Assembly: GCF_000735355.1 (NCBI RefSeq)
Contig: NZ_JMPI01000023.1
Coordinates: forward strand, 124,001-188,000
Reading direction: 5' to 3'
From: Buttiauxella agrestis ATCC 33320
GTDB lineage: Bacteria > Pseudomonadota > Gammaproteobacteria > Enterobacterales > Enterobacteriaceae
DNA length: 64,000 nucleotides
The translations under genes and the position numbers were made by a program. Shown here one piece after another: positions 1 to 64,000 of this stretch. Numbering within the stretch: the first letter of the stretch is position 1; each line of letters opens with the position of its first letter. The notes beneath the pieces were generated by a model. That model saw nothing but the letters and a program-made list of their open reading frames with translations, searched no databases and was not told the DNA's origin.

Positions 1-101
1 ACAATTACCACACGCCCGTCAGGGCCGAGCAAGGCTTTACTGTCTATCTGACGGGGAACGGCCGCAGATTGCGAATTCGTAGGGGCGAATGTTTTATCCA
101 T
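1..101 (-). CDS. hemP: Hemin uptake protein HemP (YdiE), 5' part only
   Basis: Only the first 33 codons are inside the window; the gene runs off the left edge. The frame opens with ATG (complement of 99-101) and contains SKALLGPDGRVVI, which matches the SQTLLGPDGKLII segment of E. coli YdiE/HemP. HemP is a small cytoplasmic protein linked to haem uptake and iron supply. The position next to aroH and a strong Fur box just upstream both fit the E. coli locus. The assignment rests on this short segment plus synteny. Confidence 0.85.
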   Translation of the reverse strand, partial: MDKTFAPTNSQSAAVPRQIDSKALLGPDGRVVI

Positions 102-133
102 GTTTCACTCTGTATACAAATGACAATCAATGT

Positions 134-152
134 AACAATGATAATCATTATC
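134..152. promoter_or_regulatory. Fur box upstream of hemP
   Basis: The 19-base site AACAATGATAATCATTATC agrees with the Fur consensus GATAATGATAATCATTATC at 17 of 19 positions. It ends about 33 bases upstream of the hemP start, so iron-dependent repression of hemP is expected. Confidence 0.85.
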
Positions 153-228
153 AATAAACTGTGTTTCATCATCAAGTGTTATTTGTAAGAAATTTGTGAA
201 TGGATCAATTTTGGGGAAGGATTGCTTT

Positions 229-325
229 TCTCCTTCTCCTGGGGGAGAAGGTTGGGATGAGGGGATCAGAGAAAATGTTCAGGTATCGGACGCCCTCACC
301 CTGGCCCTCTCCCCCAGGAGAGGGG
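229..325. repeat. Inverted repeat of the CCCTCACCC...GGAGAGGG type
   Basis: Two G/C-biased blocks, 229-265 and 293-325, are imperfect reverse complements: TCTCCTGGGGGAGAAGG...GATGAGGGG against CCCTCACCCTGGCCCTCTCC. Each block also folds on itself (CTCCTGGGGGAG, CTCTCCCCCAGGAGAG). This looks like a dispersed extragenic palindromic unit of enterobacteria. It lies between hemP and the end of aroH. No transposase gene is present. Confidence 0.6.
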
Positions 326-335
326 ACTCGAAAAA

Positions 336-1382
336 TCAGAAGCGGCTGTCTGTTGCGTCAGCCAGCATATCAAGCAATGTCTCAGTATCTTCCCAGCTCA
401 GACAAGGGTCGGTAATCGACTGACCATAAACCAATGGCTGCCCGGCAACGATTTTCTGTGTGCCTTCGCGAATAAAACTTTCAGCCATAACACCGGCAAT
501 CGCGCGGGAACCATTGCGAATTTGGTTACACACGTTTTCGCACACTTCGAGTTGGCGACGGTGCTGTTTCTGGCAGTTGCCGTGGCTGAAATCAATGACC
601 AATTGTTCTGGTAAATCAAACTCATGCAGGCTATCGCAAGCGGCGGCAATATCGGCTGCATGGTAGTTCGGCTGCTTGCCGCCGCGCATAATGATATGGC
701 CGTACGGATTACCGCTGGTCTGGTAAATGGTCATCTGACCGTTTTTATCCGGCGACAGGAACATGTGGCTGGCGCGTGCAGCACGAATGGCATCAACAGC
801 AATACGCGTATTGCCATCGGTGCCATTTTTGAAGCCAACCGGGCAGGAAAGGGCTGAGGCCATTTCACGGTGAATCTGGCTTTCAGTGGTTCGCGCACCA
901 ATCGCGCCCCAGCTAATTAAATCGGCAATATATTGGCCTGTGACCATATCGAGGAATTCGGTGGCGGTCGGCACGCCCAGCTCGTTCACTTGCAGCAGTA
1001 AACGGCGAGCCTGCTCAATGCCGTGATTCACACGATAGCTGCCGTTTAAATCAGGATCGGAAATCAAACCTTTCCAGCCAACCACGGTGCGCGGCTTCTC
1101 GAAATACGTCCGCATGACAATTTCAAGGCGATGCTGGTGTTTTTCACGCGCAGTTTGCAGGCGGCGCGCGTAATCCATCGCCGCATCCAGGTCGTGGATT
1201 GAGCAAGGGCCAACAATCACCAGTAAGCGATTGTCTTCGCCATTGAGGATTTTTTCGATACGACGACGCGCGGCAGTCACATTTTGCGCAACGTCCTGGG
1301 AAACCGTCAGGCGCTGTGCTAGTTCCGCAGGTGTTACCAGACTGTCGATGCGGGCGGTGCGCAATTCATCTGTTTTGTTCAT
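336..1382 (-). CDS. aroH: Trp-sensitive DAHP synthase AroH
   Basis: 3-deoxy-D-arabino-heptulosonate-7-phosphate synthase condenses phosphoenolpyruvate and erythrose 4-phosphate in the first step of the shikimate pathway in the cytoplasm. The 348-residue length is that of the E. coli class I enzymes. Family blocks are visible: VGPCSIHD near residue 57, RTYFEKPRT near residue 91, KNGTDG and DFSHGN. I assign the tryptophan-regulated isoenzyme because a TrpR operator lies directly upstream and the order hemP-aroH-ppsR-ppsA matches E. coli. The ATG start at 1382 fits the family. The promoter overlaps the end of ppsR. Confidence 0.95.
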   Translation of the reverse strand: MNKTDELRTARIDSLVTPAELAQRLTVSQDVAQNVTAARRRIEKILNGEDNRLLVIVGPCSIHDLDAAMDYARRLQTAREKHQHRLEIVMRTYFEKPRTVVGWKGLISDPDLNGSYRVNHGIEQARRLLLQVNELGVPTATEFLDMVTGQYIADLISWGAIGARTTESQIHREMASALSCPVGFKNGTDGNTRIAVDAIRAARASHMFLSPDKNGQMTIYQTSGNPYGHIIMRGGKQPNYHAADIAAACDSLHEFDLPEQLVIDFSHGNCQKQHRRQLEVCENVCNQIRNGSRAIAGVMAESFIREGTQKIVAGQPLVYGQSITDPCLSWEDTETLLDMLADATDSRF

Positions 1383-1529
1383 TGGGTGTCTCAGAAAATT
1401 TGTCTTCAGCTCGGCAGGAATACCGGGAAGTGATGGCAGTCACGATAAACCAATTTATGTTGAATTCAACCGTAAAACTGAATCGTAACCACCAGATTGC
1501 GTACACCCTACCATACAAAATTGCACCTT

Positions 1530-1548
1530 TGAACTAGTTTGTTAGTAC
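1530..1548 (-). promoter_or_regulatory. TrpR operator of aroH
   Basis: On the minus strand the site reads GTACTAACAAACTAGTTCA, close to the E. coli aroH operator core GTACTAGAGAACTAGTGCA. It overlaps the stop codon of ppsR and sits about 150 bases upstream of the aroH start. A -35-like TTCAAA (1528-1533) and a -10-like TAGGGT (1505-1510) are 17 bases apart, placing the operator over the promoter. Tryptophan-dependent repression is the expected effect. Confidence 0.8.
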
Positions 1549-2375
1549 ATGCGACGATTCAATCCCATGATATCGAGGATCTTAGTTGCCATCTCTTCCA
1601 CCGAATAATTGGTGCTGTTGAGATAGCGAATCTGGTTTTTGCGAAACAGCGCTTCAACTTCGGCAACTTCAAGACGGCACTGGCGCATGGAGGCGTAACG
1701 GCTATTTTCACGGCGTTCTTCGCGAATCGCCGCGAGACGCTCAGGATTGATTGTCAGGCCGAAAAGCTTATGTTGCAGCGGCTTAAGCACCGCAGGGAGT
1801 TGAATATTATCCATATCATCGGCAATAAACGGATAGTTTGCCGCCCGGATACCAAATTGCATTGCGAGGTACAAACTGGTCGGGGTTTTGCCGCAGCGCG
1901 AAACGCCGAGCAAAATCACTTGTGCCTGGTCGAGGTTGCGCATCGAAATGCCGTCATCATGCGCGAGTGTGTAATCAATCGCAGCGATACGCGCATCGTA
2001 TTTAATTAAGTTGCCCGGATTCAGGCCGTGAGTACGGTGGGCAATGGGCGTCGGTTCAAGCTTCAATTCTTGCTGCAAAGGGGCGACTAACGCTTGCACG
2101 ATATCCTGACAAAAACCTTCACTTTGCAAAATAATGTCGCGAATTTCCGGGATAACGATGGAGTAAAACACCAGCGGACGAACACCAGATTTTAGGTAAA
2201 GGGCATTGATTTGCTCCTTCACAGCATTCGCCCGGCTTTCGTTTTCGACAAACGGCAGCGTAATACTGTTAATCGCAACCGGAAACTGCGACATCACCGC
2301 ATGTCCGAGCACTTCGGCGGTAATGGCGGTGCCATCGGAGATATAAAAAACTTGTCTGTCTGCCGCGTTATCCAT
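1542..2375 (-). CDS. ppsR: PEP synthase regulatory protein PpsR (YdiA)
   Basis: Bifunctional ADP-dependent kinase and Pi-dependent pyrophosphorylase that inactivates and reactivates PEP synthase by threonine phosphorylation next to its catalytic histidine. The 277-residue protein matches the family length. The nucleotide-binding loop [15 protein letters not shown] lies near residue 157, and the N-terminal [13 protein letters not shown] block is typical of the DUF299 family. It is transcribed divergently from its target ppsA, as in E. coli. Its 3' end overlaps the aroH operator. Confidence 0.95.
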
Positions 2376-2703
2376 TTATTGTCCCTGATATTTATTCGTC
2401 AATTTCCTAAAGCATAAATTAAAACAACACACTTCGGGATCATACTCATCTCAAAATTAAAAATGAAACGTAGTTTTTATTTTTAATGAAATGCATGGTT
2501 CATTTTTACTCTTTCTTTAAACCATTATTAATATAGGGATTAAATTAAGAATCAAGGGTTTATGCAAAATGTAAATATATCTGAAAAATTCAAATTTTTA
2601 TTTTGCTTGAACGATTCACCTGTTTTATTCCCTCATCTAATTATGCCAATCTAAAAAGGATGTAATGTATTTCTCATTCATATATCACAAAAGGATTGTT
2701 TCG
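2376..2703. other. ppsR-ppsA divergent intergenic region
   Basis: This 328-base AT-rich region carries the promoters of ppsR (leftward) and ppsA (rightward). A Cra-like palindrome is annotated separately. A run of bent-looking A/T tracts occupies 2440-2600. No further gene with a credible start was found. Confidence 0.6.
2606..2619 (-). promoter_or_regulatory. Candidate Cra (FruR) site for ppsA
   Basis: The minus strand reads GTGAATCGTTCAAG, close to the Cra consensus TGAATCGTTTCA. It lies about 85 bases upstream of the ppsA start. Cra activates ppsA in E. coli from an upstream site, so this placement is consistent. Assigned by eye. Confidence 0.6.
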
Positions 2704-5076
2704 ATGTCCAACTCGTCACCGCTGGTGCTTTGGTACAACCAACTCGGCATGAATGATGTAGACAGGGTCGGGGGCAAAAATGCCTCTCTGGGTGAAATGA
2801 TTACTAACCTTTCTGGTATGGGTGTTTCCGTGCCGAATGGTTTTGCCACCACGGCCGAAGCGTTTAACTTGTTTCTTGACCAAAGTGGGGTGAACCAGCG
2901 TATTTATGAGCTGCTGGATAAAACGGATATTGATGATGTCACTGAGCTTGCAAAAGCAGGTGCGCAAATCCGCCAATGGATAATCGACACGCCTTTCCAG
3001 CCTGAGCTGGAAAAAGCCATTCACGATGCCTACGAACAACTTTCCTCTGACGATGCTGATGCTTCTTTCGCCGTGCGTTCCTCAGCGACAGCCGAAGATA
3101 TGCCGGATGCATCGTTTGCCGGACAACAAGAAACTTTCCTCAATGTGCAAGGATATGACGCGGTATTGATTGCCGTGAAACACGTCTTTGCTTCGTTGTT
3201 TAACGACCGCGCTATCTCTTATCGCGTTCACCAGGGTTATGACCACCGTGGTGTGGCGCTTTCCGCTGGTGTGCAACGCATGGTGCGTTCAGATCTCGCG
3301 TCTTCCGGCGTGCTGTTCTCCATCGACACTGAATCTGGTTTCGACCAGGTGGTGTTTATCACCTCCGCTTATGGCCTGGGTGAAATGGTGGTGCAGGGCG
3401 CAGTCAACCCGGACGAATTCTACGTTCACAAACCGACACTTGCGGCGGGTAAACCGTCGATTGTGCGTCGTAATATGGGTTCTAAAAAAATCCGGATGGT
3501 GTACGCGCCAAGTCAGGAGCATGGCAAGCAGGTGCGTATCGAAGATGTACCGCAGGCCGATCGCGATAAGTTCTCTATCACACCGGAAGAAGTGCAGGAA
3601 CTGGCGAAGCAAGCGGTGCAAATCGAGAAGCACTACGGCCGCCCGATGGATATCGAGTGGGCTAAAGATGGGCATACGGGCAAGCTGTTTATCGTCCAGG
3701 CTCGTCCGGAAACCGTGCGTTCTCAGGGCCAGGTGATGGAGCGTTATCAGCTTCATTCTCAAGGCAAAATCATTGCTGAAGGACGTGCCATCGGCCATCG
3801 CATTGGTGCGGGTCCGGTGAAAGTGATTCACGACATCAGCGAGATGAACCGCATCCAGCCAGGCGACGTTTTAGTCACCGACATGACTGACCCGGACTGG
3901 GAACCTATCATGAAAAAGGCCGCCGCGATTGTCACCAACCGGGGCGGGCGTACATGCCATGCGGCGATTATTGCCCGTGAACTGGGAATTCCTGCGGTAG
4001 TGGGTTGCGGAGACGCGACAGAACGCATGACCGACGACCAGAATGTGACCGTTTCCTGCGCCGAGGGCGACACCGGCTATGTTTACCAGGAATTGCTGGA
4101 TTTCAGCATCAAAAGTTCCACCGTCGATACCATGCCGGACCTGCCGCTGAAAATCATGATGAACGTCGGCAACCCTGACCGTGCATTTGATTTTGCCTGC
4201 CTGCCGAACGAAGGCGTGGGTCTTGCGCGTCTGGAGTTCATCATCAACCGTATGATTGGCGTGCATCCACGTGCCTTGCTGGAATTTGATCAGCAAGAGC
4301 CTGCTTTGCAAAACGAAATCCGTGAAATGATGAAAGGCTATGACGATCCGGTTGAGTTTTATGTCGGTCGCCTGACCGAAGGGATTGCCACATTGGGCGC
4401 GGCTTTCTGGCCGAAGCGCGTGATTGTGCGTCTTTCTGATTTCAAATCTAACGAATACGCCAACCTGGTCGGCGGCGAGCGTTATGAGCCGGAAGAAGAG
4501 AACCCAATGCTCGGTTTCCGTGGCGCAGGCCGTTATATTGCCGACAGCTTCCGTGAGTGCTTCGCGCTGGAATGTGCGGCGATGAAACGCGTGCGCAACG
4601 AAATGGGCCTGACTAACGTTGAAGTGATGGTGCCGTTCGTGCGTACTGTGGCGCAGGCCAAAGCCGTGGTTGAAGAGCTGGAGCGTCAGGGACTGAAGCG
4701 TGGTGAAAACGGACTGAAAATCATCATGATGTGTGAGATCCCATCCAACGCTTTGTTGGCTGATGAGTTCTTGCAATACTTCGATGGTTTCTCAATCGGT
4801 TCAAACGACATGACTCAGTTGGCTCTCGGTCTGGATCGCGACTCCGGCGTGGTTTCCGAGCTGTTTGATGAGCGTAACGACGCGGTGAAAGCGCTGCTGT
4901 CGATGGCGATCAAAGCGGCGAAGAAACAGGGTAAATATGTTGGGATTTGTGGTCAGGGTCCATCCGACCATGAAGATTTTGCCGTGTGGCTGATGGAAGA
5001 GGGGATTGATAGTCTTTCTCTGAACCCGGATACCGTGGTGCAAACCTGGCTGAGTCTGGCGGAAGCGAATAAGTAA
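2704..5076 (+). CDS. ppsA: Phosphoenolpyruvate synthase PpsA
   Basis: Converts pyruvate, ATP and water to phosphoenolpyruvate, AMP and phosphate, the gluconeogenic reverse of pyruvate kinase. From ATG 2704 the protein has 790 residues (E. coli 792). An upstream in-frame ATG at 2665 would add 13 unconserved residues, while AAAGGA at 2690-2695 is well placed for 2704. The order is the ATP-grasp domain (residues about 15-350), the phosphohistidine swivel domain with GGRTCHAAI (His419, the E. coli His421 equivalent) and the PEP-utilising barrel with [16 protein letters not shown] near the C terminus. Its regulator PpsR is divergent. Confidence 0.97.
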
Positions 5077-5080
5077 TAAA

Positions 5081-5108
5081 AAGGCTCCTCAACAATGAGG
5101 AGCCTTTA
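5081..5108. terminator. Bidirectional terminator after ppsA
   Basis: An 11-bp stem, AAGGCTCCTCA / TGAGGAGCCTT, closes over a 5-base loop. It starts four bases after the ppsA stop, with an A run before and TTTAAT after. It can end both ppsA and the leftward GPH gene. Confidence 0.85.
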
Positions 5109-5113
5109 ATATT

Positions 5114-5150
5114 TGTAGGGGGGATGACGCTATCGCTTATCCACCCTACA
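5114..5150. repeat. REP-like palindrome
   Basis: TGTAGGG (5114-5120) pairs with CCCTACA (5144-5150), and GGAT with ATCC inside it. The inner string GGATGACGCTA recurs in the lacZ-lacY spacer at 53481-53491, again in a hairpin, so both probably belong to one extragenic palindrome family. Confidence 0.55.
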
Positions 5151-5155
5151 TCACC

Positions 5156-6556
5156 TTATACAGAAGCTTTTGGGTTCATCATCACCGGAATTTCACTTTC
5201 GGTCTGGAATTTCCCTTCACGCAGATCGCTGACCACAATGTTCATTCTCTCTTCGGTTAATTTATAATAACGAATCGAGATTGCGGTAATTAAGTAGAAA
5301 ATAGCCGGTAACACCGTAAACAGAATCAACACGCCCTGTACGGCTTCAGCAGATTGCTGTTCTACGCCCGCCTGATAACCAAACGCCGCCAGACCCCAAC
5401 CGGTTAATGCTCCACCAATTGCCACCCCTAATTTGATAATGAAGATATTCGCGGCGACGTTCATACCTGTAATACGGCGTTGGGTTTTCCATTCTCCGTA
5501 GTTATTGGCATCGGTAATCATTGACCATTGCAGAGGGGCGTTAATGCCTTGCAAAATATTAAGGAAAATATGTACCAGGAAAGCTGGGATCCAGTAGTTA
5601 GTCGGTAATACGAGGAATAATAACCCTACTAATGCGCTAAGGACGTTAATCCATATAGATGCCCGGATTTTACACATCCAGCCGCCGAGGTGTTTGGCAA
5701 ATAAGCTGCCAAATACAGCGGCAATAGTTGTGGCAAGCATAAACATAGAAATAATGCCACTACCCTGGTTGAGGATATATTGCACGAAGTAAACTAACAG
5801 GCTACCACGTACGACAACACCGCAAAGCATTGCAAGGTTATAGACCGACAAAATACGCCACTGATCGTTTTTCAATAAAACTTTCACGTCGCGCATAATA
5901 TTCAGGTTTTCTTCTTTGACTGGCGTAATACGCTCGCGGGTCGTCAAGAAGCAAACCAGGAACATTACGCAGCCAATCACGCCAAAGATACCCATTGCCC
6001 ACTGCATCCCCGCCGCTCTGTCTGTTGGAGAAATAAAATCAGCCAGCGGAAGAATCAGTGCAGTACCCATCGCACCGCCGATTGGCGCGATGGCGAAACG
6101 CCAGGACTGCAAAGAGAGGTTCTCTTGTGGGTCAGAAGTAATGGCGGCACCCAGCGAGCAATAGGGAATATTAATCGCTGTGTACATTAGCGTCATAAAT
6201 ATATATGCGAGGACGGCATAAACAATTTTACCGGTTTGTTCAAAGTCTGGTGTTGAATAAACCAGCACACAACTGACAGCGAAGGGTACGCAGATAATCA
6301 ATAACCATGGGCGGAAACGTCCCCAACGGCTTTTGGTTTGATCGGCAATGGCACCCATAATAGGGTCGGTAATCGCATCCAGGACTCTGACCACTAAAAA
6401 CAATGTCCCCATTACTGCCGGGGGCAAGCCATAAATATTGGTATAAAAATAAGCCAGGATAGCGACGGAGGAATCAAAAACGATGTGACTTGCCGCATCG
6501 CCAAGGCCAAACCCCAGTTTTTCTTTGTTGGTAATCTTTTCTGCCAGTACCGACAT
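5156..6556 (-). CDS. GPH-family glycoside:cation symporter
   Basis: Inner-membrane carrier of the glycoside-pentoside-hexuronide group (MelB/YicJ-like, 466 residues). The family signature is in the first third: GLGDAASHIVFDSS near residue 18, DAITDPIMGAIADQTKSRWG near residue 60 and FRPWLL. About twelve hydrophobic segments follow and the C-terminal tail is hydrophilic. It is divergent from a GH3 glycosidase gene across a 318-base shared region, so it most likely imports the beta-glucoside or beta-xyloside that enzyme cleaves. RBS AAGGTGA precedes the ATG. The substrate cannot be read from the sequence. Confidence 0.88.
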   Translation of the reverse strand: MSVLAEKITNKEKLGFGLGDAASHIVFDSSVAILAYFYTNIYGLPPAVMGTLFLVVRVLDAITDPIMGAIADQTKSRWGRFRPWLLIICVPFAVSCVLVYSTPDFEQTGKIVYAVLAYIFMTLMYTAINIPYCSLGAAITSDPQENLSLQSWRFAIAPIGGAMGTALILPLADFISPTDRAAGMQWAMGIFGVIGCVMFLVCFLTTRERITPVKEENLNIMRDVKVLLKNDQWRILSVYNLAMLCGVVVRGSLLVYFVQYILNQGSGIISMFMLATTIAAVFGSLFAKHLGGWMCKIRASIWINVLSALVGLLFLVLPTNYWIPAFLVHIFLNILQGINAPLQWSMITDANNYGEWKTQRRITGMNVAANIFIIKLGVAIGGALTGWGLAAFGYQAGVEQQSAEAVQGVLILFTVLPAIFYLITAISIRYYKLTEERMNIVVSDLREGKFQTESEIPVMMNPKASV

Positions 6557-6874
6557 ACATTCACCTTTATTAAAATCCCGAATATGCCAATAGTTATATG
6601 TTGTGAATGTTGTCAGGAGTATTGTAATTTTTCATTTGTGTTTTATGTTTCTTATCAAATGTGACGGAGTTATCTCTTATCCCCCTCGCTTTGCACTGAA
6701 ATAGATTTGTGCTCACTATATTTTTGAATCCCGTCACAGTTATGGCTAAAAACTAAAAAACGTAATCTGGCTGGTTATTCTGGCAATTGTTCCCTGTGCT
6801 ATTCATCACTCATATTGATGATTAGATATCATATCCGCGACAGTCGCGCGGATGACCGAACTTGAAAGGGGAAT
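6557..6874. promoter_or_regulatory. Divergent promoter region of the GPH/GH3 pair, with a CRP-like site
   Basis: TGTGA-N6-TCAGG at 6602-6617 resembles a CRP half-conserved site, about 46 bases upstream of the symporter start. A second, weaker TGTGACGGAGTTATCT lies near 6659. No regulator gene is adjacent. No other gene was found in this gap. Confidence 0.45.
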
Positions 6875-9253
6875 ATGATGCCAGCCATTTATAAGGACGC
6901 TCACCGCAAAATAAATGAACGTGTCAGCGATTTGCTGTCGCGTATGACGCCGGAAGAAAAATTTGCGCAAATGCATGCGTACTGGCTGATTTTACAAAGC
7001 GACGGTAATCATCGTGAACGTACCGATTTGAGCGATGAGTTTTCCGGTGTCACAGAACAAGCGGCATTGACTGAGCGCCTTAAACTTGGCATCGGGCAGA
7101 TTACCAGGCCGTTAGGCACGCATATTGTGGAGGCGAAAGAGGGCGTGCGTGCGGCCAACCGCTTACAGAAAACGCTGGTGGAAGAGACTCGCCTGGGTAT
7201 TCCAGCGTTGTTTCATGAAGAGTGTTTAGTCGGTTTATTGTGCAAAGACGCGACGTTATTTCCCTCATCGCTAAATTATGGTTCGACCTGGGATTTAGAC
7301 CTTGTTGAGCGCGCCGCTGCCGCGATTGGTGAGGAAGCCCGTTCAACGGGTTGCCACCAGGGGCTTGCGCCCGTGCTTGATGTTTCGCGTGATGTGCGTT
7401 GGGGGCGTACCGAAGAGACTTTCGGTGAAGACCCATGGCTGGTGGGGATGATGGCGACGCATTATGTCAACGGTTTGCAGGGCAAAAAACGTGACCTGCT
7501 GGCGACGCTCAAACATTACGTTGGCCATTCATTTAGCGAAGGCGCGCGTAATCATGCCCCGGTGCATCTGGGTTTTTGCGAGCTGAATGACATCTTCTTG
7601 CTACCGTTTGAAATGGCAGTGAAGCTGGCAAACGCCGGTTCGGTCATGCCGGCCTATCACGATATTGATAACCAGCCGGGGCATTCTGATGAATTCCTGA
7701 TGACCACCGTTTTGCGTGAGCAGTGGGGCTTTGACGGGCTGATAGTGGCGGATTACGGCGGTGTGAGTTTGTTGCACCAGCATCATGGGATTTCGCACGA
7801 TGCGGCAGAATCCGCGGCGCTGGCGTTTAACGCTGGCCTGGATGTGGAGTTGCCGAAAGATGACTGTGCCCGCCACCTCGCGCAAGCGGTGGAACGTGGC
7901 CTGATAACCATGGAAAAGATTGATGAAATTGTTAGCCGCGTACTGAAAGAGAAATTCCGCCTTGGCTTGTTTGAGCAGCCTTACCGGGATGAAAATGGCG
8001 TTGTGCTGCAAACGGAATCGACACGAAAAATTGCCCGCGACGTAGCAACGCGTTCCATGACTATGCTGGAAAACAACGGCGTTTTGCCTTTGCACGGCAA
8101 ACCCCGCGTGGCAGTTATTGGCCCGACGGCTGATGACCCGCTGGCATTGCTGAGCGGTTATAGCTTCCCGGTGCATCTGATCATCAGCGATATGCTTGAG
8201 CAAACGTCACAAGTGACCACGCCATTGCAAGCGCTGCGCGAGCAACTGGGCGGCGACAATGTTCACTACAGTAAAGGCTGTCACATTATCGAAAAACGCA
8301 TGGCTGGCGCTCCGGTGTTCCCTGGCGACAGTGGCGGAAAACCGATGCAGTCATCGCCCGTTTCACACGATATTTCTTTGATTCCTGACGCGGTGAAAAC
8401 AGCCGAACAAAGTGATGTAGTGGTGTTATGCGTGGGGGATTTATCCGGTTTGTTCCAGAGTGGCACCGTTGGCGAAGGCTCCGATACCGATAGCCTGGCG
8501 CTACCTGGCGTACAGCAACAATTACTCGATCAACTCATCGCGACAGGCAAACCGGTCGTCGTCGTGATGACCGGCGGGCGTCCGTATAATTTAGGCGGGC
8601 AGGAAGACAACGTTGCGGCATTGCTGATGGCCTGGGCGCCTGGGCAAGAGGGCGGATACGCGATCGCCGATGTGCTTACCGGGCGCGCAGAACCAGGCGG
8701 GCGACTGGTGGTGTCCATCCCGAAAAGTGCCGGTGCCGTGCCGTATTACTACAACCATAAACTCAAAAGCGGCGGTACACCGTTCGCGTTCCATTTTGGC
8801 TCACGCTATCCGTTTGGCTTCGGTAAGACGTGGACGGAATTCGACTACAGCCCGCTACAAATTGAAAGCGATAGTGTCCCCAGCGACAGTGGCGTGGTGA
8901 CGGTTAGCGTCATCGTTCGCAACAGCGGGACCGTCGCGGGCAGCGAAGTGGTGCAGCTTTATGTTCACGATAAAGTGGCGTCAATGGTGCGCCCGGTGCA
9001 AGAGTTGAAAGCCTTCCAGCGTGTTCATCTTGAACCTGGTGCTAGCGCTCGACTCACGTTCAGCATCCCAACCGATATGCTCAATTTCACTCGCCGTAAT
9101 GGTGAACGCGTGGTGGAACCGGGCGAGTTTGAAATTCGTGTTGGTGCGTCGAGTGCGGATATCCGAAGCGCGGGTGTCGTACGGGTCACAGGTGAAACGC
9201 GGGTCATTACCGGTAAATGGCGGATGGTGAGTCATTGCGAGGTCGAAGACTGA
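6875..9253 (+). CDS. Glycoside hydrolase family 3 (beta-glucosidase/beta-xylosidase type)
   Basis: A 792-residue GH3 enzyme expected to remove beta-linked glucose or xylose from the non-reducing end. Domains in order: the TIM barrel (about 1-370) with KHYVGHS and the nucleophile Asp293 in IVADYGG; the alpha/beta sandwich (about 400-640) starting SMTMLENNGVLPL; and a C-terminal fibronectin-III-like domain (about 690-780) with VVQLYVHD and ELKAF. No signal peptide is seen, so the enzyme is probably cytoplasmic and acts on imported glycosides. GAAAGGGGAAT precedes two consecutive ATGs; 6875 or 6878 may be used. It pairs with the divergent GPH symporter. Confidence 0.92.
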   Translation: MMPAIYKDAHRKINERVSDLLSRMTPEEKFAQMHAYWLILQSDGNHRERTDLSDEFSGVTEQAALTERLKLGIGQITRPLGTHIVEAKEGVRAANRLQKTLVEETRLGIPALFHEECLVGLLCKDATLFPSSLNYGSTWDLDLVERAAAAIGEEARSTGCHQGLAPVLDVSRDVRWGRTEETFGEDPWLVGMMATHYVNGLQGKKRDLLATLKHYVGHSFSEGARNHAPVHLGFCELNDIFLLPFEMAVKLANAGSVMPAYHDIDNQPGHSDEFLMTTVLREQWGFDGLIVADYGGVSLLHQHHGISHDAAESAALAFNAGLDVELPKDDCARHLAQAVERGLITMEKIDEIVSRVLKEKFRLGLFEQPYRDENGVVLQTESTRKIARDVATRSMTMLENNGVLPLHGKPRVAVIGPTADDPLALLSGYSFPVHLIISDMLEQTSQVTTPLQALREQLGGDNVHYSKGCHIIEKRMAGAPVFPGDSGGKPMQSSPVSHDISLIPDAVKTAEQSDVVVLCVGDLSGLFQSGTVGEGSDTDSLALPGVQQQLLDQLIATGKPVVVVMTGGRPYNLGGQEDNVAALLMAWAPGQEGGYAIADVLTGRAEPGGRLVVSIPKSAGAVPYYYNHKLKSGGTPFAFHFGSRYPFGFGKTWTEFDYSPLQIESDSVPSDSGVVTVSVIVRNSGTVAGSEVVQLYVHDKVASMVRPVQELKAFQRVHLEPGASARLTFSIPTDMLNFTRRNGERVVEPGEFEIRVGASSADIRSAGVVRVTGETRVITGKWRMVSHCEVED

Positions 9254-9258
9254 TCTAC

Positions 9259-9363
9259 AAAAAAAAGCCCATCGTAGAGATGGGCAAAGACTACACACAG
9301 CAATTCGTTGTTTCACTCAGGGGATTTCCATGCTTATAAATCAATGCGTTGATTCATAGCCGT
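9259..9363 (-). ncRNA. rprA: RprA small regulatory RNA
   Basis: The minus strand of this interval is a close copy of E. coli RprA. It starts ACGGCTATGAATCAACGC, carries the conserved ATAAGCATGGAAATCCCCTG and GAGTGAAACAACGAATTGC blocks, and ends in the terminator hairpin GCCCATC/GATGGGC followed by eight T residues. The length is about 105 nt. RprA is an Hfq-dependent RNA that opens the rpoS leader and also acts on csgD and other targets. The location just downstream of ydiK matches E. coli. Confidence 0.95.
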
Positions 9364-9369
9364 GAACTA

Positions 9370-9412
9370 ATAGTAGGCATCTCGCCCTGGAGCGTCACTC
9401 GGATTCGTCTCA
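9370..9412 (-). promoter_or_regulatory. rprA promoter and RcsB box
   Basis: On the minus strand the -10 element TACTAT (9370-9375) ends six bases before the RprA 5' end at 9363. TGAGACGAATCCGA (9399-9412), at about -37 to -50, matches the known RcsB box of rprA. Activation by the Rcs envelope-stress system is therefore expected here too. Confidence 0.8.
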
Positions 9413-9525
9413 ATAGTTAATAAGAAGTTAACGGTTGAGATCACATTACTGCATGGTTATAGAATCAAAGGCTTAAACAGAAGATAAAATGCGGGGAATT
9501 GATAAGCGTTGTTAATCAATGTGCT

Positions 9526-9560
9526 TGTGTTGCTCCCATTCCAGGCGAGCAACACAAGTA
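9526..9560. repeat. 12-bp inverted repeat after ydiK
   Basis: CTTGTGTTGCTC (9526-9537) and GAGCAACACAAG (9549-9560) are perfect complements around an 11-base loop, starting 11 bases past the ydiK stop. No T run follows on the minus strand. It may stabilise the mRNA end or help separate ydiK from rprA. Confidence 0.6.
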
Positions 9561-9570
9561 TTAGCGTGGT

Positions 9571-10671
9571 TTATTCCTGCTCTTCCAGAATCTCTACCAC
9601 TTCATTCGGGTCATCTTGCGGGGCTGGAGCTTCGTGCATCCACACTGAAATTAAACGGTAAGAGACCGCCAACAGAACTGGCCCGATAAACAAACCAATC
9701 ATCCCGAAGGCAATTAACCCCCCAATAACCCCGGAGAGAATCAGGATCATTGGTAAGTCTGCACCCATACGAATCAGAACCGGGCGGATAACGTTATCCA
9801 TCGTACCTACCACGCAACTCCACACCAGCAGCACCGTGCCCCAGGTCGTGTCACCGGTCCAGTACAACCAGGCAATTGATGGGACCAACACCAGCAACGG
9901 ACCGATTTGCACCAGGCAGCACAGCATCATCACCACGGTGAGTAGCGTTGCGTTAGGAATGCCTGCAATAGCTAAACCCACGCCACCGAGGACTGACTGA
10001 ACCAGCGCCGTAACCACAACACCCAACGCGACGGCGCGAATGGCTTGTCCTGCCAGCAATACCGCCGCATCACCACGTTTACCCGCCAGGCGGAACGCAA
10101 AGTGTCGAATGCCGTTACCCAGCGTTTCACCTTTCGCATACAGCAGCACGCTGAACAACAGCATCAGGCCGCAATGCATCAGGAAGCTACCAACGTGAAT
10201 GGCCTGGCCGAGGAACCAGGTCGTCGTTGTGCCGATATAAGGGCGAATTTTTGCCATAATAGCGCTGCCGCCGCTATCAACCAGAGCATTCCAGCCTGCG
10301 TAAAGTTTGTCGCCCACCAATGGAATAGTGTTAAGCCAATCGAACTTTGGCAGCTCCATATTGCCTTTCGTCGCCCAGTCGATAACCGGGCCGCTGTTAT
10401 CCACCAGGCTGTTCACCAACAGCGCAACGGGGATCACGAATAACATTAACAGCAACAGCGTCATCACCAGAACGGCAAGGGAGCGTTTCCCCCACAGCAA
10501 TTTCTGAACCTTAAGCATCAGGGGCCATGTCGCGAGCACGATGGTACCTGCCCAGGCAAAACCGAGTACGAACGGACGGACAACCCATAAACAGGCGATG
10601 ATCATCACCGAGATAAACAACACCGACAGCAGAATCTGTAGCAGATCCTTCGGCTGACTGACTTTAACCAT
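9571..10671 (-). CDS. ydiK: AI-2E family membrane protein YdiK
   Basis: Predicted inner-membrane permease of the AI-2E/PerM family with eight or so hydrophobic segments; the transported compound is unknown. I start at ATG 10671 (366 residues), where AAGGTG is correctly spaced. The longer GTG start at 10683 would sit directly on that ribosome-binding site. The sequence from MVKVSQPKDLLQILLSVLF onward matches E. coli YdiK throughout, including RPYIGTTTTWFLGQA and DNVIRPVLIRMGADLP. It is divergent from ydiJ and lies upstream of rprA, as in E. coli. Confidence 0.92.
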   Translation of the reverse strand: MVKVSQPKDLLQILLSVLFISVMIIACLWVVRPFVLGFAWAGTIVLATWPLMLKVQKLLWGKRSLAVLVMTLLLLMLFVIPVALLVNSLVDNSGPVIDWATKGNMELPKFDWLNTIPLVGDKLYAGWNALVDSGGSAIMAKIRPYIGTTTTWFLGQAIHVGSFLMHCGLMLLFSVLLYAKGETLGNGIRHFAFRLAGKRGDAAVLLAGQAIRAVALGVVVTALVQSVLGGVGLAIAGIPNATLLTVVMMLCCLVQIGPLLVLVPSIAWLYWTGDTTWGTVLLVWSCVVGTMDNVIRPVLIRMGADLPMILILSGVIGGLIAFGMIGLFIGPVLLAVSYRLISVWMHEAPAPQDDPNEVVEILEEQE

Positions 10672-10876
10672 AGATAAAATCACCTTAATAACTGATAACG
10701 GGCAAAGTGCCTTCGTTAAAGCCGCGAAGCGGATGTGTTAATGATGATGTATTTCCTCAGTTTTTGACAGGAACAAAACGTACGCGCATGTCCTAAAAAA
10801 ATGTGTTAAAAAATGAAAGGAAGCAAACGCAAACGATAACTCACAACTAATAACGTCAGGCAGGGTCGACCCTTCA

Positions 10877-13800
10877 ATGATCCCACAAATATCTCAGGCA
10901 CCAGGTCTTGTTCAATTGGTGCTCAATTTTTTACAGGCACTGGAACAACAAGGTTTCACCGGCGATACCGCCACCAGTTACGCTGACAGACTCACGATGG
11001 CGACCGATAACAGCATTTATCAGCTGTTACCGGATGCGGTGTTATTCCCGCGTTCTACGGCAGATGTGGCGTTGCTGGCCAGACTCGCCTCCGAAGAACG
11101 CTTCAAATCTCTGGTCTTCACGCCGCGCGGCGGTGGAACGGGAACCAACGGTCAGTCGCTCAATACGGGCATTGTCGTTGATATGTCGCGCTACATGAAT
11201 CGCATCATTGAAATCAATCCTGAGCAGGGTTGGGTGCGGGTGGAAGCCGGGGTAATCAAAGACCAGCTGAACCAATACCTCAAGCCTTACGGTTATTTCT
11301 TCGCGCCTGAGCTTTCTACCAGCAACCGCGCAACGCTCGGTGGAATGATCAACACCGACGCCTCCGGGCAAGGCTCGTTGGTGTATGGCAAAACCTCTGA
11401 CCACGTGATGGGCGTGCGGGCTGTTCTATTGAACGGCGATATTCTTGACACTCATCCTATGTCTACAGCCCTCGCGGAAGATTTAGGGCGCGATGACAGC
11501 CCGACCGGAAAGATTTATCGCACCGTACTCGAACGTTGCCGTGAGCAGCGCCAGTTGATTATCGATAAATTCCCGAAACTTAACCGTTTCCTGACCGGTT
11601 ACGATCTACGCCACGTCTTCAACGACTCCCTTTCGCAATTCGATTTGACGCGCATTCTCTGCGGTTCGGAAGGCACGCTGGCGTTTATCACTGAGGCGAA
11701 GCTGGACATCACGCGCCTGCCGAAAGTGCGCCGTCTGGTGAATATCAAGTACGACTCTTTTGATTCGGCGCTGCGTAATGCACCGTTTATGGTGGAGGCG
11801 CGTGCGCTGTCCGTCGAAACTGTCGATTCAAAAGTCCTGAACCTGGCGCGAGAAGATATCGTCTGGCATTCGGTCAGTGAATTAATCACCGATGTTCCCG
11901 GCAAAGAAATGCTCGGCCTGAATATCGTTGAATTTGCAGGCGACGACCTGGAATTAATTGAAGGGCAGGTTGCTTCATTGTGCGAGCGCCTCGATTCATT
12001 GATTTCGCAAGGTGAGGGTGGCGTTATCGGCTGGCAGGTTTGTACAGAGCTGGCAGGCATTGAACGCATTTATAACATGCGTAAAAAAGCCGTTGGCCTG
12101 CTGGGTAACGCGAAAGGGCAGGCGAAACCAATCCCGTTTGCGGAAGATACCTGTGTACCGCCGCAACATCTGGCCGATTACATCACTGAGTTCCGCGCTT
12201 TGCTCGACAGCCACAATCTCAGTTATGGCATGTTCGGCCATGTTGATGCTGGCGTTTTACACGTGCGCCCTGCGCTGGATATGACCGATCCGCATCAGGA
12301 AGTGCTGATGAAGCGCATTTCTGATGATGTGGTTGCCCTCACCGCGAAGTACGGCGGTCTGCTTTGGGGCGAACACGGAAAAGGTTTCCGTGCTGAATAC
12401 AGTCCGGCGTTCTTTGGTGAAACGCTGTATGAAGAACTGCGTCGCATCAAAGCGGTATTCGACCCAGACAACCGCCTGAACCCTGGGAAAATCTGCCCGC
12501 CGTTAGGTGTGGATGACCCGATGATGCAGGTTGATGCGGTGAAGCGCGGCACTTTCGACAGGCAAATCCCCATTGCGGTGCGAACCTCGTGGCGCGGGGC
12601 GATGGAATGTAACGGGAACGGTTTGTGCTTTAACTTCGATGTGAAAAGCCCGATGTGTCCGTCGATGAAAATCACCAGCAATCGTATTCACTCGCCAAAA
12701 GGGCGGGCAACATTAACGCGCGAATGGCTACGTTTGCTGGCCGATCGTGGGGTTGATCCGGATGCACTTGAAAAACAGATGCCAGAAAAACGCGCCAGCC
12801 TGCGTACTTTAATCGAGCGCACACGCAACTCCTGGCATGCTCGCAAAGGTGAATACGATTTCTCTCATGAAGTGAAAGAGGCAATGTCCGGGTGCCTGGC
12901 CTGCAAAGCGTGTTCAACGCAATGCCCAATCAAAATCGACGTTCCGGAATTCCGCTCGCGCTTCTTGCAGCTTTATCACACCCGCTATTTACGCCCGATA
13001 CGCGATCATCTGGTGGCAACCGTAGAAAGTTACGCCCCTCTTATGGCTCGTGCGCCGAAGACGTTTAACTTCTTTATGAGTCAGCCGTGGGTGCGTAATT
13101 TGTCTGCCAGACATATTGGCATGATTGATTTGCCGATGCTCTCCACACCCTCGTTGCAACAGCAATTGGTCGGGCATACTTCGGCAAATACCACACTTGA
13201 ACAGCTGGAAAGCTATTCCGCTGAACAGAAAGCCAGAACGGTGCTGGTGGTACAAGACCCGTTCACCAGTTACTACGATGCGCAAGTGGTGGCCGATTTT
13301 GTGCGTCTGGTTGAAAAACTAGGACTGGAGCCGGTGGTACTGCCATTTTCACCCAACGGTAAAGCGCAGCACATTAAAGGATTCCTGCAAAAGTTCGCCA
13401 GGACGGCACGTAAAACATCTGAATTCCTCAACCGCGTTGCGAAACTCGGAATGCCGATGGTAGGTGTCGACCCTGCGCTGGTGCTGTGTTATCGCGACGA
13501 ATACAAACAAACGCTGGGTGAAGATCGTGGGGAGTTTCACGTTCAATTAGTTCATGAATGGTTGCCTGGTGTGCTTGCAAACCGTGAAGCCGCTGCGGTT
13601 GGTGGAGAATCCTGGTATCTGTTTGGCCATTGTACCGAAGTCACCGCATTGCCTACGGCGCCAAACCAATGGTCGGCAATTTTTGCGCGCTTAGGTGCGA
13701 AGCTTGAAAATGTTAGCGTCGGCTGCTGCGGCATGGCTGGAACCTACGGGCATGAGGTAAAAAACCATGCTAACGCACTGGGGATTTACGAGCTGTCGTG

Positions 13801-13933
13801 GCACCAGGCAATGCAGCGCCTGCCGCGCCAACGCTGCCTGGCAACCGGCTATTCGTGCCGCAGTCAGGTCAAACGTGTGGAAGGCAACGGTGTTCGCCAT
13901 CCGCTACAGGCATTACTGGAGATTATGGGATGA
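10877..13933 (+). CDS. ydiJ: FAD/Fe-S oxidoreductase YdiJ
   Basis: Large (1018-residue) flavin and iron-sulfur 2-hydroxyacid dehydrogenase. An N-terminal PCMH-type FAD-binding domain (about 30-270) includes FTPRGGGTGTNGQ. An FAD-oxidase C-terminal domain reaches about residue 550. A ferredoxin-like segment, CLACKACSTQCP, lies near residue 674, and a CCG domain at the C terminus has the block GCCGMAGTYGHE. E. coli YdiJ has been linked to oxidation of D-2-hydroxyglutarate-type substrates; that assignment comes from the family. The stop codon overlaps the menI start (ATGA), so the two are translationally coupled. Confidence 0.95.
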   Translation: MIPQISQAPGLVQLVLNFLQALEQQGFTGDTATSYADRLTMATDNSIYQLLPDAVLFPRSTADVALLARLASEERFKSLVFTPRGGGTGTNGQSLNTGIVVDMSRYMNRIIEINPEQGWVRVEAGVIKDQLNQYLKPYGYFFAPELSTSNRATLGGMINTDASGQGSLVYGKTSDHVMGVRAVLLNGDILDTHPMSTALAEDLGRDDSPTGKIYRTVLERCREQRQLIIDKFPKLNRFLTGYDLRHVFNDSLSQFDLTRILCGSEGTLAFITEAKLDITRLPKVRRLVNIKYDSFDSALRNAPFMVEARALSVETVDSKVLNLAREDIVWHSVSELITDVPGKEMLGLNIVEFAGDDLELIEGQVASLCERLDSLISQGEGGVIGWQVCTELAGIERIYNMRKKAVGLLGNAKGQAKPIPFAEDTCVPPQHLADYITEFRALLDSHNLSYGMFGHVDAGVLHVRPALDMTDPHQEVLMKRISDDVVALTAKYGGLLWGEHGKGFRAEYSPAFFGETLYEELRRIKAVFDPDNRLNPGKICPPLGVDDPMMQVDAVKRGTFDRQIPIAVRTSWRGAMECNGNGLCFNFDVKSPMCPSMKITSNRIHSPKGRATLTREWLRLLADRGVDPDALEKQMPEKRASLRTLIERTRNSWHARKGEYDFSHEVKEAMSGCLACKACSTQCPIKIDVPEFRSRFLQLYHTRYLRPIRDHLVATVESYAPLMARAPKTFNFFMSQPWVRNLSARHIGMIDLPMLSTPSLQQQLVGHTSANTTLEQLESYSAEQKARTVLVVQDPFTSYYDAQVVADFVRLVEKLGLEPVVLPFSPNGKAQHIKGFLQKFARTARKTSEFLNRVAKLGMPMVGVDPALVLCYRDEYKQTLGEDRGEFHVQLVHEWLPGVLANREAAAVGGESWYLFGHCTEVTALPTAPNQWSAIFARLGAKLENVSVGCCGMAGTYGHEVKNHANALGIYELSWHQAMQRLPRQRCLATGYSCRSQVKRVEGNGVRHPLQALLEIMG

Positions 13934-14340
13934 TCTGGCGACGTGAAGTGAATCTGGAAGCGCTCAATAAAATGGGCGCGGACAACATGGTGGAACACGT
14001 GGGAATCGTATTTACCCGCATCGACGATAATGAACTGGAAGCCACTATGCCCGTGGATAACCGCACGCGCCAGCCATTTGGCTTGCTTCACGGAGGCGCA
14101 TCGGTGGTGTTGGCTGAAACGCTCGGTTCGGTAGCCGGATATTTATGTACCGAAGGCGAGCAGAAAATCGTTGGTCTGGAAGTTAACGCTAACCATCTGC
14201 GATCGGCGCGAGAAGGCATTGTGCGCGGTGTTTGCAAAGCAGTGCATGTCGGGCGCAGGCACCAGGTCTGGCAAATAGAAATCAGCGATGAACAAGGGCG
14301 GCTTTGTTGCACATCGCGACTGACCACAGCGGTGGTCTAA
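13930..14340 (+). CDS. menI: 1,4-dihydroxy-2-naphthoyl-CoA hydrolase MenI (YdiI)
   Basis: Hotdog-fold thioesterase (136 residues) that releases 1,4-dihydroxy-2-naphthoate from its CoA ester in menaquinone synthesis. The start is the ATG overlapping the ydiJ stop, giving MIWRREVNLEAL as in E. coli. An upstream in-frame start at 13798 lies deep inside ydiJ and has no homology. The catalytic Glu63 is in LLHGGASVVLAETLGS. The stop codon directly abuts the stop of the oppositely oriented antitoxin gene, which marks the right edge of the conserved block. Confidence 0.95.
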   Translation: MIWRREVNLEALNKMGADNMVEHVGIVFTRIDDNELEATMPVDNRTRQPFGLLHGGASVVLAETLGSVAGYLCTEGEQKIVGLEVNANHLRSAREGIVRGVCKAVHVGRRHQVWQIEISDEQGRLCCTSRLTTAVV

Positions 14341-14631
14341 TTAAATAGCCAGCAGAACCTTAATAAGCGCCGGATTATGTTCGAGCATCAACAGTATTTT
14401 TAGCGATGACCCGGATGGGATGCGGCGCTTTTGCTCCCAACTTTGCACCAGTGATGGGCTAACCCCCACAGCCTGAGCAAACTCTTCCTGTTTTAGACCG
14501 ATTGATTCACGCAATGCTTTTACATCTGGTAAAGGGTAGCGATGAACGCGGCCTGGCTGCATTTCCCCTTTTTCGATGGCAACCATCTCTTCCATGCTTT
14601 GCACCAGATCGTTGAAAAGTTGCTTATCCAT
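14341..14631 (-). CDS. HigA2-like antitoxin, XRE/helix-turn-helix
   Basis: A 96-residue protein with a Cro/C1-type helix-turn-helix at about residues 35-85, including SIGLKQEEFAQAVGVSPSLV and SWEQKRRIP. The N-terminal half is charged, as in antitoxins that wrap their toxin. It is the second gene of a two-gene minus-strand unit behind a HigB2/RelE-like toxin, an order typical of HigBA. RBS CAAGGAA precedes the ATG. It probably also binds the palindromes at the operon promoter. Its start lies inside the toxin reading frame. Confidence 0.85.
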   Translation of the reverse strand: MDKQLFNDLVQSMEEMVAIEKGEMQPGRVHRYPLPDVKALRESIGLKQEEFAQAVGVSPSLVQSWEQKRRIPSGSSLKILLMLEHNPALIKVLLAI

Positions 14632-14999
14632 ATTGGTTTCCTTGAGTTTTCATTGTGAAAAATAGTCAATGCCAGATCCAGATGATGCGCCAACCGTTTG
14701 AGTACAGATTTCTCCGCTTCGGTCATATCGTCTTTGACGTTTTTTGCGTAAATCGTCAGCAGATAGAGTTTACCTTTTTGAGTTACCGCATAATAAATAA
14801 CCCTTACACCGCCACGTTTGCCCGTTCCAGGCCGGTTCCAGCGCAGCTTTTTACAGCCACCGGAGTTTCGTATGGTGTCTCCATCGACATGCTGCCTGAG
14901 CAGATATTCCTGAAGCTGTTGGAAGGTATCATCATCTAACAAGCTTTCACGCTGCCTGACAAAAGTCGGCGTCTCTATAAACTCAAAATGTTCCATCAT
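14520..14999 (-). CDS. HigB2/RelE-like mRNA interferase toxin with long C-terminal overlap
   Basis: The first 110 residues or so match the HigB-2 branch of the RelE/ParE superfamily: SGGCKKLRW, GKRGGVRVIYY and LYLLTIYAKN, as in V. cholerae HigB2 (GGLRKIRV, GKRGGSRIIYY, FYLLTIYGKN). Such toxins cut ribosome-bound mRNA. This frame is 159 codons, about 45 longer than usual, because it continues 112 bases into the antitoxin gene in another frame. The tail is unlike the family and may reflect loss of an earlier stop. AAGGA precedes a double ATG at 14999/14996. Confidence 0.8.
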   Translation of the reverse strand: MMEHFEFIETPTFVRQRESLLDDDTFQQLQEYLLRQHVDGDTIRNSGGCKKLRWNRPGTGKRGGVRVIYYAVTQKGKLYLLTIYAKNVKDDMTEAEKSVLKRLAHHLDLALTIFHNENSRKPIWISNFSTIWCKAWKRWLPSKKGKCSQAAFIATLYQM

Positions 15000-15020
15000 C
15001 TGTTTTGTCCTTGTGTTGTA

Positions 15021-15072
15021 TTTTTAGTCGTACGACGTGCGAGTGTCAATGTTTTTTTCGTACTAAGTACGA
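15021..15072 (-). promoter_or_regulatory. Toxin-antitoxin promoter and operator palindromes
   Basis: On the minus strand a consensus -35 TTGACA (15044-15049) is 17 bases from a -10 TAAAAA (15021-15026). The spacer contains the palindrome TCGTACGA (15028-15035). Upstream lies the larger palindrome TCGTACTTAGTACGA (15058-15072). The shared TCGTAC half-sites suggest autoregulation by the antitoxin or the complex. Confidence 0.7.
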
Positions 15073-15273
15073 TTTTTGCGATGATTAATTGAACGGGTTA
15101 TGCCATGAGTTCGTCACTTTAGATTCATTGCCAGCGTAATAAAATCTGCACGAATGAATTGCGGAAAGCGCCTCGCAAATAATTAATTATCAGCGTCATA
15201 AGCGTGACTTCCCGTGAGACTCACGGGCGCATTTCTGCTAACGTTTGCAAAATTAAAGACAGCAGGAGGTCGT

Positions 15274-15699
15274 ATGCGTCAGAGAGTTATTGTTTGCCCG
15301 ATTATTGAAAATAATGGTGAAGTTCTGTTGTGCAAGATGGCCGACGATCGCGGTGTGTTCCCCGGACAATGGGCGTTATCCGGCGGTGGAATGGAGCCGG
15401 GTGAACAAATGGAAGAAGCGTTGCTGCGAGAGATCGCTGAAGAGCTAGGAACTGAGCTGCAAATTACCAGTATTAAACCCTGGACCTTCGCTGACGATGT
15501 GCGCGTGAAGACTTACGCTGACGGTTCAAAAGAAGAAATTTATATGATTTACCTGATATTTGACTGTGTGAGCGCCAACCGTAATGTCGCCTTTAACGAA
15601 GAGTTTCAGGATATTGCCTGGGTTAAACATTCTGAGTTGAGCAACTACGATTTGAATGAAGCGACGAAAGTGACATTCAGTAAAAAAGGCTGGATTTGA
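15274..15699 (+). CDS. nudI: Nucleoside triphosphatase NudI
   Basis: Nudix hydrolase preferring pyrimidine deoxynucleoside triphosphates, producing the monophosphate and pyrophosphate. The 141-residue protein follows E. coli NudI along its whole length: [33 protein letters not shown] and [18 protein letters not shown]. The Nudix box runs from about residue 38 to 60 with the pattern GX5EX7REXXEEXG. The start is chosen at ATG 15274, just after CAGGAGG; the ATG at 15214 has no such site. In E. coli nudI lies next to the arn genes, so this location differs. Confidence 0.93.
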
Positions 15700-15733
15700 T
15701 TCTCCAACAACCCTTCCCACATTAAGGAATGCG

Positions 15734-17047
15734 ATGCGTAAAGCACTCATCTGGCTGATTCTCACCGTGCTGTCGGGCGGTGGCGTCGTGGTTTATGCGC
15801 TGCATCAGCAGTATGAGGAGCAAAGTGCGGAGTTCCGCATTTTGTATCGCGACATCACCGTTAAACTTTCGCAAAACGATGTGATTCTTGCATTGCTTTC
15901 TAACAGCAGCGATCCTGCCGTGGTGCAGCAAAAATTTCCTTATATTCTGCGCTGGCAAACCCAACCCCATGAGCCACCGCGCCCGGATATAAACCCTGCG
16001 CGTGCAGGCACATACTGGATAAACTCGCCGCAGGGGTCTTTGCTGATTGATTTGCCAACGTTGCTCGCCGATTTTGTTCGCACCCAGAAATTCCGCCATT
16101 TCAGCCTGAGCTGGAAAGATACGCCGCTTATCACGCAGGGCGCGGAAGGCAAGGGGGACTGGTGGCGTTGGGAAAAGGACATTGCCAGCCCTTCACAGCC
16201 TTTGAATTTACTGGTGACGAATAATCCGGACTGGCGAAGTTTGCCCTGGTTGGTTTTGCTGCTGGTAGGAGTTTTTTGGGCGGTCGTTATCTACTTTTAT
16301 AATCAGTATCAGATGACTAAACGACAGCGCAACATTGCCAATTTACGCGCCCATTTTTCAGAGTTGGCGCGTTTGAATGCGATGGGAGAAATCGCTGCAG
16401 GCATGGTGCATGAACTGAATCAACCCCTCACTGCAATTTTGAGCTATTCGCAAACGGCACAGCGTTTAATTAAGCAGCAACAGGCGGAAAAAGCACAACC
16501 GCTGCTGGATGCGTCGGTCATGCAAACTAAACGCATCAGCGCTCTGCTACTGGCATTCCGTGAAAAATTGCACAGTGACGAACAGGCGCTACAACCGGTC
16601 AATTTGCGCCAGGTATGGGAACGAGTGACGATGCTGCTGGGTAACGAAATCGAGCGCGGCAAAGTCAGTGTCATTAACCAGGTTCCTGAGTCTCTGCCTT
16701 CTCTCATCGCCTCGCCATTGGGCATTGAGCAAATCTTCCATAATCTGCTCAATAACGCGATCCAGGCGCAGCAGAAAACGGAAAAAGCCTGGGTCACAAT
16801 CCATGCATCCCAGACGGCGGACAGCATTATTTTGACCGTCACTGATGGTGGGCAGGGGTTATCTGAACAGGCATTAGAGCAAGTTTTTATGCCTTTCTTT
16901 ACCACGCGTAAAGATGGGCTTGGGCTAGGAATGGCGCTGACGGAAACGCTGGTGCAGCGGTTGAATGGCAGTATTCAGGCGCAAAACAGCGCCACTGGCG
17001 GCGCGTGTTTCACTCTGGTTTTCCCTCTCACACAGCAGGAGGCGTGA
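15734..17047 (+). CDS. Membrane sensor histidine kinase
   Basis: A 437-residue kinase. A transmembrane helix at residues 5-24 and another at about 172-193 enclose a periplasmic domain of some 145 residues. The cytoplasmic part has the H-box GMVHELNQPLTAI with phosphoacceptor His226, then the N-box HNLLNNAIQA and G boxes VTDGGQGL and DGLGLGMAL. The HELNQPL form is typical of the NtrB/FixL group. No PAS domain is evident. Its stop overlaps the start of the response regulator by one base, so the two form a cognate pair. The secreted GlcG/HbpS-like protein downstream is a candidate signal partner. Confidence 0.9.
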   Translation: MRKALIWLILTVLSGGGVVVYALHQQYEEQSAEFRILYRDITVKLSQNDVILALLSNSSDPAVVQQKFPYILRWQTQPHEPPRPDINPARAGTYWINSPQGSLLIDLPTLLADFVRTQKFRHFSLSWKDTPLITQGAEGKGDWWRWEKDIASPSQPLNLLVTNNPDWRSLPWLVLLLVGVFWAVVIYFYNQYQMTKRQRNIANLRAHFSELARLNAMGEIAAGMVHELNQPLTAILSYSQTAQRLIKQQQAEKAQPLLDASVMQTKRISALLLAFREKLHSDEQALQPVNLRQVWERVTMLLGNEIERGKVSVINQVPESLPSLIASPLGIEQIFHNLLNNAIQAQQKTEKAWVTIHASQTADSIILTVTDGGQGLSEQALEQVFMPFFTTRKDGLGLGMALTETLVQRLNGSIQAQNSATGGACFTLVFPLTQQEA

Positions 17048-17661
17048 TGGCGCAACGAATCTACTTAATTGACGACGACGAAGCAATCCGCATTTCATTA
17101 AGCGCTCTTCTGGCGACGATGGGCTGGGAAACGCAGGCCTATGACAGTGTACAAAGTTTTCTGGCGTCTCAGCCTGAGTTGCAACACCTGAACGGGTGTT
17201 TGCTTTTGGATATTCGTATGCCTGGTAAATCAGGCATTACGTTGCTTGAAAGCTGGGAACAACGGGGAAGTACCTTGCCGATTATCATGATGACCGGCCA
17301 TGGCAGTATCGATCTTTGCCGTCGAGCGTTTAAAAACGGGGCTTTTGAGTTTCTCACCAAACCTATTGATGCGGATTTGTTGATTGAAACGGTAGGGGCG
17401 GCATTTGAGCAGCAGAAACTGACCCAGCAACAACGTGAAAGCCAGGCCGATTTACAGGCGAAGCTGGCCACGCTTTCTGCCCGAGAACAGGAAGTGATGG
17501 CGCTTATCATGCAGGGCAAATCAAATAAAGAAATGGCGCGCGATCTTTCGTTATCACCACGAACCGTGGAGGCGCATCGAGCCAGTTTATTTGCCAGACT
17601 GGAAATTAATTCTCTGGCGAAGCTGATTAAAGTTTACGGCGGTTTAAAAGGAACTACGTAA
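17047..17661 (+). CDS. FixJ/NarL-type response regulator
   Basis: A 204-residue regulator. Receiver domain at residues 1-120: acidic pocket DDDE at 9-12, phosphoacceptor Asp55 in LLLDIRMPG, MMTGHG and the lysine of TKPID. The LuxR-type helix-turn-helix at about 140-200 begins LSAREQEVMALIMQGKSNKE. The start is the ATG sharing a base with the kinase stop; the longer frame from 17005 overlaps the kinase gene. By family, the phosphorylated form should activate transcription, perhaps of the adjacent secreted-protein gene 100 bases downstream. No target site was identified. Confidence 0.9.
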   Translation: MAQRIYLIDDDEAIRISLSALLATMGWETQAYDSVQSFLASQPELQHLNGCLLLDIRMPGKSGITLLESWEQRGSTLPIIMMTGHGSIDLCRRAFKNGAFEFLTKPIDADLLIETVGAAFEQQKLTQQQRESQADLQAKLATLSAREQEVMALIMQGKSNKEMARDLSLSPRTVEAHRASLFARLEINSLAKLIKVYGGLKGTT

Positions 17662-17762
17662 AATTACCTGGTTTGCCAGGTATTCACCCGAATGGTTTCG
17701 ATTTGCGCAGTTGGTTACCTTAACTCTTGTCAATTAATCACTCCGAGTTGAGGGAAGAAACC

Positions 17763-18266
17763 ATGAAAAAATCCATCCTGTTAGCGGCTGCTCTGTTCAG
17801 TACCATGGCGGTAATGCCTGCATTTGCCAGTAATGTTTTGACTGAAAAGAATCTCTCTCTCGAGTTTGCTGACAAGCTTGCCCAAAGCGCCATCCAGGCT
17901 TGTAGTGCCAAAAACTACAACGTTGCGGTGACGATTGTTGACCGTGCGGGCGTGGTGAAAGTGGTTAAGCGCATGGATAACGCAGGCCCGCATACCGTTG
18001 AAGCTAGCCGTATGAAAGCGTATACCGCACTGACCACAAAAAATACCACTGGTGATGTGATGAAAAGTGCGCAGGATAACGCCGGTGCACAGAATATGCG
18101 CGATATTCCAGGCTTCTTATTATTGGGCGGTGGAGTTCCTGTGAAAGTCGATAACCAGACTATTGGCGCTATTGGTATTGGCGGCGCACCAGGCGGGCAT
18201 CTGGACCAGCAATGTGCGGTTGACGCGCTCGAAGCAAATAAATCACTGCTCATTACTTCCGCATAA
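17763..18266 (+). CDS. Secreted GlcG/HbpS-like protein (DUF336)
   Basis: A 167-residue protein with a clear signal peptide (MKKSILLAAALFSTMAV...AFA, cut before SNVL). The mature part is one GlcG/HbpS domain: AVTIVDRAGVVKVVKRMDNA, ASRMKAYTA, GFLLLGGGVPV and GAIGIGGAPGGHLDQQCA. Family members include HbpS of Streptomyces, an extracellular haem-binding sensor accessory protein. ATG 17763 follows GAGGGAAGAAACC; the longer frame from 17727 has no leader. It follows directly on the two-component genes, which suggests a ligand-sensing or target role. Haem binding here is inference. Confidence 0.88.
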   Translation: MKKSILLAAALFSTMAVMPAFASNVLTEKNLSLEFADKLAQSAIQACSAKNYNVAVTIVDRAGVVKVVKRMDNAGPHTVEASRMKAYTALTTKNTTGDVMKSAQDNAGAQNMRDIPGFLLLGGGVPVKVDNQTIGAIGIGGAPGGHLDQQCAVDALEANKSLLITSA

Positions 18267-18282
18267 TAATCCATCCATTCTG

Positions 18283-18320
18283 TTTAAGTTGCAGGTCTAT
18301 TATATAGTCTGCAACTTAAA
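18283..18320. terminator. Hairpin after the GlcG/HbpS-like gene
   Basis: A perfect 12-bp stem, TTTAAGTTGCAG / CTGCAACTTAAA, has an inner CTAT/ATAG pair in its 14-base loop, 17 bases after the stop. A short TTATTT follows. It probably ends the operon. Confidence 0.65.
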
Positions 18321-18483
18321 TTATTTCAGCTATAAGCTGTATCTCACTCGCTATATAAAACAGACTTGAATCCAGCGCACCTTGCCCATGAACTCATTTT
18401 TTGTCAAAATAATGGCGTAAGCGTCAAATACTTTAAGTATTACACGGACGTTATTTATACAGAAATGATTTTATGGAGCTAAA

Positions 18484-18645
18484 ATGAAGTATGTACTTGC
18501 ACTTATGTTGGGCGTGGTATTATCCGGTTGTACAGCTAATGACTGGGTAGATGCTGCTGGTGGCATAATGCAGGCTAAAGATAGCCATGAAAAAGAGAGC
18601 AGGAATAAGCGTATAAAAGCGGCTAATAAGGCTGCAGGTTACTAA
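18484..18645 (+). CDS. Small lipoprotein, 53 residues
   Basis: A short frame with ATG 18484 after TATGGAG. It starts MKYVLALMLGVVLSGCTAND, a textbook signal peptide with lipobox LSGC (Cys16). The mature part is only 38 residues, rich in Lys, Glu and Ala, ending KAANKAAGY. It is too small to carry a known catalytic domain. An AATACTTTAAGTATT palindrome lies 43 bases upstream (18427-18441) and could be a regulatory site. No family is recognised; membrane anchoring is the only supported prediction. Confidence 0.7.
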   Translation: MKYVLALMLGVVLSGCTANDWVDAAGGIMQAKDSHEKESRNKRIKAANKAAGY

Positions 18646-18716
18646 TATTTAGAGAAATTCACATATCCCTCTTCTGACTATATAGAGTGAGAAGAGGAAT
18701 GATCTTTTATGATGAC

Positions 18717-19031
18717 TTACTGGCTAAATACTCCTTTGGCTCTCGCCTGTTGGCAGGAGATATAACCATAATGTTTGCGGTTTCCATTCTCATCGAATGC
18801 CACATAAAAAGGCATTGTCTCAGCATCTTTTTTTAGCGTGTAATTGATGCAAGTCCCATTGATTTCAGGAACATTCATCTCACTGTCTGGTTTCCCACCC
18901 GCTGCAATAACGGAGCTTTTTGTCGCATTAGTCGCGTACGTCGCTTGTACTAACGGATCATTATCAAACTTCATAAAACTGAAACTACAGGCACTTAATA
19001 AAGGCACAATTATAAAAGGTGTATAGCGCAT
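18717..19031 (-). CDS. OsmE-like lipoprotein
   Basis: A 104-residue lipoprotein with leader MRYTPFIIVPLLSAC (lipobox LSAC, Cys15). The mature part aligns by eye with E. coli OsmE: AGGKPDSEMNVPEINGTCINYTL against [22 protein letters not shown], then FYVAFDENGN and GYISCQQA. Two conserved cysteines, in GTC and SCQ, are kept. It belongs to the SmpA/OmlA-like fold group. It is probably a paralogue rather than OsmE itself, given its short N terminus and unusual context. The function of the family is not well defined. Confidence 0.75.
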   Translation of the reverse strand: MRYTPFIIVPLLSACSFSFMKFDNDPLVQATYATNATKSSVIAAGGKPDSEMNVPEINGTCINYTLKKDAETMPFYVAFDENGNRKHYGYISCQQARAKGVFSQ

Positions 19032-19202
19032 TAAATATCCTTCCGTAGAATATAATTACCAACAAATTTAACGAACGGATTTTTCTTGCTCGTCAAAGCT
19101 ACTTTCTCATATATATTAAGCGTATGAAGGACTCAGTACAATTACCGGGCTAATGGTCACGGTATTTAACAAAATGAAGAACAGGGATATTGTCGCTGGG
19201 CA

Positions 19203-19229
19203 TAAAAAAGCCCCGCAGATGTGAGGCTC
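19203..19229 (-). terminator. Terminator of the CigR-like gene
   Basis: On the minus strand AGCCTC and GGGGCT form a stem (one G-U pair) around ACATCTGC, followed by TTTTTT. It starts about 18 bases past the stop codon. Confidence 0.7.
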
Positions 19230-19246
19230 TCGGATAGGGGAATATG

Positions 19247-19777
19247 TTAATCGAACACACCGTTAATGACGGAGGTCACAATGGCTGTGCTTAAAGCAAT
19301 AAGCACCAAATCATTACCCACCGCTTGCCATTCGTAACCAGGATAATATGGCAGATCGTTAATCATGGATGCAGGTAAAGTTTTCTTAGCAATTCCCGGA
19401 GGCAACGGTTTACCTCGTGCTAAATTTTTAGCGATTCCTGGTGGGAGTGCCTGATATCCAACAAGGCCATAATTCACGGCTAGAGAGCGTGCACGAGAAA
19501 AGTTGATATCCGAGTCAACATGGTCTGGTTTACCGTAGTTTTTGCGGTTGCCATGATCCTCATTCGATTTTCCGTTACCCTGGCCTTTGTTGCCCTGGTC
19601 CCCGCTTTTAGCACTATTGCCATGGTTACCGCTATTGCCACTGTTACCGCTATTACCACTGTTACCGTGATTACCGCCACCATTGCCGTTGCCCGGGTTT
19701 GCATAAACGGGGGCGGCAAGGACAGTCAGAGAAAAAACCGCCGCAAGTGCAGTTTTGAGGGTGCGACGCTTAATCAT
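19247..19777 (-). CDS. CigR-family secreted protein with Gly-Asn repeats
   Basis: A 176-residue protein with signal peptide (MIKRRTLKTALAAVFSL...VYA, cut before NPGNG). It has a low-complexity stretch of GNS/GNH units at about residues 25-75 and a conserved C-terminal domain with two GIAK segments (LPPGIAKNLARG, LPPGIAKKTLP) and YYPGYEW, then a hydrophobic tail. This matches the anti-virulence regulator CigR family known from Salmonella. ATG 19777 follows AAGGAATAAGC. The repeats are encoded by imperfect 9-base units at about 19619-19681. Its role outside Salmonella is unknown. Confidence 0.8.
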   Translation of the reverse strand: MIKRRTLKTALAAVFSLTVLAAPVYANPGNGNGGGNHGNSGNSGNSGNSGNHGNSAKSGDQGNKGQGNGKSNEDHGNRKNYGKPDHVDSDINFSRARSLAVNYGLVGYQALPPGIAKNLARGKPLPPGIAKKTLPASMINDLPYYPGYEWQAVGNDLVLIALSTAIVTSVINGVFD

Positions 19778-19990
19778 GATGCTTATTCCTTGAGGGTAAA
19801 TACACACTTAGAAGATATGACAAGGTTATAACCTTAACAATCTCATGTTTTCTTATTTTTAAATACAGCTGCATGAATGACCTAACCATCAGATTTAAGT
19901 TGAGAAAAATTTACTCAAGCTATGAGTTAGAATGGTTCACATGCCTGTCGCATTCACTGACTTACACGATAAGGAAGTAAGGAAAATATT

Positions 19991-20818
19991 ATGGACATTA
20001 GCGAGTTCGCACACTGGTTAGATCGCTGGAACCTCATTCCAGATGGTACACCGTTCACAACCCATACCTCCAAACTCTTGCCTGTTGAGACAATAACAGG
20101 AGGTATGAAAGCCATGCTTAAAATCACAGATGATGCGGATGAGCAATCCGGTAGTGCTCTAATGTCATGGTGGGAAGGAAATGGCGCAGCACAGGTTATT
20201 GCATATGAAAATGAAGCCATTCTTCTTGCACGCGCAATGGGGGAGGCATCACTCTCCTCTATGTCCCGGGAAGGTCAGGATGCTGAGGCATGTCGGATTT
20301 TATGCTTTACAGCAAACAGACTTCACACCACCCCAAAACGGCCTTTACCACAACTTCCGACTCTGGCTGAGTGGTTTTGCCCTCTTCAATCAGCAGGCCA
20401 GCGGTATGGAGGCATCCTGTCACGTAGTGCTGAAATAGCAGAAGAGTTGTTATCGACACCACAAGAGTTGGTCGTATTACATGGCGACTTACATCATGAG
20501 AACGTTCTTGATTTCGGTGCCTCAGGCTGGTTGGCCATTGATCCAAAAGGAATCCTCGGTGAACGAGGTTTCGACTTTGCCAATATTTTTACCAATCCGG
20601 ATCTTGGCAATCCCATACCCCGGGTTGCTACTGTCCCAGGAATATTTAAACAACGACTGAATCTCGTTAGCGAACTGGCGGGCCTTGATAGAGAGCGTCT
20701 ACTCAAATGGATCATTGCGTGGTGCGGACTCTCAACAACATGGTCACTCGAGAGCAACGAAACAGCATCCGTAACATTAGAAGTTGCAGCGCTGGCAATG
20801 TCCGAACTGAATCAGTGA
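19991..20818 (+). CDS. APH(6)-like kinase (streptomycin/hydroxyurea phosphotransferase family)
   Basis: A 275-residue protein of the aminoglycoside/hydroxyurea kinase family (StrB-like). Visible blocks: lysine and ATP-site region GGMKAMLKITDDADEQSG near residue 38, the catalytic loop HGDLHHENVL (Asp166) and the metal-binding IDPKGILGERGFDFANI. StrB carries HGDLHHEN and VIDPVGLVGEVGFGAANM at the same places. RBS AAGGAAGTAAGG precedes the ATG. It is a single chromosomal gene with no linked resistance or mobile genes, so a housekeeping or intrinsic-resistance role are both possible. The real substrate is not known. Confidence 0.85.
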   Translation: MDISEFAHWLDRWNLIPDGTPFTTHTSKLLPVETITGGMKAMLKITDDADEQSGSALMSWWEGNGAAQVIAYENEAILLARAMGEASLSSMSREGQDAEACRILCFTANRLHTTPKRPLPQLPTLAEWFCPLQSAGQRYGGILSRSAEIAEELLSTPQELVVLHGDLHHENVLDFGASGWLAIDPKGILGERGFDFANIFTNPDLGNPIPRVATVPGIFKQRLNLVSELAGLDRERLLKWIIAWCGLSTTWSLESNETASVTLEVAALAMSELNQ

Positions 20819-21229
20819 ACATGCAGTCTCGAGTTAAATGCCCATAGGCCACCTGTCTGGATCTTGCAACAAGTGTTGAGGCAATTTTCACGTCACCAGA
20901 TTAAGCAGAAATAGTTAAACTGTTGATGTTGCAGTAAATCGTTGTTTTCAGGCATTTTAGGTTACCTATCACTTAAATCGGTATTCTCTATACATCTTTT
21001 ACTTTCTATCACCTAATCATTCGCCCGGTATTTAAATCCTTCTCAATTCAGTGGCTTAAATAGCTCTTTTCACCACCTGCAAGAGTTTCAGCAGGGTCTA
21101 TCCTTAGTTAATACGCCTAAAAATGCAGCATTTCATGAATACCCCTGTTATCAGGATGTTGTATTGATAATTGTTATCATTAACATAGGGTATTGGCCTT
21201 TGGGCGGCAAAACATAAAAGAGGTGAACT
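20819..21229. other. Intergenic region upstream of sufA
   Basis: This is a 411-base non-coding region. Its right third should hold the suf promoter and the binding sites for Fur, IscR, OxyR and IHF known from E. coli; only the Fur box is clear by eye. The left part (20819-21100) shows nothing I can assign. Confidence 0.5.
21165..21179. promoter_or_regulatory. Fur box of the suf operon
   Basis: TGATAATTGTTATCA is a 7-1-7 Fur core with a single mismatch to TGATAAT-N-ATTATCA. It lies 51 bases before the sufA start. Fe-Fur repression of suf is known in E. coli. Confidence 0.85.
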
Positions 21230-21598
21230 ATGGATGTGCAAACCGGTAGCTTCGATCCCACCGACTTCGCCTGGAAGGGGCTAACGCTCACGCCTGAAGC
21301 GTGCTCACATATTCGCAAACTGGCAAGTCAACAGCCGAGGTTTTTGGGCGTGCGTCTGGGTATCAAACAAACTGGATGCGCGGGCTTTGGCTACGTGCTG
21401 GACACCGTAAAAGAGCCTAACCCTGACGACCTACTTTTTGAGACGGACGGCGCAAAGCTGTGGGTTCCGCTTTCAGCTATGCCGTTTATCGACGGAACGG
21501 AAGTCGATTATGTGCATGAAGGATTAAACGAAATATTCAAATTTAACAACCCGAAAGCACAACACGAATGTGGTTGTGGTGAAAGCTTTGGGGTGTAG
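21230..21598 (+). CDS. sufA: Fe-S assembly A-type carrier SufA
   Basis: A-type carrier that receives Fe-S clusters from the SufBCD scaffold and passes them to apoproteins. It has 122 residues, the E. coli size. The three conserved cysteines are in [12 protein letters not shown] and the C-terminal [21 protein letters not shown] precedes the ATG. It is the first gene of sufABCDSE behind a Fur box and is used under iron limitation and oxidative stress. Confidence 0.97.
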
Positions 21599-21606
21599 GC
21601 GGGATT

Positions 21607-23091
21607 ATGTCACGTAACACTGAAACGTCTGAAGAAGTGCAAACCTGGGCGGGCAGCCATTCTTATAAAGAAGGCTTTTTCACCCAGTTGAAAACCGACG
21701 AAATGGCGCACGGCATCAACGAAGATGTGGTGCGGGCAATCTCTGCGCGGCGTAATGAGCCCGAGTGGATGCTGGAATTTCGCCTGAATGCTTATCGTGC
21801 CTGGCTTGAAATGGAAGAGCCACACTGGCTGAAAGCCAATTACGAAAAGCTGAACTATCAGGATTACAGCTATTACTCTGCGCCGTCGTGCGGCAGTTGC
21901 GACGATAACTGCGAGTCGCAACCGGGTGCGGTTCAGCAACCCGGCAGCAATGCGTATTTGACGGGCGAAGTAGAAGAGGCTTTTAAACAGCTTGGTGTCC
22001 CGGTGCATGAAGGCTCGAATATCGCCATGGATGCCATTTTTGACTCCGTTTCTGTGGCGACCACTTACCGTGAAAAACTCTCCGAACAGGGCATTATTTT
22101 CTGCTCCTTTGGCGAAGCAATTCATGAGTTCCCTGAACTGGTGCAAAAATATCTCGGCACAGTGGTTCCCAGTAACGACAACTTCTTTGCCGCGTTAAAT
22201 GCAGCTGTGGCCTCCGACGGCACATTCATTTATGTGCCGAAAGGCGTGCGTTGCCCGATGGAGCTTTCAACTTATTTCCGCATCAATGCCGAAAAAACCG
22301 GCCAGTTCGAACGCACTATTTTAGTCGCCGACGAAGGAAGTTATGTCAGTTATATCGAAGGGTGCTCGGCTCCCGTGCGCGACAGCTACCAGCTTCACGC
22401 AGCGGTAGTGGAGGTCATCATCCATAAAGATGCTGAAGTGAAATACTCGACCGTACAGAACTGGTTCCCGGGCGATGGCAACACCGGCGGCATTCTTAAC
22501 TTCGTGACCAAGCGTGCATTGTGCGAAGGGGCGAACAGCAAGATGTCCTGGACGCAGTCTGAAACGGGTTCAGCAATCACCTGGAAATACCCGAGCGTGA
22601 TCCTGCGCGGCGATAACTCCATTGGCGAATTCTTCTCGGTGGCGCTGACGGCAGGGCATCAGCAAGCTGACACCGGCACCAAAATGATCCACATCGGCAA
22701 AAACACCAAATCGACCATTATCTCGAAAGGGATCTCTGCCGGGCATAGCCAGAACAGCTACCGTGGACTGGTGAAAATCATGCCTACGGCGACCAACGCC
22801 CGTAACTTTACGCAGTGCGATTCGATGCTTATCGGCCCGGACAGCGGCGCGCACACTTTCCCGTATGTTGAGTGCCGCAATAATACTGCTCAGCTTGAGC
22901 ACGAAGCGACGACATCGCGCATCGGTGAAGACCAGTTGTTCTATTGCCTGCAACGTGGGATAGCCCAGGACGATGCGATTTCAATGATCGTCAACGGCTT
23001 CTGTAAAGACGTGTTCTCGGAATTACCGCTGGAGTTCGCAGTGGAAGCACAAAAATTATTAGCGATTAGCCTCGAACACAGTGTCGGATAA
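21607..23091 (+). CDS. sufB: Fe-S scaffold subunit SufB
   Basis: Core subunit of the SufBC2D scaffold on which Fe-S clusters are built under iron or oxidative stress. It has 494 residues, matching E. coli (495). The N-terminal Cys-rich segment [13 protein letters not shown] is kept. The beta-helix core carries the conserved [18 protein letters not shown] and the C-terminal cysteine in [11 protein letters not shown] (the cluster/persulfide site region). It begins eight bases after sufA and is followed by sufC after 16 bases. Confidence 0.97.
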
Positions 23092-23107
23092 GAATTAAGG
23101 GAAAATT

Positions 23108-23854
23108 ATGCTGAGCATTAAAGATTTACAGGTAAGCGTTGAGGACAAAGAGATCCTGCGCGGCTTAAGCCTTGAAGTAAAACCGGGTGAAGTGCATGCC
23201 ATCATGGGGCCGAACGGCTCCGGGAAAAGCACGCTGTCCGCAACGCTTGCCGGACGTGAAGATTACGAAGTCACCGGCGGGCAGGTGCATTTCAAAGGCA
23301 AGGATTTACTGGAATTATCGCCGGAAGACCGAGCGGGCGAAGGCATTTTCATGGCATTTCAGTATCCGGTAGAAATTCCCGGCGTCAGCAACCAATTCTT
23401 CCTGCAAACCGCATTGAATGCGGTGCGCGAATATCGGGGCAAAGAAGAACTCGACCGCTTTGATTTCCAGGATTTGATGGAAGAGAAAATCAAATTACTG
23501 AAAATGCCAGAAGATTTACTGACGCGTTCGGTGAACGTTGGTTTCTCTGGTGGTGAGAAAAAACGTAACGACATTCTGCAAATGGCGGTGCTGGAACCTG
23601 AACTTTGTATTCTCGATGAAACCGACTCAGGGCTGGATATTGATGCGCTGAAAATTGTCGCAGAAGGGGTCAATTCCCTGCGTGATGGCAACCGTTCATT
23701 CATTATCGTCACTCACTATCAGCGTATCCTTGACTATATCAAACCTGATTTTGTTCATGTGCTGTATCAGGGCCGAATCGTGAAATCGGGTGATTTCAGT
23801 CTGGTGAAACAACTGGAGGAGCAGGGTTATGGCTGGCTTACCGAACAGCAGTAA
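23108..23854 (+). CDS. sufC: Fe-S assembly ATPase SufC
   Basis: ABC-type ATPase of the soluble SufBC2D complex that drives conformational change during cluster assembly. It has 248 residues. Walker A GPNGSGKST is near residue 34, the signature region is NVGFSGGEKKR, and Walker B LCILDETDSGLD follows. The Asp-Glu-Thr-Asp form after Walker B is normal for SufC. AAGGGAAAATT precedes the ATG. The 3' end overlaps the sufD start by 26 bases. Confidence 0.97.
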   Translation: MLSIKDLQVSVEDKEILRGLSLEVKPGEVHAIMGPNGSGKSTLSATLAGREDYEVTGGQVHFKGKDLLELSPEDRAGEGIFMAFQYPVEIPGVSNQFFLQTALNAVREYRGKEELDRFDFQDLMEEKIKLLKMPEDLLTRSVNVGFSGGEKKRNDILQMAVLEPELCILDETDSGLDIDALKIVAEGVNSLRDGNRSFIIVTHYQRILDYIKPDFVHVLYQGRIVKSGDFSLVKQLEEQGYGWLTEQQ

Positions 23855-25109
23855 CGGCAATGCCCTGCAGCAATGGCATCATTTGTTTGAAACGCAGGGT
23901 GATAAACGCAGCAAAGAAGCTCAGGAACATATGCAGCAAATGCTGCGCCTGGGGCTGCCGACGCGTAAACATGAAAACTGGAAATACACGCCCCTGGAAG
24001 GGTTGCTGAATAATCAGTTTGTTCTGCCTGTGCAAGAATCGTTGAGTGAAGTTCAGCGCGATAAACTGGCATTGCCGGTAGACGCATGGCGGCTGGTGTT
24101 TGTTGATGGGCGATTCAGCCGTGAACTGAGCGACGATATTACCCATAGCGGTTTTGATGTGACCGTCGATGAACAACGGGATTCGCTGCCCGCCGCAGTG
24201 CAGGGCGAAGTATTCCTGCATCTTACCGAGAGTCTCGCCGAAACTGTGACGCATATTCGCGTAGCGCGTAATCACAGCCCGGCAAGAGCGTTGCTGCTAA
24301 TGCACGTCAGCCGGGGGAGTGCGCTGGGTGAGATGAATACGGCACATTATCGCCACCACTTGTCTCTGGGCGAAGGCGCAAACGCGACGGTTATCGAGCA
24401 CTACGTGAGTTTTGACGAGCACCCACATTTTACTGGCGCGCGCTTTACCGCAGAAATCGGCGCAAACAGCCAGTTGCACCATGACAAAATGGCGTTTGAA
24501 AATGCACAGAGCTATCACTTCGCTCATAACGATTTAGTGGTCGGCCAGGATGCGACGGTTGAGAGTAATAGCTTCCTGCTGGGGGCGGCGGTGTTGCGCC
24601 ACAACACCAGTACGCAACTTAACGGCGAGAACACGCAACTACGCATGAACAGCCTGGCGTTGCCGATTAATAACGAAGTGTGCGACACGAGAACCTGGCT
24701 TGAGCACAACAAGGGTTATTGCAACAGCCGTCAGCTGCACAAAACTATCGTGCGTGATAAAGGTCGTGCGGTGTTTAACGGCATGATTAAAGTGGCTCAA
24801 CATGCCATTAAAACCGATGGACAGATGACCAACAATAACCTGTTGCTCGGGCGTCTGGCGGAAGTGGACACCAAACCACAGCTGGAAATTTATGCCGATG
24901 ACGTGAAATGTAGTCATGGCGCGACGATCGGTCGCATCGACGACGAACAGATGTTCTATCTACGTTCGCGCGGCATTAAAGAAGAGGCCGCCAGACAGAT
25001 GATTATTTATGCCTTTGCCGCAGAGCTTACGGAAAGTATTCGCGACGAAGCATTAAAACAGCAGGTTCTGGCGCGGATCGGCCAGCGCTTTGCGGGAGGC
25101 GATGCATGA
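23829..25109 (+). CDS. sufD: Fe-S assembly subunit SufD
   Basis: Partner of SufB in the SufBC2D scaffold, needed for iron acquisition during assembly. It has 426 residues. N-terminal [21 protein letters not shown] and [19 protein letters not shown] match E. coli SufD apart from a short insertion. The C-terminal block [23 protein letters not shown] contains the conserved cysteine and histidine of the SufB-SufD interface. GGAGGAGCAGG lies before the ATG inside the sufC end. It overlaps sufS by four bases (ATGA). Confidence 0.97.
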
Positions 25110-26326
25110 GTTTTTCCATCGAACGGGTGCGGGCTGATTTCCCCATTCTAAGCCGCGAAGTCAACGGCCAGCCGCTGGCCTATTTAGACAGCGCGGCCAG
25201 TGCGCAAAAGCCGCAGGCGGTTATCGACGCTGAACTGGACTTTTACAGCCACGGTTACGCGGCGGTACATCGCGGGATACACACGCTGAGCGCGGAAGCG
25301 ACGCAGCTCATGGAAAACGTGCGCAATCAGGTTTCGCGCTTCATTAATGCGCGATCGCCAGAAGAAATTGTCTTTGTGCGAGGCACCACTGAGGGGATCA
25401 ATCTGGTTGCCAACAGCTGGGGGCGAGCCAATATTCAGCGCGGAGATAATATTATTATTTCCGCGATGGAACACCACGCCAATATCGTGCCGTGGCAAAT
25501 TCTGTGCGAACACACGGGAGCGACGTTGCGCGTTATCCCGCTCAATCAGGACGGCACGTTACAACTCGAAGTGTTCCCGACGCTGATTGATGAGCACACA
25601 AAACTGCTGGCGATTACGCATGTTTCAAACGTACTGGGCACCGAAAACCCGGTACAACAAATGATTGCGACTGCGCATCAGGCGGGCGTAAAAGTGCTGG
25701 TGGACGGCGCGCAGGCCATCATGCATCACGCCATTGATGTGCAGGCACTGGATTGCGATTTCTATCTTTTCTCCGGTCATAAAATTTACGGCCCGACGGG
25801 AATTGGCGTGCTGTATGCGCGTGAAGAAATCCTGCAAAACATGCCGCCGTGGGAGGGGGGCGGGTCGATGATTGCCAGTGTGAGTCTCACAGAAGGCACG
25901 ACTTACGCCGCCGCTCCGTGGCGTTTTGAGGCGGGCACGCCAAATACAGCCGGGATTATTGGGCTGGGTGCCGCTTTGCGATATGTTGAAAACCTTGGCC
26001 TGGCGGAAGTGGGCGAGTACGAGCAATCGCTTATGCATTACGCGCAGCAGGCGTTGAAGGCTGTGCCGGATTTAACGATTTATGGCCCTGAGCAGCGGCT
26101 CGGTGTTATCGCGTTCAACCTCGGTAAACATCATGCTTATGATGTCGGCAGCTTCCTTGATAACTATGGTATTGCGGTACGAACCGGGCACCACTGCGCG
26201 ATGCCGTTGATGGCGTTCTACAAGGTTCCGGCAATGTGTCGTGCTTCGTTTGCGATGTACAATACCGAAGAAGAGGTGGACCGCCTGGTTACGGGATTAC
26301 AACGCATCCATCGCCTGCTGGGATAA
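25106..26326 (+). CDS. sufS: Cysteine desulfurase SufS
   Basis: PLP enzyme that takes sulfur from L-cysteine as a persulfide for Fe-S synthesis. It has 406 residues, as in E. coli. The PLP lysine is in [13 protein letters not shown] and the catalytic Cys364 in [11 protein letters not shown], the same number as E. coli. The ATG overlaps the sufD stop. The adjacent SufE accepts the persulfide. Confidence 0.97.
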
Positions 26327-26339
26327 CACGGAGAAAGCC

Positions 26340-26756
26340 ATGGCTACGTTGCCAGACAAAGAAAAACTGCTGAAGAATTTCAGCCGCTGTAGTAATTGGG
26401 AAGAGAAATATCTCTATATCATTGAGCTTGGTGGGCGGTTACCTGAACTACCACCGGCTGAACATAGAGCGGAAAATACCATTCAGGGCTGCCAAAGCCA
26501 GGTGTGGATTGTGATGCACCAGCAGCCGGATGGCGTGATTACGCTTGAGGGTGACAGTGACGCCGCGATTGTCAAAGGGCTGATTGCTATTGTATTTATT
26601 CTCTACCAACAGATGACTGCGCAGGATATTGTCGCGTTTGATGTGCGCCCATGGTTTGAGAAACTTGAACTTGCTCAACATCTTACGCCGTCTCGCTCTC
26701 AGGGGCTTGAGGCAATGATCCGCGCAATCCGCACCAAAGCCACCAATCTTAGCTAA
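26340..26756 (+). CDS. sufE: Sulfur acceptor SufE
   Basis: Accepts persulfide sulfur from SufS and delivers it to SufB. From ATG 26340 it has 138 residues, the E. coli length; an upstream start at 26241 is inside sufS in another frame. The acceptor Cys51 lies in [10 protein letters not shown]. The C-terminal [17 protein letters not shown] matches the family. It is 13 bases after sufS with CACGGAGAAAG as RBS and is the last gene of the operon. Confidence 0.97.
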
Positions 26757-26785
26757 ACTCTTAGAACAGCTTTCATCCTGTTAAC

Positions 26786-26808
26786 GCGAGGTAATTTTAT
26801 TGCCTCGC
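26786..26808. terminator. Hairpin after sufE
   Basis: GCGAGGTAA pairs with TTGCCTCGC (one mismatch), about 30 bases after the sufE stop. No T run follows, so intrinsic termination is uncertain; mRNA end protection is an alternative. Confidence 0.45.
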
Positions 26809-26856
26809 ATGGCTTTCAGCATTCCGGCGTTCAGCCGGTGAATACAGGAATTCAGT

Positions 26857-27906
26857 ATGAAACGCGCGTTCTCTCAAATAACACTTATGTTGGTAAGCGC
26901 CCTGGCTGCAAGCCAGTCGGCATGGGCTGTTGATTATTTACTCCCGCCACCGGGTAGCCGGATTATTGGCGTGAATCAAACTTATATAGTTCCGAATGAT
27001 GGTAAAAACCTCGAAGCGGTAGCCGCGAAATATAATACCGGCGTGTTATTACTTCTGGAGGCAAATAATACTGTCGATCCTTTCCTGCCAAAACCGGGCA
27101 GTGAATTGACCATTCCTTCGCAAATGATCCTGCCGGATACGCCACGAGTCGGTATTGTGATTAATCTTGCTGAACTGCGGCTGTATTACTATCCGCCAGG
27201 GCAGAATCGTGTCGAAGTCTATCCATTGGGAATTGGCCAGCTTGGGCGTGAAACACCGGTTATGGTGACGCGTATCAGCCAGAAAATCCCTAATCCGACC
27301 TGGACGCCGACGGCCAATATTCGTGCTCGTTCTGCCGCGCAAGGAATTACGTTGCCCGCAGTGGTCCCTGCCGGGCCGAATAACCCGCTTGGCCGCTATG
27401 CGCTGCGTCTTGAACAGGGCGGAGGTGAATATCTGATTCATGGTACCAACGCACGTAACAGCATTGGGCTGCGCGTGAGTTCTGGCTGCATGCGCATGCG
27501 GGCGCCAGATATTAAGGCGCTGTTTAGCCAGGTGGCCTGGGGCACACGAGTGCAAATCATTAATGAGCCGGTGAAATTTACGATTGAGCCGGACGGCAGG
27601 CGATTTGTGGAAGTGCATCAACCGCTGTCGCGAAACGATTGGGAAAACCCACAGACCGTGCCGATTGCGATTAATGCCTCTTTTGCATCGTTTATCGATA
27701 ACTCAATGAGCGATAAGGCGCAGGTTGATAGCGCTATTGTACGGCGAGCGGGTTATCCGGTGCTGGTGAATGCGCCGCAGGGAGTGCCATCGCAACCGGT
27801 TAATATCACGCCAATACAGAGCGTCAAAGCGTCCACTGGCGGCACTATAGCGCCGAACGGTAGCGGAAGCCTGGTGAGTGGACAAAACAGCGTGGTGATG
27901 AACTAG
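26857..27906 (+). CDS. ldtE: L,D-transpeptidase LdtE (YnhG)
   Basis: Periplasmic enzyme that makes 3-3 (meso-DAP to meso-DAP) cross-links in peptidoglycan. It has 349 residues. A signal peptide ends at SAWA before VDYL, a LysM-like region lies at about 43-80 ([18 protein letters not shown]), and the YkuD catalytic domain at about 97-235 has [19 protein letters not shown] followed by Cys211. The C-terminal extension (about 240-349) is Pro/Ser-rich. The location between sufE and lpp is that of E. coli ynhG. E. coli LdtE is 334 residues, so the tail here is slightly longer. Confidence 0.94.
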
Positions 27907-27936
27907 CGGAGTTTTTACGTGAACAGGAATGACAGG

Positions 27937-27970
27937 CAAAAAAAATGGCGCACAATGTGCGCCATTTTAA
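27937..27970. terminator. Strong terminator of lpp, probably bidirectional
   Basis: A 10-bp stem, AATGGCGCAC / GTGCGCCATT, with a 3-base loop is followed on the minus strand by eight T residues. It lies between the convergent ldtE and lpp genes. Confidence 0.9.
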
Positions 27971-27981
27971 TACAAGTACTC

Positions 27982-28230
<249 letters not shown>

Positions 28231-28255
28231 CTAGATTGAGTTAATCTCCATGTAG

Positions 28256-28290
28256 CGTTACAAGTATTACACAAAGTTTTTTATCTTGAG
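28256..28290 (-). promoter_or_regulatory. lpp promoter
   Basis: The minus strand carries AAAAAACTTTGTGTAATACT followed by TGTAACGCTACATGG, essentially identical to the E. coli lpp promoter, with -10 AATACT at 28263-28268 and the -35 region around 28284-28289. The transcript should begin near 28256. Confidence 0.85.
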
Positions 28291-28473
28291 AATAAATTTT
28301 TGATGGGAATGCACTTAAATTTGATCGTTCGCTCAAAGAACCAGCGAACCGGGGCTGAAAACTAAAAAAAATAGAAAAAACAGAGGATTTTAATCGGATT
28401 CATCTTACTAAATTGCATCTTAAATAGAGCAAGCCGATTTGATTTTTATTTCAGACCGTCTATTAAACCCCAT

Positions 28474-28501
28474 AAAAAAAGCGCCCGAAGGCGCTTTTTT
28501 A
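28474..28501. terminator. pykF terminator
   Basis: GCGCC-CGAA-GGCGC is flanked by A7 and T6, so it can act in either direction. It starts about 25 bases after the pykF stop. Confidence 0.9.
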
Positions 28502-28525
28502 GCAAATTATTCGTTCACAGGAAAT

Positions 28526-29938
28526 TTACAGTACGTGAACGGACGCAGTATTGGTGGTGCCACTTGGTACTAATGCACCAGAAACCATCACTACGATGTC
28601 GCCTTTACGAGCTAAACCGCTCTCCAGCGCAACTTCTTTGCCCAGACGGTAGAAATCATCAGTAGAAGCGATTTCTTTAACCAGCTGTGGAATCACGCCT
28701 TTGCTCAGAACTAACTGACGAGCAGTGAGTTCATTGGTGGTCAGCGCCAGGATAGTTGCGTTCGGGAAGTATTTACGCACAGCTTTAGCTGATTTGCCGC
28801 CCTGGGTTGCAACAACAATGATTGGAGCTGCCAGGTTTTCAGCAGTTTCAACTGCACCACGGCAAACTGCTTCGGTGATACGCAGTTTACGGCTGTCATG
28901 GTTGTTATCCAGACGGCTGGTCATCACGCGGTCAGTACGCTCACAGATAGTAGCCATGATGGTCACAGCTTCCAGTGGGTATTTACCTTTAGCAGACTCA
29001 CCAGACAGCATTACTGCGTCGGTGCCGTCGATGATGGCGTTAGCCACGTCACCCGCTTCTGCGCGAGTAGGACGTGGGTTTTTGATCATGGAGTCGAGCA
29101 TCTGAGTTGCAGTGATAACAACTTTACGAGCGCGAACACATTTCTCAATCATCATCTTCTGCGCGAAGATAACTTCTTCAACCGGGATTTCAACGCCCAG
29201 GTCACCACGAGCAACCATGATGCCGTCAGAAGCTTCGAGGATTTCGTCGAAGTTGTTCAGGCCTTCCTGGTTTTCGATTTTGGAGATGATCTGGATGTTC
29301 TCGCCGCCATGCGCTTTTAAGTGCTCACGGATTTCAACAACGTCAGAACGTTTACGGATGAAGGAAGCCGCTACGAAATCAACGCCTTGCTCGCAACCGA
29401 ACACCAGGTCTTGTTTGTCTTTTTCAGCCAAAGCTGGCAGCGCGATGGAAACGCCCGGCAGGTTAACGCCTTTGTTTTCGCCCAGGTCGCCGTTGTTCAG
29501 TACTTTACAAACAACGTTTTTGCCTTCAATTGCAGTGACTTCCATACCGATCAGACCATCGTCAACCAGTACGGTGTTGCCAACGCTCAGGTCGCTGGTG
29601 AAACCTTCGTAAGTGACAGCAACGATATCGCTGTTACCCACAACAGTTTTGTCGGTGGTGAAAGTAAAGGTCTGACCCGCTTTCAGAGAGACGTCGTTGC
29701 CGCCTTCCAGTTTGATAGTGCGGATTTCAGGACCTTTGGTGTCCAGCAGGATTGCTGCTTTCTTACCGGTTTTTTCCATTACGTTGCGCAGGTTCTTGAT
29801 ACGCTGACCGTGTTCTTCGTAGTCACCGTGGGAGAAGTTCAGACGCATTACGTTCATGCCAGCATCAAGCATTTTGCTCAGCATTTCTTCGGATTCGGTT
29901 TTCGGACCGATGGTGCAAACAATTTTAGTCTTTTTCAT
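28526..29938 (-). CDS. pykF: Pyruvate kinase I PykF
   Basis: Fructose-1,6-bisphosphate-activated pyruvate kinase, converting PEP and ADP to pyruvate and ATP. It has 470 residues, the E. coli length, and starts [20 protein letters not shown]. Active-site blocks: [42 protein letters not shown] and [18 protein letters not shown]. It ends ASVHVL. Upstream carries a Cra-type palindrome, as expected for a glycolytic Cra-repressed gene. It is the glycolytic counterpart of ppsA at the other end of the conserved block. Confidence 0.97.
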
Positions 29939-30481
29939 GACAGTCTTATCTGTAAGTTGAGAAGGATTGTGAAAATTCGGTTCCGGTCGATACGGGCGCC
30001 GGAGCGCAAACTAAAGCTGGTATTGTTCATGTGCCACCCGGTAAGGATAGGTGACAGAAATAAAGCGTGCAGAGGAAAGTGTGCTTGCGGTTCAGCCTGC
30101 CGGGGATATTGATTGCTTTCTAGTGTATTAGGACAGTTCAATGCGCTGAAACCATTCAAGTCAAGACGCGCTCATTATAGAGGTAACTTGCTCCGAAAGG
30201 AATTGAAAACGCTGTTTCAAATACGGAATGCGCAGAAATACGGCGAAGTGTTATCAGTGCGTTAAGTGGTTATTAACAAACTTGGCGTCGCAAAAGGTTG
30301 GGGAGGCTTATTCCTGGTCTCAGCGACCCTGGACGCGACTTTGCAACTTTTTTAGTTATTTATAATAAATATGAGTTATTCCTTAAAATATAATTGCGGA
30401 ATATAATATTTTTTTGAATGACAGGATCGGTGAGCATTAACGTCCTGTTGACGGCTTTTATATTAATGAAGAATTTTTGTC
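29939..30481. other. pykF upstream region
   Basis: This is a 543-base region. It holds the pykF leader and a Cra-like site (annotated separately). A second symmetric element, TTGAAA-N6-TTTCAA, is at 30203-30220. A TATAAT hexamer near 30360 could serve the small rightward gene at 30482. No other gene is supported. Confidence 0.5.
30145..30160. promoter_or_regulatory. Candidate Cra site of pykF
   Basis: GCTGAAACCATTCAAG matches the Cra consensus GCTGAAACGATTCAGC at most positions and lies about 207 bases upstream of the pykF start. Cra represses pykF in E. coli. Confidence 0.65.
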
Positions 30482-30688
30482 ATGATTAAGTGGTTTATCC
30501 CCGGTGTTGTGGTTGTCGCTTTCCTGTTGGTATGCGGGAATGCTCCGGCAAAAAGAATTGCGCAATGTGAAAACCAGGGCGGCAGTGATGGGGTTTGTGC
30601 TGCACACGAATGGGATTTTGCGATGGAAAGTCCATTTCCCGATAACAACCTTTCCGCACTGGCAAGCCGCGTAAACACTCAGAAATAA
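30482..30688 (+). CDS. Small secreted or membrane protein, unknown
   Basis: A 68-residue frame with an N-terminal hydrophobic helix (MIKWFIPGVVVVAFLLVCGNAPAK) that could be a signal peptide cut near NAPA, then a short polar part with two cysteines (AQCENQGGSDGVCAAHEW), possibly a disulfide. An AAGAA stretch precedes the ATG and a TATAAT box lies about 120 bases upstream. I recognise no family. Overlapping frames on the other strand lack comparable features. It may be a genuine small protein, but coding status is unproven. Confidence 0.45.
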   Translation: MIKWFIPGVVVVAFLLVCGNAPAKRIAQCENQGGSDGVCAAHEWDFAMESPFPDNNLSALASRVNTQK

Positions 30689-30758
30689 GCGCATTACGCG
30701 GCAATGTGTCGCACTTTGTGCGTCCCTGCAAAAAGTGAGAATCTCGCTCTGATCTCGC

Positions 30759-31925
30759 CTAAACGGCGCGAGCTATTTTCTCACCCGCCCGACGCGCGGT
30801 GGCAGGCAGGATACTTGCCGTTGCCACGTAGCCATCGGGATCGAGACAGCGATCCCGCTCCAGCGCTTGCTCAATAACTTCCGCATCCCAGTAAATCTTT
30901 TTACGATGATCGCCCTGAGTGGTCAGCGTGGCTTCCATCACGCCATCCAGCGCCCGGTACTGACGCCAGCTATTGGCAGGAACTGAAATCACCGAACCTT
31001 CTTCAGCCACAATCGTGACTTCTTCACCTGGTCTATTCCACGTGATTTCCAGCGTTCCTTTAAACACCATCAGCACCTGAACATCCGGGCAGGAATGCAA
31101 ACCAACGCGATGCTGGTCCTGAATGCGCAGCCACTCCACAGAGAAACCATGCGGATTCATAATTGGCGGCGCGTTATGCAGGTCTTGTGATATTCCATAG
31201 CCAATCACCGGTGCCAGTTCGCCACCGTGTCCTGGCAAAACAGAATCCAGCAGAGCGTTCGCCGACCATGTCCGCTGCTCGCCCGTCACGGCGCGCTGGC
31301 TCATTTCCTCTATCGGATAATCGCGCAACGCGGCGATATGTTCCGCCCCCAGCGGCTGCAACAACTCGGATTGCGCGGGCAGTTTGTCGCCGGCCTCGAC
31401 ATCAATCAGCATATTGTCGCGACTCAGATACAAACCATATTCGCTTGCGGCCTCTAGTATCGACGGATGCCAGATAATCCCGCCGGTGTTATTGCCCCCT
31501 AAAACGGTGAACACCATGCCGCAGGTATCATTCGGGCTGACGTTAGTAAAACCGCGGAAAATCCACGTCGGGATAGACAAAATAGCCGGTGCGCTGAATT
31601 CCGCCTGATGCTCGCCATTGGCGCCCCAACGGAAACGCCAGCTCCCTTCATGAATCAAAAACACTTCGGCGGTGAAATGCAGATGCAGATTATTGGTGAC
31701 GCCTTTTGGCATCGCCGCCGCACCAATGTTAAACCCGTGCGGCTCGGGAATATTCACCACTTGCGAAGCCGACTGCGTCACGCCTGGGCCAATAAAGGAA
31801 TAGTTTTGTTTGAGGTGCGAGCCGGGTAGTTTGCAGTCGATAAACGCCACGCTACAGGACACGCGGTCTTCCGGGCGAACCAGGCGGCGCTGGGCTTCTT
31901 CTTGGGTCAGAGTAATATTTTGCAT
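30759..31925 (-). CDS. Bicupin protein of the catabolic cluster
   Basis: A 388-residue protein with two cupin domains, one at about 55-165 (NLHLHFTAEVFLIHEGSW, with metal-ligand-like His and Glu) and one at about 255-345 (HSCPDVQVLMVFKGTLEITW). Bicupins include metal-dependent dioxygenases, isomerases and decarboxylases. The first cupin keeps HxH...E ligands, so a metal enzyme is plausible. It is the last gene of a six-gene minus-strand run, 12 bases after the aldolase gene. The reaction is unknown. Confidence 0.8.
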   Translation of the reverse strand: MQNITLTQEEAQRRLVRPEDRVSCSVAFIDCKLPGSHLKQNYSFIGPGVTQSASQVVNIPEPHGFNIGAAAMPKGVTNNLHLHFTAEVFLIHEGSWRFRWGANGEHQAEFSAPAILSIPTWIFRGFTNVSPNDTCGMVFTVLGGNNTGGIIWHPSILEAASEYGLYLSRDNMLIDVEAGDKLPAQSELLQPLGAEHIAALRDYPIEEMSQRAVTGEQRTWSANALLDSVLPGHGGELAPVIGYGISQDLHNAPPIMNPHGFSVEWLRIQDQHRVGLHSCPDVQVLMVFKGTLEITWNRPGEEVTIVAEEGSVISVPANSWRQYRALDGVMEATLTTQGDHRKKIYWDAEVIEQALERDRCLDPDGYVATASILPATARRAGEKIARAV

Positions 31926-31936
31926 AATGTCCTCTA

Positions 31937-32728
31937 TTAATATCCAGATGCGCCACTGGTTGGCGCGGCTTCACCCCGCGCGGTGGCGATTGCGGTGCGT
32001 GACGCACTGCCCAGTTGCATAACGTCATTGGCCGGGGTCACAAAGTTAAAGCCTTGCGCAATTCGATTTGCGGCGGCCTGGCCTGATGTACAAAATATTC
32101 CGGCGAGTTTGTTATGTGCTTTGCAACGACTCAGCACTAACTCTATCGCGGCCAACATTTCAGGGTGTTGCGACTCGGCGCTGGCACTTCCCGTGAGCGT
32201 TAAAGAAAGGTCGTTTGGCCCGATAAATACGCCGTCCAGCCCGGCGGTATCCAGAATCGCGTCGAGATTTTCCAGCCCTTCGCGGGTTTCAATCATCGCC
32301 AGCGTCAGGATCTCTTCATTGGCATACTGCGGGTAATCTTTGCCGCCGTATAAAAGGGCGCGCGCCGGGCCAAAAGAGCGGTTACCGAGTGGCGGGTAGC
32401 GGCAGGCTGAAACAAACTGCCGCGCTTGTTCCGCCGTCGAAATCATCGGGCAGATGATTCCCCAGGCTCCGGCATCAAGCAGGCGCATAATTTGAGCGGG
32501 TTCATTGGTGTTCACGCGGGCCAGCGGCGTGGCAGGTGTCGCCGAAATGGCTTGCAGCATCGACAACGCGTTGGCGAAATCAATCATGCCGTGCTGCATA
32601 TCGACGGTGACGGAATCATAGCCCTGATGCCCGACGATTTCGGCGCTGTAGCCCGAAGGTATCGCCAGCCAACCATTAATGATGGGTTGCTGCTGGCGAA
32701 AGGCCGCTTTGAGCGGATTTTTTCTCAT
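31937..32728 (-). CDS. HpcH/HpaI-family aldolase
   Basis: A 263-residue class II (metal-dependent) aldolase of the HpaI/citrate-lyase-beta family, which splits or joins 2-oxo-4-hydroxy acids, usually giving pyruvate and an aldehyde. Motifs: GYDSVTVDMQHG near residue 36, ARVNTNEPAQIMRLLDAGAWG, the metal-binding glutamate in MIETREGLEN, and DGVFIGPNDLSLTLTG. The start ATG overlaps the hydrolase stop (ATGA). The substrate is not inferable. Confidence 0.88.
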   Translation of the reverse strand: MRKNPLKAAFRQQQPIINGWLAIPSGYSAEIVGHQGYDSVTVDMQHGMIDFANALSMLQAISATPATPLARVNTNEPAQIMRLLDAGAWGIICPMISTAEQARQFVSACRYPPLGNRSFGPARALLYGGKDYPQYANEEILTLAMIETREGLENLDAILDTAGLDGVFIGPNDLSLTLTGSASAESQHPEMLAAIELVLSRCKAHNKLAGIFCTSGQAAANRIAQGFNFVTPANDVMQLGSASRTAIATARGEAAPTSGASGY

Positions 32729-33468
32729 GGTTGTGTCTCCTGTATCCAGTTGCGCATGGCGATTGCCACCAGTTTCGGTTCTTCAAGCGGTAAGAAATGG
32801 CCGCTTTCAGGAAGCGTTATCCAGCGGGCATGAGCAGCGACAGCGGCAACCGACTGGTGATGTGAATGGGTACAAATGACGTCATACGCGCCGTTGATGA
32901 TGAGTATCGGAGAGGGAAACGTGGCCAGAGCCGCGCGATGGTCATCGCGTGAAATCGCCACCTCAGTCTGGTCTGCAAAAACCGCAATGCCGCACTCTTC
33001 AGCCATTTGTACGATTGTCTGGTGAAGCGACGCGTTATCCAGACGATGCGGGGCGACGTATTTCGGCCAGAGAGTTTTCGTGAGCCACGGCGCGACTCCC
33101 AGGCGCGCAGCTTCTTTCACCGCCGCACGTCGCCCGGCCGCGTTAGCGGGTAAATCCCGCAGCGGGTTCACGGACAGCAGCGCCAGACCGGCAATTCGAT
33201 GCGGAGCCAAAGCTACCATTTGCAGAGCCACCATTGCCCCGAGTGAAAAACCCGCCAGGCAAAAGCGCGGCGGCAAAACCTCGAGCAACTGAGTTGCCAG
33301 TTCATGCGCTGATTTGCCCGCGGTGAGCGTGATGCAGCTAAAAGAGGTCACATTTAACTGTTCGCTTAACGGCTGCCATAGCCGCCCGTTGCACAGCGTT
33401 CCGCCGAGCAGAATCAGTGGCGCGTGATGGTTTTCCAGCAAAGGCATCGTATTCATGTTGCTGTCCAC
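32725..33468 (-). CDS. Alpha/beta-fold hydrolase
   Basis: A 247-residue hydrolase with LILLGGTLCNGRLWQPL near the oxyanion region, nucleophile elbow GFSLGAM near residue 95, and a C-terminal histidine in ITLPESGHFLPLEEP. The acidic residue of the triad is probably in INGAYDVICTH. It resembles small esterases or C-C hydrolases of catabolic operons. It overlaps the SDR gene by 16 bases and the aldolase gene by four. Confidence 0.87.
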   Translation of the reverse strand: MDSNMNTMPLLENHHAPLILLGGTLCNGRLWQPLSEQLNVTSFSCITLTAGKSAHELATQLLEVLPPRFCLAGFSLGAMVALQMVALAPHRIAGLALLSVNPLRDLPANAAGRRAAVKEAARLGVAPWLTKTLWPKYVAPHRLDNASLHQTIVQMAEECGIAVFADQTEVAISRDDHRAALATFPSPILIINGAYDVICTHSHHQSVAAVAAHARWITLPESGHFLPLEEPKLVAIAMRNWIQETQP

Positions 33469-34220
33469 CCGCCATCGACCATTAATGCCGTGCCGGTAAT
33501 CAGGGCAGAAGCAGGCGAGGCGAGAAATACCACCGGCCCCATCACATCTTCCAGCGTCCCCAGCCGCTTCAGCTTTATGTTGTCCAACACATAGCGACTA
33601 AATGCCGGGTTTGCGAGATTCGCGCGCGACAGCTCGGTTTCGATAAACGTCGGGCACAGGGTATTCACTCGAATACCCGAATCGCCCAACTCCAGCGCCA
33701 TTGTTTTCGTCAAACCCTCTAGGGCAAACTTAGACGCGCAATAAACGCTGCGTTGCGGGCCGCCGACATGCCCCATTTGCGAGGAAATGTGAATAATTGA
33801 ACCTGGGATCTGGCGCATTTTCATACTGCGTGCAACTAACTGGCTAATAAAGAAGGTTGCCCGCAGATTGAGCGCCATGACCGCATCAAAATTTTCTTCA
33901 CTCACTTCAAGAAATGGTTGATGACGCGCAAGCCCGGCACTGTTTACCAGAATGTCGAACCCCGGTAGGTCTGCCAACGCAGCACCCGCCTGAGCGGTAT
34001 CGGTAATATCCAGCGCCAGGCTGTTTAATTGCAGGCCTTCTGCGGCAGCACTTTTAACCGCCTCCTCAAGCTGCTGCGCCTGGCGGGCAATAATCCACAC
34101 CTGCGCCCCGGCGCGTGCCAGGGCGATGGCCGCCGCAAAACCGATACCACGAGAACCGCCCGTCACTAAAGCCCGCTGATTATCGAGCCGGAATTCCGGT
34201 GTGCGAGGAAGCGCTATCAT
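33453..34220 (-). CDS. Short-chain dehydrogenase/reductase
   Basis: A 255-residue classical SDR. The cofactor motif TGGSRGIG is near residue 20, NSAGLARHQ matches the NAG position, and the catalytic Ser is in IHISSQMG, followed by YCASK (Tyr/Lys). The C-terminal ALMVDGGWTA is typical. It should oxidise or reduce a hydroxyl/keto group with NAD(P). Its ATG overlaps the stop of the upstream histidinol-dehydrogenase-like gene. Confidence 0.9.
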   Translation of the reverse strand: MIALPRTPEFRLDNQRALVTGGSRGIGFAAAIALARAGAQVWIIARQAQQLEEAVKSAAAEGLQLNSLALDITDTAQAGAALADLPGFDILVNSAGLARHQPFLEVSEENFDAVMALNLRATFFISQLVARSMKMRQIPGSIIHISSQMGHVGGPQRSVYCASKFALEGLTKTMALELGDSGIRVNTLCPTFIETELSRANLANPAFSRYVLDNIKLKRLGTLEDVMGPVVFLASPASALITGTALMVDGGWTAT

Positions 34221-35551
34221 TACGATGCCTTCTCAATATCCGCCGCCGGAACCGAGCCTGCGTATGGCACATCCTGGTTGCCGTAACGACGCACGCGAAT
34301 ATTGGCTTGCTCCGCATGGCCCGAGAAACCTTCGAGTTGGCACAAGCGTGAGCAATAGCTGCCAATTTCTGTAGAGGCTTCGTCACTCAGCACTTTCTGC
34401 CAGGTGCAGGTTTTCATAAACTTACCGACCCAAAGTCCGCCGGTATAACGCGCTGCTTTCTGCGTTGGCAGGGTATGGTTGGTGCCGATGACTTTATCGC
34501 CGTAAGCCACATTGGTGCGCGGGCCAAGGAACAGCGCACCAAAGTTGGTCATGTTGGCGAGGAACCAGTCGTCGCGGTTAGTCATCACCTGCACGTGCTC
34601 GGAGGCGATGCGGTCTGCTTCCTGCAACATCTCCTCGTAACTGTCGCAAACAATCACTTCGCCATAATCGCGCCATGCCTGGCGGGCAATTTCTGCGGTG
34701 GGCAATTGCGTCAGCAGGCGCTCAACTTCACGTATCGTTTCTTGTGCCAGTTTCAGCGAGTTGGTGAGCAGGATCGCAGGTGTGGTTACGCCGTGTTCGG
34801 CCTGACCCAGCAGGTCGGTGGCGCAGATTTCGGCGTCTACCGTTTCGTCGGCAATCACCAGCGTTTCCGTTGGCCCGGCGAACAAGTCGATGCCGACGCG
34901 GCCAAATAACTGGCGTTTAGCTTCTGCAACGAAGGCGTTACCCGGGCCGACCAGCATATCTACAGGCGCGATAGTGTCGGTGCCGAGCGCCATCGCGCCA
35001 ATCGCCTGAATACCGCCTAACGCGTAAATCTCCGTTGCACCCGCCATCGCCTGCGCGGCAACAATCGCCGGGGCAGGGCGACCATTAAACGGCGGCGCAC
35101 AGCTCACAATGCGCGAACACCCCGCTACGTTTGCCGTAATAATCGACATATGCGCTGAAGCCAGCAGCGGATATTTCCCACCGGGGACATAACAACCGAC
35201 GGCATTAATCGGAATGTTTTTATGACCAAGAATTACGCCGGGACGGGTTTCGATTTCAAGATCGGTCAGGCAACCTTTTTGCGCCGTGGCAAAATTAAAA
35301 ACTTGCTGCTGGGCAAACTCGATATCTTTAATATCCTGGCGGCTTAATTGTTTGATGCAGGCATTAATTTCACTCTGCGATAAACGATAATCCTGGCGAT
35401 CGTAATTATCGAACTTAATGGATAACTCACGAATAGCCTGATTACCGCGTTGTTCAATATCGGCCAGCGTATTTTCCACCACAATACTGACCTGTTTATT
35501 GGCCTGCTGGCGTTCAGATAATGATTTACTGGTTTTTAAATATTGCGCCAT
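34220..35551 (-). CDS. Histidinol-dehydrogenase-family enzyme 1
   Basis: A 443-residue NAD-dependent alcohol-to-acid dehydrogenase of the HisD family. Catalytic and zinc residues are all present: Gln and His in LLGQAEHG, Glu-His in ASEHVQVMT, Asp in [14 protein letters not shown], and the last His in [11 protein letters not shown]. It is not a his-operon gene: all neighbours are catabolic and there is a paralogue at 40508-41815. HisD homologues such as HpsN oxidise other alcohols through an aldehyde to the acid. AGGAGAGC precedes the ATG. Confidence 0.88.
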
Positions 35552-35645
35552 GACGCTCTCCTTTGATTTTTAATACGTGTTTATCCCGCCCGGCATTGCG
35601 GGTGAATGGGGTGAATCGGATTAAATAAACGATTAAGGTTTAAAT

Positions 35646-36896
35646 TTACTGGCTGGTTTTATTAGCATATTCCTGTGCCGAAGAAACGTTCGGCAGATTC
35701 TTTTGCGCCGCTTTTATCTGGCGCTGCTCCACACTGCGTGCCGCCATGGGTGTGAGGAAAGCCGCAATAACGCACAACACGCCAATCATCAGATACCCGG
35801 AAGACAAATTAATATGCTGCAACATCAAACCCATCGCGACCGGGCCGACAAACATGCCGACAGAATAAATGGTCTGGAATAAGCCCATGCGCGTTGATTG
35901 TTCATCCTCAACCGTATTCACCACGCTTAACGACATAAACACGGCGAATGCCATACCAAACGAGAAACCCGCCATCGCCTGTAAGAAATAGATGAGATAC
36001 ATATTGCTGGTGAAAGGAATGCCAATACTGGAAATCACTTGCAGGATAATGCCAATAACGGCGGTATTCACCAGTCCCAGGCGTTTATAAAACACCGAAC
36101 TACACATCGCTATCGCCAGCGCGTAGAAGATCAAATGGATATTACTCAGCAAGGTCAAAATACCGGCTTTCGCGCCGAGCTGTTGGGCATAAATAGGGGT
36201 CAGCGTATCGCGGGTGGCGAAAGGCACCAGGATGACAATGGTGGCCAGCAGGCCAATAAACCATACGGAAGGGTCCGCGAGCTGGCGCTTCGCACTTTTA
36301 ATACAGGCTTTAAGCGTGGGTGCGCGGGCAGCATCGTGAAATTCTTTAATGCGAAACGTCAGAATCAATGCCAGCAGCGCCGATACGCTTGAGACAAAAT
36401 AGCCGATGTTCTTGTCAAAAAAGTGGATTAACGCGCCACCAATACAGTTGCCGAGGAAAACCCCTAATGGCCCGGCAAGTGCCAGTAATGCCACAGCGGC
36501 AGGCGCATCTTTTTTATCAAAATAGCGAATAAACAGGATGTTATACAAAACCCAGGTCGCCGCAGTGAATCCATCGGCGGCCTTCGCCAGGTACAATGTC
36601 ACGGCGGTGGGTTCCAGGTAGGCTATCGGCCAGGTCACCATCGGTAACAGCAGGCTGACCTGGATAAATATTTTTCGGCTCTTCACCACGTCCGACAAAA
36701 TGCCAATCGGGAAACGGATAAATAACGTGGCTAATCCACTGGCGCCCATAATCATTCCCACCACTTCTGGCTGCATTCCTTCGCTGATTAACATCGGGGC
36801 GAGAAATGCATCGATACTGTGGATGCAAATGAAGAACAACACGCTAATGGTAAAAAACAGTCTGACTTCGGATCGACTAAAGAGTGCACGAAACAT
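35646..36896 (-). CDS. MFS transporter of the catabolic cluster
   Basis: A 416-residue permease with about 12 transmembrane segments. The loop 2-3 signature is FPIGILSDVVKSRK near residue 62, and the central hydrophilic loop (about 190-210) contains FHDAARAP. It is the first gene of the minus arm, starting in the region with the two palindromic operators. Presumed importer of the cluster's substrate. The family is broad, so specificity is unknown. Confidence 0.87.
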   Translation of the reverse strand: MFRALFSRSEVRLFFTISVLFFICIHSIDAFLAPMLISEGMQPEVVGMIMGASGLATLFIRFPIGILSDVVKSRKIFIQVSLLLPMVTWPIAYLEPTAVTLYLAKAADGFTAATWVLYNILFIRYFDKKDAPAAVALLALAGPLGVFLGNCIGGALIHFFDKNIGYFVSSVSALLALILTFRIKEFHDAARAPTLKACIKSAKRQLADPSVWFIGLLATIVILVPFATRDTLTPIYAQQLGAKAGILTLLSNIHLIFYALAIAMCSSVFYKRLGLVNTAVIGIILQVISSIGIPFTSNMYLIYFLQAMAGFSFGMAFAVFMSLSVVNTVEDEQSTRMGLFQTIYSVGMFVGPVAMGLMLQHINLSSGYLMIGVLCVIAAFLTPMAARSVEQRQIKAAQKNLPNVSSAQEYANKTSQ

Positions 36897-37013
36897 GTGG
36901 TGAACCTCTTAAATATTAATGGGTTATAACCAATCAAGTACGGCATTAACCGGTGCAATCCTTTGTCGCTAACTTGCGTCACCGGTAAAACTGACGGCGT
37001 ATTTTTTGTTTTC

Positions 37014-37027
37014 TGCATACGTATTCA
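37014..37027. promoter_or_regulatory. Operator-like palindrome 1 of the LacI-type regulator
   Basis: TGCATACGTATTCA is near-symmetric around the central CG/GT and 118 bases upstream of the MFS start. It shares TGCATACG-AT-CA with the second site 89 bases away. LacI-family sites have this size and symmetry. Confidence 0.65.
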
Positions 37028-37102
37028 AAAGTTGAAGTTACGAAAAGGTTTCAATTTTGTAAAGGCAGATAATGTAAATGTGAAAAAAATAATTTTGTCT
37101 GT

Positions 37103-37116
37103 TGCATACGCATGCA
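37103..37116. promoter_or_regulatory. Operator-like palindrome 2 of the LacI-type regulator
   Basis: TGCATACGCATGCA is a near-perfect palindrome (TTGCAT-ACGC-ATGCAA with flanks) 62 bases before the regulator start. It probably mediates control of the plus arm and autoregulation. Confidence 0.65.
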
Positions 37117-37177
37117 AAGATGGTGTAAGTATAAAAAACAGGCATTCCAGAGGGATGTGGATAAGGACTACCAAATC

Positions 37178-38248
37178 ATGAAACGTAAGACTTTTGGCCC
37201 CGTGACTTCTCAGCAAGTGGCACAAATAGCGGGAGTATCACAATCGGCGGTATCGCGCACTTTCACGCCAGGAGCGAGCATTTCTCCGGCAACGCGTGAA
37301 AAGGTGCTGAAGGCGGCGCGCGAACTGGGCTATCGGCCAAATGCCATTGCCCGATCCCTAAACACCGCCCGCTCAAGGATTGTGGGTGTGGTGATGTCCT
37401 ATTTTGATAACCAGTTCTACCCGCAGGTTCTGGAAGCACTGGCGCAAAAGCTCGATGAGCTGAATTACCACCTGCTGCTGTTTGTGGGCGACCGCGATGG
37501 TAACGTCGACCGGATTTTCGACCAGATCATGCAATACCGGGTTGACGGGATTGTGCTGGCTTCGGTTTCGCTGTCGGTCGAGCTTTCCGAAGAGTGTGTC
37601 GCTGCCGGGATCCCGGTGGTGCTGTTTAATCGCAGCGAAGAAAATGCCACGGCGTCGAGCGTGAATACCGATAACGAAGCGGCAGCCAAACAGATTGCAG
37701 AATTTCTGCTCGCCGGGGAGCACCAGCACTTTGCGTATGTGGCCGGGCTTTCTGACTCTTCGGTTAACCTGGCGCGGCAGAGTGGGTATATCAATACGCT
37801 TAATCACCACGGAATTAAGGATGTCCGCGTGGTGCAGGGGGATTACGATGCCAGAAAAACCGCAAAAGCGGCCTGGGAACTGTTTTCCTCGCCACAGCCA
37901 CCGGATGCCATTTTTGCTGCCAATGATCATATGGCGCTTACCGTGATGGATGTTGCCCGGTTCGAATTTGGCCTGCGGATTCCAGAAGATCTTTCGGTCA
38001 TCGGTTATGACGATACCGGCCCTTCAGGTTGGCCGTCTTACGCTCTGACGTCGGCATCTCAGCCTGTTGATGCCATGGTCGGGGCCACCATAGCGCTACT
38101 GATGAAACAGATTGAAAGTGAAAACATTGAACCGGAACAGGTTGTGGTTCCTGGTGTGCTGGTGGTGCGTCATTCCGCAAGGCGGCCACAATTTGGCGTT
38201 ATCGAAAAAGATGGGCTGTCATTGTTCCAGCCGCAGGAGGTTGAATGA
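37178..38248 (+). CDS. LacI-family transcriptional regulator of the catabolic cluster
   Basis: A 356-residue repressor. Helix-turn-helix at residues 10-55 (TSQQVAQIAGVSQSAVSRTF, then REKVLKAARELGYRPNAIAR with the hinge helix). The periplasmic-binding-protein-like effector domain follows (SRIVGVVMSYFDN...), with AIFAANDHMALTVMD and LSVIGYDDTG. ATG 37178 is chosen because it opens the DNA-binding domain; the frame upstream of it is unconserved. It lies between the two divergent arms and overlaps the next gene by four bases. The effector is probably a pathway intermediate. Confidence 0.9.
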   Translation: MKRKTFGPVTSQQVAQIAGVSQSAVSRTFTPGASISPATREKVLKAARELGYRPNAIARSLNTARSRIVGVVMSYFDNQFYPQVLEALAQKLDELNYHLLLFVGDRDGNVDRIFDQIMQYRVDGIVLASVSLSVELSEECVAAGIPVVLFNRSEENATASSVNTDNEAAAKQIAEFLLAGEHQHFAYVAGLSDSSVNLARQSGYINTLNHHGIKDVRVVQGDYDARKTAKAAWELFSSPQPPDAIFAANDHMALTVMDVARFEFGLRIPEDLSVIGYDDTGPSGWPSYALTSASQPVDAMVGATIALLMKQIESENIEPEQVVVPGVLVVRHSARRPQFGVIEKDGLSLFQPQEVE

Positions 38249-39216
38249 CCAGGTTGCCGGGCTTTAGCCCTCAGTTTGATTCTATCCAGCAGTTTATTTT
38301 GACGCTGACCCATGTGGTATGGGAGCAAAAAGATATCGGCCAACTGGCAGATTTCTACGCCACTCCGGTGGTATTTAACACCCCGGAAAAACAGCTCAAT
38401 GACCTGTCGCAATTTATGCGGCTCACGCTTGAAGCGATGCACAGTTTCCCGCATCGCACGGTGCTAACCGAAGATATTCTTTGTACCCATTCGCCGCAGT
38501 TTGAATATTACGCCGCGCAACGCACGGTGGCCTGTATCCAGCATCAGGGCGAGGGGTTCTTTGGGAAACCGAGCGGAAAATCGATTTGGGTGCGCACCTG
38601 GGCGGATCGCGTTTGCGCTGAAGGCGCAGTGCGTCAGGAGTGGTTATTGCAAGACCGCGCAGCCATCATTTTGCAAACGGGAATGGAAGTGCGTGATTTT
38701 GCGAGGCAACTCGCAGATTCACGTCGTGAAGCCGGGCTGGAAAATATCAGTGCCGAAGAGATGGACGCGCGCTGGGCGGGCGGCCCTGAAGGGGATGACG
38801 TTGATGGCCCACTTGCCGGACTGATTGAACGCTATTTGTCGATGTGGGCAGGTGGCAACAGCGGTGTGGTGCCAGGGTTATATCATCCTGCCGCAACGCT
38901 GCATGGGCCGGGCCACGTGTTGTGCACGGGCGAGCAGGATATCGGCGGTTTTCTTTCGGGATACCGGGCGTCGTTTGCCGACAGCGAAACGCATCTCCAT
39001 CACCTGGTGGTGCGCCGTGATGCCAATGAACCGGTGCGCCTTTCGTTGCGCTGGTCGCTGTTAACCTGGCACGACGGTTACGGGAAATTCGGTACCCCGA
39101 CCCGTCGCCCGGTTTCTATTACCGGTATTAGCCAACTGGAATTACGCGATGGGTTAATTATCCGGGAATATCTGGGTGTCGATGAATTAGCGATATGGTC
39201 ACAGATTTTTAATTAA
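38245..39216 (+). CDS. Double SnoaL/NTF2-like protein 1
   Basis: A 323-residue protein with two SnoaL/NTF2-fold domains, about 15-150 (VWEQKDIGQLADFYATPVVF) and about 190-320 (MWAGGNSGVVPGLYHPAATLHGPG). The fold serves cyclases, hydratases, dehydratases and isomerases. Its downstream neighbour is a second, similarly built protein. Translationally coupled to the regulator gene (ATGA). Enzyme activity is inferred from the fold and context only. A strong hairpin follows the gene. Confidence 0.75.
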   Translation: MTRLPGFSPQFDSIQQFILTLTHVVWEQKDIGQLADFYATPVVFNTPEKQLNDLSQFMRLTLEAMHSFPHRTVLTEDILCTHSPQFEYYAAQRTVACIQHQGEGFFGKPSGKSIWVRTWADRVCAEGAVRQEWLLQDRAAIILQTGMEVRDFARQLADSRREAGLENISAEEMDARWAGGPEGDDVDGPLAGLIERYLSMWAGGNSGVVPGLYHPAATLHGPGHVLCTGEQDIGGFLSGYRASFADSETHLHHLVVRRDANEPVRLSLRWSLLTWHDGYGKFGTPTRRPVSITGISQLELRDGLIIREYLGVDELAIWSQIFN

Positions 39217-39225
39217 TGACATTTA

Positions 39226-39250
39226 TTGGCGAGGATAACCTCCTCGCCAA
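39226..39250. repeat. Intercistronic hairpin
   Basis: TTGGCGAGG and CCTCGCCAA form a perfect 9-bp stem with a 7-base loop, 10 bases after the first SnoaL-like gene. No T run follows. It may set different expression levels for upstream and downstream genes. A second small inverted repeat, AGGGATA/TATCCCT, is at 39293-39310. Confidence 0.6.
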
Positions 39251-39364
39251 ATAGCTAACCCAGAAAATAAATATTATCGCCATTTGCAGGTGAGGGATAT
39301 TCCTATCCCTGAATAATGTGCGCTGACAATACCCATAGCGCAATCAAATAACGCAGGAGGTCAT

Positions 39365-40504
39365 ATGTCTTCAACTGAAACAACTAATAAAACGCCGGTA
39401 GCTTCGGAAAAAACCAATGTAAAATCCACGCGCGATGAACCGGTATTACAAGTGGAGCGCCGTGACTTTATTGATTTGGTTCCGGAGAAACGTCCGCGAG
39501 TGCAATCATTGCGGGGCTTTGATGATTGTTATACGGATATTGTCGATTACATTGTGCGTTGCACCCATAAAATATGGGACGAGCGTGACGTTGGTTTAAT
39601 TTACACCCACTATACCCACAACTGTGTTTTATATAATGCGCTCGGTACCATGTATAACCGCGAGCAGGTTGTGCAGGATACGTTGCAGCGCTTAATTGCC
39701 TTCCCTGAACGCCGCGGTATGGCAACGCAAGTTATCTGGAATGGTAACGACGTTGACGGTTTTTACACCTCCCACCTGGTAACCGGCACTGGCCGTCACA
39801 CTCAGTACAGTCATCTGGGTAAACCGACTAACCGCACGTTTGTGACCCGTACCGTGGCGGACTGCATGATCCACGAAAACAAGATTTATCGCGAGTGGGT
39901 GGTCAGCGACAACATGGCGATGATGCGTCAGCTGGGTCTGGATACCGACGCGATAGCCTACGGCATGGCAAAAGAGCAGTTCGATAAGGGCTTCCGTGTC
40001 ACCGATATCGGCGAAAACCGCCGCATGGTCGGGCAGTATCCGCCAGAAATGGAATGCGATGTCTCCATTGCGCATACCGATACCGAAGAGCAGTGCCTGC
40101 GCTGGCTGCACGAAATTTATAACCGCCGCATGCTCGGTAAAATCAAAGATGTGTATGCCCCGAATGTGCAGTGGCATGGGCCGCTGATGAAAGAGTTGTA
40201 CGGTCAGGCGGCGGTTATCCACCAGACGCTGGCGCTGATTGGCATGATCCCGGACGGGGCGTGGATGCCGCAGCATGTCTGCTCCAATCCTTGCGAAGAA
40301 GGCGGTACCAAAGTGGCGGTGCGTTGGATCATGGAAGGCCACCACTTGGGTTACGGCGAGCTGGGTAAACCGACCGGTGAGCGCCTGTTCGTTATGGGGA
40401 TGTCCCACTATCACATCGTCAACGGCAAAATCGTTGATGAATGGGTGGTCTACGACCATCTGGCTCTGCTGGCACAAATTAAACTGGGACAAATGGAGGA
40501 GTAA
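39365..40504 (+). CDS. Double SnoaL/NTF2-like protein 2
   Basis: A 379-residue protein with two SnoaL/NTF2-like domains at about 60-195 (IWDERDVGLIYTHYTHNCVL ... YREWVVSDNMAMMRQLG) and about 235-375 (RMLGKIKDVYAPNVQWHGP ... VDEWVVYDHLALLAQI). The two halves repeat the same pattern, including WVV-D--A/L-L near each end, so it is an internal duplication. AGGAGGTCAT precedes the ATG. It is four bases from the next gene. It resembles 38245-39216 in layout; function unknown. Confidence 0.78.
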   Translation: MSSTETTNKTPVASEKTNVKSTRDEPVLQVERRDFIDLVPEKRPRVQSLRGFDDCYTDIVDYIVRCTHKIWDERDVGLIYTHYTHNCVLYNALGTMYNREQVVQDTLQRLIAFPERRGMATQVIWNGNDVDGFYTSHLVTGTGRHTQYSHLGKPTNRTFVTRTVADCMIHENKIYREWVVSDNMAMMRQLGLDTDAIAYGMAKEQFDKGFRVTDIGENRRMVGQYPPEMECDVSIAHTDTEEQCLRWLHEIYNRRMLGKIKDVYAPNVQWHGPLMKELYGQAAVIHQTLALIGMIPDGAWMPQHVCSNPCEEGGTKVAVRWIMEGHHLGYGELGKPTGERLFVMGMSHYHIVNGKIVDEWVVYDHLALLAQIKLGQMEE

Positions 40505-40507
40505 GAA

Positions 40508-41815
40508 ATGGCAACGATTTCTGAGGCTGATGTTGAGTTTATTAAACGTCCGCAGGGGCAAGATGTTCAGGCTGACCGCACGCTAACCGAGACGGTGCAG
40601 AATATTATCGACCAGGTGCGCGAGCGTGGCGATGCTGCGCTGCGTGACTACTCGGCAAAGTTTGATAAAACCACGCCGGACAAATTTGAAGTTTCGGAAC
40701 ATGAAATTGCCAGCGCACTGGCGGATCTCGACCCGCAAACGCGCAAGGACAGCGAGTTTGCCATTGCGCAGGTTAAACGCTTTGCGCAGGCGCAACTGGC
40801 AACCATGCAACCGCTGGATATCGAAACGCTGCCGGGCGTGCATCTCGGGCACCGCATTATCCCTATTCAGACTGTGGGCTGTTATGTGCCTGGCGGGCGT
40901 TACCCCATTTTATCCGCGCCGGTAATGTCCATTGTCCCGGCGGTAGTGGCAGGATGTGACCAGATTATTGCCTGTCTGCCGCCGGGGGCGCATCCGGCGA
41001 TGATAGCCATTTGCCACCTTGCGGGGGCGCACCGCATCTTTAAGGTTGGTGGCGCACAGGCGATTGCCGCCATGGCCTGGGGGACAGAATCTATCCCGGT
41101 AGTGGATAAAGTTGTCGGGCCGGGCAATGCCTTTGTTAACGAAGCTAAACGCCAGGTGTTTGGTAAAGTCGGCATCGACGCCCTGGCTGGGCCAAGTGAG
41201 ATTTATGTGATTGCTGATGACAGCGCAGACCCGCGAATTCTGGCGGCAGACCTTTTGGCTCAGGCTGAACATGATGTGCATACCCGCGTCGGGATGGCGA
41301 CCACCAGTCCACAAATCGCCCGCGCGACGCTGGCTGAAATTGAACGCCAGCTGTCGAATTTACCCACGGCAGTAACCGCAGGTGAAGCCTGGAAACGACA
41401 GGGCGAAATTGTGATTTGCCGCGACGAGGAACAACTCATCGCCTGGGCAGACCATATGGCCACGGAACATCTGCAAGTGCACACCCGCGACCCACATGCG
41501 ACGGCCAGCAAAATCCGTAATTATGGTTCGTTGTTCATCGGGCAAAATGCCAGCGTTGTGTTCTCTGACAAGTGCTGCGGAACCAACCATACATTGCCAA
41601 CGATGGCTGCGGCTCGCTATACCGGCGGTTTGTGGGTTGGCGCGTATGTGAAAATTTGCACCCACCAGTGGATTGACGACCATGGAATTGCAGCCGTCGC
41701 GCAACCTGCTGTCCGCCAAAGCCGCACTGAAGGAATGCAGGCTCATCGCCGCGCGGCGGAAATTCGTTTGTTACCAGAAAGTATTGATGCAATAACAAAT
41801 GGAGATCGCGATTAA
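40508..41815 (+). CDS. Histidinol-dehydrogenase-family enzyme 2
   Basis: A 435-residue HisD-family NAD-dependent dehydrogenase. All residues of the E. coli active site are in place with an offset of six or seven: zinc ligands Gln252, His255, Asp354 and His413; catalytic Glu320-His321. The start of the family core is [21 protein letters not shown]. It shares the YVPGG and GTNHTLPT blocks with the paralogue at 34220-35551 but differs widely elsewhere, so the two likely act on different intermediates. Last gene of the plus arm. Confidence 0.88.
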   Translation: MATISEADVEFIKRPQGQDVQADRTLTETVQNIIDQVRERGDAALRDYSAKFDKTTPDKFEVSEHEIASALADLDPQTRKDSEFAIAQVKRFAQAQLATMQPLDIETLPGVHLGHRIIPIQTVGCYVPGGRYPILSAPVMSIVPAVVAGCDQIIACLPPGAHPAMIAICHLAGAHRIFKVGGAQAIAAMAWGTESIPVVDKVVGPGNAFVNEAKRQVFGKVGIDALAGPSEIYVIADDSADPRILAADLLAQAEHDVHTRVGMATTSPQIARATLAEIERQLSNLPTAVTAGEAWKRQGEIVICRDEEQLIAWADHMATEHLQVHTRDPHATASKIRNYGSLFIGQNASVVFSDKCCGTNHTLPTMAAARYTGGLWVGAYVKICTHQWIDDHGIAAVAQPAVRQSRTEGMQAHRRAAEIRLLPESIDAITNGDRD

Positions 41816-41989
41816 TTATTTTTTATGAGTGAACAATATAGCGTCAATTCACCTGAAATATTTTCAACTTAAGTTTTATTAATGTTTATTGTCTTGCTTA
41901 GGTTGTTTCTTGACGACATTATTATCTTGAAAGGGATGGGCGGTAAATGAATTACCCCCAGGCGTTATAATTAATCATGGATTTGGATT

Positions 41990-42304
41990 ATGCTGTCACT
42001 GGAAATGGAAGAAGATGTTGTCCTGCGGGTAAAAGGCATGGAAAAAATGCTTGAAGGAATTGTCCGCGAACTCAAAGCCAACAAAGGCGTTGTCGATGAG
42101 TTTATAAGGGATGACATCGCAAGGTTCCGGCACTGTTCAAAAGATGTCATAACACACCATACACAGGTTTCGCGCAACGTTCGTAAAAGACTGGAAGACG
42201 TTACCATTCATTCTCAAAAACGTGTGCGTAAAACGGCGCAGAGCAATTTGTTATATGGTGTATTGTGCGGAATGTCTTTCTGCATGTTGCTTCAACTGAT
42301 GTAA
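41990..42304 (+). CDS. Small coiled-coil protein with C-terminal membrane anchor
   Basis: A 104-residue protein of no family I recognise. The first 80 residues are charged and helical, with likely coiled coil (VLRVKGMEKMLEGIVRELKANKG). The last 20 (LLYGVLCGMSFCMLLQLM) form one hydrophobic helix, giving a tail-anchored layout facing the cytoplasm. It stands alone between the catabolic cluster and the c-di-GMP genes and is followed at once by a strong terminator, which supports it as a real transcription unit. Confidence 0.6.
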   Translation: MLSLEMEEDVVLRVKGMEKMLEGIVRELKANKGVVDEFIRDDIARFRHCSKDVITHHTQVSRNVRKRLEDVTIHSQKRVRKTAQSNLLYGVLCGMSFCMLLQLM

Positions 42305-42321
42305 TTAATATCACGTATCAG

Positions 42322-42349
42322 GGGAGAAAGTTTACTTTCTCCCTTTTTT
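42322..42349 (+). terminator. Terminator after the small anchored protein
   Basis: GGGAGAAAG-TTTA-CTTTCTCCC is a perfect 9-bp stem followed by TTTTTT. Confidence 0.92.
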
Positions 42350-42374
42350 ATTGCGCGGAGTTATAGTTTTAAAA

Positions 42375-43262
42375 TCAGGTGTTCTGTGCAATGTATTTAT
42401 ACATTCCAGCTGTTAGAGGAAGATGCAGGTTGAAGTTTTTATCGGGTAAGACGCTATTAAACCATTGATCATAAAATGACTTAAAATCATGGCGCTTGAA
42501 CCGATCTGCCAGAGAGGCATCGACTATTTTTTTGAATTCTTGATCGTCATAACGGAGCATGATACCCAGATTTTGCGGCGTACCCAGCGTCAGATCTGAC
42601 ATCTGATAATCTTCAGGATGTTCACTACTTTCAATCAGTTCCTTAAGCGACACCTCATTCGTTGCTGTCGCAAAACTCTTATGCTGAGTCATAGTAATAA
42701 AGGCATCTTTCATTGTCGGTTGAGTCAAAACAAATAGATTAAGATTCTGTACCCGATTGAGGGTATTAGCACTAATTAAGTCTGCCGTTCCCTTGGTTAC
42801 ACTGATTGTTCTGCCCGCTAAGTCTAAAAAAGTATGAATATTTGTACCGACAGGGGTACCGAATCGTGTTTGAACTAACAGATAATGGCGGGAGAATGAA
42901 ACGACGCTTCGGCGTTTTACGGTATCCGTATTAACCGAACAATCCATATCAATCACATTATGTTTTAGCATCGGGATGCGCATGGATATGGGCACAGGAA
43001 TATAGTTAACTTCCAGATGATTAATGTGCAGATTCTTTTTGAGACTTTCCGTCACGTTTTTGCACAATTCAATGACATACCCAACAACCTGTCCATCACG
43101 AGTTTTGTAGGAATAGGGCGGTGCATCGCGATAGCCAATATTGATGATTTTATGGCTGGAAATTCTTTCCAGCGTAGACATATTCGGTTCTGCTTTCACC
43201 GCAGTCACGGTAATTAGCATAAACAAACTTAATATATAACTCAGGTACGGTTTCTGTTTCAT
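42375..43262 (-). CDS. Periplasmic solute-binding protein 2 (SBP_bac_3 type)
   Basis: Predicted 295-residue periplasmic binding protein of the polar amino acid type. The signal peptide MKQKPYLSYILSLFMLITVT...VKA is cut before EPNM. Family blocks: INIGYRDAPPYSYKTRDGQVVGYVIELCKN and MLKHNVIDMDCSVNTDTVKRRSVVSFS. ATG 43262 starts a clean leader; an in-frame ATG at 43325 overlaps the preceding gene but lacks a leader. No permease or ATPase is nearby. It is the third gene of the operon led by the GGDEF/EAL protein, so a sensing role is likelier than transport. Confidence 0.82.
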   Translation of the reverse strand: MKQKPYLSYILSLFMLITVTAVKAEPNMSTLERISSHKIINIGYRDAPPYSYKTRDGQVVGYVIELCKNVTESLKKNLHINHLEVNYIPVPISMRIPMLKHNVIDMDCSVNTDTVKRRSVVSFSRHYLLVQTRFGTPVGTNIHTFLDLAGRTISVTKGTADLISANTLNRVQNLNLFVLTQPTMKDAFITMTQHKSFATATNEVSLKELIESSEHPEDYQMSDLTLGTPQNLGIMLRYDDQEFKKIVDASLADRFKRHDFKSFYDQWFNSVLPDKNFNLHLPLTAGMYKYIAQNT

Positions 43263-43314
43263 TGATAGGCTTTTATCGTTTGTCGTTATCTTCGGGTGCT
43301 CACCGGAAAAATAT

Positions 43315-44232
43315 TTAATAAGCATACGGGGTTTGCGAAGAAATACGCTTCTTCAATTCTGGCGATAATGGCAAGTTGAGAGTCACTCCTTCAGGCATTA
43401 TCGGCCGCATAAACCATTTATTATAGATAGTCATGAAATCTGGACTTTGTAGCAGACGTTTCATCGAGGTATTGATCAGCGCGGTAAATTTCGGATTCCC
43501 TTTCTTAATCGGCATGGCGATGGGCAATCGCGGGCTGAGGGTCTGTGCAGAAATCCTGAATGCCTGCGGGTGCCCTGAAAGCGCTGCTTGCGCAAGCAGT
43601 AACACGTCGCTGGAAACAATCACCGGCGTTCTGCCACTTTCCAGCTCGGAAAAAGCCTTCGTATTGTCGGTGCCGAGATCAATATTCAATGACAGTTGGT
43701 GCTGGGCGTTCGCTTCCTGGATATGTCTGACGAACACCGTACCGCTTTTCACGATAACCGTATGGCCGTTCAGCTCTTCAATATCCGTAATATCATCTTC
43801 CATACGCGACACAAAGCGGGTCGCTGAGAAGAAATACGGTTCAGAAAAGGTCACGATTTTTTGCCTTTCTGCCGTGTAAATCGTGGGGATGCAGCCCATA
43901 TCGATGCTTTTATTTTTGACGGTTAAAAACTGTGTGGCGGTGGTGACGGGAACCCATTTGATGCGAAGCTCAGGAAGCTTTAACTCCTGTTTAATCATGT
44001 CGATCAGTTTATGGCAGATATCAATGGAATAACCTTGTGGCTTATTATTTTCGAAATAAGAATAAGGAAATACATCTGTCTGATAACTCAGAGTGATGGT
44101 TTTGTTTTGGGTGATACGAGCCAAAATGTCTTCCGCATGGCCGCTCGAAGGAATGAGCATACCAAGGGAAAATATTAATGCTGCGGCCGTAAAGCATGAT
44201 GCTTGATATAAACTCTTGATTAAGAGTGACAT
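43315..44232 (-). CDS. Periplasmic solute-binding protein 1 (SBP_bac_3 type)
   Basis: A 305-residue periplasmic binding protein with signal peptide to SSGHA before EDIL. Blocks: ITLSYQTDVFPYSYFENNKPQGYSI, DICHKLIDMIKQELKLPEL, KNKSIDMGCIPTIYTAERQK and VIVKSGT. Its start lies 13 bases inside the end of the GGDEF/EAL gene, so the two are translationally coupled. It is a diverged paralogue of the downstream binding protein: both keep IDM-C and the C-terminal YNKWF/YDQWF block. The absence of transporter genes suggests it presents a ligand to the membrane protein. The ligand is probably an amino-acid-like compound. Confidence 0.83.
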   Translation of the reverse strand: MSLLIKSLYQASCFTAAALIFSLGMLIPSSGHAEDILARITQNKTITLSYQTDVFPYSYFENNKPQGYSIDICHKLIDMIKQELKLPELRIKWVPVTTATQFLTVKNKSIDMGCIPTIYTAERQKIVTFSEPYFFSATRFVSRMEDDITDIEELNGHTVIVKSGTVFVRHIQEANAQHQLSLNIDLGTDNTKAFSELESGRTPVIVSSDVLLLAQAALSGHPQAFRISAQTLSPRLPIAMPIKKGNPKFTALINTSMKRLLQSPDFMTIYNKWFMRPIMPEGVTLNLPLSPELKKRISSQTPYAY

Positions 44233-46454
44233 TGTTGCTCCATTTTCTCTTGCTCCAGTTCTGCCACTACATTTGAATTTTCTACGGCTCTGCCAAAGTA
44301 AAATCCTTGTGCCGTCATTTTTACGCCACCCAGTGAGAGCAAAAATTCATACTGTTGCTGGGTTTCAACGCCTTCAGCGGTCACTTTCAGCCCACGTTGT
44401 AGCGCGTAACGAACCAACATACTTACTAACGCCTGCCTGTCCTCGCACTTATCGAGCATATCAATCAGTGGGCGGGCAATTTTGATATGGCTGAATGGGA
44501 AAATAATTAAATAATCGAGCGTGGCAAAGCCAGTGCCGAACCCATCGAGAACAATTCCTATCCCCAGCGCCTGGATGGCATTGAGAATAGGAAGGATAAT
44601 TTCTCTGTCCAACGGCTCAGAACCGGTAATTTCTATTTCCAGACGGGCAGGATCCAGGCCGCTGTCACGCAAGGCGTTCCGAATGGTATCTAAAATTCCT
44701 GGATGACGAAGCTGGTGCGGGGAAACATTCACTGAAACGGTTTTCGCCACGGGCCAGTTAGCTGCATCTATGCAGGCGCTGCGTATCAGCCACTCGCCAA
44801 GCCTGGCAATCAGCCCTATATCTTCAGAAACCGAAATAAAATGATGGGGTTGCAGTTGTCCGCGAACCGGGTGTTGCCAGCGAACTAGCGCTTCATAGCC
44901 TTCGCTGCGGCAGTTATCGAGGCTGACAATTTTTTGGTAGTGCAGGAAAAACTCATTATTTCTGATGCCGTTCTCAATTTCCTGGCTAAAGAGCAGGTTA
45001 TTGGAAGGGTTCATCGTCATCCCCGGAGAATAAAAATGGAAACAATTGCGGCCGAAACTTTTAGATGTGTATAACGCAAGATCGGCATGGGCGAATAAAT
45101 CTTCACGGGTGTTTCCATGTTGCGGAGCACAGGAAATCCCGATGCTGCCACTGATAGAAAATGTATTCCCGCTACAGGTGAACGGTTCGTTCAGCGTCGC
45201 CAACACTTTTCTTGCCAGCGTTTGTGCTTCAAGAATTGAGTCGCGTTGCACTTCCTGAAGAATGGCAAATTCATCGCCGCCCAGGCGAATGGCCATATCT
45301 TTTTCACCGATAATGGCGCACAGACGTACTGATGATTCAATCAGGAGTTCGTCGCCAACCACGTGGCCGTAAGTATCATTAACCGGTTTGAAATTATCTA
45401 AATCGATGAGCAACAGATTGAAAATGCGGCCCTCGGTTCTCAATTTTATCAGCCGCTCGTCGATAGAATTTCGATAAGAAACCCTGTTAGGCAGCAGCGT
45501 CAAAGAGTCATGATGCGCCATGTACTCCATTTTTTGCGCCATTTCCTGCATCCGTTGCAGATAACCCCGGTCAACCATAGCCACACGAAGTTTTTCAATG
45601 GCTTTCGCCAGTTCACCGATTTCATCATCCTGGGTCTGGAAAGGAGTGACCTGATCGGTTTTTTCATCGGCGATAAGTGAGACGGCTTGAATCAGACGTG
45701 GAACGGGGCGAAAGAGGTTACGCACCAGCCAATTGACCACCACAACCGTAATGCCGAGGATTAAAATCAGCATCAGTAGCGTATTTTTCAGCAGTGCATT
45801 GTGGGTGGCAAATAGCGCGTCCCGTTCTCCGATACTGCTTACTACGGCACCGAGTAACTTTCCTGAGGGGTCTACGATAGGAATCGAACCGACGAAATAC
45901 TCTTTGCCGCCAATATCCGCGAAGCCGCGATAATAGGCCGTTAACGCTGATCTATTGGCGGTATCCGTAGCGGTGGTGATTTTTTGCGAGATGTCGTCCG
46001 TGTTATTGAGGTCGGTAAAGCCGTGTTTCTTGTCGTACAACAATAACCAGGTTGGATTATGAGTCTGTGTTGATACCAGGGTGAGCATATCGGCTGGGTT
46101 AAATCCGGTCTGGATAATGGTTTCATCATCACTGAGCGGTCGTTCGGATTCAATAGAAACCACTTGTCCTTCGTGGTTGGATTTAACCGTGGTGGAGGTA
46201 TAAATATTACGAATAATATAACTGGTGATTTGAGAATTGGTGGCGGCTTGTTTGTACCATTGTTCGTGCGAAATACGGTTTACTTCAAAAACTCCAGCGC
46301 CAGAACCAATGCCATAGGCAATTAAAACCCCTAGCATCAGATAGATAGCAACTTTCCCGGTAATTGAATGATACCAATGATAACCCCCACGCAGCTGGGG
46401 TTCCTGTTCGCAGACAGGCACAACTTCATGTTGAATGAGTTCTTTAACAACCAT
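44220..46454 (-). CDS. Membrane cache-HAMP-GGDEF-EAL protein (cyclic-di-GMP enzyme)
   Basis: A 744-residue inner-membrane protein. One membrane helix at about 30-55, a cache-like periplasmic domain (about 60-215), a second helix (about 220-245), a HAMP-type linker, GGDEF (about 310-470; RLGGDEFA intact) and EAL (about 485-740). The EAL domain looks degenerate: EITG replaces EITE, LDGFG replaces LDDFG, and KIAR replaces KIDR, although YEALVRW, VNVSP and AEGVET remain. Diguanylate cyclase activity is thus likelier than hydrolysis. ATG 46454 is preferred over a TTG at 46511. The two binding-protein genes follow with overlap. Confidence 0.88.
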   Translation of the reverse strand: MVVKELIQHEVVPVCEQEPQLRGGYHWYHSITGKVAIYLMLGVLIAYGIGSGAGVFEVNRISHEQWYKQAATNSQITSYIIRNIYTSTTVKSNHEGQVVSIESERPLSDDETIIQTGFNPADMLTLVSTQTHNPTWLLLYDKKHGFTDLNNTDDISQKITTATDTANRSALTAYYRGFADIGGKEYFVGSIPIVDPSGKLLGAVVSSIGERDALFATHNALLKNTLLMLILILGITVVVVNWLVRNLFRPVPRLIQAVSLIADEKTDQVTPFQTQDDEIGELAKAIEKLRVAMVDRGYLQRMQEMAQKMEYMAHHDSLTLLPNRVSYRNSIDERLIKLRTEGRIFNLLLIDLDNFKPVNDTYGHVVGDELLIESSVRLCAIIGEKDMAIRLGGDEFAILQEVQRDSILEAQTLARKVLATLNEPFTCSGNTFSISGSIGISCAPQHGNTREDLFAHADLALYTSKSFGRNCFHFYSPGMTMNPSNNLLFSQEIENGIRNNEFFLHYQKIVSLDNCRSEGYEALVRWQHPVRGQLQPHHFISVSEDIGLIARLGEWLIRSACIDAANWPVAKTVSVNVSPHQLRHPGILDTIRNALRDSGLDPARLEIEITGSEPLDREIILPILNAIQALGIGIVLDGFGTGFATLDYLIIFPFSHIKIARPLIDMLDKCEDRQALVSMLVRYALQRGLKVTAEGVETQQQYEFLLSLGGVKMTAQGFYFGRAVENSNVVAELEQEKMEQQCHS

Positions 46455-46788
46455 TTTTTCTATTCGTACTCTTTTATAAGCGATTAAAGAAGGCTCGAAA
46501 GGAATTCTCAATGAGATAAATTATCGTTTTTATTTGTTGTTTGTATACTGCTGTACTTTAATATGTTGTTTAACTGATGTTAGCGCAATGTAGGTTTTTA
46601 TCGACTTGTTCGATTTATGAGAAATGCGCTTTCATTTAATTAACAGGATTATAAAGTTGGCTAATTAAAGCGTCAACGATAAATATTAACGCAACCGTGT
46701 TGCTGTTCGTGTATTTTTACTCAACTATTTATTCAGGGCTGGACAATCCACTCCTGTGTTTTATGCATAAAATAGGCGCCATGTCCGG
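46455..46788. other. Region upstream of the GGDEF/EAL gene
   Basis: A 334-base A/T-rich non-coding region between two minus-strand cyclic-di-GMP genes. It should hold the promoter of the GGDEF/EAL-SBP operon. I see no palindromic operator or terminator that I can defend. Confidence 0.4.
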
Positions 46789-48855
46789 CTAAGTATTTGT
46801 TTCTAAAAGTTCGCATAATTGGTTTAAAGGTTGTGGACGGTGAAACAGGAAACCTTGTGCTAAATGGATTCCACAATTTTGTACAATTTGATGTTCTTCT
46901 TCGGTTTCCACCCCTTCAATCAACACAATGCTGCCGGAGGTTTTGCATAACTGCACAACATGATGGAGAAACGCTTCTCCTCCTTCTCGGGCCAGGCCCA
47001 GCACCAAAGTACGATCCAGCTTAATTTTATCCAGTTCATATTGTGTCAGATAGGATAAGGTTGAATAACCCGAACCAAAATCATCCAGTGCTATTTTGAT
47101 ACCAAACTGGCGTAACACTGCCAGAACCTCAATCACTTGCTGGGGTTCTTTCACTTTTTGTGATTCGGTAATTTCCATTTCCAACTGCCAGCCAGAAGGC
47201 AACGGGTTACGGAGCAATTTACTCACCACGCTCAGGAAATTAGGTTCAAGCAACGTTTGCGGTGAAATATTTACCGAAAGTGTCATGCCAGGAAAGCGAG
47301 AAAATTCGTGATGAATCACTTCAACAGCATTTTCCAGTACCCAAAAATCAACTTCGGGCATCATACCAATACGTTCATAATATTTTAGAAAATACGGTGG
47401 GGTAATTTTACCATCATCACTTTGATGACGAAGTAAAACTTCCATTGCCACTATTTTCCGCTCATCGAGTGTAATTTGAGGTTGAAACCACAAAACAAAA
47501 TTACCGCTATTTTGCAGAGCGTTAATATGACGTCTTGCTTCTATATATTCATTTACTTCAGAAAGGTAATGATGCGGCGATTCTGCCTCTCGATGACCCG
47601 GCACCGTCAATTGGAACTGATTACCTTTTAGCGGAACAAATCGCTTTTTGCCGCACGGCAAGGCGATTTCTTTATAGTCACGCTTTTCCATATAGCGCAG
47701 GAAAGGCCAGTAAATACCAATTCCCGCGCAAATGAGCAATACCTGGAAGAAGACCGCGCTGAATGCGCCATTGGTGGCCAGCCATGTATTAATGATGGCC
47801 GGTGTTGCCCAACCCACCAGTTGCTGCGCGGGCGGGATGATGTGCCACAGCGTAGCATAGTAAGCGAGGATGTAATCTACCGCTGGAGTCATCAGAAAAG
47901 GGACGAACATCACAGGATTGAGCACCACGGGCACGCCAAAAATCAGCGGTTCATTGATGTTAAATATCGCCAGTGGCAGTGAGACATTAATAAGATGACG
48001 GTTAGACGGGTTGCGACTGATTAATAAGCAGATTAACAGGCTTAACGTACCGCCGCATCCGCCGGACGCACACCACATCTCATAAAAAGTGATGCTCAGG
48101 ATATTTAAAGACCCATGACCGGCTTTCCAGGCGTCCATGTTAGATATCGTATTGTTCATGAATCTGAACCCGATATCCTGGAAAATATAAAACCCGTGGA
48201 TACCAAAGAACCAGGTAAATTCACGGATCATTTCATACAGCAAACCATGAAAAAAACCATCAGGGTAAATGGCAATTGATATATCTTTTGTTAACCAACT
48301 GCAGGCACTTAATATAATATGCCCAACAACAATTAGCGAAGTTAGCCTGGCAATGAAAAAAGATAATATTTTTGCCGACTTCCAGTTTAATTGAATCTTA
48401 TTGGTTCTAAATAAGGTGATGTTTTTTTCAAGTATTAAATTTGTGAAAATAGCGGAGAGTAAGGCGACGGGGAGGCTCACGCCAAAAAGAAAATTAGCTT
48501 CATGATTGTTTTCAAGGCCAGCAATTCCAAACAGTACCGTCAGGCTAAGAGAAATACTGAGCATGATTGAAAGGCGATATCTGACGGCCCATTGTAATGA
48601 AAAGATAATATTTAACAAAACAGGCAAGAAAATAAGCATATTTTGTTGCAAATCACCTAACCATTGTGAAATTTTTACCCAATGAAAATTCAGGGATAAC
48701 GTACCTGCAACAATAACGACTCCGCGTAAAACTGAAAATGGCATAATAGCCATGGTGCAACTCAGAACCGCTTGCGAAATACGATTGTTAATAAAAGCTA
48801 TTTTTAATTGATGAATGATGCTTTTCGTGTTTCTTATGATTATATTGTGATTCAT
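46789..48855 (-). CDS. PTS EIIC-EAL fusion (putative c-di-GMP phosphodiesterase)
   Basis: A 688-residue fusion. Residues about 1-410 form a lactose/cellobiose-type PTS EIIC membrane domain, shown by its hydrophobic segments and the substrate-site block NINEPLIFGVPVVLNPVMF. Residues about 440-685 are an EAL domain with catalytic residues kept: MEVLLRH (EVL in place of EAL), VNISPQTL, EITES, ALDDFGSGYSTL, DKIKLDR and IEGVET. It should hydrolyse c-di-GMP to pGpG. No EIIA/EIIB gene is near, so the EIIC part probably senses or binds a sugar rather than phosphorylating it. Confidence 0.88.
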   Translation of the reverse strand: MNHNIIIRNTKSIIHQLKIAFINNRISQAVLSCTMAIMPFSVLRGVVIVAGTLSLNFHWVKISQWLGDLQQNMLIFLPVLLNIIFSLQWAVRYRLSIMLSISLSLTVLFGIAGLENNHEANFLFGVSLPVALLSAIFTNLILEKNITLFRTNKIQLNWKSAKILSFFIARLTSLIVVGHIILSACSWLTKDISIAIYPDGFFHGLLYEMIREFTWFFGIHGFYIFQDIGFRFMNNTISNMDAWKAGHGSLNILSITFYEMWCASGGCGGTLSLLICLLISRNPSNRHLINVSLPLAIFNINEPLIFGVPVVLNPVMFVPFLMTPAVDYILAYYATLWHIIPPAQQLVGWATPAIINTWLATNGAFSAVFFQVLLICAGIGIYWPFLRYMEKRDYKEIALPCGKKRFVPLKGNQFQLTVPGHREAESPHHYLSEVNEYIEARRHINALQNSGNFVLWFQPQITLDERKIVAMEVLLRHQSDDGKITPPYFLKYYERIGMMPEVDFWVLENAVEVIHHEFSRFPGMTLSVNISPQTLLEPNFLSVVSKLLRNPLPSGWQLEMEITESQKVKEPQQVIEVLAVLRQFGIKIALDDFGSGYSTLSYLTQYELDKIKLDRTLVLGLAREGGEAFLHHVVQLCKTSGSIVLIEGVETEEEHQIVQNCGIHLAQGFLFHRPQPLNQLCELLETNT

Positions 48856-49019
48856 TCGTTGCTTAGTTGTGGGTTGAGTTGTAATCGGTGTGGCAAGAAC
48901 AAACTCTACTATATCACTATAATTAATGCGGAGGTAATGCTAATCAGTTTGTTTTATAATAGCACCGCCAACCAATATCCATTTTTACACATTATTTGTG
49001 GCTGCTAATGTCCATATAT

Positions 49020-50090
49020 TTATAGCTGATTAATGAGCAATTTCAGCTGCGCCACAATATCTGTCGGTGTCTCATTGTGTGGAAAGGGATAAGTTGACTC
49101 GCGAATGATAAGACGGGTAGGAAGGAGTTTCAGTATTTTTTGTGGTGACGACGATTGTGCCATCAGCGATGTCACGATTTCCACCGCACGTTTGCCGAGC
49201 AAATCGAAATCCTGCGCAACCGTTGTTAACGCGGGCTGGAAGAAGAGGCTGTCTGCGGTATCGTCATAACCCGTCACTGAAACCGCATTTGCGCCGCTGC
49301 GTTTAAGTTGCGCCAACGCGCTTAATACACCTAAGGCCATCTGATCGTTGGCGACGATAATGGCGCTGATGCGAGGATTGGCATGAATCAACTCGAAGGT
49401 TTTTGCCCAGCCACTGCTGGCACTCCAGTCTCCCCAGGCTGTTATGGCATTGCTGACGCCAAATTGATGAAGTGTTTCACGCCAGCAACCCAGGCGCAGA
49501 CGAGCAGAAATCGACTCTGCCGGGCCTGCTAACAAACCAAATTGTCGGTGTCCCAGTTCCCACAAATGCTTTACGCAAGCGCCAGAACCGTCCTGGTGAT
49601 CGAAGCGCACACAAGAAACGTCAGTCTCTGGCGGAACATCCAGAAATAAACAAGCCAGATCGTCATTTTCCCGCGCCAGTTGTTCAGCGAGCGTGCTCTC
49701 GAGCGGCAGATTCGCAATCACGCCGCGAATGTTTTGCGCCCGAAATTCGTTAAGCACTGCCTGCAATGCTTCGTACTCCGCCCCTTTTGGCATCGCGACA
49801 GAAACCTGCAATTGCTGTTCTTCGGCGTGACTTTTTATGGCCGCGGCAATTTGTGACGGCGCGTGGTAGGTGAGAGAAGAGGTGATGAGCCCGAGCGCAG
49901 GCATCGTTTTACCCGCCAGTAACTGAGCGGAACGGTTCGGCACATAGTGCAGCACGTTCATCGCATGCAGCACTTTTTCACGGGTACGGGACGACACCAA
50001 ATCCGGGCTATTCAACACCCGTGAAACCGTCTGCTGCGACACGCCCGCTTCACGTGCTACATCATTTAATGTTGCCTGCCGAGTGCTCAT
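49020..50090 (-). CDS. lacI: Lac repressor LacI
   Basis: A 356-residue repressor. Helix-turn-helix in TLNDVAREAGVSQQTVSRVL at residues 6-25, hinge NRSAQLLAGK, then the inducer-binding core (GLITSSLTYHAPSQIAAAI, AIIVANDQMALGVLSAL, VTGYDDTADSLFF) and a C-terminal leucine-rich helix (DIVAQLKLLINQL) that could form tetramers. ATG 50090 follows AAGGGGTACGCG; the frame extends upstream without homology. It is divergent from lacZ, unlike E. coli where lacI is co-oriented. Two operator-like palindromes lie between them. Confidence 0.92.
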   Translation of the reverse strand: MSTRQATLNDVAREAGVSQQTVSRVLNSPDLVSSRTREKVLHAMNVLHYVPNRSAQLLAGKTMPALGLITSSLTYHAPSQIAAAIKSHAEEQQLQVSVAMPKGAEYEALQAVLNEFRAQNIRGVIANLPLESTLAEQLARENDDLACLFLDVPPETDVSCVRFDHQDGSGACVKHLWELGHRQFGLLAGPAESISARLRLGCWRETLHQFGVSNAITAWGDWSASSGWAKTFELIHANPRISAIIVANDQMALGVLSALAQLKRSGANAVSVTGYDDTADSLFFQPALTTVAQDFDLLGKRAVEIVTSLMAQSSSPQKILKLLPTRLIIRESTYPFPHNETPTDIVAQLKLLINQL

Positions 50091-50157
50091 CGCGTACCCC
50101 TTTTTTGTTCGCATAATGCGGGGCAGATTTGGCTGCGTCAAGCCAGCATGCATGAAA

Positions 50158-50172
50158 TGTATAGCGCTAACA
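50158..50172. promoter_or_regulatory. lac operator-like site near lacI
   Basis: TGTATAGCGCTAACA resembles the E. coli O1 core TGTGAGCGGATAACA (15 bases, AGCG and TAACA kept). It is about 68 bases upstream of the lacI start and 160 before lacZ. It could allow autoregulation and loop formation. Confidence 0.6.
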
Positions 50173-50290
50173 TTTATTGTCATGCTCACGACAGAAATGC
50201 TGATTAATCGACCGATTTTGCGATCGTGCTTAGAATTGATAAAACCTGTGTTTGCCAGTGATGCTGATTCTCTGCCTAAATTTGCTCAAT

Positions 50291-50306
50291 TGTATTGCGC
50301 ATAACA
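50291..50306. promoter_or_regulatory. lac operator-like site near lacZ
   Basis: TGTATTGCGCATAACA, preceded by AAT, resembles E. coli O1 (AATTGT...ATAACA) but is one base longer. It lies 26 bases upstream of the lacZ ATG. Confidence 0.65.
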
Positions 50307-50325
50307 TTTTAACGACTACAGGTGA

Positions 50326-53439
<3,114 letters not shown>

Positions 53440-53449
53440 GTCGTACAGC

Positions 53450-53490
53450 AGCGTCATCCGACACCACTGATGCAAATGGTGGATGACGCT
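53450..53490. repeat. REP-like palindrome in the lacZ-lacY spacer
   Basis: AGCGTCATCC pairs with GGATGACGCT over an interior CACCA/TGGTG pair. The spacer is 128 bases and otherwise empty. The element shares GGATGACGCTA with the palindrome after ppsA and could reduce lacY expression relative to lacZ. Confidence 0.6.
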
Positions 53491-53567
53491 AAGGCTTGTC
53501 CCTCTACAAAAAACGTTTATCAGCCTTTGCCCCTCAATCCATAAATAATAATAAGTGGAAATACCCT

Positions 53568-54833
53568 ATGAAACTGTCAGCGTTGAGTCGTCGGGAACAA
53601 CATAATTTCATCTATTTTATGCTGTTCTTCTTTTTCTACTATTTCATTATGTCTGCCTACTTTCCGTTCTTTCCGGTATGGCTTGCAGATGTAAACCATC
53701 TGACCAAAACCGAAACCGGCGTGGTGTTCTCGTCTATCTCGTTATTCGCCATTATCTTTCAGATTGCTTTTGGCTTAATTTCCGACAAGCTAGGATTGCG
53801 GAAGCATTTACTGTGGTTCATCGTCGTGCTGTTGGTTCTGTTTGCGCCGTTCTTTATCTACGTGTTATCGCCGCTGTTACAATTCAATATTTATCTGGGG
53901 GCGATGGCGGGCGGGATCTATCTCGGATGTGTTTTTTCCGGCGGTTCCGGTGCTGTGGAAGCGTATATAGAACGTGTGAGCCGTAATAACCGTTTCGAAT
54001 ACGGCCAGGTGCGCGTATCAGGCTGTGTGGGCTGGGCCATTTGCGCCTCGTTGACCGGCATCTTATTTAGCATTAACCCGAATATTACCTTCTGGATAGC
54101 CTCCGGTTTCGCTCTGGTGCTGGCGGTACTTTTACTGCTCTCGAAGCCCGATCCTAAAACGGAATCTGAACTTGCCGAGACGGGCGTAAACAAAAAGCAG
54201 GAATTCTCACTGCATATGGTGGTGGAATTGCTTAAGATGCCGCGCTTCTGGGCATTCTTGTTGTATGTGATTGGCGTGGCCAGTATTTACGATGTGTTCG
54301 ATCAGCAGTTTGCCAACTTCTTTAAAGGCTTTTTCTCATCTCCGCAGCGAGGGACTGAAATATTTGGTTTTGTCACCACCGGCGGAGAATTACTGAACGC
54401 CACGATTATGTTCTTTGCACCTTTCATTATTAATCGCATAGGGGCTAAAAATGCTTTGTTGGTGGCGGGCGTGATTATGTCTGTGCGGATAATCGGCTCC
54501 TCGTTTGCCACGACCGGCGTTGAAGTCATTATTCTGAAAATGCTGCATATGTTTGAGCTGCCATTCTTGCTGGTGGGAACGTTCAAATATATCTCTTCGG
54601 TATTTGATCCTCGCCTGTCGGCGACGCTCTTCCTGATTGGTTTTAACTTATCCAAACAGCTTTCTGGCGTTGTGCTCTCTACGTGGGCGGGGTCAATGTA
54701 TGACTCGGTGGGCTTTAGCCAGGCTTATCTGACGTTAGGATTGATCACTGCCTGCTTCACGGCTATCTCATTCTTTACATTGCGTAATTCGCCGCGCAGC
54801 CAGTTTTTGACGCCGGAAGTGAGTAAAGCCTGA
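53568..54833 (+). CDS. lacY: Lactose permease LacY
   Basis: Lactose:H+ symporter of the major facilitator superfamily, 421 residues. Essential residues are visible: Glu in VEAYIERVSR (E126 site), Arg and Cys-Trp in RVSGCVGWA, Glu in TTGGELLNA (E269 site), Arg in MSVRIIGSS (R302 site), and His and Glu in LHMFELPF (H322/E325 sites). The ATG at 53568 opens MKLSALSRREQHNFIYFM, which matches the family; the earlier start at 53496 does not. No lacA gene follows. Confidence 0.95.
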   Translation: MKLSALSRREQHNFIYFMLFFFFYYFIMSAYFPFFPVWLADVNHLTKTETGVVFSSISLFAIIFQIAFGLISDKLGLRKHLLWFIVVLLVLFAPFFIYVLSPLLQFNIYLGAMAGGIYLGCVFSGGSGAVEAYIERVSRNNRFEYGQVRVSGCVGWAICASLTGILFSINPNITFWIASGFALVLAVLLLLSKPDPKTESELAETGVNKKQEFSLHMVVELLKMPRFWAFLLYVIGVASIYDVFDQQFANFFKGFFSSPQRGTEIFGFVTTGGELLNATIMFFAPFIINRIGAKNALLVAGVIMSVRIIGSSFATTGVEVIILKMLHMFELPFLLVGTFKYISSVFDPRLSATLFLIGFNLSKQLSGVVLSTWAGSMYDSVGFSQAYLTLGLITACFTAISFFTLRNSPRSQFLTPEVSKA

Positions 54834-54846
54834 TAGCGGTTTTATT

Positions 54847-54870
54847 TCCCCGCACTCGGGTGTGCGGGGA
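54847..54870 (+). terminator. Hairpin after lacY
   Basis: TCCCCGCAC and GTGCGGGGA form a 9-bp stem with a 6-base loop, 13 bases past the lacY stop. Only AAGCGTTT follows, so termination efficiency is uncertain. Confidence 0.65.
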
Positions 54871-54889
54871 AAGCGTTTAAACGGGGAGG

Positions 54890-55885
54890 TTACTCCAGTG
54901 CCAACATGGCAAAACTGGCTAACCAGTGTCCGCCGCTGTAATGGCTGCCGACCACATGATCAAGACTGGCGTCAAGATGGCGGGTTATCGCCTGTTGTAA
55001 GGCTTGCTGGGCAGGGTGTTCAGCCGGTAGTGCCGCCGCAATACGTTTAAAGCACCATGTGCGGCTGAGATTCAGGCCATCGAGATGCGCGATTTTTGGG
55101 TCGGTGCGGTCACTGACAACGGCCGGATGCATCAGCGCATTGATACTGGCGACCTCTGGCAGATAACGGTCAAACCAGCCTGGGAAATCCGCGCTGACCT
55201 GGCTCATCAGCAACGCTTCGCAGAGCGCACCTGAAACGTACTCGTCGCCGCCCGGTTCATAGTGAGCGGGATAATTGACATCGTGCTGATAGAAGCGATT
55301 TGCTCCATCAATGATAGCCGTCTCGAGTTCCGCATCGTGGCGCGAACGGGCGTAGTCCAGCCCTAACGCCAGGGCAAAAGCGGTGTTGTAATGCGTACCG
55401 ACGCGAATCGGGTAGGTGAGTTTTTCCAGGTAGCCTATCAGGCGCGCACGAATATCCTGTGTCAGCGGCTCAAGCAGAGCAGACCAACGTTTTGCCTGCG
55501 GCAGAGTCGATTCCGCCAGTTCTTGCGCCAGCGCAAGCAGCCAACCGTATCCGTAAGGGCGCTCGAACGACGCGCGGAACGGGGCAGTAAAATAGGCCAG
55601 TTCGCGGGTTACATTGGCTTCGGTAAAGTGTTCATCAAACAGGCTAATGATCGCCTCGCGGGAAGGCAGTTCCGGGAAACGGCGCAAACAACGCAGCAGC
55701 AACCAGTAACCGTGAACCGCTGAGTGCCAGTCAAAACAGCCGTAAAAAATCGGGTGTAATTCCCGGGGTGGCAACACGTCACCATCATCATTGAGCAAAT
55801 GCATGATGTGATTTGGATATTCCTGGCGTAAAAACGTCAGCGGCATGTTGGCAAATGCTTCAGCCTGAATCGGGCTTAATGACAT
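54890..55885 (-). CDS. DUF2891 family protein
   Basis: A 331-residue protein recognised as DUF2891 from ELHPIFYGCFDWHSAVHGYW near residue 48 and GTHYNTAFALALGLDYAR, with YSGGHWLASFAM at the C terminus. Several conserved His, Glu and Trp residues in an all-helical (alpha-toroid-like) context recall glycan-active or epimerase-type folds, but no activity is established. ATG 55885 follows CAAAGGAG; the upstream start at 55906 has no such site. It lies 35 bases downstream of DUF979 and is probably cotranscribed. Confidence 0.85.
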   Translation of the reverse strand: MSLSPIQAEAFANMPLTFLRQEYPNHIMHLLNDDGDVLPPRELHPIFYGCFDWHSAVHGYWLLLRCLRRFPELPSREAIISLFDEHFTEANVTRELAYFTAPFRASFERPYGYGWLLALAQELAESTLPQAKRWSALLEPLTQDIRARLIGYLEKLTYPIRVGTHYNTAFALALGLDYARSRHDAELETAIIDGANRFYQHDVNYPAHYEPGGDEYVSGALCEALLMSQVSADFPGWFDRYLPEVASINALMHPAVVSDRTDPKIAHLDGLNLSRTWCFKRIAAALPAEHPAQQALQQAITRHLDASLDHVVGSHYSGGHWLASFAMLALE

Positions 55886-55920
55886 AAAAACTCCTTTGAG
55901 ATTCATCGTTTTTCAGTGCT

Positions 55921-56907
55921 TTAGCGGAATGACAGGAAGTACATCAAGAACACGTTCGCCAGCAATATGGCCAGAGCACTCGGGATCTGAATCTTGATGA
56001 CCTGGTATTTATCTTTAAGCTCGAGCAACGCGGCCGGGACAATGTTGAAGTTCGCGGCCATCGGCGTCATTAACGTGCCGCAATAGCCTGCGTACATCCC
56101 AATCGCCAGCAACGGCGCGGGGTCAGCGTTATGGTGAATGACAAGAAACGGCATCGCGATACCTGCCGTTAAAACAGGGAATGCAGCAAAAGCGTTACCC
56201 ATAATCATGGTAAATACCGCCATGCCCACGCAGTAAATAACGACCAGCATGAAGCGGTTTTCCGGGTCAACAAACAACTCGACCACTTTGCGTACCGACT
56301 CACCGGTGTTGGCGACGATAAACACCCCGCCAAGCATCGCTAACATTTGAGGTAAAATAATTGCCCAGCCCACGGTGTCAACAATTCGGCGCGACTGCGC
56401 AATGGCCTGCACCGGTGAACCTTTGGTTATCCACCATCCCGTTAAGATTGCCGCGACACTTGCCACACACAAGGAGGCCAACGTGAGTTGCTTCTGGTCT
56501 AGCAGGTAAACGCCGCCAATCGACACGTTTTTCATGAATAGGGTGCAGATGACGGTGATGACGGGAATCAGTAGCGCGGGCAGAAATAACCAGTTTTTGA
56601 TGCGCGAGGCAGAGGCTTCTCGTTGCTCGTCTGTCGCCATGGCGTAATGCCCTTTGCCCACTAATCCAAAGCCTGCCAGGAGCGCAATGACAATCACGCT
56701 TCCGCCTATGATCCGGTAAGCCATTGATTTTCCGAGGGTATCCACCATCAGGTCGCCAAACAGGAAAATCGCGCCGAATAAGAACCAGAAGAGAGCCGTG
56801 GTCAGGCGTTTAGGGTTGCCGCGATCGCGCAGTGTCATCACCACCAGAATCATGACGATGATGCCAATCAGGTAATAAACACGGTTAATGGTTAGCAGAG
56901 TGCTCAT
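55921..56907 (-). CDS. DUF979 family subunit, presumed 5-oxoproline transporter
   Basis: A 328-residue inner-membrane protein with about nine hydrophobic segments, including FPVLTAGIAMPFLVIHHNAD and AGYCGTLMTPMAANFNIVPAAL. It belongs to DUF979, which occurs with DUF969 and has been linked to 5-oxoproline (pyroglutamate) uptake by comparative genomics. The ATG overlaps the DUF969 stop (ATGA), supporting a two-part transporter. No 5-oxoprolinase or pcp gene is present in the window. Confidence 0.85.
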   Translation of the reverse strand: MSTLLTINRVYYLIGIIVMILVVMTLRDRGNPKRLTTALFWFLFGAIFLFGDLMVDTLGKSMAYRIIGGSVIVIALLAGFGLVGKGHYAMATDEQREASASRIKNWLFLPALLIPVITVICTLFMKNVSIGGVYLLDQKQLTLASLCVASVAAILTGWWITKGSPVQAIAQSRRIVDTVGWAIILPQMLAMLGGVFIVANTGESVRKVVELFVDPENRFMLVVIYCVGMAVFTMIMGNAFAAFPVLTAGIAMPFLVIHHNADPAPLLAIGMYAGYCGTLMTPMAANFNIVPAALLELKDKYQVIKIQIPSALAILLANVFLMYFLSFR

Positions 56908-57632
56908 TTTGTCACCTCTTTCATTTCAGGTTCTTGTTGAGCACGCCAGGCCATCACATCGCGGTGGAGGCTCGCATCAAGTCGCGTGAGGCGGAACATA
57001 TGGATGATCAGCGCGGCAATCGCTGTGGGAATAGCCCAAAGGCCGATATGCAGCGGTTCAATATTCGTAATGCCGTTTTCTTTCAAAAACGCATCAATTA
57101 GCAGAACCGCACCGAAGGCAATGAAAATGTCTTCGCCAAAAAAGACGGCGATGTTGTCGCAGGCTGCGGCGTGGGCTTTTATTTTATCGCGAATGTGCAG
57201 AGGAAGTTCGCCGTACTTGTTCAGGGCCGCACCTTCCGCCATTGGCGCTAACAGCGGGCGAACAGTTTGCGCGTGGCCGCCAAGAGACATCAGCCCAAGT
57301 GCGGCGGTTCCTTCGCGGCCAATAAAGTAAATCATCAGTATGCGTGCGGACGTGGCGCTGGCTATTTTGGCAATCCAGGCCTGAGCGCGTTCTTTCAAAC
57401 CGTAATATTCCAACAGGCCAATCACGGGCAGAATCAGAATAAATGTGGCGAGCGAGCGGCTATTGAAAAATTTCTCGCCAAAGGTTTCCAGTAGCATTCC
57501 GAAATCCATTCCTACGGCGAGTCCAGTTGTTAATCCTGCAATAACGACAACAATCAGCGGATTGAATCGGAGTGCAAAACCAATAACAACAACGGGTATT
57601 CCGATGAGCGGTAAAAGGGTGGCACTATCCAT
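56904..57632 (-). CDS. DUF969 family subunit, presumed 5-oxoproline transporter
   Basis: A 242-residue membrane protein with about six hydrophobic segments. Family blocks: LLPLIGIPVVVIGFALRFNP, FILILPVIGLLEYYGLKERA and GREGTAALGLMSLGGHAQTVR. Together with DUF979 it forms the presumed 5-oxoproline carrier. First gene of the minus-strand operon; divergent from a winged-helix regulator, with a palindrome (57716-57737) in the shared upstream region. Confidence 0.86.
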   Translation of the reverse strand: MDSATLLPLIGIPVVVIGFALRFNPLIVVVIAGLTTGLAVGMDFGMLLETFGEKFFNSRSLATFILILPVIGLLEYYGLKERAQAWIAKIASATSARILMIYFIGREGTAALGLMSLGGHAQTVRPLLAPMAEGAALNKYGELPLHIRDKIKAHAAACDNIAVFFGEDIFIAFGAVLLIDAFLKENGITNIEPLHIGLWAIPTAIAALIIHMFRLTRLDASLHRDVMAWRAQQEPEMKEVTK

Positions 57633-57715
57633 TATTTTTACCCTGTCTATGTGTGTTGTGTTTTTTTAGAATGACGAAGAGGTAAAAACATATAGCAAAA
57701 CGAAGACAAAATGAA

Positions 57716-57737
57716 AATAAATTATCATTAATTTATT
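57716..57737. promoter_or_regulatory. Palindrome between DUF969 and the winged-helix gene
   Basis: AATAAATT and AATTTATT are exact inverted repeats separated by six bases. It is located 84 bases from the DUF969 start and 56 from the regulator start and is a candidate operator for the regulator. Confidence 0.5.
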
Positions 57738-57792
57738 GGTGTTTTATTCGAATTCAATTATGTTTTATGGATATCATATTAAGGGGCAGCCA

Positions 57793-58356
57793 ATGGCGTC
57801 TGAGAAAGAAAGACTCGATTCAGCAGTAGGAACAATCGCTAATAGCGCAGGGTTAAAAGATCCCATTGTCTCTTCTCACCATCTGGTTTCTGAAAGATGT
57901 GCGGAATTGTCGGAGCTGGAATACGCATTAATCATGACCAGCAATGCGTTTAATAAATGGATGGTACGTTGCATGACGGCAGCCGGAGAGCCAGATATGG
58001 GGCCGCTCGACGTATCGTTACTGCATCATGTCAATCACCGCGATCGGCAAAAAAAACTGGCGGATATTTGTTTTGTTCTGAACGTCGAAGACACCCATAT
58101 CGTTGCCTACGCATTAAAGAAAATGGTTAAGTCGGGTTACGTTAAAAGTGAAAAGCAGGGCAAGGAACTTTACTTTTCCGCCACTGAAAAAGGTAAAGTG
58201 CTGTGTGCTAAATATCGTGAGGTCCGCGAGACATGTCTTATTGGTTTGCAGGTTGAGACAGGCATTTCTGCTAAATCTATTGGAGAAAATGCACAATTAT
58301 TACGTGCCATTTCGGCGCTCTATGATAATGCGGCCCGAACCGCTGCATCACTATAA
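57793..58356 (+). CDS. Winged-helix (MarR-like) transcriptional regulator
   Basis: A 187-residue protein with a winged-helix domain at about 60-140: MGPLDVSLLHHVNHRDRQKK, then LADICFVLNVEDTHIVAYALKKMVKSGYV, which has the recognition-helix pattern of MarR-type proteins, and a charged wing (KQGKELYFSATEKG). ATG 57793 follows AAGGGG; the longer upstream frame has no RBS. It is divergent from the DUF969-DUF979-DUF2891 genes, which are its likely targets. The effector is unknown. Confidence 0.8.
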   Translation: MASEKERLDSAVGTIANSAGLKDPIVSSHHLVSERCAELSELEYALIMTSNAFNKWMVRCMTAAGEPDMGPLDVSLLHHVNHRDRQKKLADICFVLNVEDTHIVAYALKKMVKSGYVKSEKQGKELYFSATEKGKVLCAKYREVRETCLIGLQVETGISAKSIGENAQLLRAISALYDNAARTAASL

Positions 58357-58507
58357 TTAAATCTTATGGAAGAACATTTAAGTTAACTCGCGATATTAAC
58401 CTTTCGAATGGTCTGGATATTGGTTTGTTGAATGACTCGTTCACTAATTAAAACGGTTAATAAGTAAATAGTGACCGGGGACGCTTTCTGAAAGCGTTGT
58501 AATATGA

Positions 58508-58539
58508 ACAAAAAAGCCACGCAATTGCGTGGCTTTTTA
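58508..58539. terminator. Bidirectional terminator
   Basis: AGCCACGCAATTGCGTGGCT is a perfect palindrome flanked by A6 and T5. It separates the regulator from the convergent fimbrial operon and lies about 105 bases beyond the adhesin stop. Confidence 0.85.
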
Positions 58540-58644
58540 GATTATACCAGGGTCAGATGTTCGGTTTGGCAGGATACCTCACCATCAATCGGATTTAGAT
58601 TTTTGAATATCATTATCCCCCGGAGCAATCCGGGCGGAATCCTC

Positions 58645-59826
58645 TTAGCGCAACTCCATTTTCACCGTCACATTTCCCTCAAACTTACCGGCCTCTGGCC
58701 TTTTAGAGGTTGTGCTGACCGGCGCTGCGGTCATCATAATACTGCCATTTCCTTGTTCATCCAGCGTCACTGGTAAATCCAGCGATCCATCCAGCACGAC
58801 GTTATTGTTGTCTTGATCATACATACGTACTCCAATGTCATCCCGACCGATCATGCTGGCAATGAGATTGTTGCTCCCCGGTACAACCCCTTGATCGGCA
58901 CTGAGGCTGAATTTAATTTTTCCAGCGTTACCCGCAGCCGGATCGTCACAATGGTAGCTGATATCAACGTCTTTGAGCGTATAGCTCGCCGGGGGTTGGC
59001 CTTGCGTGACAAACTGAGAGGTGACGATATTCCCAAGTTCAACCTCAATGGTGCTGCCTGCGTTTATCGTGCAAGTAAGCGGGGCGGTTATCCTGCCACT
59101 GAGAAATATTTCTGACACCAGGGTGCTATCTGACGTTTGGCTACAGTAGTTACTGGTCGACAGGCATGAATAGTTTTGTACGATGACTGTCGAGGGAATG
59201 ATTTCTTCGCCCAGGATCGATTTCTTCACATACAACTTGAAACGAGACATATTCCACTTGAACTGGCGTTTAGGGGTCTGGTCAGTAATCCCAGAAGGGT
59301 AAAAATTTTCGCCGCAGACATTGTTGGTTCCTATTGAGAGCTTAGATAATTCATTATATTTGGGCAAGCTCCCTATGGGAGTGGGATAGGTGTCAATCAT
59401 CAGCTCATTAACATTGTCGCCGGTAGGAGAGTTTATGGCATCAGCATAACCACTCACATCGATATCCAAATTCTCAGTCAGGTAGGCATACCCGTTTGTC
59501 CCTGCCGGAAGTGGGCTACCGGCGGCGGTCATTTCATAGATATTGGTGCTGGCGGTAAGGTTTTTCGGGCAATCGCAGTGCGCCGTAACAATAGGTCCAT
59601 CTCCTGCCAGCAGTGTCCCGGTTTCAACGGCATGCCCATCTTTATTATCCCCGGAGGGAAGCTCAGCATCCACCGTACTCATATATGTGGTCATTCCAGA
59701 GAAACAATTTTGTAGCACCACGGTTGCTGCACAGTGAGCAGTGAGCGGCAAAATTAAGAGCCCAATCAGAAGTATCCTGTTAAAGAACTGAGTCTTTGCT
59801 GAATGCACGGCGGTATTATTTCGCAT
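58645..59826 (-). CDS. Fimbrial tip adhesin (two-domain)
   Basis: A 393-residue exported protein. After the signal peptide (FFNRILLIGLLILPLTAHCA) come an N-terminal domain of about 210 residues, with several cysteines and no recognised fold, and a C-terminal pilin domain of about 150 residues starting APLTCTINAGSTIEVELGNI and ending in FEGNVTVKMELR. This head-plus-pilin build is that of FimH-like tip adhesins. It overlaps the usher gene by 11 bases as the last gene of the operon. The receptor is unknown. Confidence 0.85.
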   Translation of the reverse strand: MRNNTAVHSAKTQFFNRILLIGLLILPLTAHCAATVVLQNCFSGMTTYMSTVDAELPSGDNKDGHAVETGTLLAGDGPIVTAHCDCPKNLTASTNIYEMTAAGSPLPAGTNGYAYLTENLDIDVSGYADAINSPTGDNVNELMIDTYPTPIGSLPKYNELSKLSIGTNNVCGENFYPSGITDQTPKRQFKWNMSRFKLYVKKSILGEEIIPSTVIVQNYSCLSTSNYCSQTSDSTLVSEIFLSGRITAPLTCTINAGSTIEVELGNIVTSQFVTQGQPPASYTLKDVDISYHCDDPAAGNAGKIKFSLSADQGVVPGSNNLIASMIGRDDIGVRMYDQDNNNVVLDGSLDLPVTLDEQGNGSIMMTAAPVSTTSKRPEAGKFEGNVTVKMELR

Positions 59827-62368
59827 AATTGATCTCGGGGTTACACAAAGCGGTTGCCTGGCGAATACCGCCGGCGGCGAGACTTTCGGTTGAGGGGGAA
59901 AGTGTTACGACAGCATTGCAGCGCTGCGTAGCCGAGTTACCCCACTTGACTGTAAGAGGGATGTTTTCGCTGACCCCAGCGAGATAAAGCACGCCTTCGT
60001 CATTCACAATTCCACTGATGGCTGTACTGTCCACGGTGCCCATAGCCCCGAAAGGTACCTTTTGACCATTGGGGCGGGTCAGTGTGATGAGCACGCGATA
60101 CCCAACGTGCGCAGAGAAATGGGTACTCACGGCGGCGTTACGGCTTGGGATCACGGTCATTGCTGTCTCGTCGGTATCGACATCATTCGGTAGGCTGGTC
60201 GTGTCGATGCGAATGACGTTTTCCTGATAGGGACTCAGGGAGGGGATAATGGCGTTGCCGAATATATCAGTCTGCACCCCGCGCTGATTGCTGAAATGTA
60301 TCCCGGATGCTCCCTTTGCCGTCACGATAGCAAACTGATCGCCCAAGGGTTGCGATAGCGTGACACCAGCAGGATGGGTAACAACGCCACCGCTCATGCC
60401 ATAGGTTATTTGTCTTGAACCATCAGATGACGAATAGTAGCCCGCATTAAGATTGGCATACTGCGAACGATACGTGCCATAAAGGCTGCTACTGTCTTCG
60501 CCATCATGGTTGGCCATACTCTGTTGCAGCGAGTAGCTCATGCGATCATCCTGGAACAGAGTGCCGCCCAACCCGATATTCTGGTTGGTATAACCATTTT
60601 TGCTATTGCTAACGTTGTAGTTGGCCCAGCTTTTCGGAAGCCAGCGTGATAAAGGGATGCTGAAGCCGAAGGACATCGACTGATCGCTCTGTTCTTCATC
60701 TGTTTTACTGTAGGTGTAGGCCAGATGATAACTAATGCCGCTAATCACACTGTTGATACCCGATGAAATGCTGGTCTCTTTGCGATTGGTGTTCCAGTAA
60801 TCTTGCTGATAACCCGTGAGATATAAACTACTGCCCAACAACGTTTGATTGATGCTGGCCTGAAGACGGCTACGTTTGTTGTATTCATAGGACCAGTCGT
60901 CATCAGGATCGTATTTTTGGTTTGCATCGGCAAAACTGTAATAGCCGCTTGTGGAATAACGGTAGCTAGCCAGCGTCAGGTTGGTGTCTGTTGCTTCTAT
61001 ATTCTTGGTATACATCGCCCGTAAGGACTGTCCGTCGTACTGTTCGCCATTATCTAAACGGGCACGGGCGGCGGTAATATCCGTGGAGAGGGCACCGATT
61101 TCACCCAGCGCCATCCCGATACCAATATCAACTGACTGATAATTAGAAGAGGATGTTATTCCACCGAACAGCGTCAGATAATTATTCAGGCCAAAGATGG
61201 CACTGCCTTGAGCGAATAGAGGCTCATTGGCCTGCTGATTGTTATCTGCTCGGTAGCGGGCAAGAGTGGCCTCATAGCGCAAATTTCCCGGACGTTGCAT
61301 CACCGCGACGCTCGAAAAGGGCTGAACAGAATGGAACTCTGTGCCGTCGGCTTCTTTAATCGTGATATCGAGATCGGCACTGTTGGTGGTGGAGTAGAGA
61401 TCGGTAATTTCAAAGGCGCCAGGGGCAACAGTGGCCTGATAGATAATGTAACCATTCTGCCGGATGGTTACTTCGGCATTAGAATGGGCGATACCCCGGA
61501 TGACGGGGGCGAAACCGCGCTGACTATAAGGAAGCATTTGTTCATCAGAGGTGATGTTGACGCCATTGTATTGAATGCTGTCAAAAACCTCGCCGCGAGT
61601 ACTGTTTTCCCCAGCGGTAAGCTGTGCCTTCAGGAAATCAATATCATGCTGTATCCACGTGTTAATCGTGTCCCATGACTGTGTTTCGGCGGTTTTATTC
61701 CAGACTGAATAACTGCGCAGCCGCCAGCCGCCCAGATTGGCGCCACTGCGAAGATTAAGATACTGGCTGCTGTCGTTGTTATGATCTCCATTTTCCCGCT
61801 GTGAGCCGGAGACAGAATAGTCAGCAAACAACACGGGGACGCCATCATTCCATCGTGACGGGTCAATGAAATTCCTGCTGTGTGCGTCAATAGCAGCCTG
61901 CGGCATGCTTATATGCAGCGTCATGGAATTGAAATCAAACCTGGCGGTGGCAAAGGGAATATAGTGCCCCAACGGATCGCTGAGAGGATTGTTGGCGGGC
62001 TGTTTTGCCAGTTGGGGATACGCATCGACGCGGATACCCCATTTGCGCAATAACTGAGGCGTTAACAGCGGATGCAGTTCGCCCTTTTCGTCATTGACGT
62101 AGCCAATGGATTCGTCATCCAGAGCATGCTTATTGAGACGAACGTTTGTTTTATATACACCGGGTAACTGACCATTTTCCTTTGAAAACAAAGATAAATC
62201 GATGTCTTGCTGGGACAGGCCAACGCCCTCAAGTGTGGAAGGGGCAAAGTAAAATTCACGGGCATGGGTGCTGCTGGCGAGAACCAGCAATAAACTACCA
62301 AGACCATACCATATAGGCTGTAGACGCCCGAAGAGGCCGCAGGGATACTGGCTCAGTCCATTAGCCAT
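59816..62368 (-). CDS. Fimbrial outer membrane usher
   Basis: An 850-residue usher of the FimD/PapC family that secretes and orders pilus subunits. The signal peptide ends at SSTHA before REFYFAPSTL. N-terminal periplasmic domain to about residue 160, then a 24-strand barrel with plug (MQRPGNLRYEATLARYR region) and two C-terminal domains (VLITLTRPNGQKVPFGAMGTV). The final CNAVV...ATALC keeps the cysteine pair. It follows the chaperone gene by 15 bases. Confidence 0.93.
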   Translation of the reverse strand: MANGLSQYPCGLFGRLQPIWYGLGSLLLVLASSTHAREFYFAPSTLEGVGLSQQDIDLSLFSKENGQLPGVYKTNVRLNKHALDDESIGYVNDEKGELHPLLTPQLLRKWGIRVDAYPQLAKQPANNPLSDPLGHYIPFATARFDFNSMTLHISMPQAAIDAHSRNFIDPSRWNDGVPVLFADYSVSGSQRENGDHNNDSSQYLNLRSGANLGGWRLRSYSVWNKTAETQSWDTINTWIQHDIDFLKAQLTAGENSTRGEVFDSIQYNGVNITSDEQMLPYSQRGFAPVIRGIAHSNAEVTIRQNGYIIYQATVAPGAFEITDLYSTTNSADLDITIKEADGTEFHSVQPFSSVAVMQRPGNLRYEATLARYRADNNQQANEPLFAQGSAIFGLNNYLTLFGGITSSSNYQSVDIGIGMALGEIGALSTDITAARARLDNGEQYDGQSLRAMYTKNIEATDTNLTLASYRYSTSGYYSFADANQKYDPDDDWSYEYNKRSRLQASINQTLLGSSLYLTGYQQDYWNTNRKETSISSGINSVISGISYHLAYTYSKTDEEQSDQSMSFGFSIPLSRWLPKSWANYNVSNSKNGYTNQNIGLGGTLFQDDRMSYSLQQSMANHDGEDSSSLYGTYRSQYANLNAGYYSSSDGSRQITYGMSGGVVTHPAGVTLSQPLGDQFAIVTAKGASGIHFSNQRGVQTDIFGNAIIPSLSPYQENVIRIDTTSLPNDVDTDETAMTVIPSRNAAVSTHFSAHVGYRVLITLTRPNGQKVPFGAMGTVDSTAISGIVNDEGVLYLAGVSENIPLTVKWGNSATQRCNAVVTLSPSTESLAAGGIRQATALCNPEINYAK

Positions 62369-62383
62369 TAGGCACCATTATTC

Positions 62384-63070
62384 TCAGGTTAAACTAGCAG
62401 TGAATTTTTCTGTGGCACTGCCGTAATCTGAGATGCAATGCCAACTGACCTGTTGTCCGCTGACGCCTGCGGGCAAGTTAAACTGAGCCGTTTGCTGCGG
62501 GGCAACCATATCTGCTTGAGGTAAGGCTTTACCCCCCAGGCGCAAGCTGTCGAATACGCTGTAAAACGCGCCATTGTTAGTGATCAATAGTTGGTCAGCA
62601 TGGCGGCTGAAGTGCAGATTTTTACACGCTTCTAAAGGGCTACCTTGTAACCCACTCGGGCGCCAAAACAGTTTCAAACGCGTTTTGTATATAAGCCGCA
62701 ACACATTTTGATCCTCTTGTTCCTTTGCCTGGGCAGGAATGGTGCGGATATTCAGATAAAACAGCGATTCTCGATCTTGCGGCAGTGCTTGCCCGGACCA
62801 GGTAATACGCAAGTTCTGCTCTTTTTGCGGGTCTAACCGGAACAGGGGGGGAGTAATAATAAACGGCCCGCGGGTTTTACCATCGCCGGTATCTGTCCAT
62901 GACTGAATGAGCCACGGGAGTTCTGTTTCTTTATTAGTTAGCGGTAGCGCTACTTCTTTCTTATTTTCATCATAAATTACGCGTGTTCGCCCTACCTGAA
63001 TACCCGAGGCCAGGTTAAATTCGGAATAAAGAATTGTCATGCCAATTAGCATTAGCACAAAAATACGCAT
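62384..63070 (-). CDS. Periplasmic fimbrial chaperone
   Basis: A 228-residue PapD-like chaperone. Signal peptide to LAS before GIQVGRTRV. The conserved Arg is in VGRTRVIYDENKKEVALPL, and the Lys in IYKTRLKLFWRPSGL, which anchors the subunit C terminus. RTIPAQAKE corresponds to the F1-G1 loop region. It donates a beta-strand to subunits before delivery to the usher. It lies 124 bases after the pilin gene. Confidence 0.93.
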   Translation of the reverse strand: MRIFVLMLIGMTILYSEFNLASGIQVGRTRVIYDENKKEVALPLTNKETELPWLIQSWTDTGDGKTRGPFIITPPLFRLDPQKEQNLRITWSGQALPQDRESLFYLNIRTIPAQAKEQEDQNVLRLIYKTRLKLFWRPSGLQGSPLEACKNLHFSRHADQLLITNNGAFYSVFDSLRLGGKALPQADMVAPQQTAQFNLPAGVSGQQVSWHCISDYGSATEKFTASLT

Positions 63071-63194
63071 GAGAATTACCTCCAGAAACTATTTGCAAAC
63101 GCGGTAAACCCATTATGTTATCGGGTTTACCGATAGAAATACTTGCCGTGCGGTGTATGTGTTTCAAATACATTAATCTGTTATAAATACAGCA

Positions 63195-63773
63195 TCACCG
63201 ATATAAAATATTGATGGTTAAATCTGCATCGGCTGGCCCGGCGGTGACAGTATCAGCAAACGATACATAACGAGCAGTAAAACTAACTGGAATGGGGTTT
63301 GTTGTTATTGTGGTTGGTAATGGGACGTACACCAAACTATCTGAACCATCGAATTTAATAACAGTGTCATCAGAATCAGCAGTGACTTTAATCCCTATAC
63401 CTGTAGCTGCAGTTGTACCGGCTGTCTCTGTCGATAAATAGCTCACATCCAGAAGTTCTACCGATTTGGTGAGAGTCGTTGAACCATTAAAGGTTAACTG
63501 AACATTTTCCAGGCCTTCACTGGATAGAGGGCAATCCTTTAGACTGATTGAAAAATTAGCCGGATCCCCCTCTACGCCTGGTTCGGTAAAATGAGACGCG
63601 GGGTACGAACCTAAATTAACGGTATAATCTGTACCTCCACCCTCTCCATCAATGATGCAACTTGGTGTAATGATTTCGCCGGTGAAGTGGACTGTTCCGG
63701 CATTGTCTTCCGCCGCCCACGCACTTGCGGTTGACAAGGCAATAAGCAAGCAAACAAAACTATTCCTTTTCAT
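63195..63773 (-). CDS. Major fimbrial subunit
   Basis: A 192-residue pilin of the type-1 family. Signal peptide MKRNSFVCLLIALSTASAWA before AEDNAGTV. The mature part has the first cysteine in ITPSCIID and the second in LKDCPLSS, and the conserved ending DADLTINILYR (alternating pattern with penultimate Tyr) for donor-strand exchange. First gene of the operon, preceded by GGAGA. The next gene is the chaperone. Confidence 0.92.
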   Translation of the reverse strand: MKRNSFVCLLIALSTASAWAAEDNAGTVHFTGEIITPSCIIDGEGGGTDYTVNLGSYPASHFTEPGVEGDPANFSISLKDCPLSSEGLENVQLTFNGSTTLTKSVELLDVSYLSTETAGTTAATGIGIKVTADSDDTVIKFDGSDSLVYVPLPTTITTNPIPVSFTARYVSFADTVTAGPADADLTINILYR

Positions 63774-64000
63774 ATATTCTCCAAGTGAATGAATACTGGG
63801 TAACTAATTAATTAAATAGTGTCTTCTATATTGTAATTGCAGAGGTGCGGCAATTATACACACAAAATGGGTATTAGAAAGTGCGTATACATTTTAGTTA
63901 AATGAGTAATAAGATGACAGAATTAAAGGTGAGTTTTCTGATGTGTGTGCCAACATCAAATTGATAGCTTTTATGTTTCCTTTTTTTGTTGTTTAAGATT
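63774..64000. promoter_or_regulatory. Upstream region of the fimbrial operon
   Basis: This is a 227-base A/T-rich region to the window end. It must carry the operon promoter. TAATTGC and GCAATTA (63834-63840, 63850-63856) form a short inverted repeat. I see no recombinase gene and no long inverted repeats that would flank an invertible switch. Confidence 0.4.

Follow-up and report, generated by a model that had tools for sequence, protein, structure and literature searches.

Among the described systems closest to the cluster reported here is hpsRNOUP of Cupriavidus, which serves DHPS catabolism and in which, according to PMC11382572, a HisD-type enzyme, a short-chain dehydrogenase/reductase (SDR), an MFS importer and a regulator are clustered. 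The same combination is found at positions 30759-41815 of the window, the 64,000-nucleotide stretch of Buttiauxella agrestis DNA analysed in this work, and the HisD-like enzymes encoded there share with HpsN the zinc and catalytic residues as well as Lys353. In contrast to hpsRNOUP, the cluster is devoid of the His126 motif, has two HisDs, comprises a cupin, SnoaL-like proteins and an aldolase, and has no named sulfolyase. Biosynthetic HisD likewise resembles the cluster HisDs in its family (PF00815) and in its zinc and catalytic residues, but the latter have a lysine where it has a tyrosine (position 353) and form separate clades. The aldolase of the window belongs with HpaI, GarL and hydroxyketoacid aldolase to the HpcH/HpaI family, with which it has conserved residues in common, yet it scores below every NCBIfam cut-off. 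Another described aldolase, the 4-carboxy-4-hydroxy-2-oxoadipate aldolase LigK/PcmE, is comparable to the proteins of alphaproteobacterial relatives of the cluster in its RraA-like fold and Arg131-Asp132 pair; the RraA type is, however, absent from the window, and the relatives reach no more than 35.5 bits with the corresponding model, the cut-off of which is 304.5. Finally, SnoaL-type polyketide cyclases have the NTF2-like fold of the SnoaL1 and SnoaL2 proteins of the cluster which, unlike them, carry two domains per chain and are part of a regulon of the catabolic type. That no described pathway has this gene set, as originally proposed, agrees with our finding none in an open-access library, outside which most subscription papers fall; a study of LacI regulons (PMC4052901) contained no match to the terms looked for.

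Layout and conservation of the gene set

The original prediction had placed ten genes in a single unit around a LacI-type regulator, and profile matches confirmed the ten ORFs and their families. The left arm, on the reverse strand, encodes a bicupin of 388 residues (30759-31925; Cupin_2, score just above the cut-off), an HpcH/HpaI class II aldolase of 263 residues (31937-32728; family profile match), an alpha/beta hydrolase of 247 residues (32725-33468; Abhydrolase_6/_1), an SDR of 255 residues (33453-34220; adh_short_C2), HisD-A, a 443-residue protein of the zinc/NAD alcohol-to-acid dehydrogenase type (34220-35551; Histidinol_dh), and an MFS transporter of 416 residues that is presumably an importer (35646-36896; MFS_1). 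The right arm, on the forward strand, encodes the LacI-family regulator (37178-38248; LacI, PF00356, and Peripla_BP_3, PF13377, both above cut-off), SnoaL1 (38245-39216; 323 residues, with a SnoaL and a SnoaL_2 match, one per half), SnoaL2 (39365-40504; 379 residues, family match) and HisD-B, of the same dehydrogenase type as HisD-A (40508-41815; 435 residues, Histidinol_dh). Most neighbors were said to overlap or to lie within 12 bases of each other, which is true of 6 of the 8 joints within the arms: the gaps are 11, -4, -16, -1 and 94 bases in the left arm and -4, 148 and 3 bases in the right arm, the exceptions being the 94 bases between HisD-A and the MFS gene and the 148 bases between SnoaL1 and SnoaL2. 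The latter gap contains a perfect 8-bp hairpin (39228-39248, forward strand) that may be an attenuator or a processing site. Promoter-like sites were not enriched (9 versus a shuffle mean of 12.8), and terminator-like sites slightly so (21 versus a mean of 16.2, standard deviation 4.2).

Conservation was assessed in 80 related loci retained from a genome scan, the gene content of which was determined by tblastn, longest-frame ORF calling being prone to miss genes in GC-rich loci. Twenty of the 80 loci reproduce the ten-gene arrangement exactly, in both order and orientation, and the grouping thus exceeds what would be expected by chance; a core of eight classes was present in 43. The view of the cluster as one unit around a LacI regulator is supported. 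SnoaL2 is the best-conserved marker of the set, and SnoaL1 was found in all 29 enterobacterial-type loci and in none of the other 51. An MFS or sugar ABC importer was detected in 63/80 loci on the basis of loose transporter matches. CUT1-like sugar importers occur in many relatives. Related sets also occur in Deinococcus and in Priestia, the latter showing a single HisD. The Ruegeria and Roseomonas sets showed one HisD and no aldolase within the stretch examined. Phaeobacter piscinae, P. inhibens and Vibrio pelagius encode SnoaL relatives with no HisD within 9 kb. No megablast match to the unit was obtained in E. coli genomes.

The LacI-type regulator and its putative operators

The palindrome TGMATACGYATKCA is present twice between the arms, as putative operators O1 (TGCATACGTATTCA, 37014-37027) and O2 (TGCATACGCATGCA, 37103-37116), the centers of which are 89 bases apart. 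The regulator gene had been listed as an ORF starting at 37112. Because this upstream ATG falls within the conserved operator, that start was abandoned in favor of the ATG at 37178, preceded by GATAAGGA, which is most likely the true one. In the window alone, the count of operators with one mismatch was matched by 9 of 100 shuffles and is not clearly above chance. Across the related loci, the exact word occurred in 59/80 and the reversed control word in 0/80; the 21 loci without the exact word include some of full length. Fourteen whole genomes yielded 30 exact sites, of which 28 fall within cluster loci and two lie some 13 kb off; the reversed word was absent from all 14. CG-centered palindromic operators of the kind that define a LacI regulon are common to the gene set and rare elsewhere. 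Co-regulation, which had been set beforehand as the refuting test, finds in silico support in these common operators.

The word is further found at the Deinococcus and Priestia sets, and the retention of one 14-base operator in groups as far apart as Enterobacterales, Deinococcus and Priestia implies that the substrate is a common natural one, the bacterial breakdown of which seems to be undescribed. The short gene list, together with an operator ready for use in a reporter, offers a route to finding it. In the Buttiauxella genome, as in one congener, the operator word also lies upstream of an unlinked amidase gene, which is likely a missing member of the regulon. ORF lists for the genes around it gave no further clue. 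The regulator would sit on the two palindromes between the arms and on the one preceding the amidase gene, and would be released by an inducer.

Enzymes of the cluster and the proposed pathway

HisD-A and HisD-B form two clades, separate from both biosynthetic HisD and the sulfonate enzyme HpsN. The zinc and catalytic residues Q248, H251, D352, H411, E318 and H319 and the HpsN-type Lys353 are retained in 37 of the 37 cluster HisDs tabulated, and the earlier assignment of the two proteins to the HisD type is supported. A role in histidine biosynthesis does not fit with the separate clades or with the genome's own HisD, a third and higher-scoring one encoded elsewhere (550 bits). The analysis defines two HisD subfamilies whose members are labelled histidine-biosynthesis enzymes in public records.

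The closest solved structures of the aldolase are HpcH/HpaI aldolases, and D43, H46, R71, E147 and D173, which we take to be catalytic, are conserved across 31 aligned proteins; family match and active-site residues together identify it as an HpcH/HpaI aldolase. This type was found in 28/80 loci and the RraA type, whose Arg131-Asp132 is conserved in 29 proteins, in 26/80, never both together, while an aldolase of either type was not found in the remaining 26. Alternation of two non-homologous families at the same place supports the retro-aldol step, and with it the earlier assignment of a pyruvate-type aldolase. RraA-type proteins may also act as decarboxylases. The SDR conserves N118, S147, Y160 and K164 (71 aligned proteins) and the hydrolase S75 and H224 (64 aligned proteins). 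The bicupin is modelled as two barrels (pLDDT 92), with H81 and H83 kept in at least 90% of 32 relatives and E87 in all 32; it was dropped as a recognizable dioxygenase after sequence, profile and fold searches returned no match or generic cupins. SnoaL1 and SnoaL2 are each twice the length of a SnoaL domain, two such domains being visible in the SnoaL2 model, and structure searches returned generic NTF2-like matches.

The gene set, its conservation, the common operator and the intact catalytic residues form the in silico basis on which we consider it fairly probable that the cluster is a LacI-controlled catabolic regulon in which primary alcohols are oxidized to acids prior to a final aldol cleavage. 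Its catabolic nature, part of the original prediction, is supported by the HisD enzymes, the pyruvate-type aldolase and the importers of relatives. Against the scheme speak the loci in which the exact word, an aldolase or a second HisD was not found, the SnoaL relatives with no HisD nearby, the one-mismatch operator count in the window and the possible decarboxylase activity of RraA-type proteins. We infer the following direction and order of reactions. The substrate would be small and polar, would carry one or more CH2OH groups adjoining a carbon that bears OH or NH, and would be taken up by the MFS protein or, in many relatives, by a sugar-type ABC importer. If a carboxamide, it would be hydrolyzed to the acid by the amidase, a role proposed for a nitrilase-superfamily protein in Deinococcus. 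The zinc- and NAD-dependent HisD-A and HisD-B would oxidize primary alcohols to the level of carboxylates, a reaction that HisD and HpsN catalyze with their respective substrates; rearrangement and opening of the carbon skeleton would fall, in whichever order, to the SDR, SnoaL proteins, cupin and alpha/beta hydrolase; and the class II aldolase would split a 4-hydroxy-2-oxo acid into pyruvate and a second metabolite.

Candidate substrates

Two readings depart from this scheme. The closest solved structures of both HisDs are HpsN and a DHPS dehydrogenase, which, with the retained Lys353, would suit HpsN-like enzymes of DHPS-type sulfonate catabolism. Yet His126 marks HpsN (GRY[AS]H motif; PMC11382572), whereas each of the 37 tabulated cluster HisDs has Leu, Met or Ile there, and annotation names in 14 annotated stretches include no sulfolyase, making this reading very improbable. 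We are just as skeptical of a biosynthetic or detoxifying cluster with polyketide cyclase-like SnoaL proteins and an MFS exporter: the resemblance of the SnoaL folds to polyketide cyclases and weak MFS matches to efflux models are in its favor, but no assembly enzyme is named in the 14 annotated stretches, many relatives have importers with a solute-binding protein, and HisD and a pyruvate aldolase indicate breakdown. Pantothenate, 2-C-methylerythritol, pyridoxine and chloramphenicol were dropped as substrates on chemical grounds alone.

Within the favored catabolic regulon, an open-chain polyol, amino-polyol or sugar amide is a special case that we regard as possible, if tentative. The HisDs would yield sugar acids, the SDR and SnoaL proteins a 2-oxo-3-deoxy acid and the aldolase pyruvate, consistent with the LacI regulator, the CUT1-like importers common in relatives and the top NCBIfam scores of the aldolase, all below cut-off, against 4-hydroxy-2-oxoheptanedioate and 2-dehydro-3-deoxyglucarate aldolases. 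No IlvD or enolase-type dehydratase is among the recurrent classes, however, and the SnoaL proteins would thus need to perform the dehydration; nor would the cupin and the MetE-like protein of some relatives have a role. A second and rather unlikely special case is the catabolism of mycosporines, sunscreen compounds that carry a C5 hydroxymethyl and a C2 methoxyl group (PMC7828830) and the fungal forms of which include glutaminol and glucoside derivatives (PMC10057719). One HisD would act on the C5 hydroxymethyl of the cyclohexenone and the other on the amino alcohol of the glutaminol side chain, whose amide the amidase would cleave; the MetE-like protein would accept the C2 O-methyl group in some species; and the cupin and hydrolase would open the ring to an acid resembling 4-carboxy-4-hydroxy-2-oxoadipate, to be cut by the aldolase into pyruvate and oxaloacetate. 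If so, two new HisD subfamilies and an amide hydrolase would take part in the pathway, joined in some species by a MetE-like demethylase. The match is one of functional groups only, built on general chemistry; a single HisD was found in Priestia, the recurrent classes yielded no glucosidase, the enterobacterial loci are without the MetE-like protein, five congeners bearing the marker have no amidase at the cut-off used, and the match of the RraA relatives to the 4-carboxy-4-hydroxy-2-oxoadipate aldolase model, which would favor this substrate, is as far below cut-off as stated above. Also in its favor are the amidase, present in 42/80 loci, and the MetE-like protein, found in 13/93 loci, 12 of which have it next to the cupin and one of which belongs to a coral isolate.

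Gene content and distribution of the cluster

The ten-gene unit (30759–41815) is a widely shared regulon of catabolic type. ORFs and family matches confirmed the original prediction of two arms around a LacI-type regulator. The left arm encodes an MFS transporter, HisD-A (34220–35551, minus strand), an SDR, an alpha/beta hydrolase, an HpcH/HpaI aldolase and a bicupin, and diverges from a right arm encoding the LacI regulator, the tandem-SnoaL proteins SnoaL1 (38245–39216) and SnoaL2 (39365–40504) and HisD-B (40508–41815), all three on the plus strand. The unit is flanked on the left by a pyruvate kinase gene and on the right by two SBP_bac_3 proteins and GGDEF/EAL proteins; its genes have a GC content of 49.5–57.4% versus 49.7% for the window, within a genome of 4.7 Mb in 93 contigs. 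A perfect hairpin of 8 bp lies in the gap between the two SnoaL genes (39228–39248), and the paired SBP_bac_3 solute-binding proteins adjoining a GGDEF/EAL protein (42375–44232) possibly form a sensory unit.

A profile scan of genome contigs with an SnoaL2 alignment retrieved 301 relatives, the best 80 of which were kept as loci and searched by tblastn with reference proteins, counting matches of at least 35% identity. The exact ten-gene order was found in 20 of these 80 loci and an eight-class core (HisD-A, HisD-B, SDR, cupin, hydrolase, aldolase, SnoaL2 and LacI) in 43, counts that are lower bounds since some contigs are short and fragments were dropped by the match filter. SnoaL2 has its nearest named relative in Buttiauxella izardii (99%); the marker was present in 7 of 12 genomes of the genus, being split in one of them, and at E <= 1e-40 in 22 of 398 sampled genomes of the phylum, four of the 22 scoring >700 bits. 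The core is carried by annotated plasmids of Pantoea, Novosphingobium, Alloyangia and Martelella. Within the stretches inspected, Sinorhizobium medicae lacked HisD-B, Roseibium lacked the aldolase and hydrolase, and Ruegeria and Roseomonas had one HisD and no aldolase; two Deinococcus plasmids had two HisDs along with the other classes, and Priestia filamentosa a compact set with one HisD. SnoaL genes of Phaeobacter piscinae, P. inhibens and Vibrio pelagius had no HisD within 9 kb. In two of these three, P. piscinae and V. pelagius, the tandem genes stand beside a sugar ABC importer, perhaps as a related system. On a contig of the stink-bug symbiont Pantoea sp. Eser the cluster looks broken, with cupin, LacI and HisD-B in two fragments each. 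Locus L039, an enterobacterial-type cluster (SnoaL2 93% identical) on a contig titled Chryseobacterium, is probably mislabelled or from a mixed assembly; it and locus L040 retain MFS and the right arm, with no left-side tblastn match to HisD-A, SDR, hydrolase, aldolase or cupin.

Operators and co-regulation

Alignment of the MFS–LacI gap from the window and 20 loci revealed two conserved CG-centred palindromes, O1 (37014–37027) and O2 (37103–37116), which the unit's own LacI protein is inferred to bind. In the window alone, the operator word with one mismatch gave 4 matches, not clearly above chance (at least 4 in 9 of 100 shuffles); the weight for a shared operator comes from genome-wide counts. 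TGNATACGYATNCA occurs at four exact sites in the genome, namely O1, O2 and two flanking an unlinked amidase gene on a different contig, one 103 bases ahead of its ORF and one beyond its end. Allowing one mismatch gave 29 strand matches versus 13 for the reversed control, so that most near matches amount to noise. The predicted co-regulation was borne out by every in-silico sign examined: the stricter TGMATACGYATKCA had 30 exact sites in 14 locus-holding genomes (reversed word, 0), and the word was present in 59 of the 80 loci (reversed control, 0 of 80). Twenty-eight of the 30 fall inside cluster loci or other regions retrieved, and the remaining two (genomes G111 and G112) lie ~13 kb from a second site on the same contig. 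The 21 loci without the word include short contigs but also full-length roseobacter, Paracoccus and sphingomonad loci. Both Deinococcus sets carry it, the Priestia set twice; it is missing from the loci of Ruegeria, Phaeobacter piscinae and Vibrio, and the Roseomonas locus has one near form. A perfect palindrome, TGGATACGTATCCA, lies ~400 bases beyond the end of the unlinked amidase (L112:11797–11810 in the retrieved locus, C32:49796–49809 in the genome's own contig), inside an opposite-strand ORF of 170 aa.

The HisD-type enzymes and their partners

The genome encodes a third HisD, which scored higher than HisD-A and HisD-B. In a tree of 41 proteins, HisD-A (15 sequences) and HisD-B (15 sequences) each formed one clade, both supported at 100/99, and neither clade included the two true HisDs or the two sulfopropanediol dehydrogenases. 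The sulfopropanediol dehydrogenases joined the HisD-A side with weak support (91/59), and the tree program warned of long branches. Zinc and catalytic residues were complete in all 37 tabulated cluster HisDs. His126, a mark of HpsN, the DHPS-3-dehydrogenase of sulfonate catabolism (PMC11382572), was present in none of the 37, and Lys353 was found in all of them where the two true HisDs have Tyr. From this residue pattern, HisD-A and HisD-B would both probably oxidise a primary alcohol that neighbours a heteroatom able to bind zinc, and a polar or anionic substituent would sit close to the lysine.

The aldolase was of the HpcH/HpaI type in 28 of the 80 loci and of the RraA type in 26, the two never together, and was not found by tblastn at >=35% identity in the other 26. 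That two unrelated families of pyruvate aldolase substitute for each other lends support to a putative retro-aldol step, although RraA relatives may also be decarboxylases. Alignments of SDR, hydrolase, aldolase, RraA and amidase contain conserved motifs with presumed catalytic residues. The bicupin model was confident (pLDDT 92.1) and its structural matches were generic bicupins; that of SnoaL2 (pLDDT 84.5) comprises two NTF2-like domains.

Amidase matches (tblastn, >=35% identity) accompany 42 of the 80 loci. The Pantoea dispersa set includes an amidase whose 65% relative in the present genome lies on a separate contig with an operator upstream, and in one congener the operator word directly precedes the amidase match. 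The amidase appears to be an optional member, because at E <= 1e-100 it was found in only 2 of 60 genomes and in none of five congeners bearing the SnoaL2 marker. A carbon-nitrogen hydrolase takes its place in Deinococcus (best models formamidase and aliphatic amidase, below cut-offs). Together, these data suggest that a carboxamide is among the forms in which the substrate is accepted.

Candidate pathway and substrate

As the original prediction had it, no described pathway for the ten-gene set was found in the open-access literature. We consider it rather likely that the substrate would be imported, oxidised from alcohol to acid by the two HisD-type enzymes, opened at its skeleton and split by aldol cleavage. 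Among annotated recurrent groups there was no kinase, IlvD or enolase-type dehydratase, and a sulfolyase was named in none of 14 annotated stretches. On chemical grounds, a suitable natural substrate would bear a hydroxymethyl on a carbon with OH or N, optionally an amide and an O-methyl, and a skeleton leading to a 4-hydroxy-2-oxo acid.

Mycosporines are candidates because they combine all four features, a fit of functional groups and not functional evidence. They carry a hydroxymethyl at C5 and a methoxyl at C2 (PMC7828830), and fungi contain them as glutaminol and glucoside forms (PMC10057719). A review relays the suggestion that Vibrio harveyi hydrolyses shinorine and porphyra-334 to mycosporine-glycine (PMC3083659); bacteria may thus act on mycosporine-type compounds. 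A search of the open-access literature found no gene set for bacterial mycosporine degradation, and we regard mycosporines as an improbable substrate of the unit.

A Meth_synt_2 (MetE-like) protein was present in 13 of 93 loci searched, 12 of them alphaproteobacterial and the other locus L176, and in no enterobacterial locus. In all but one of these 13 loci (12) the protein adjoins the cupin, and its sequences show an H-x-C pair, a Glu and a Cys recalling the zinc ligands of MetE.
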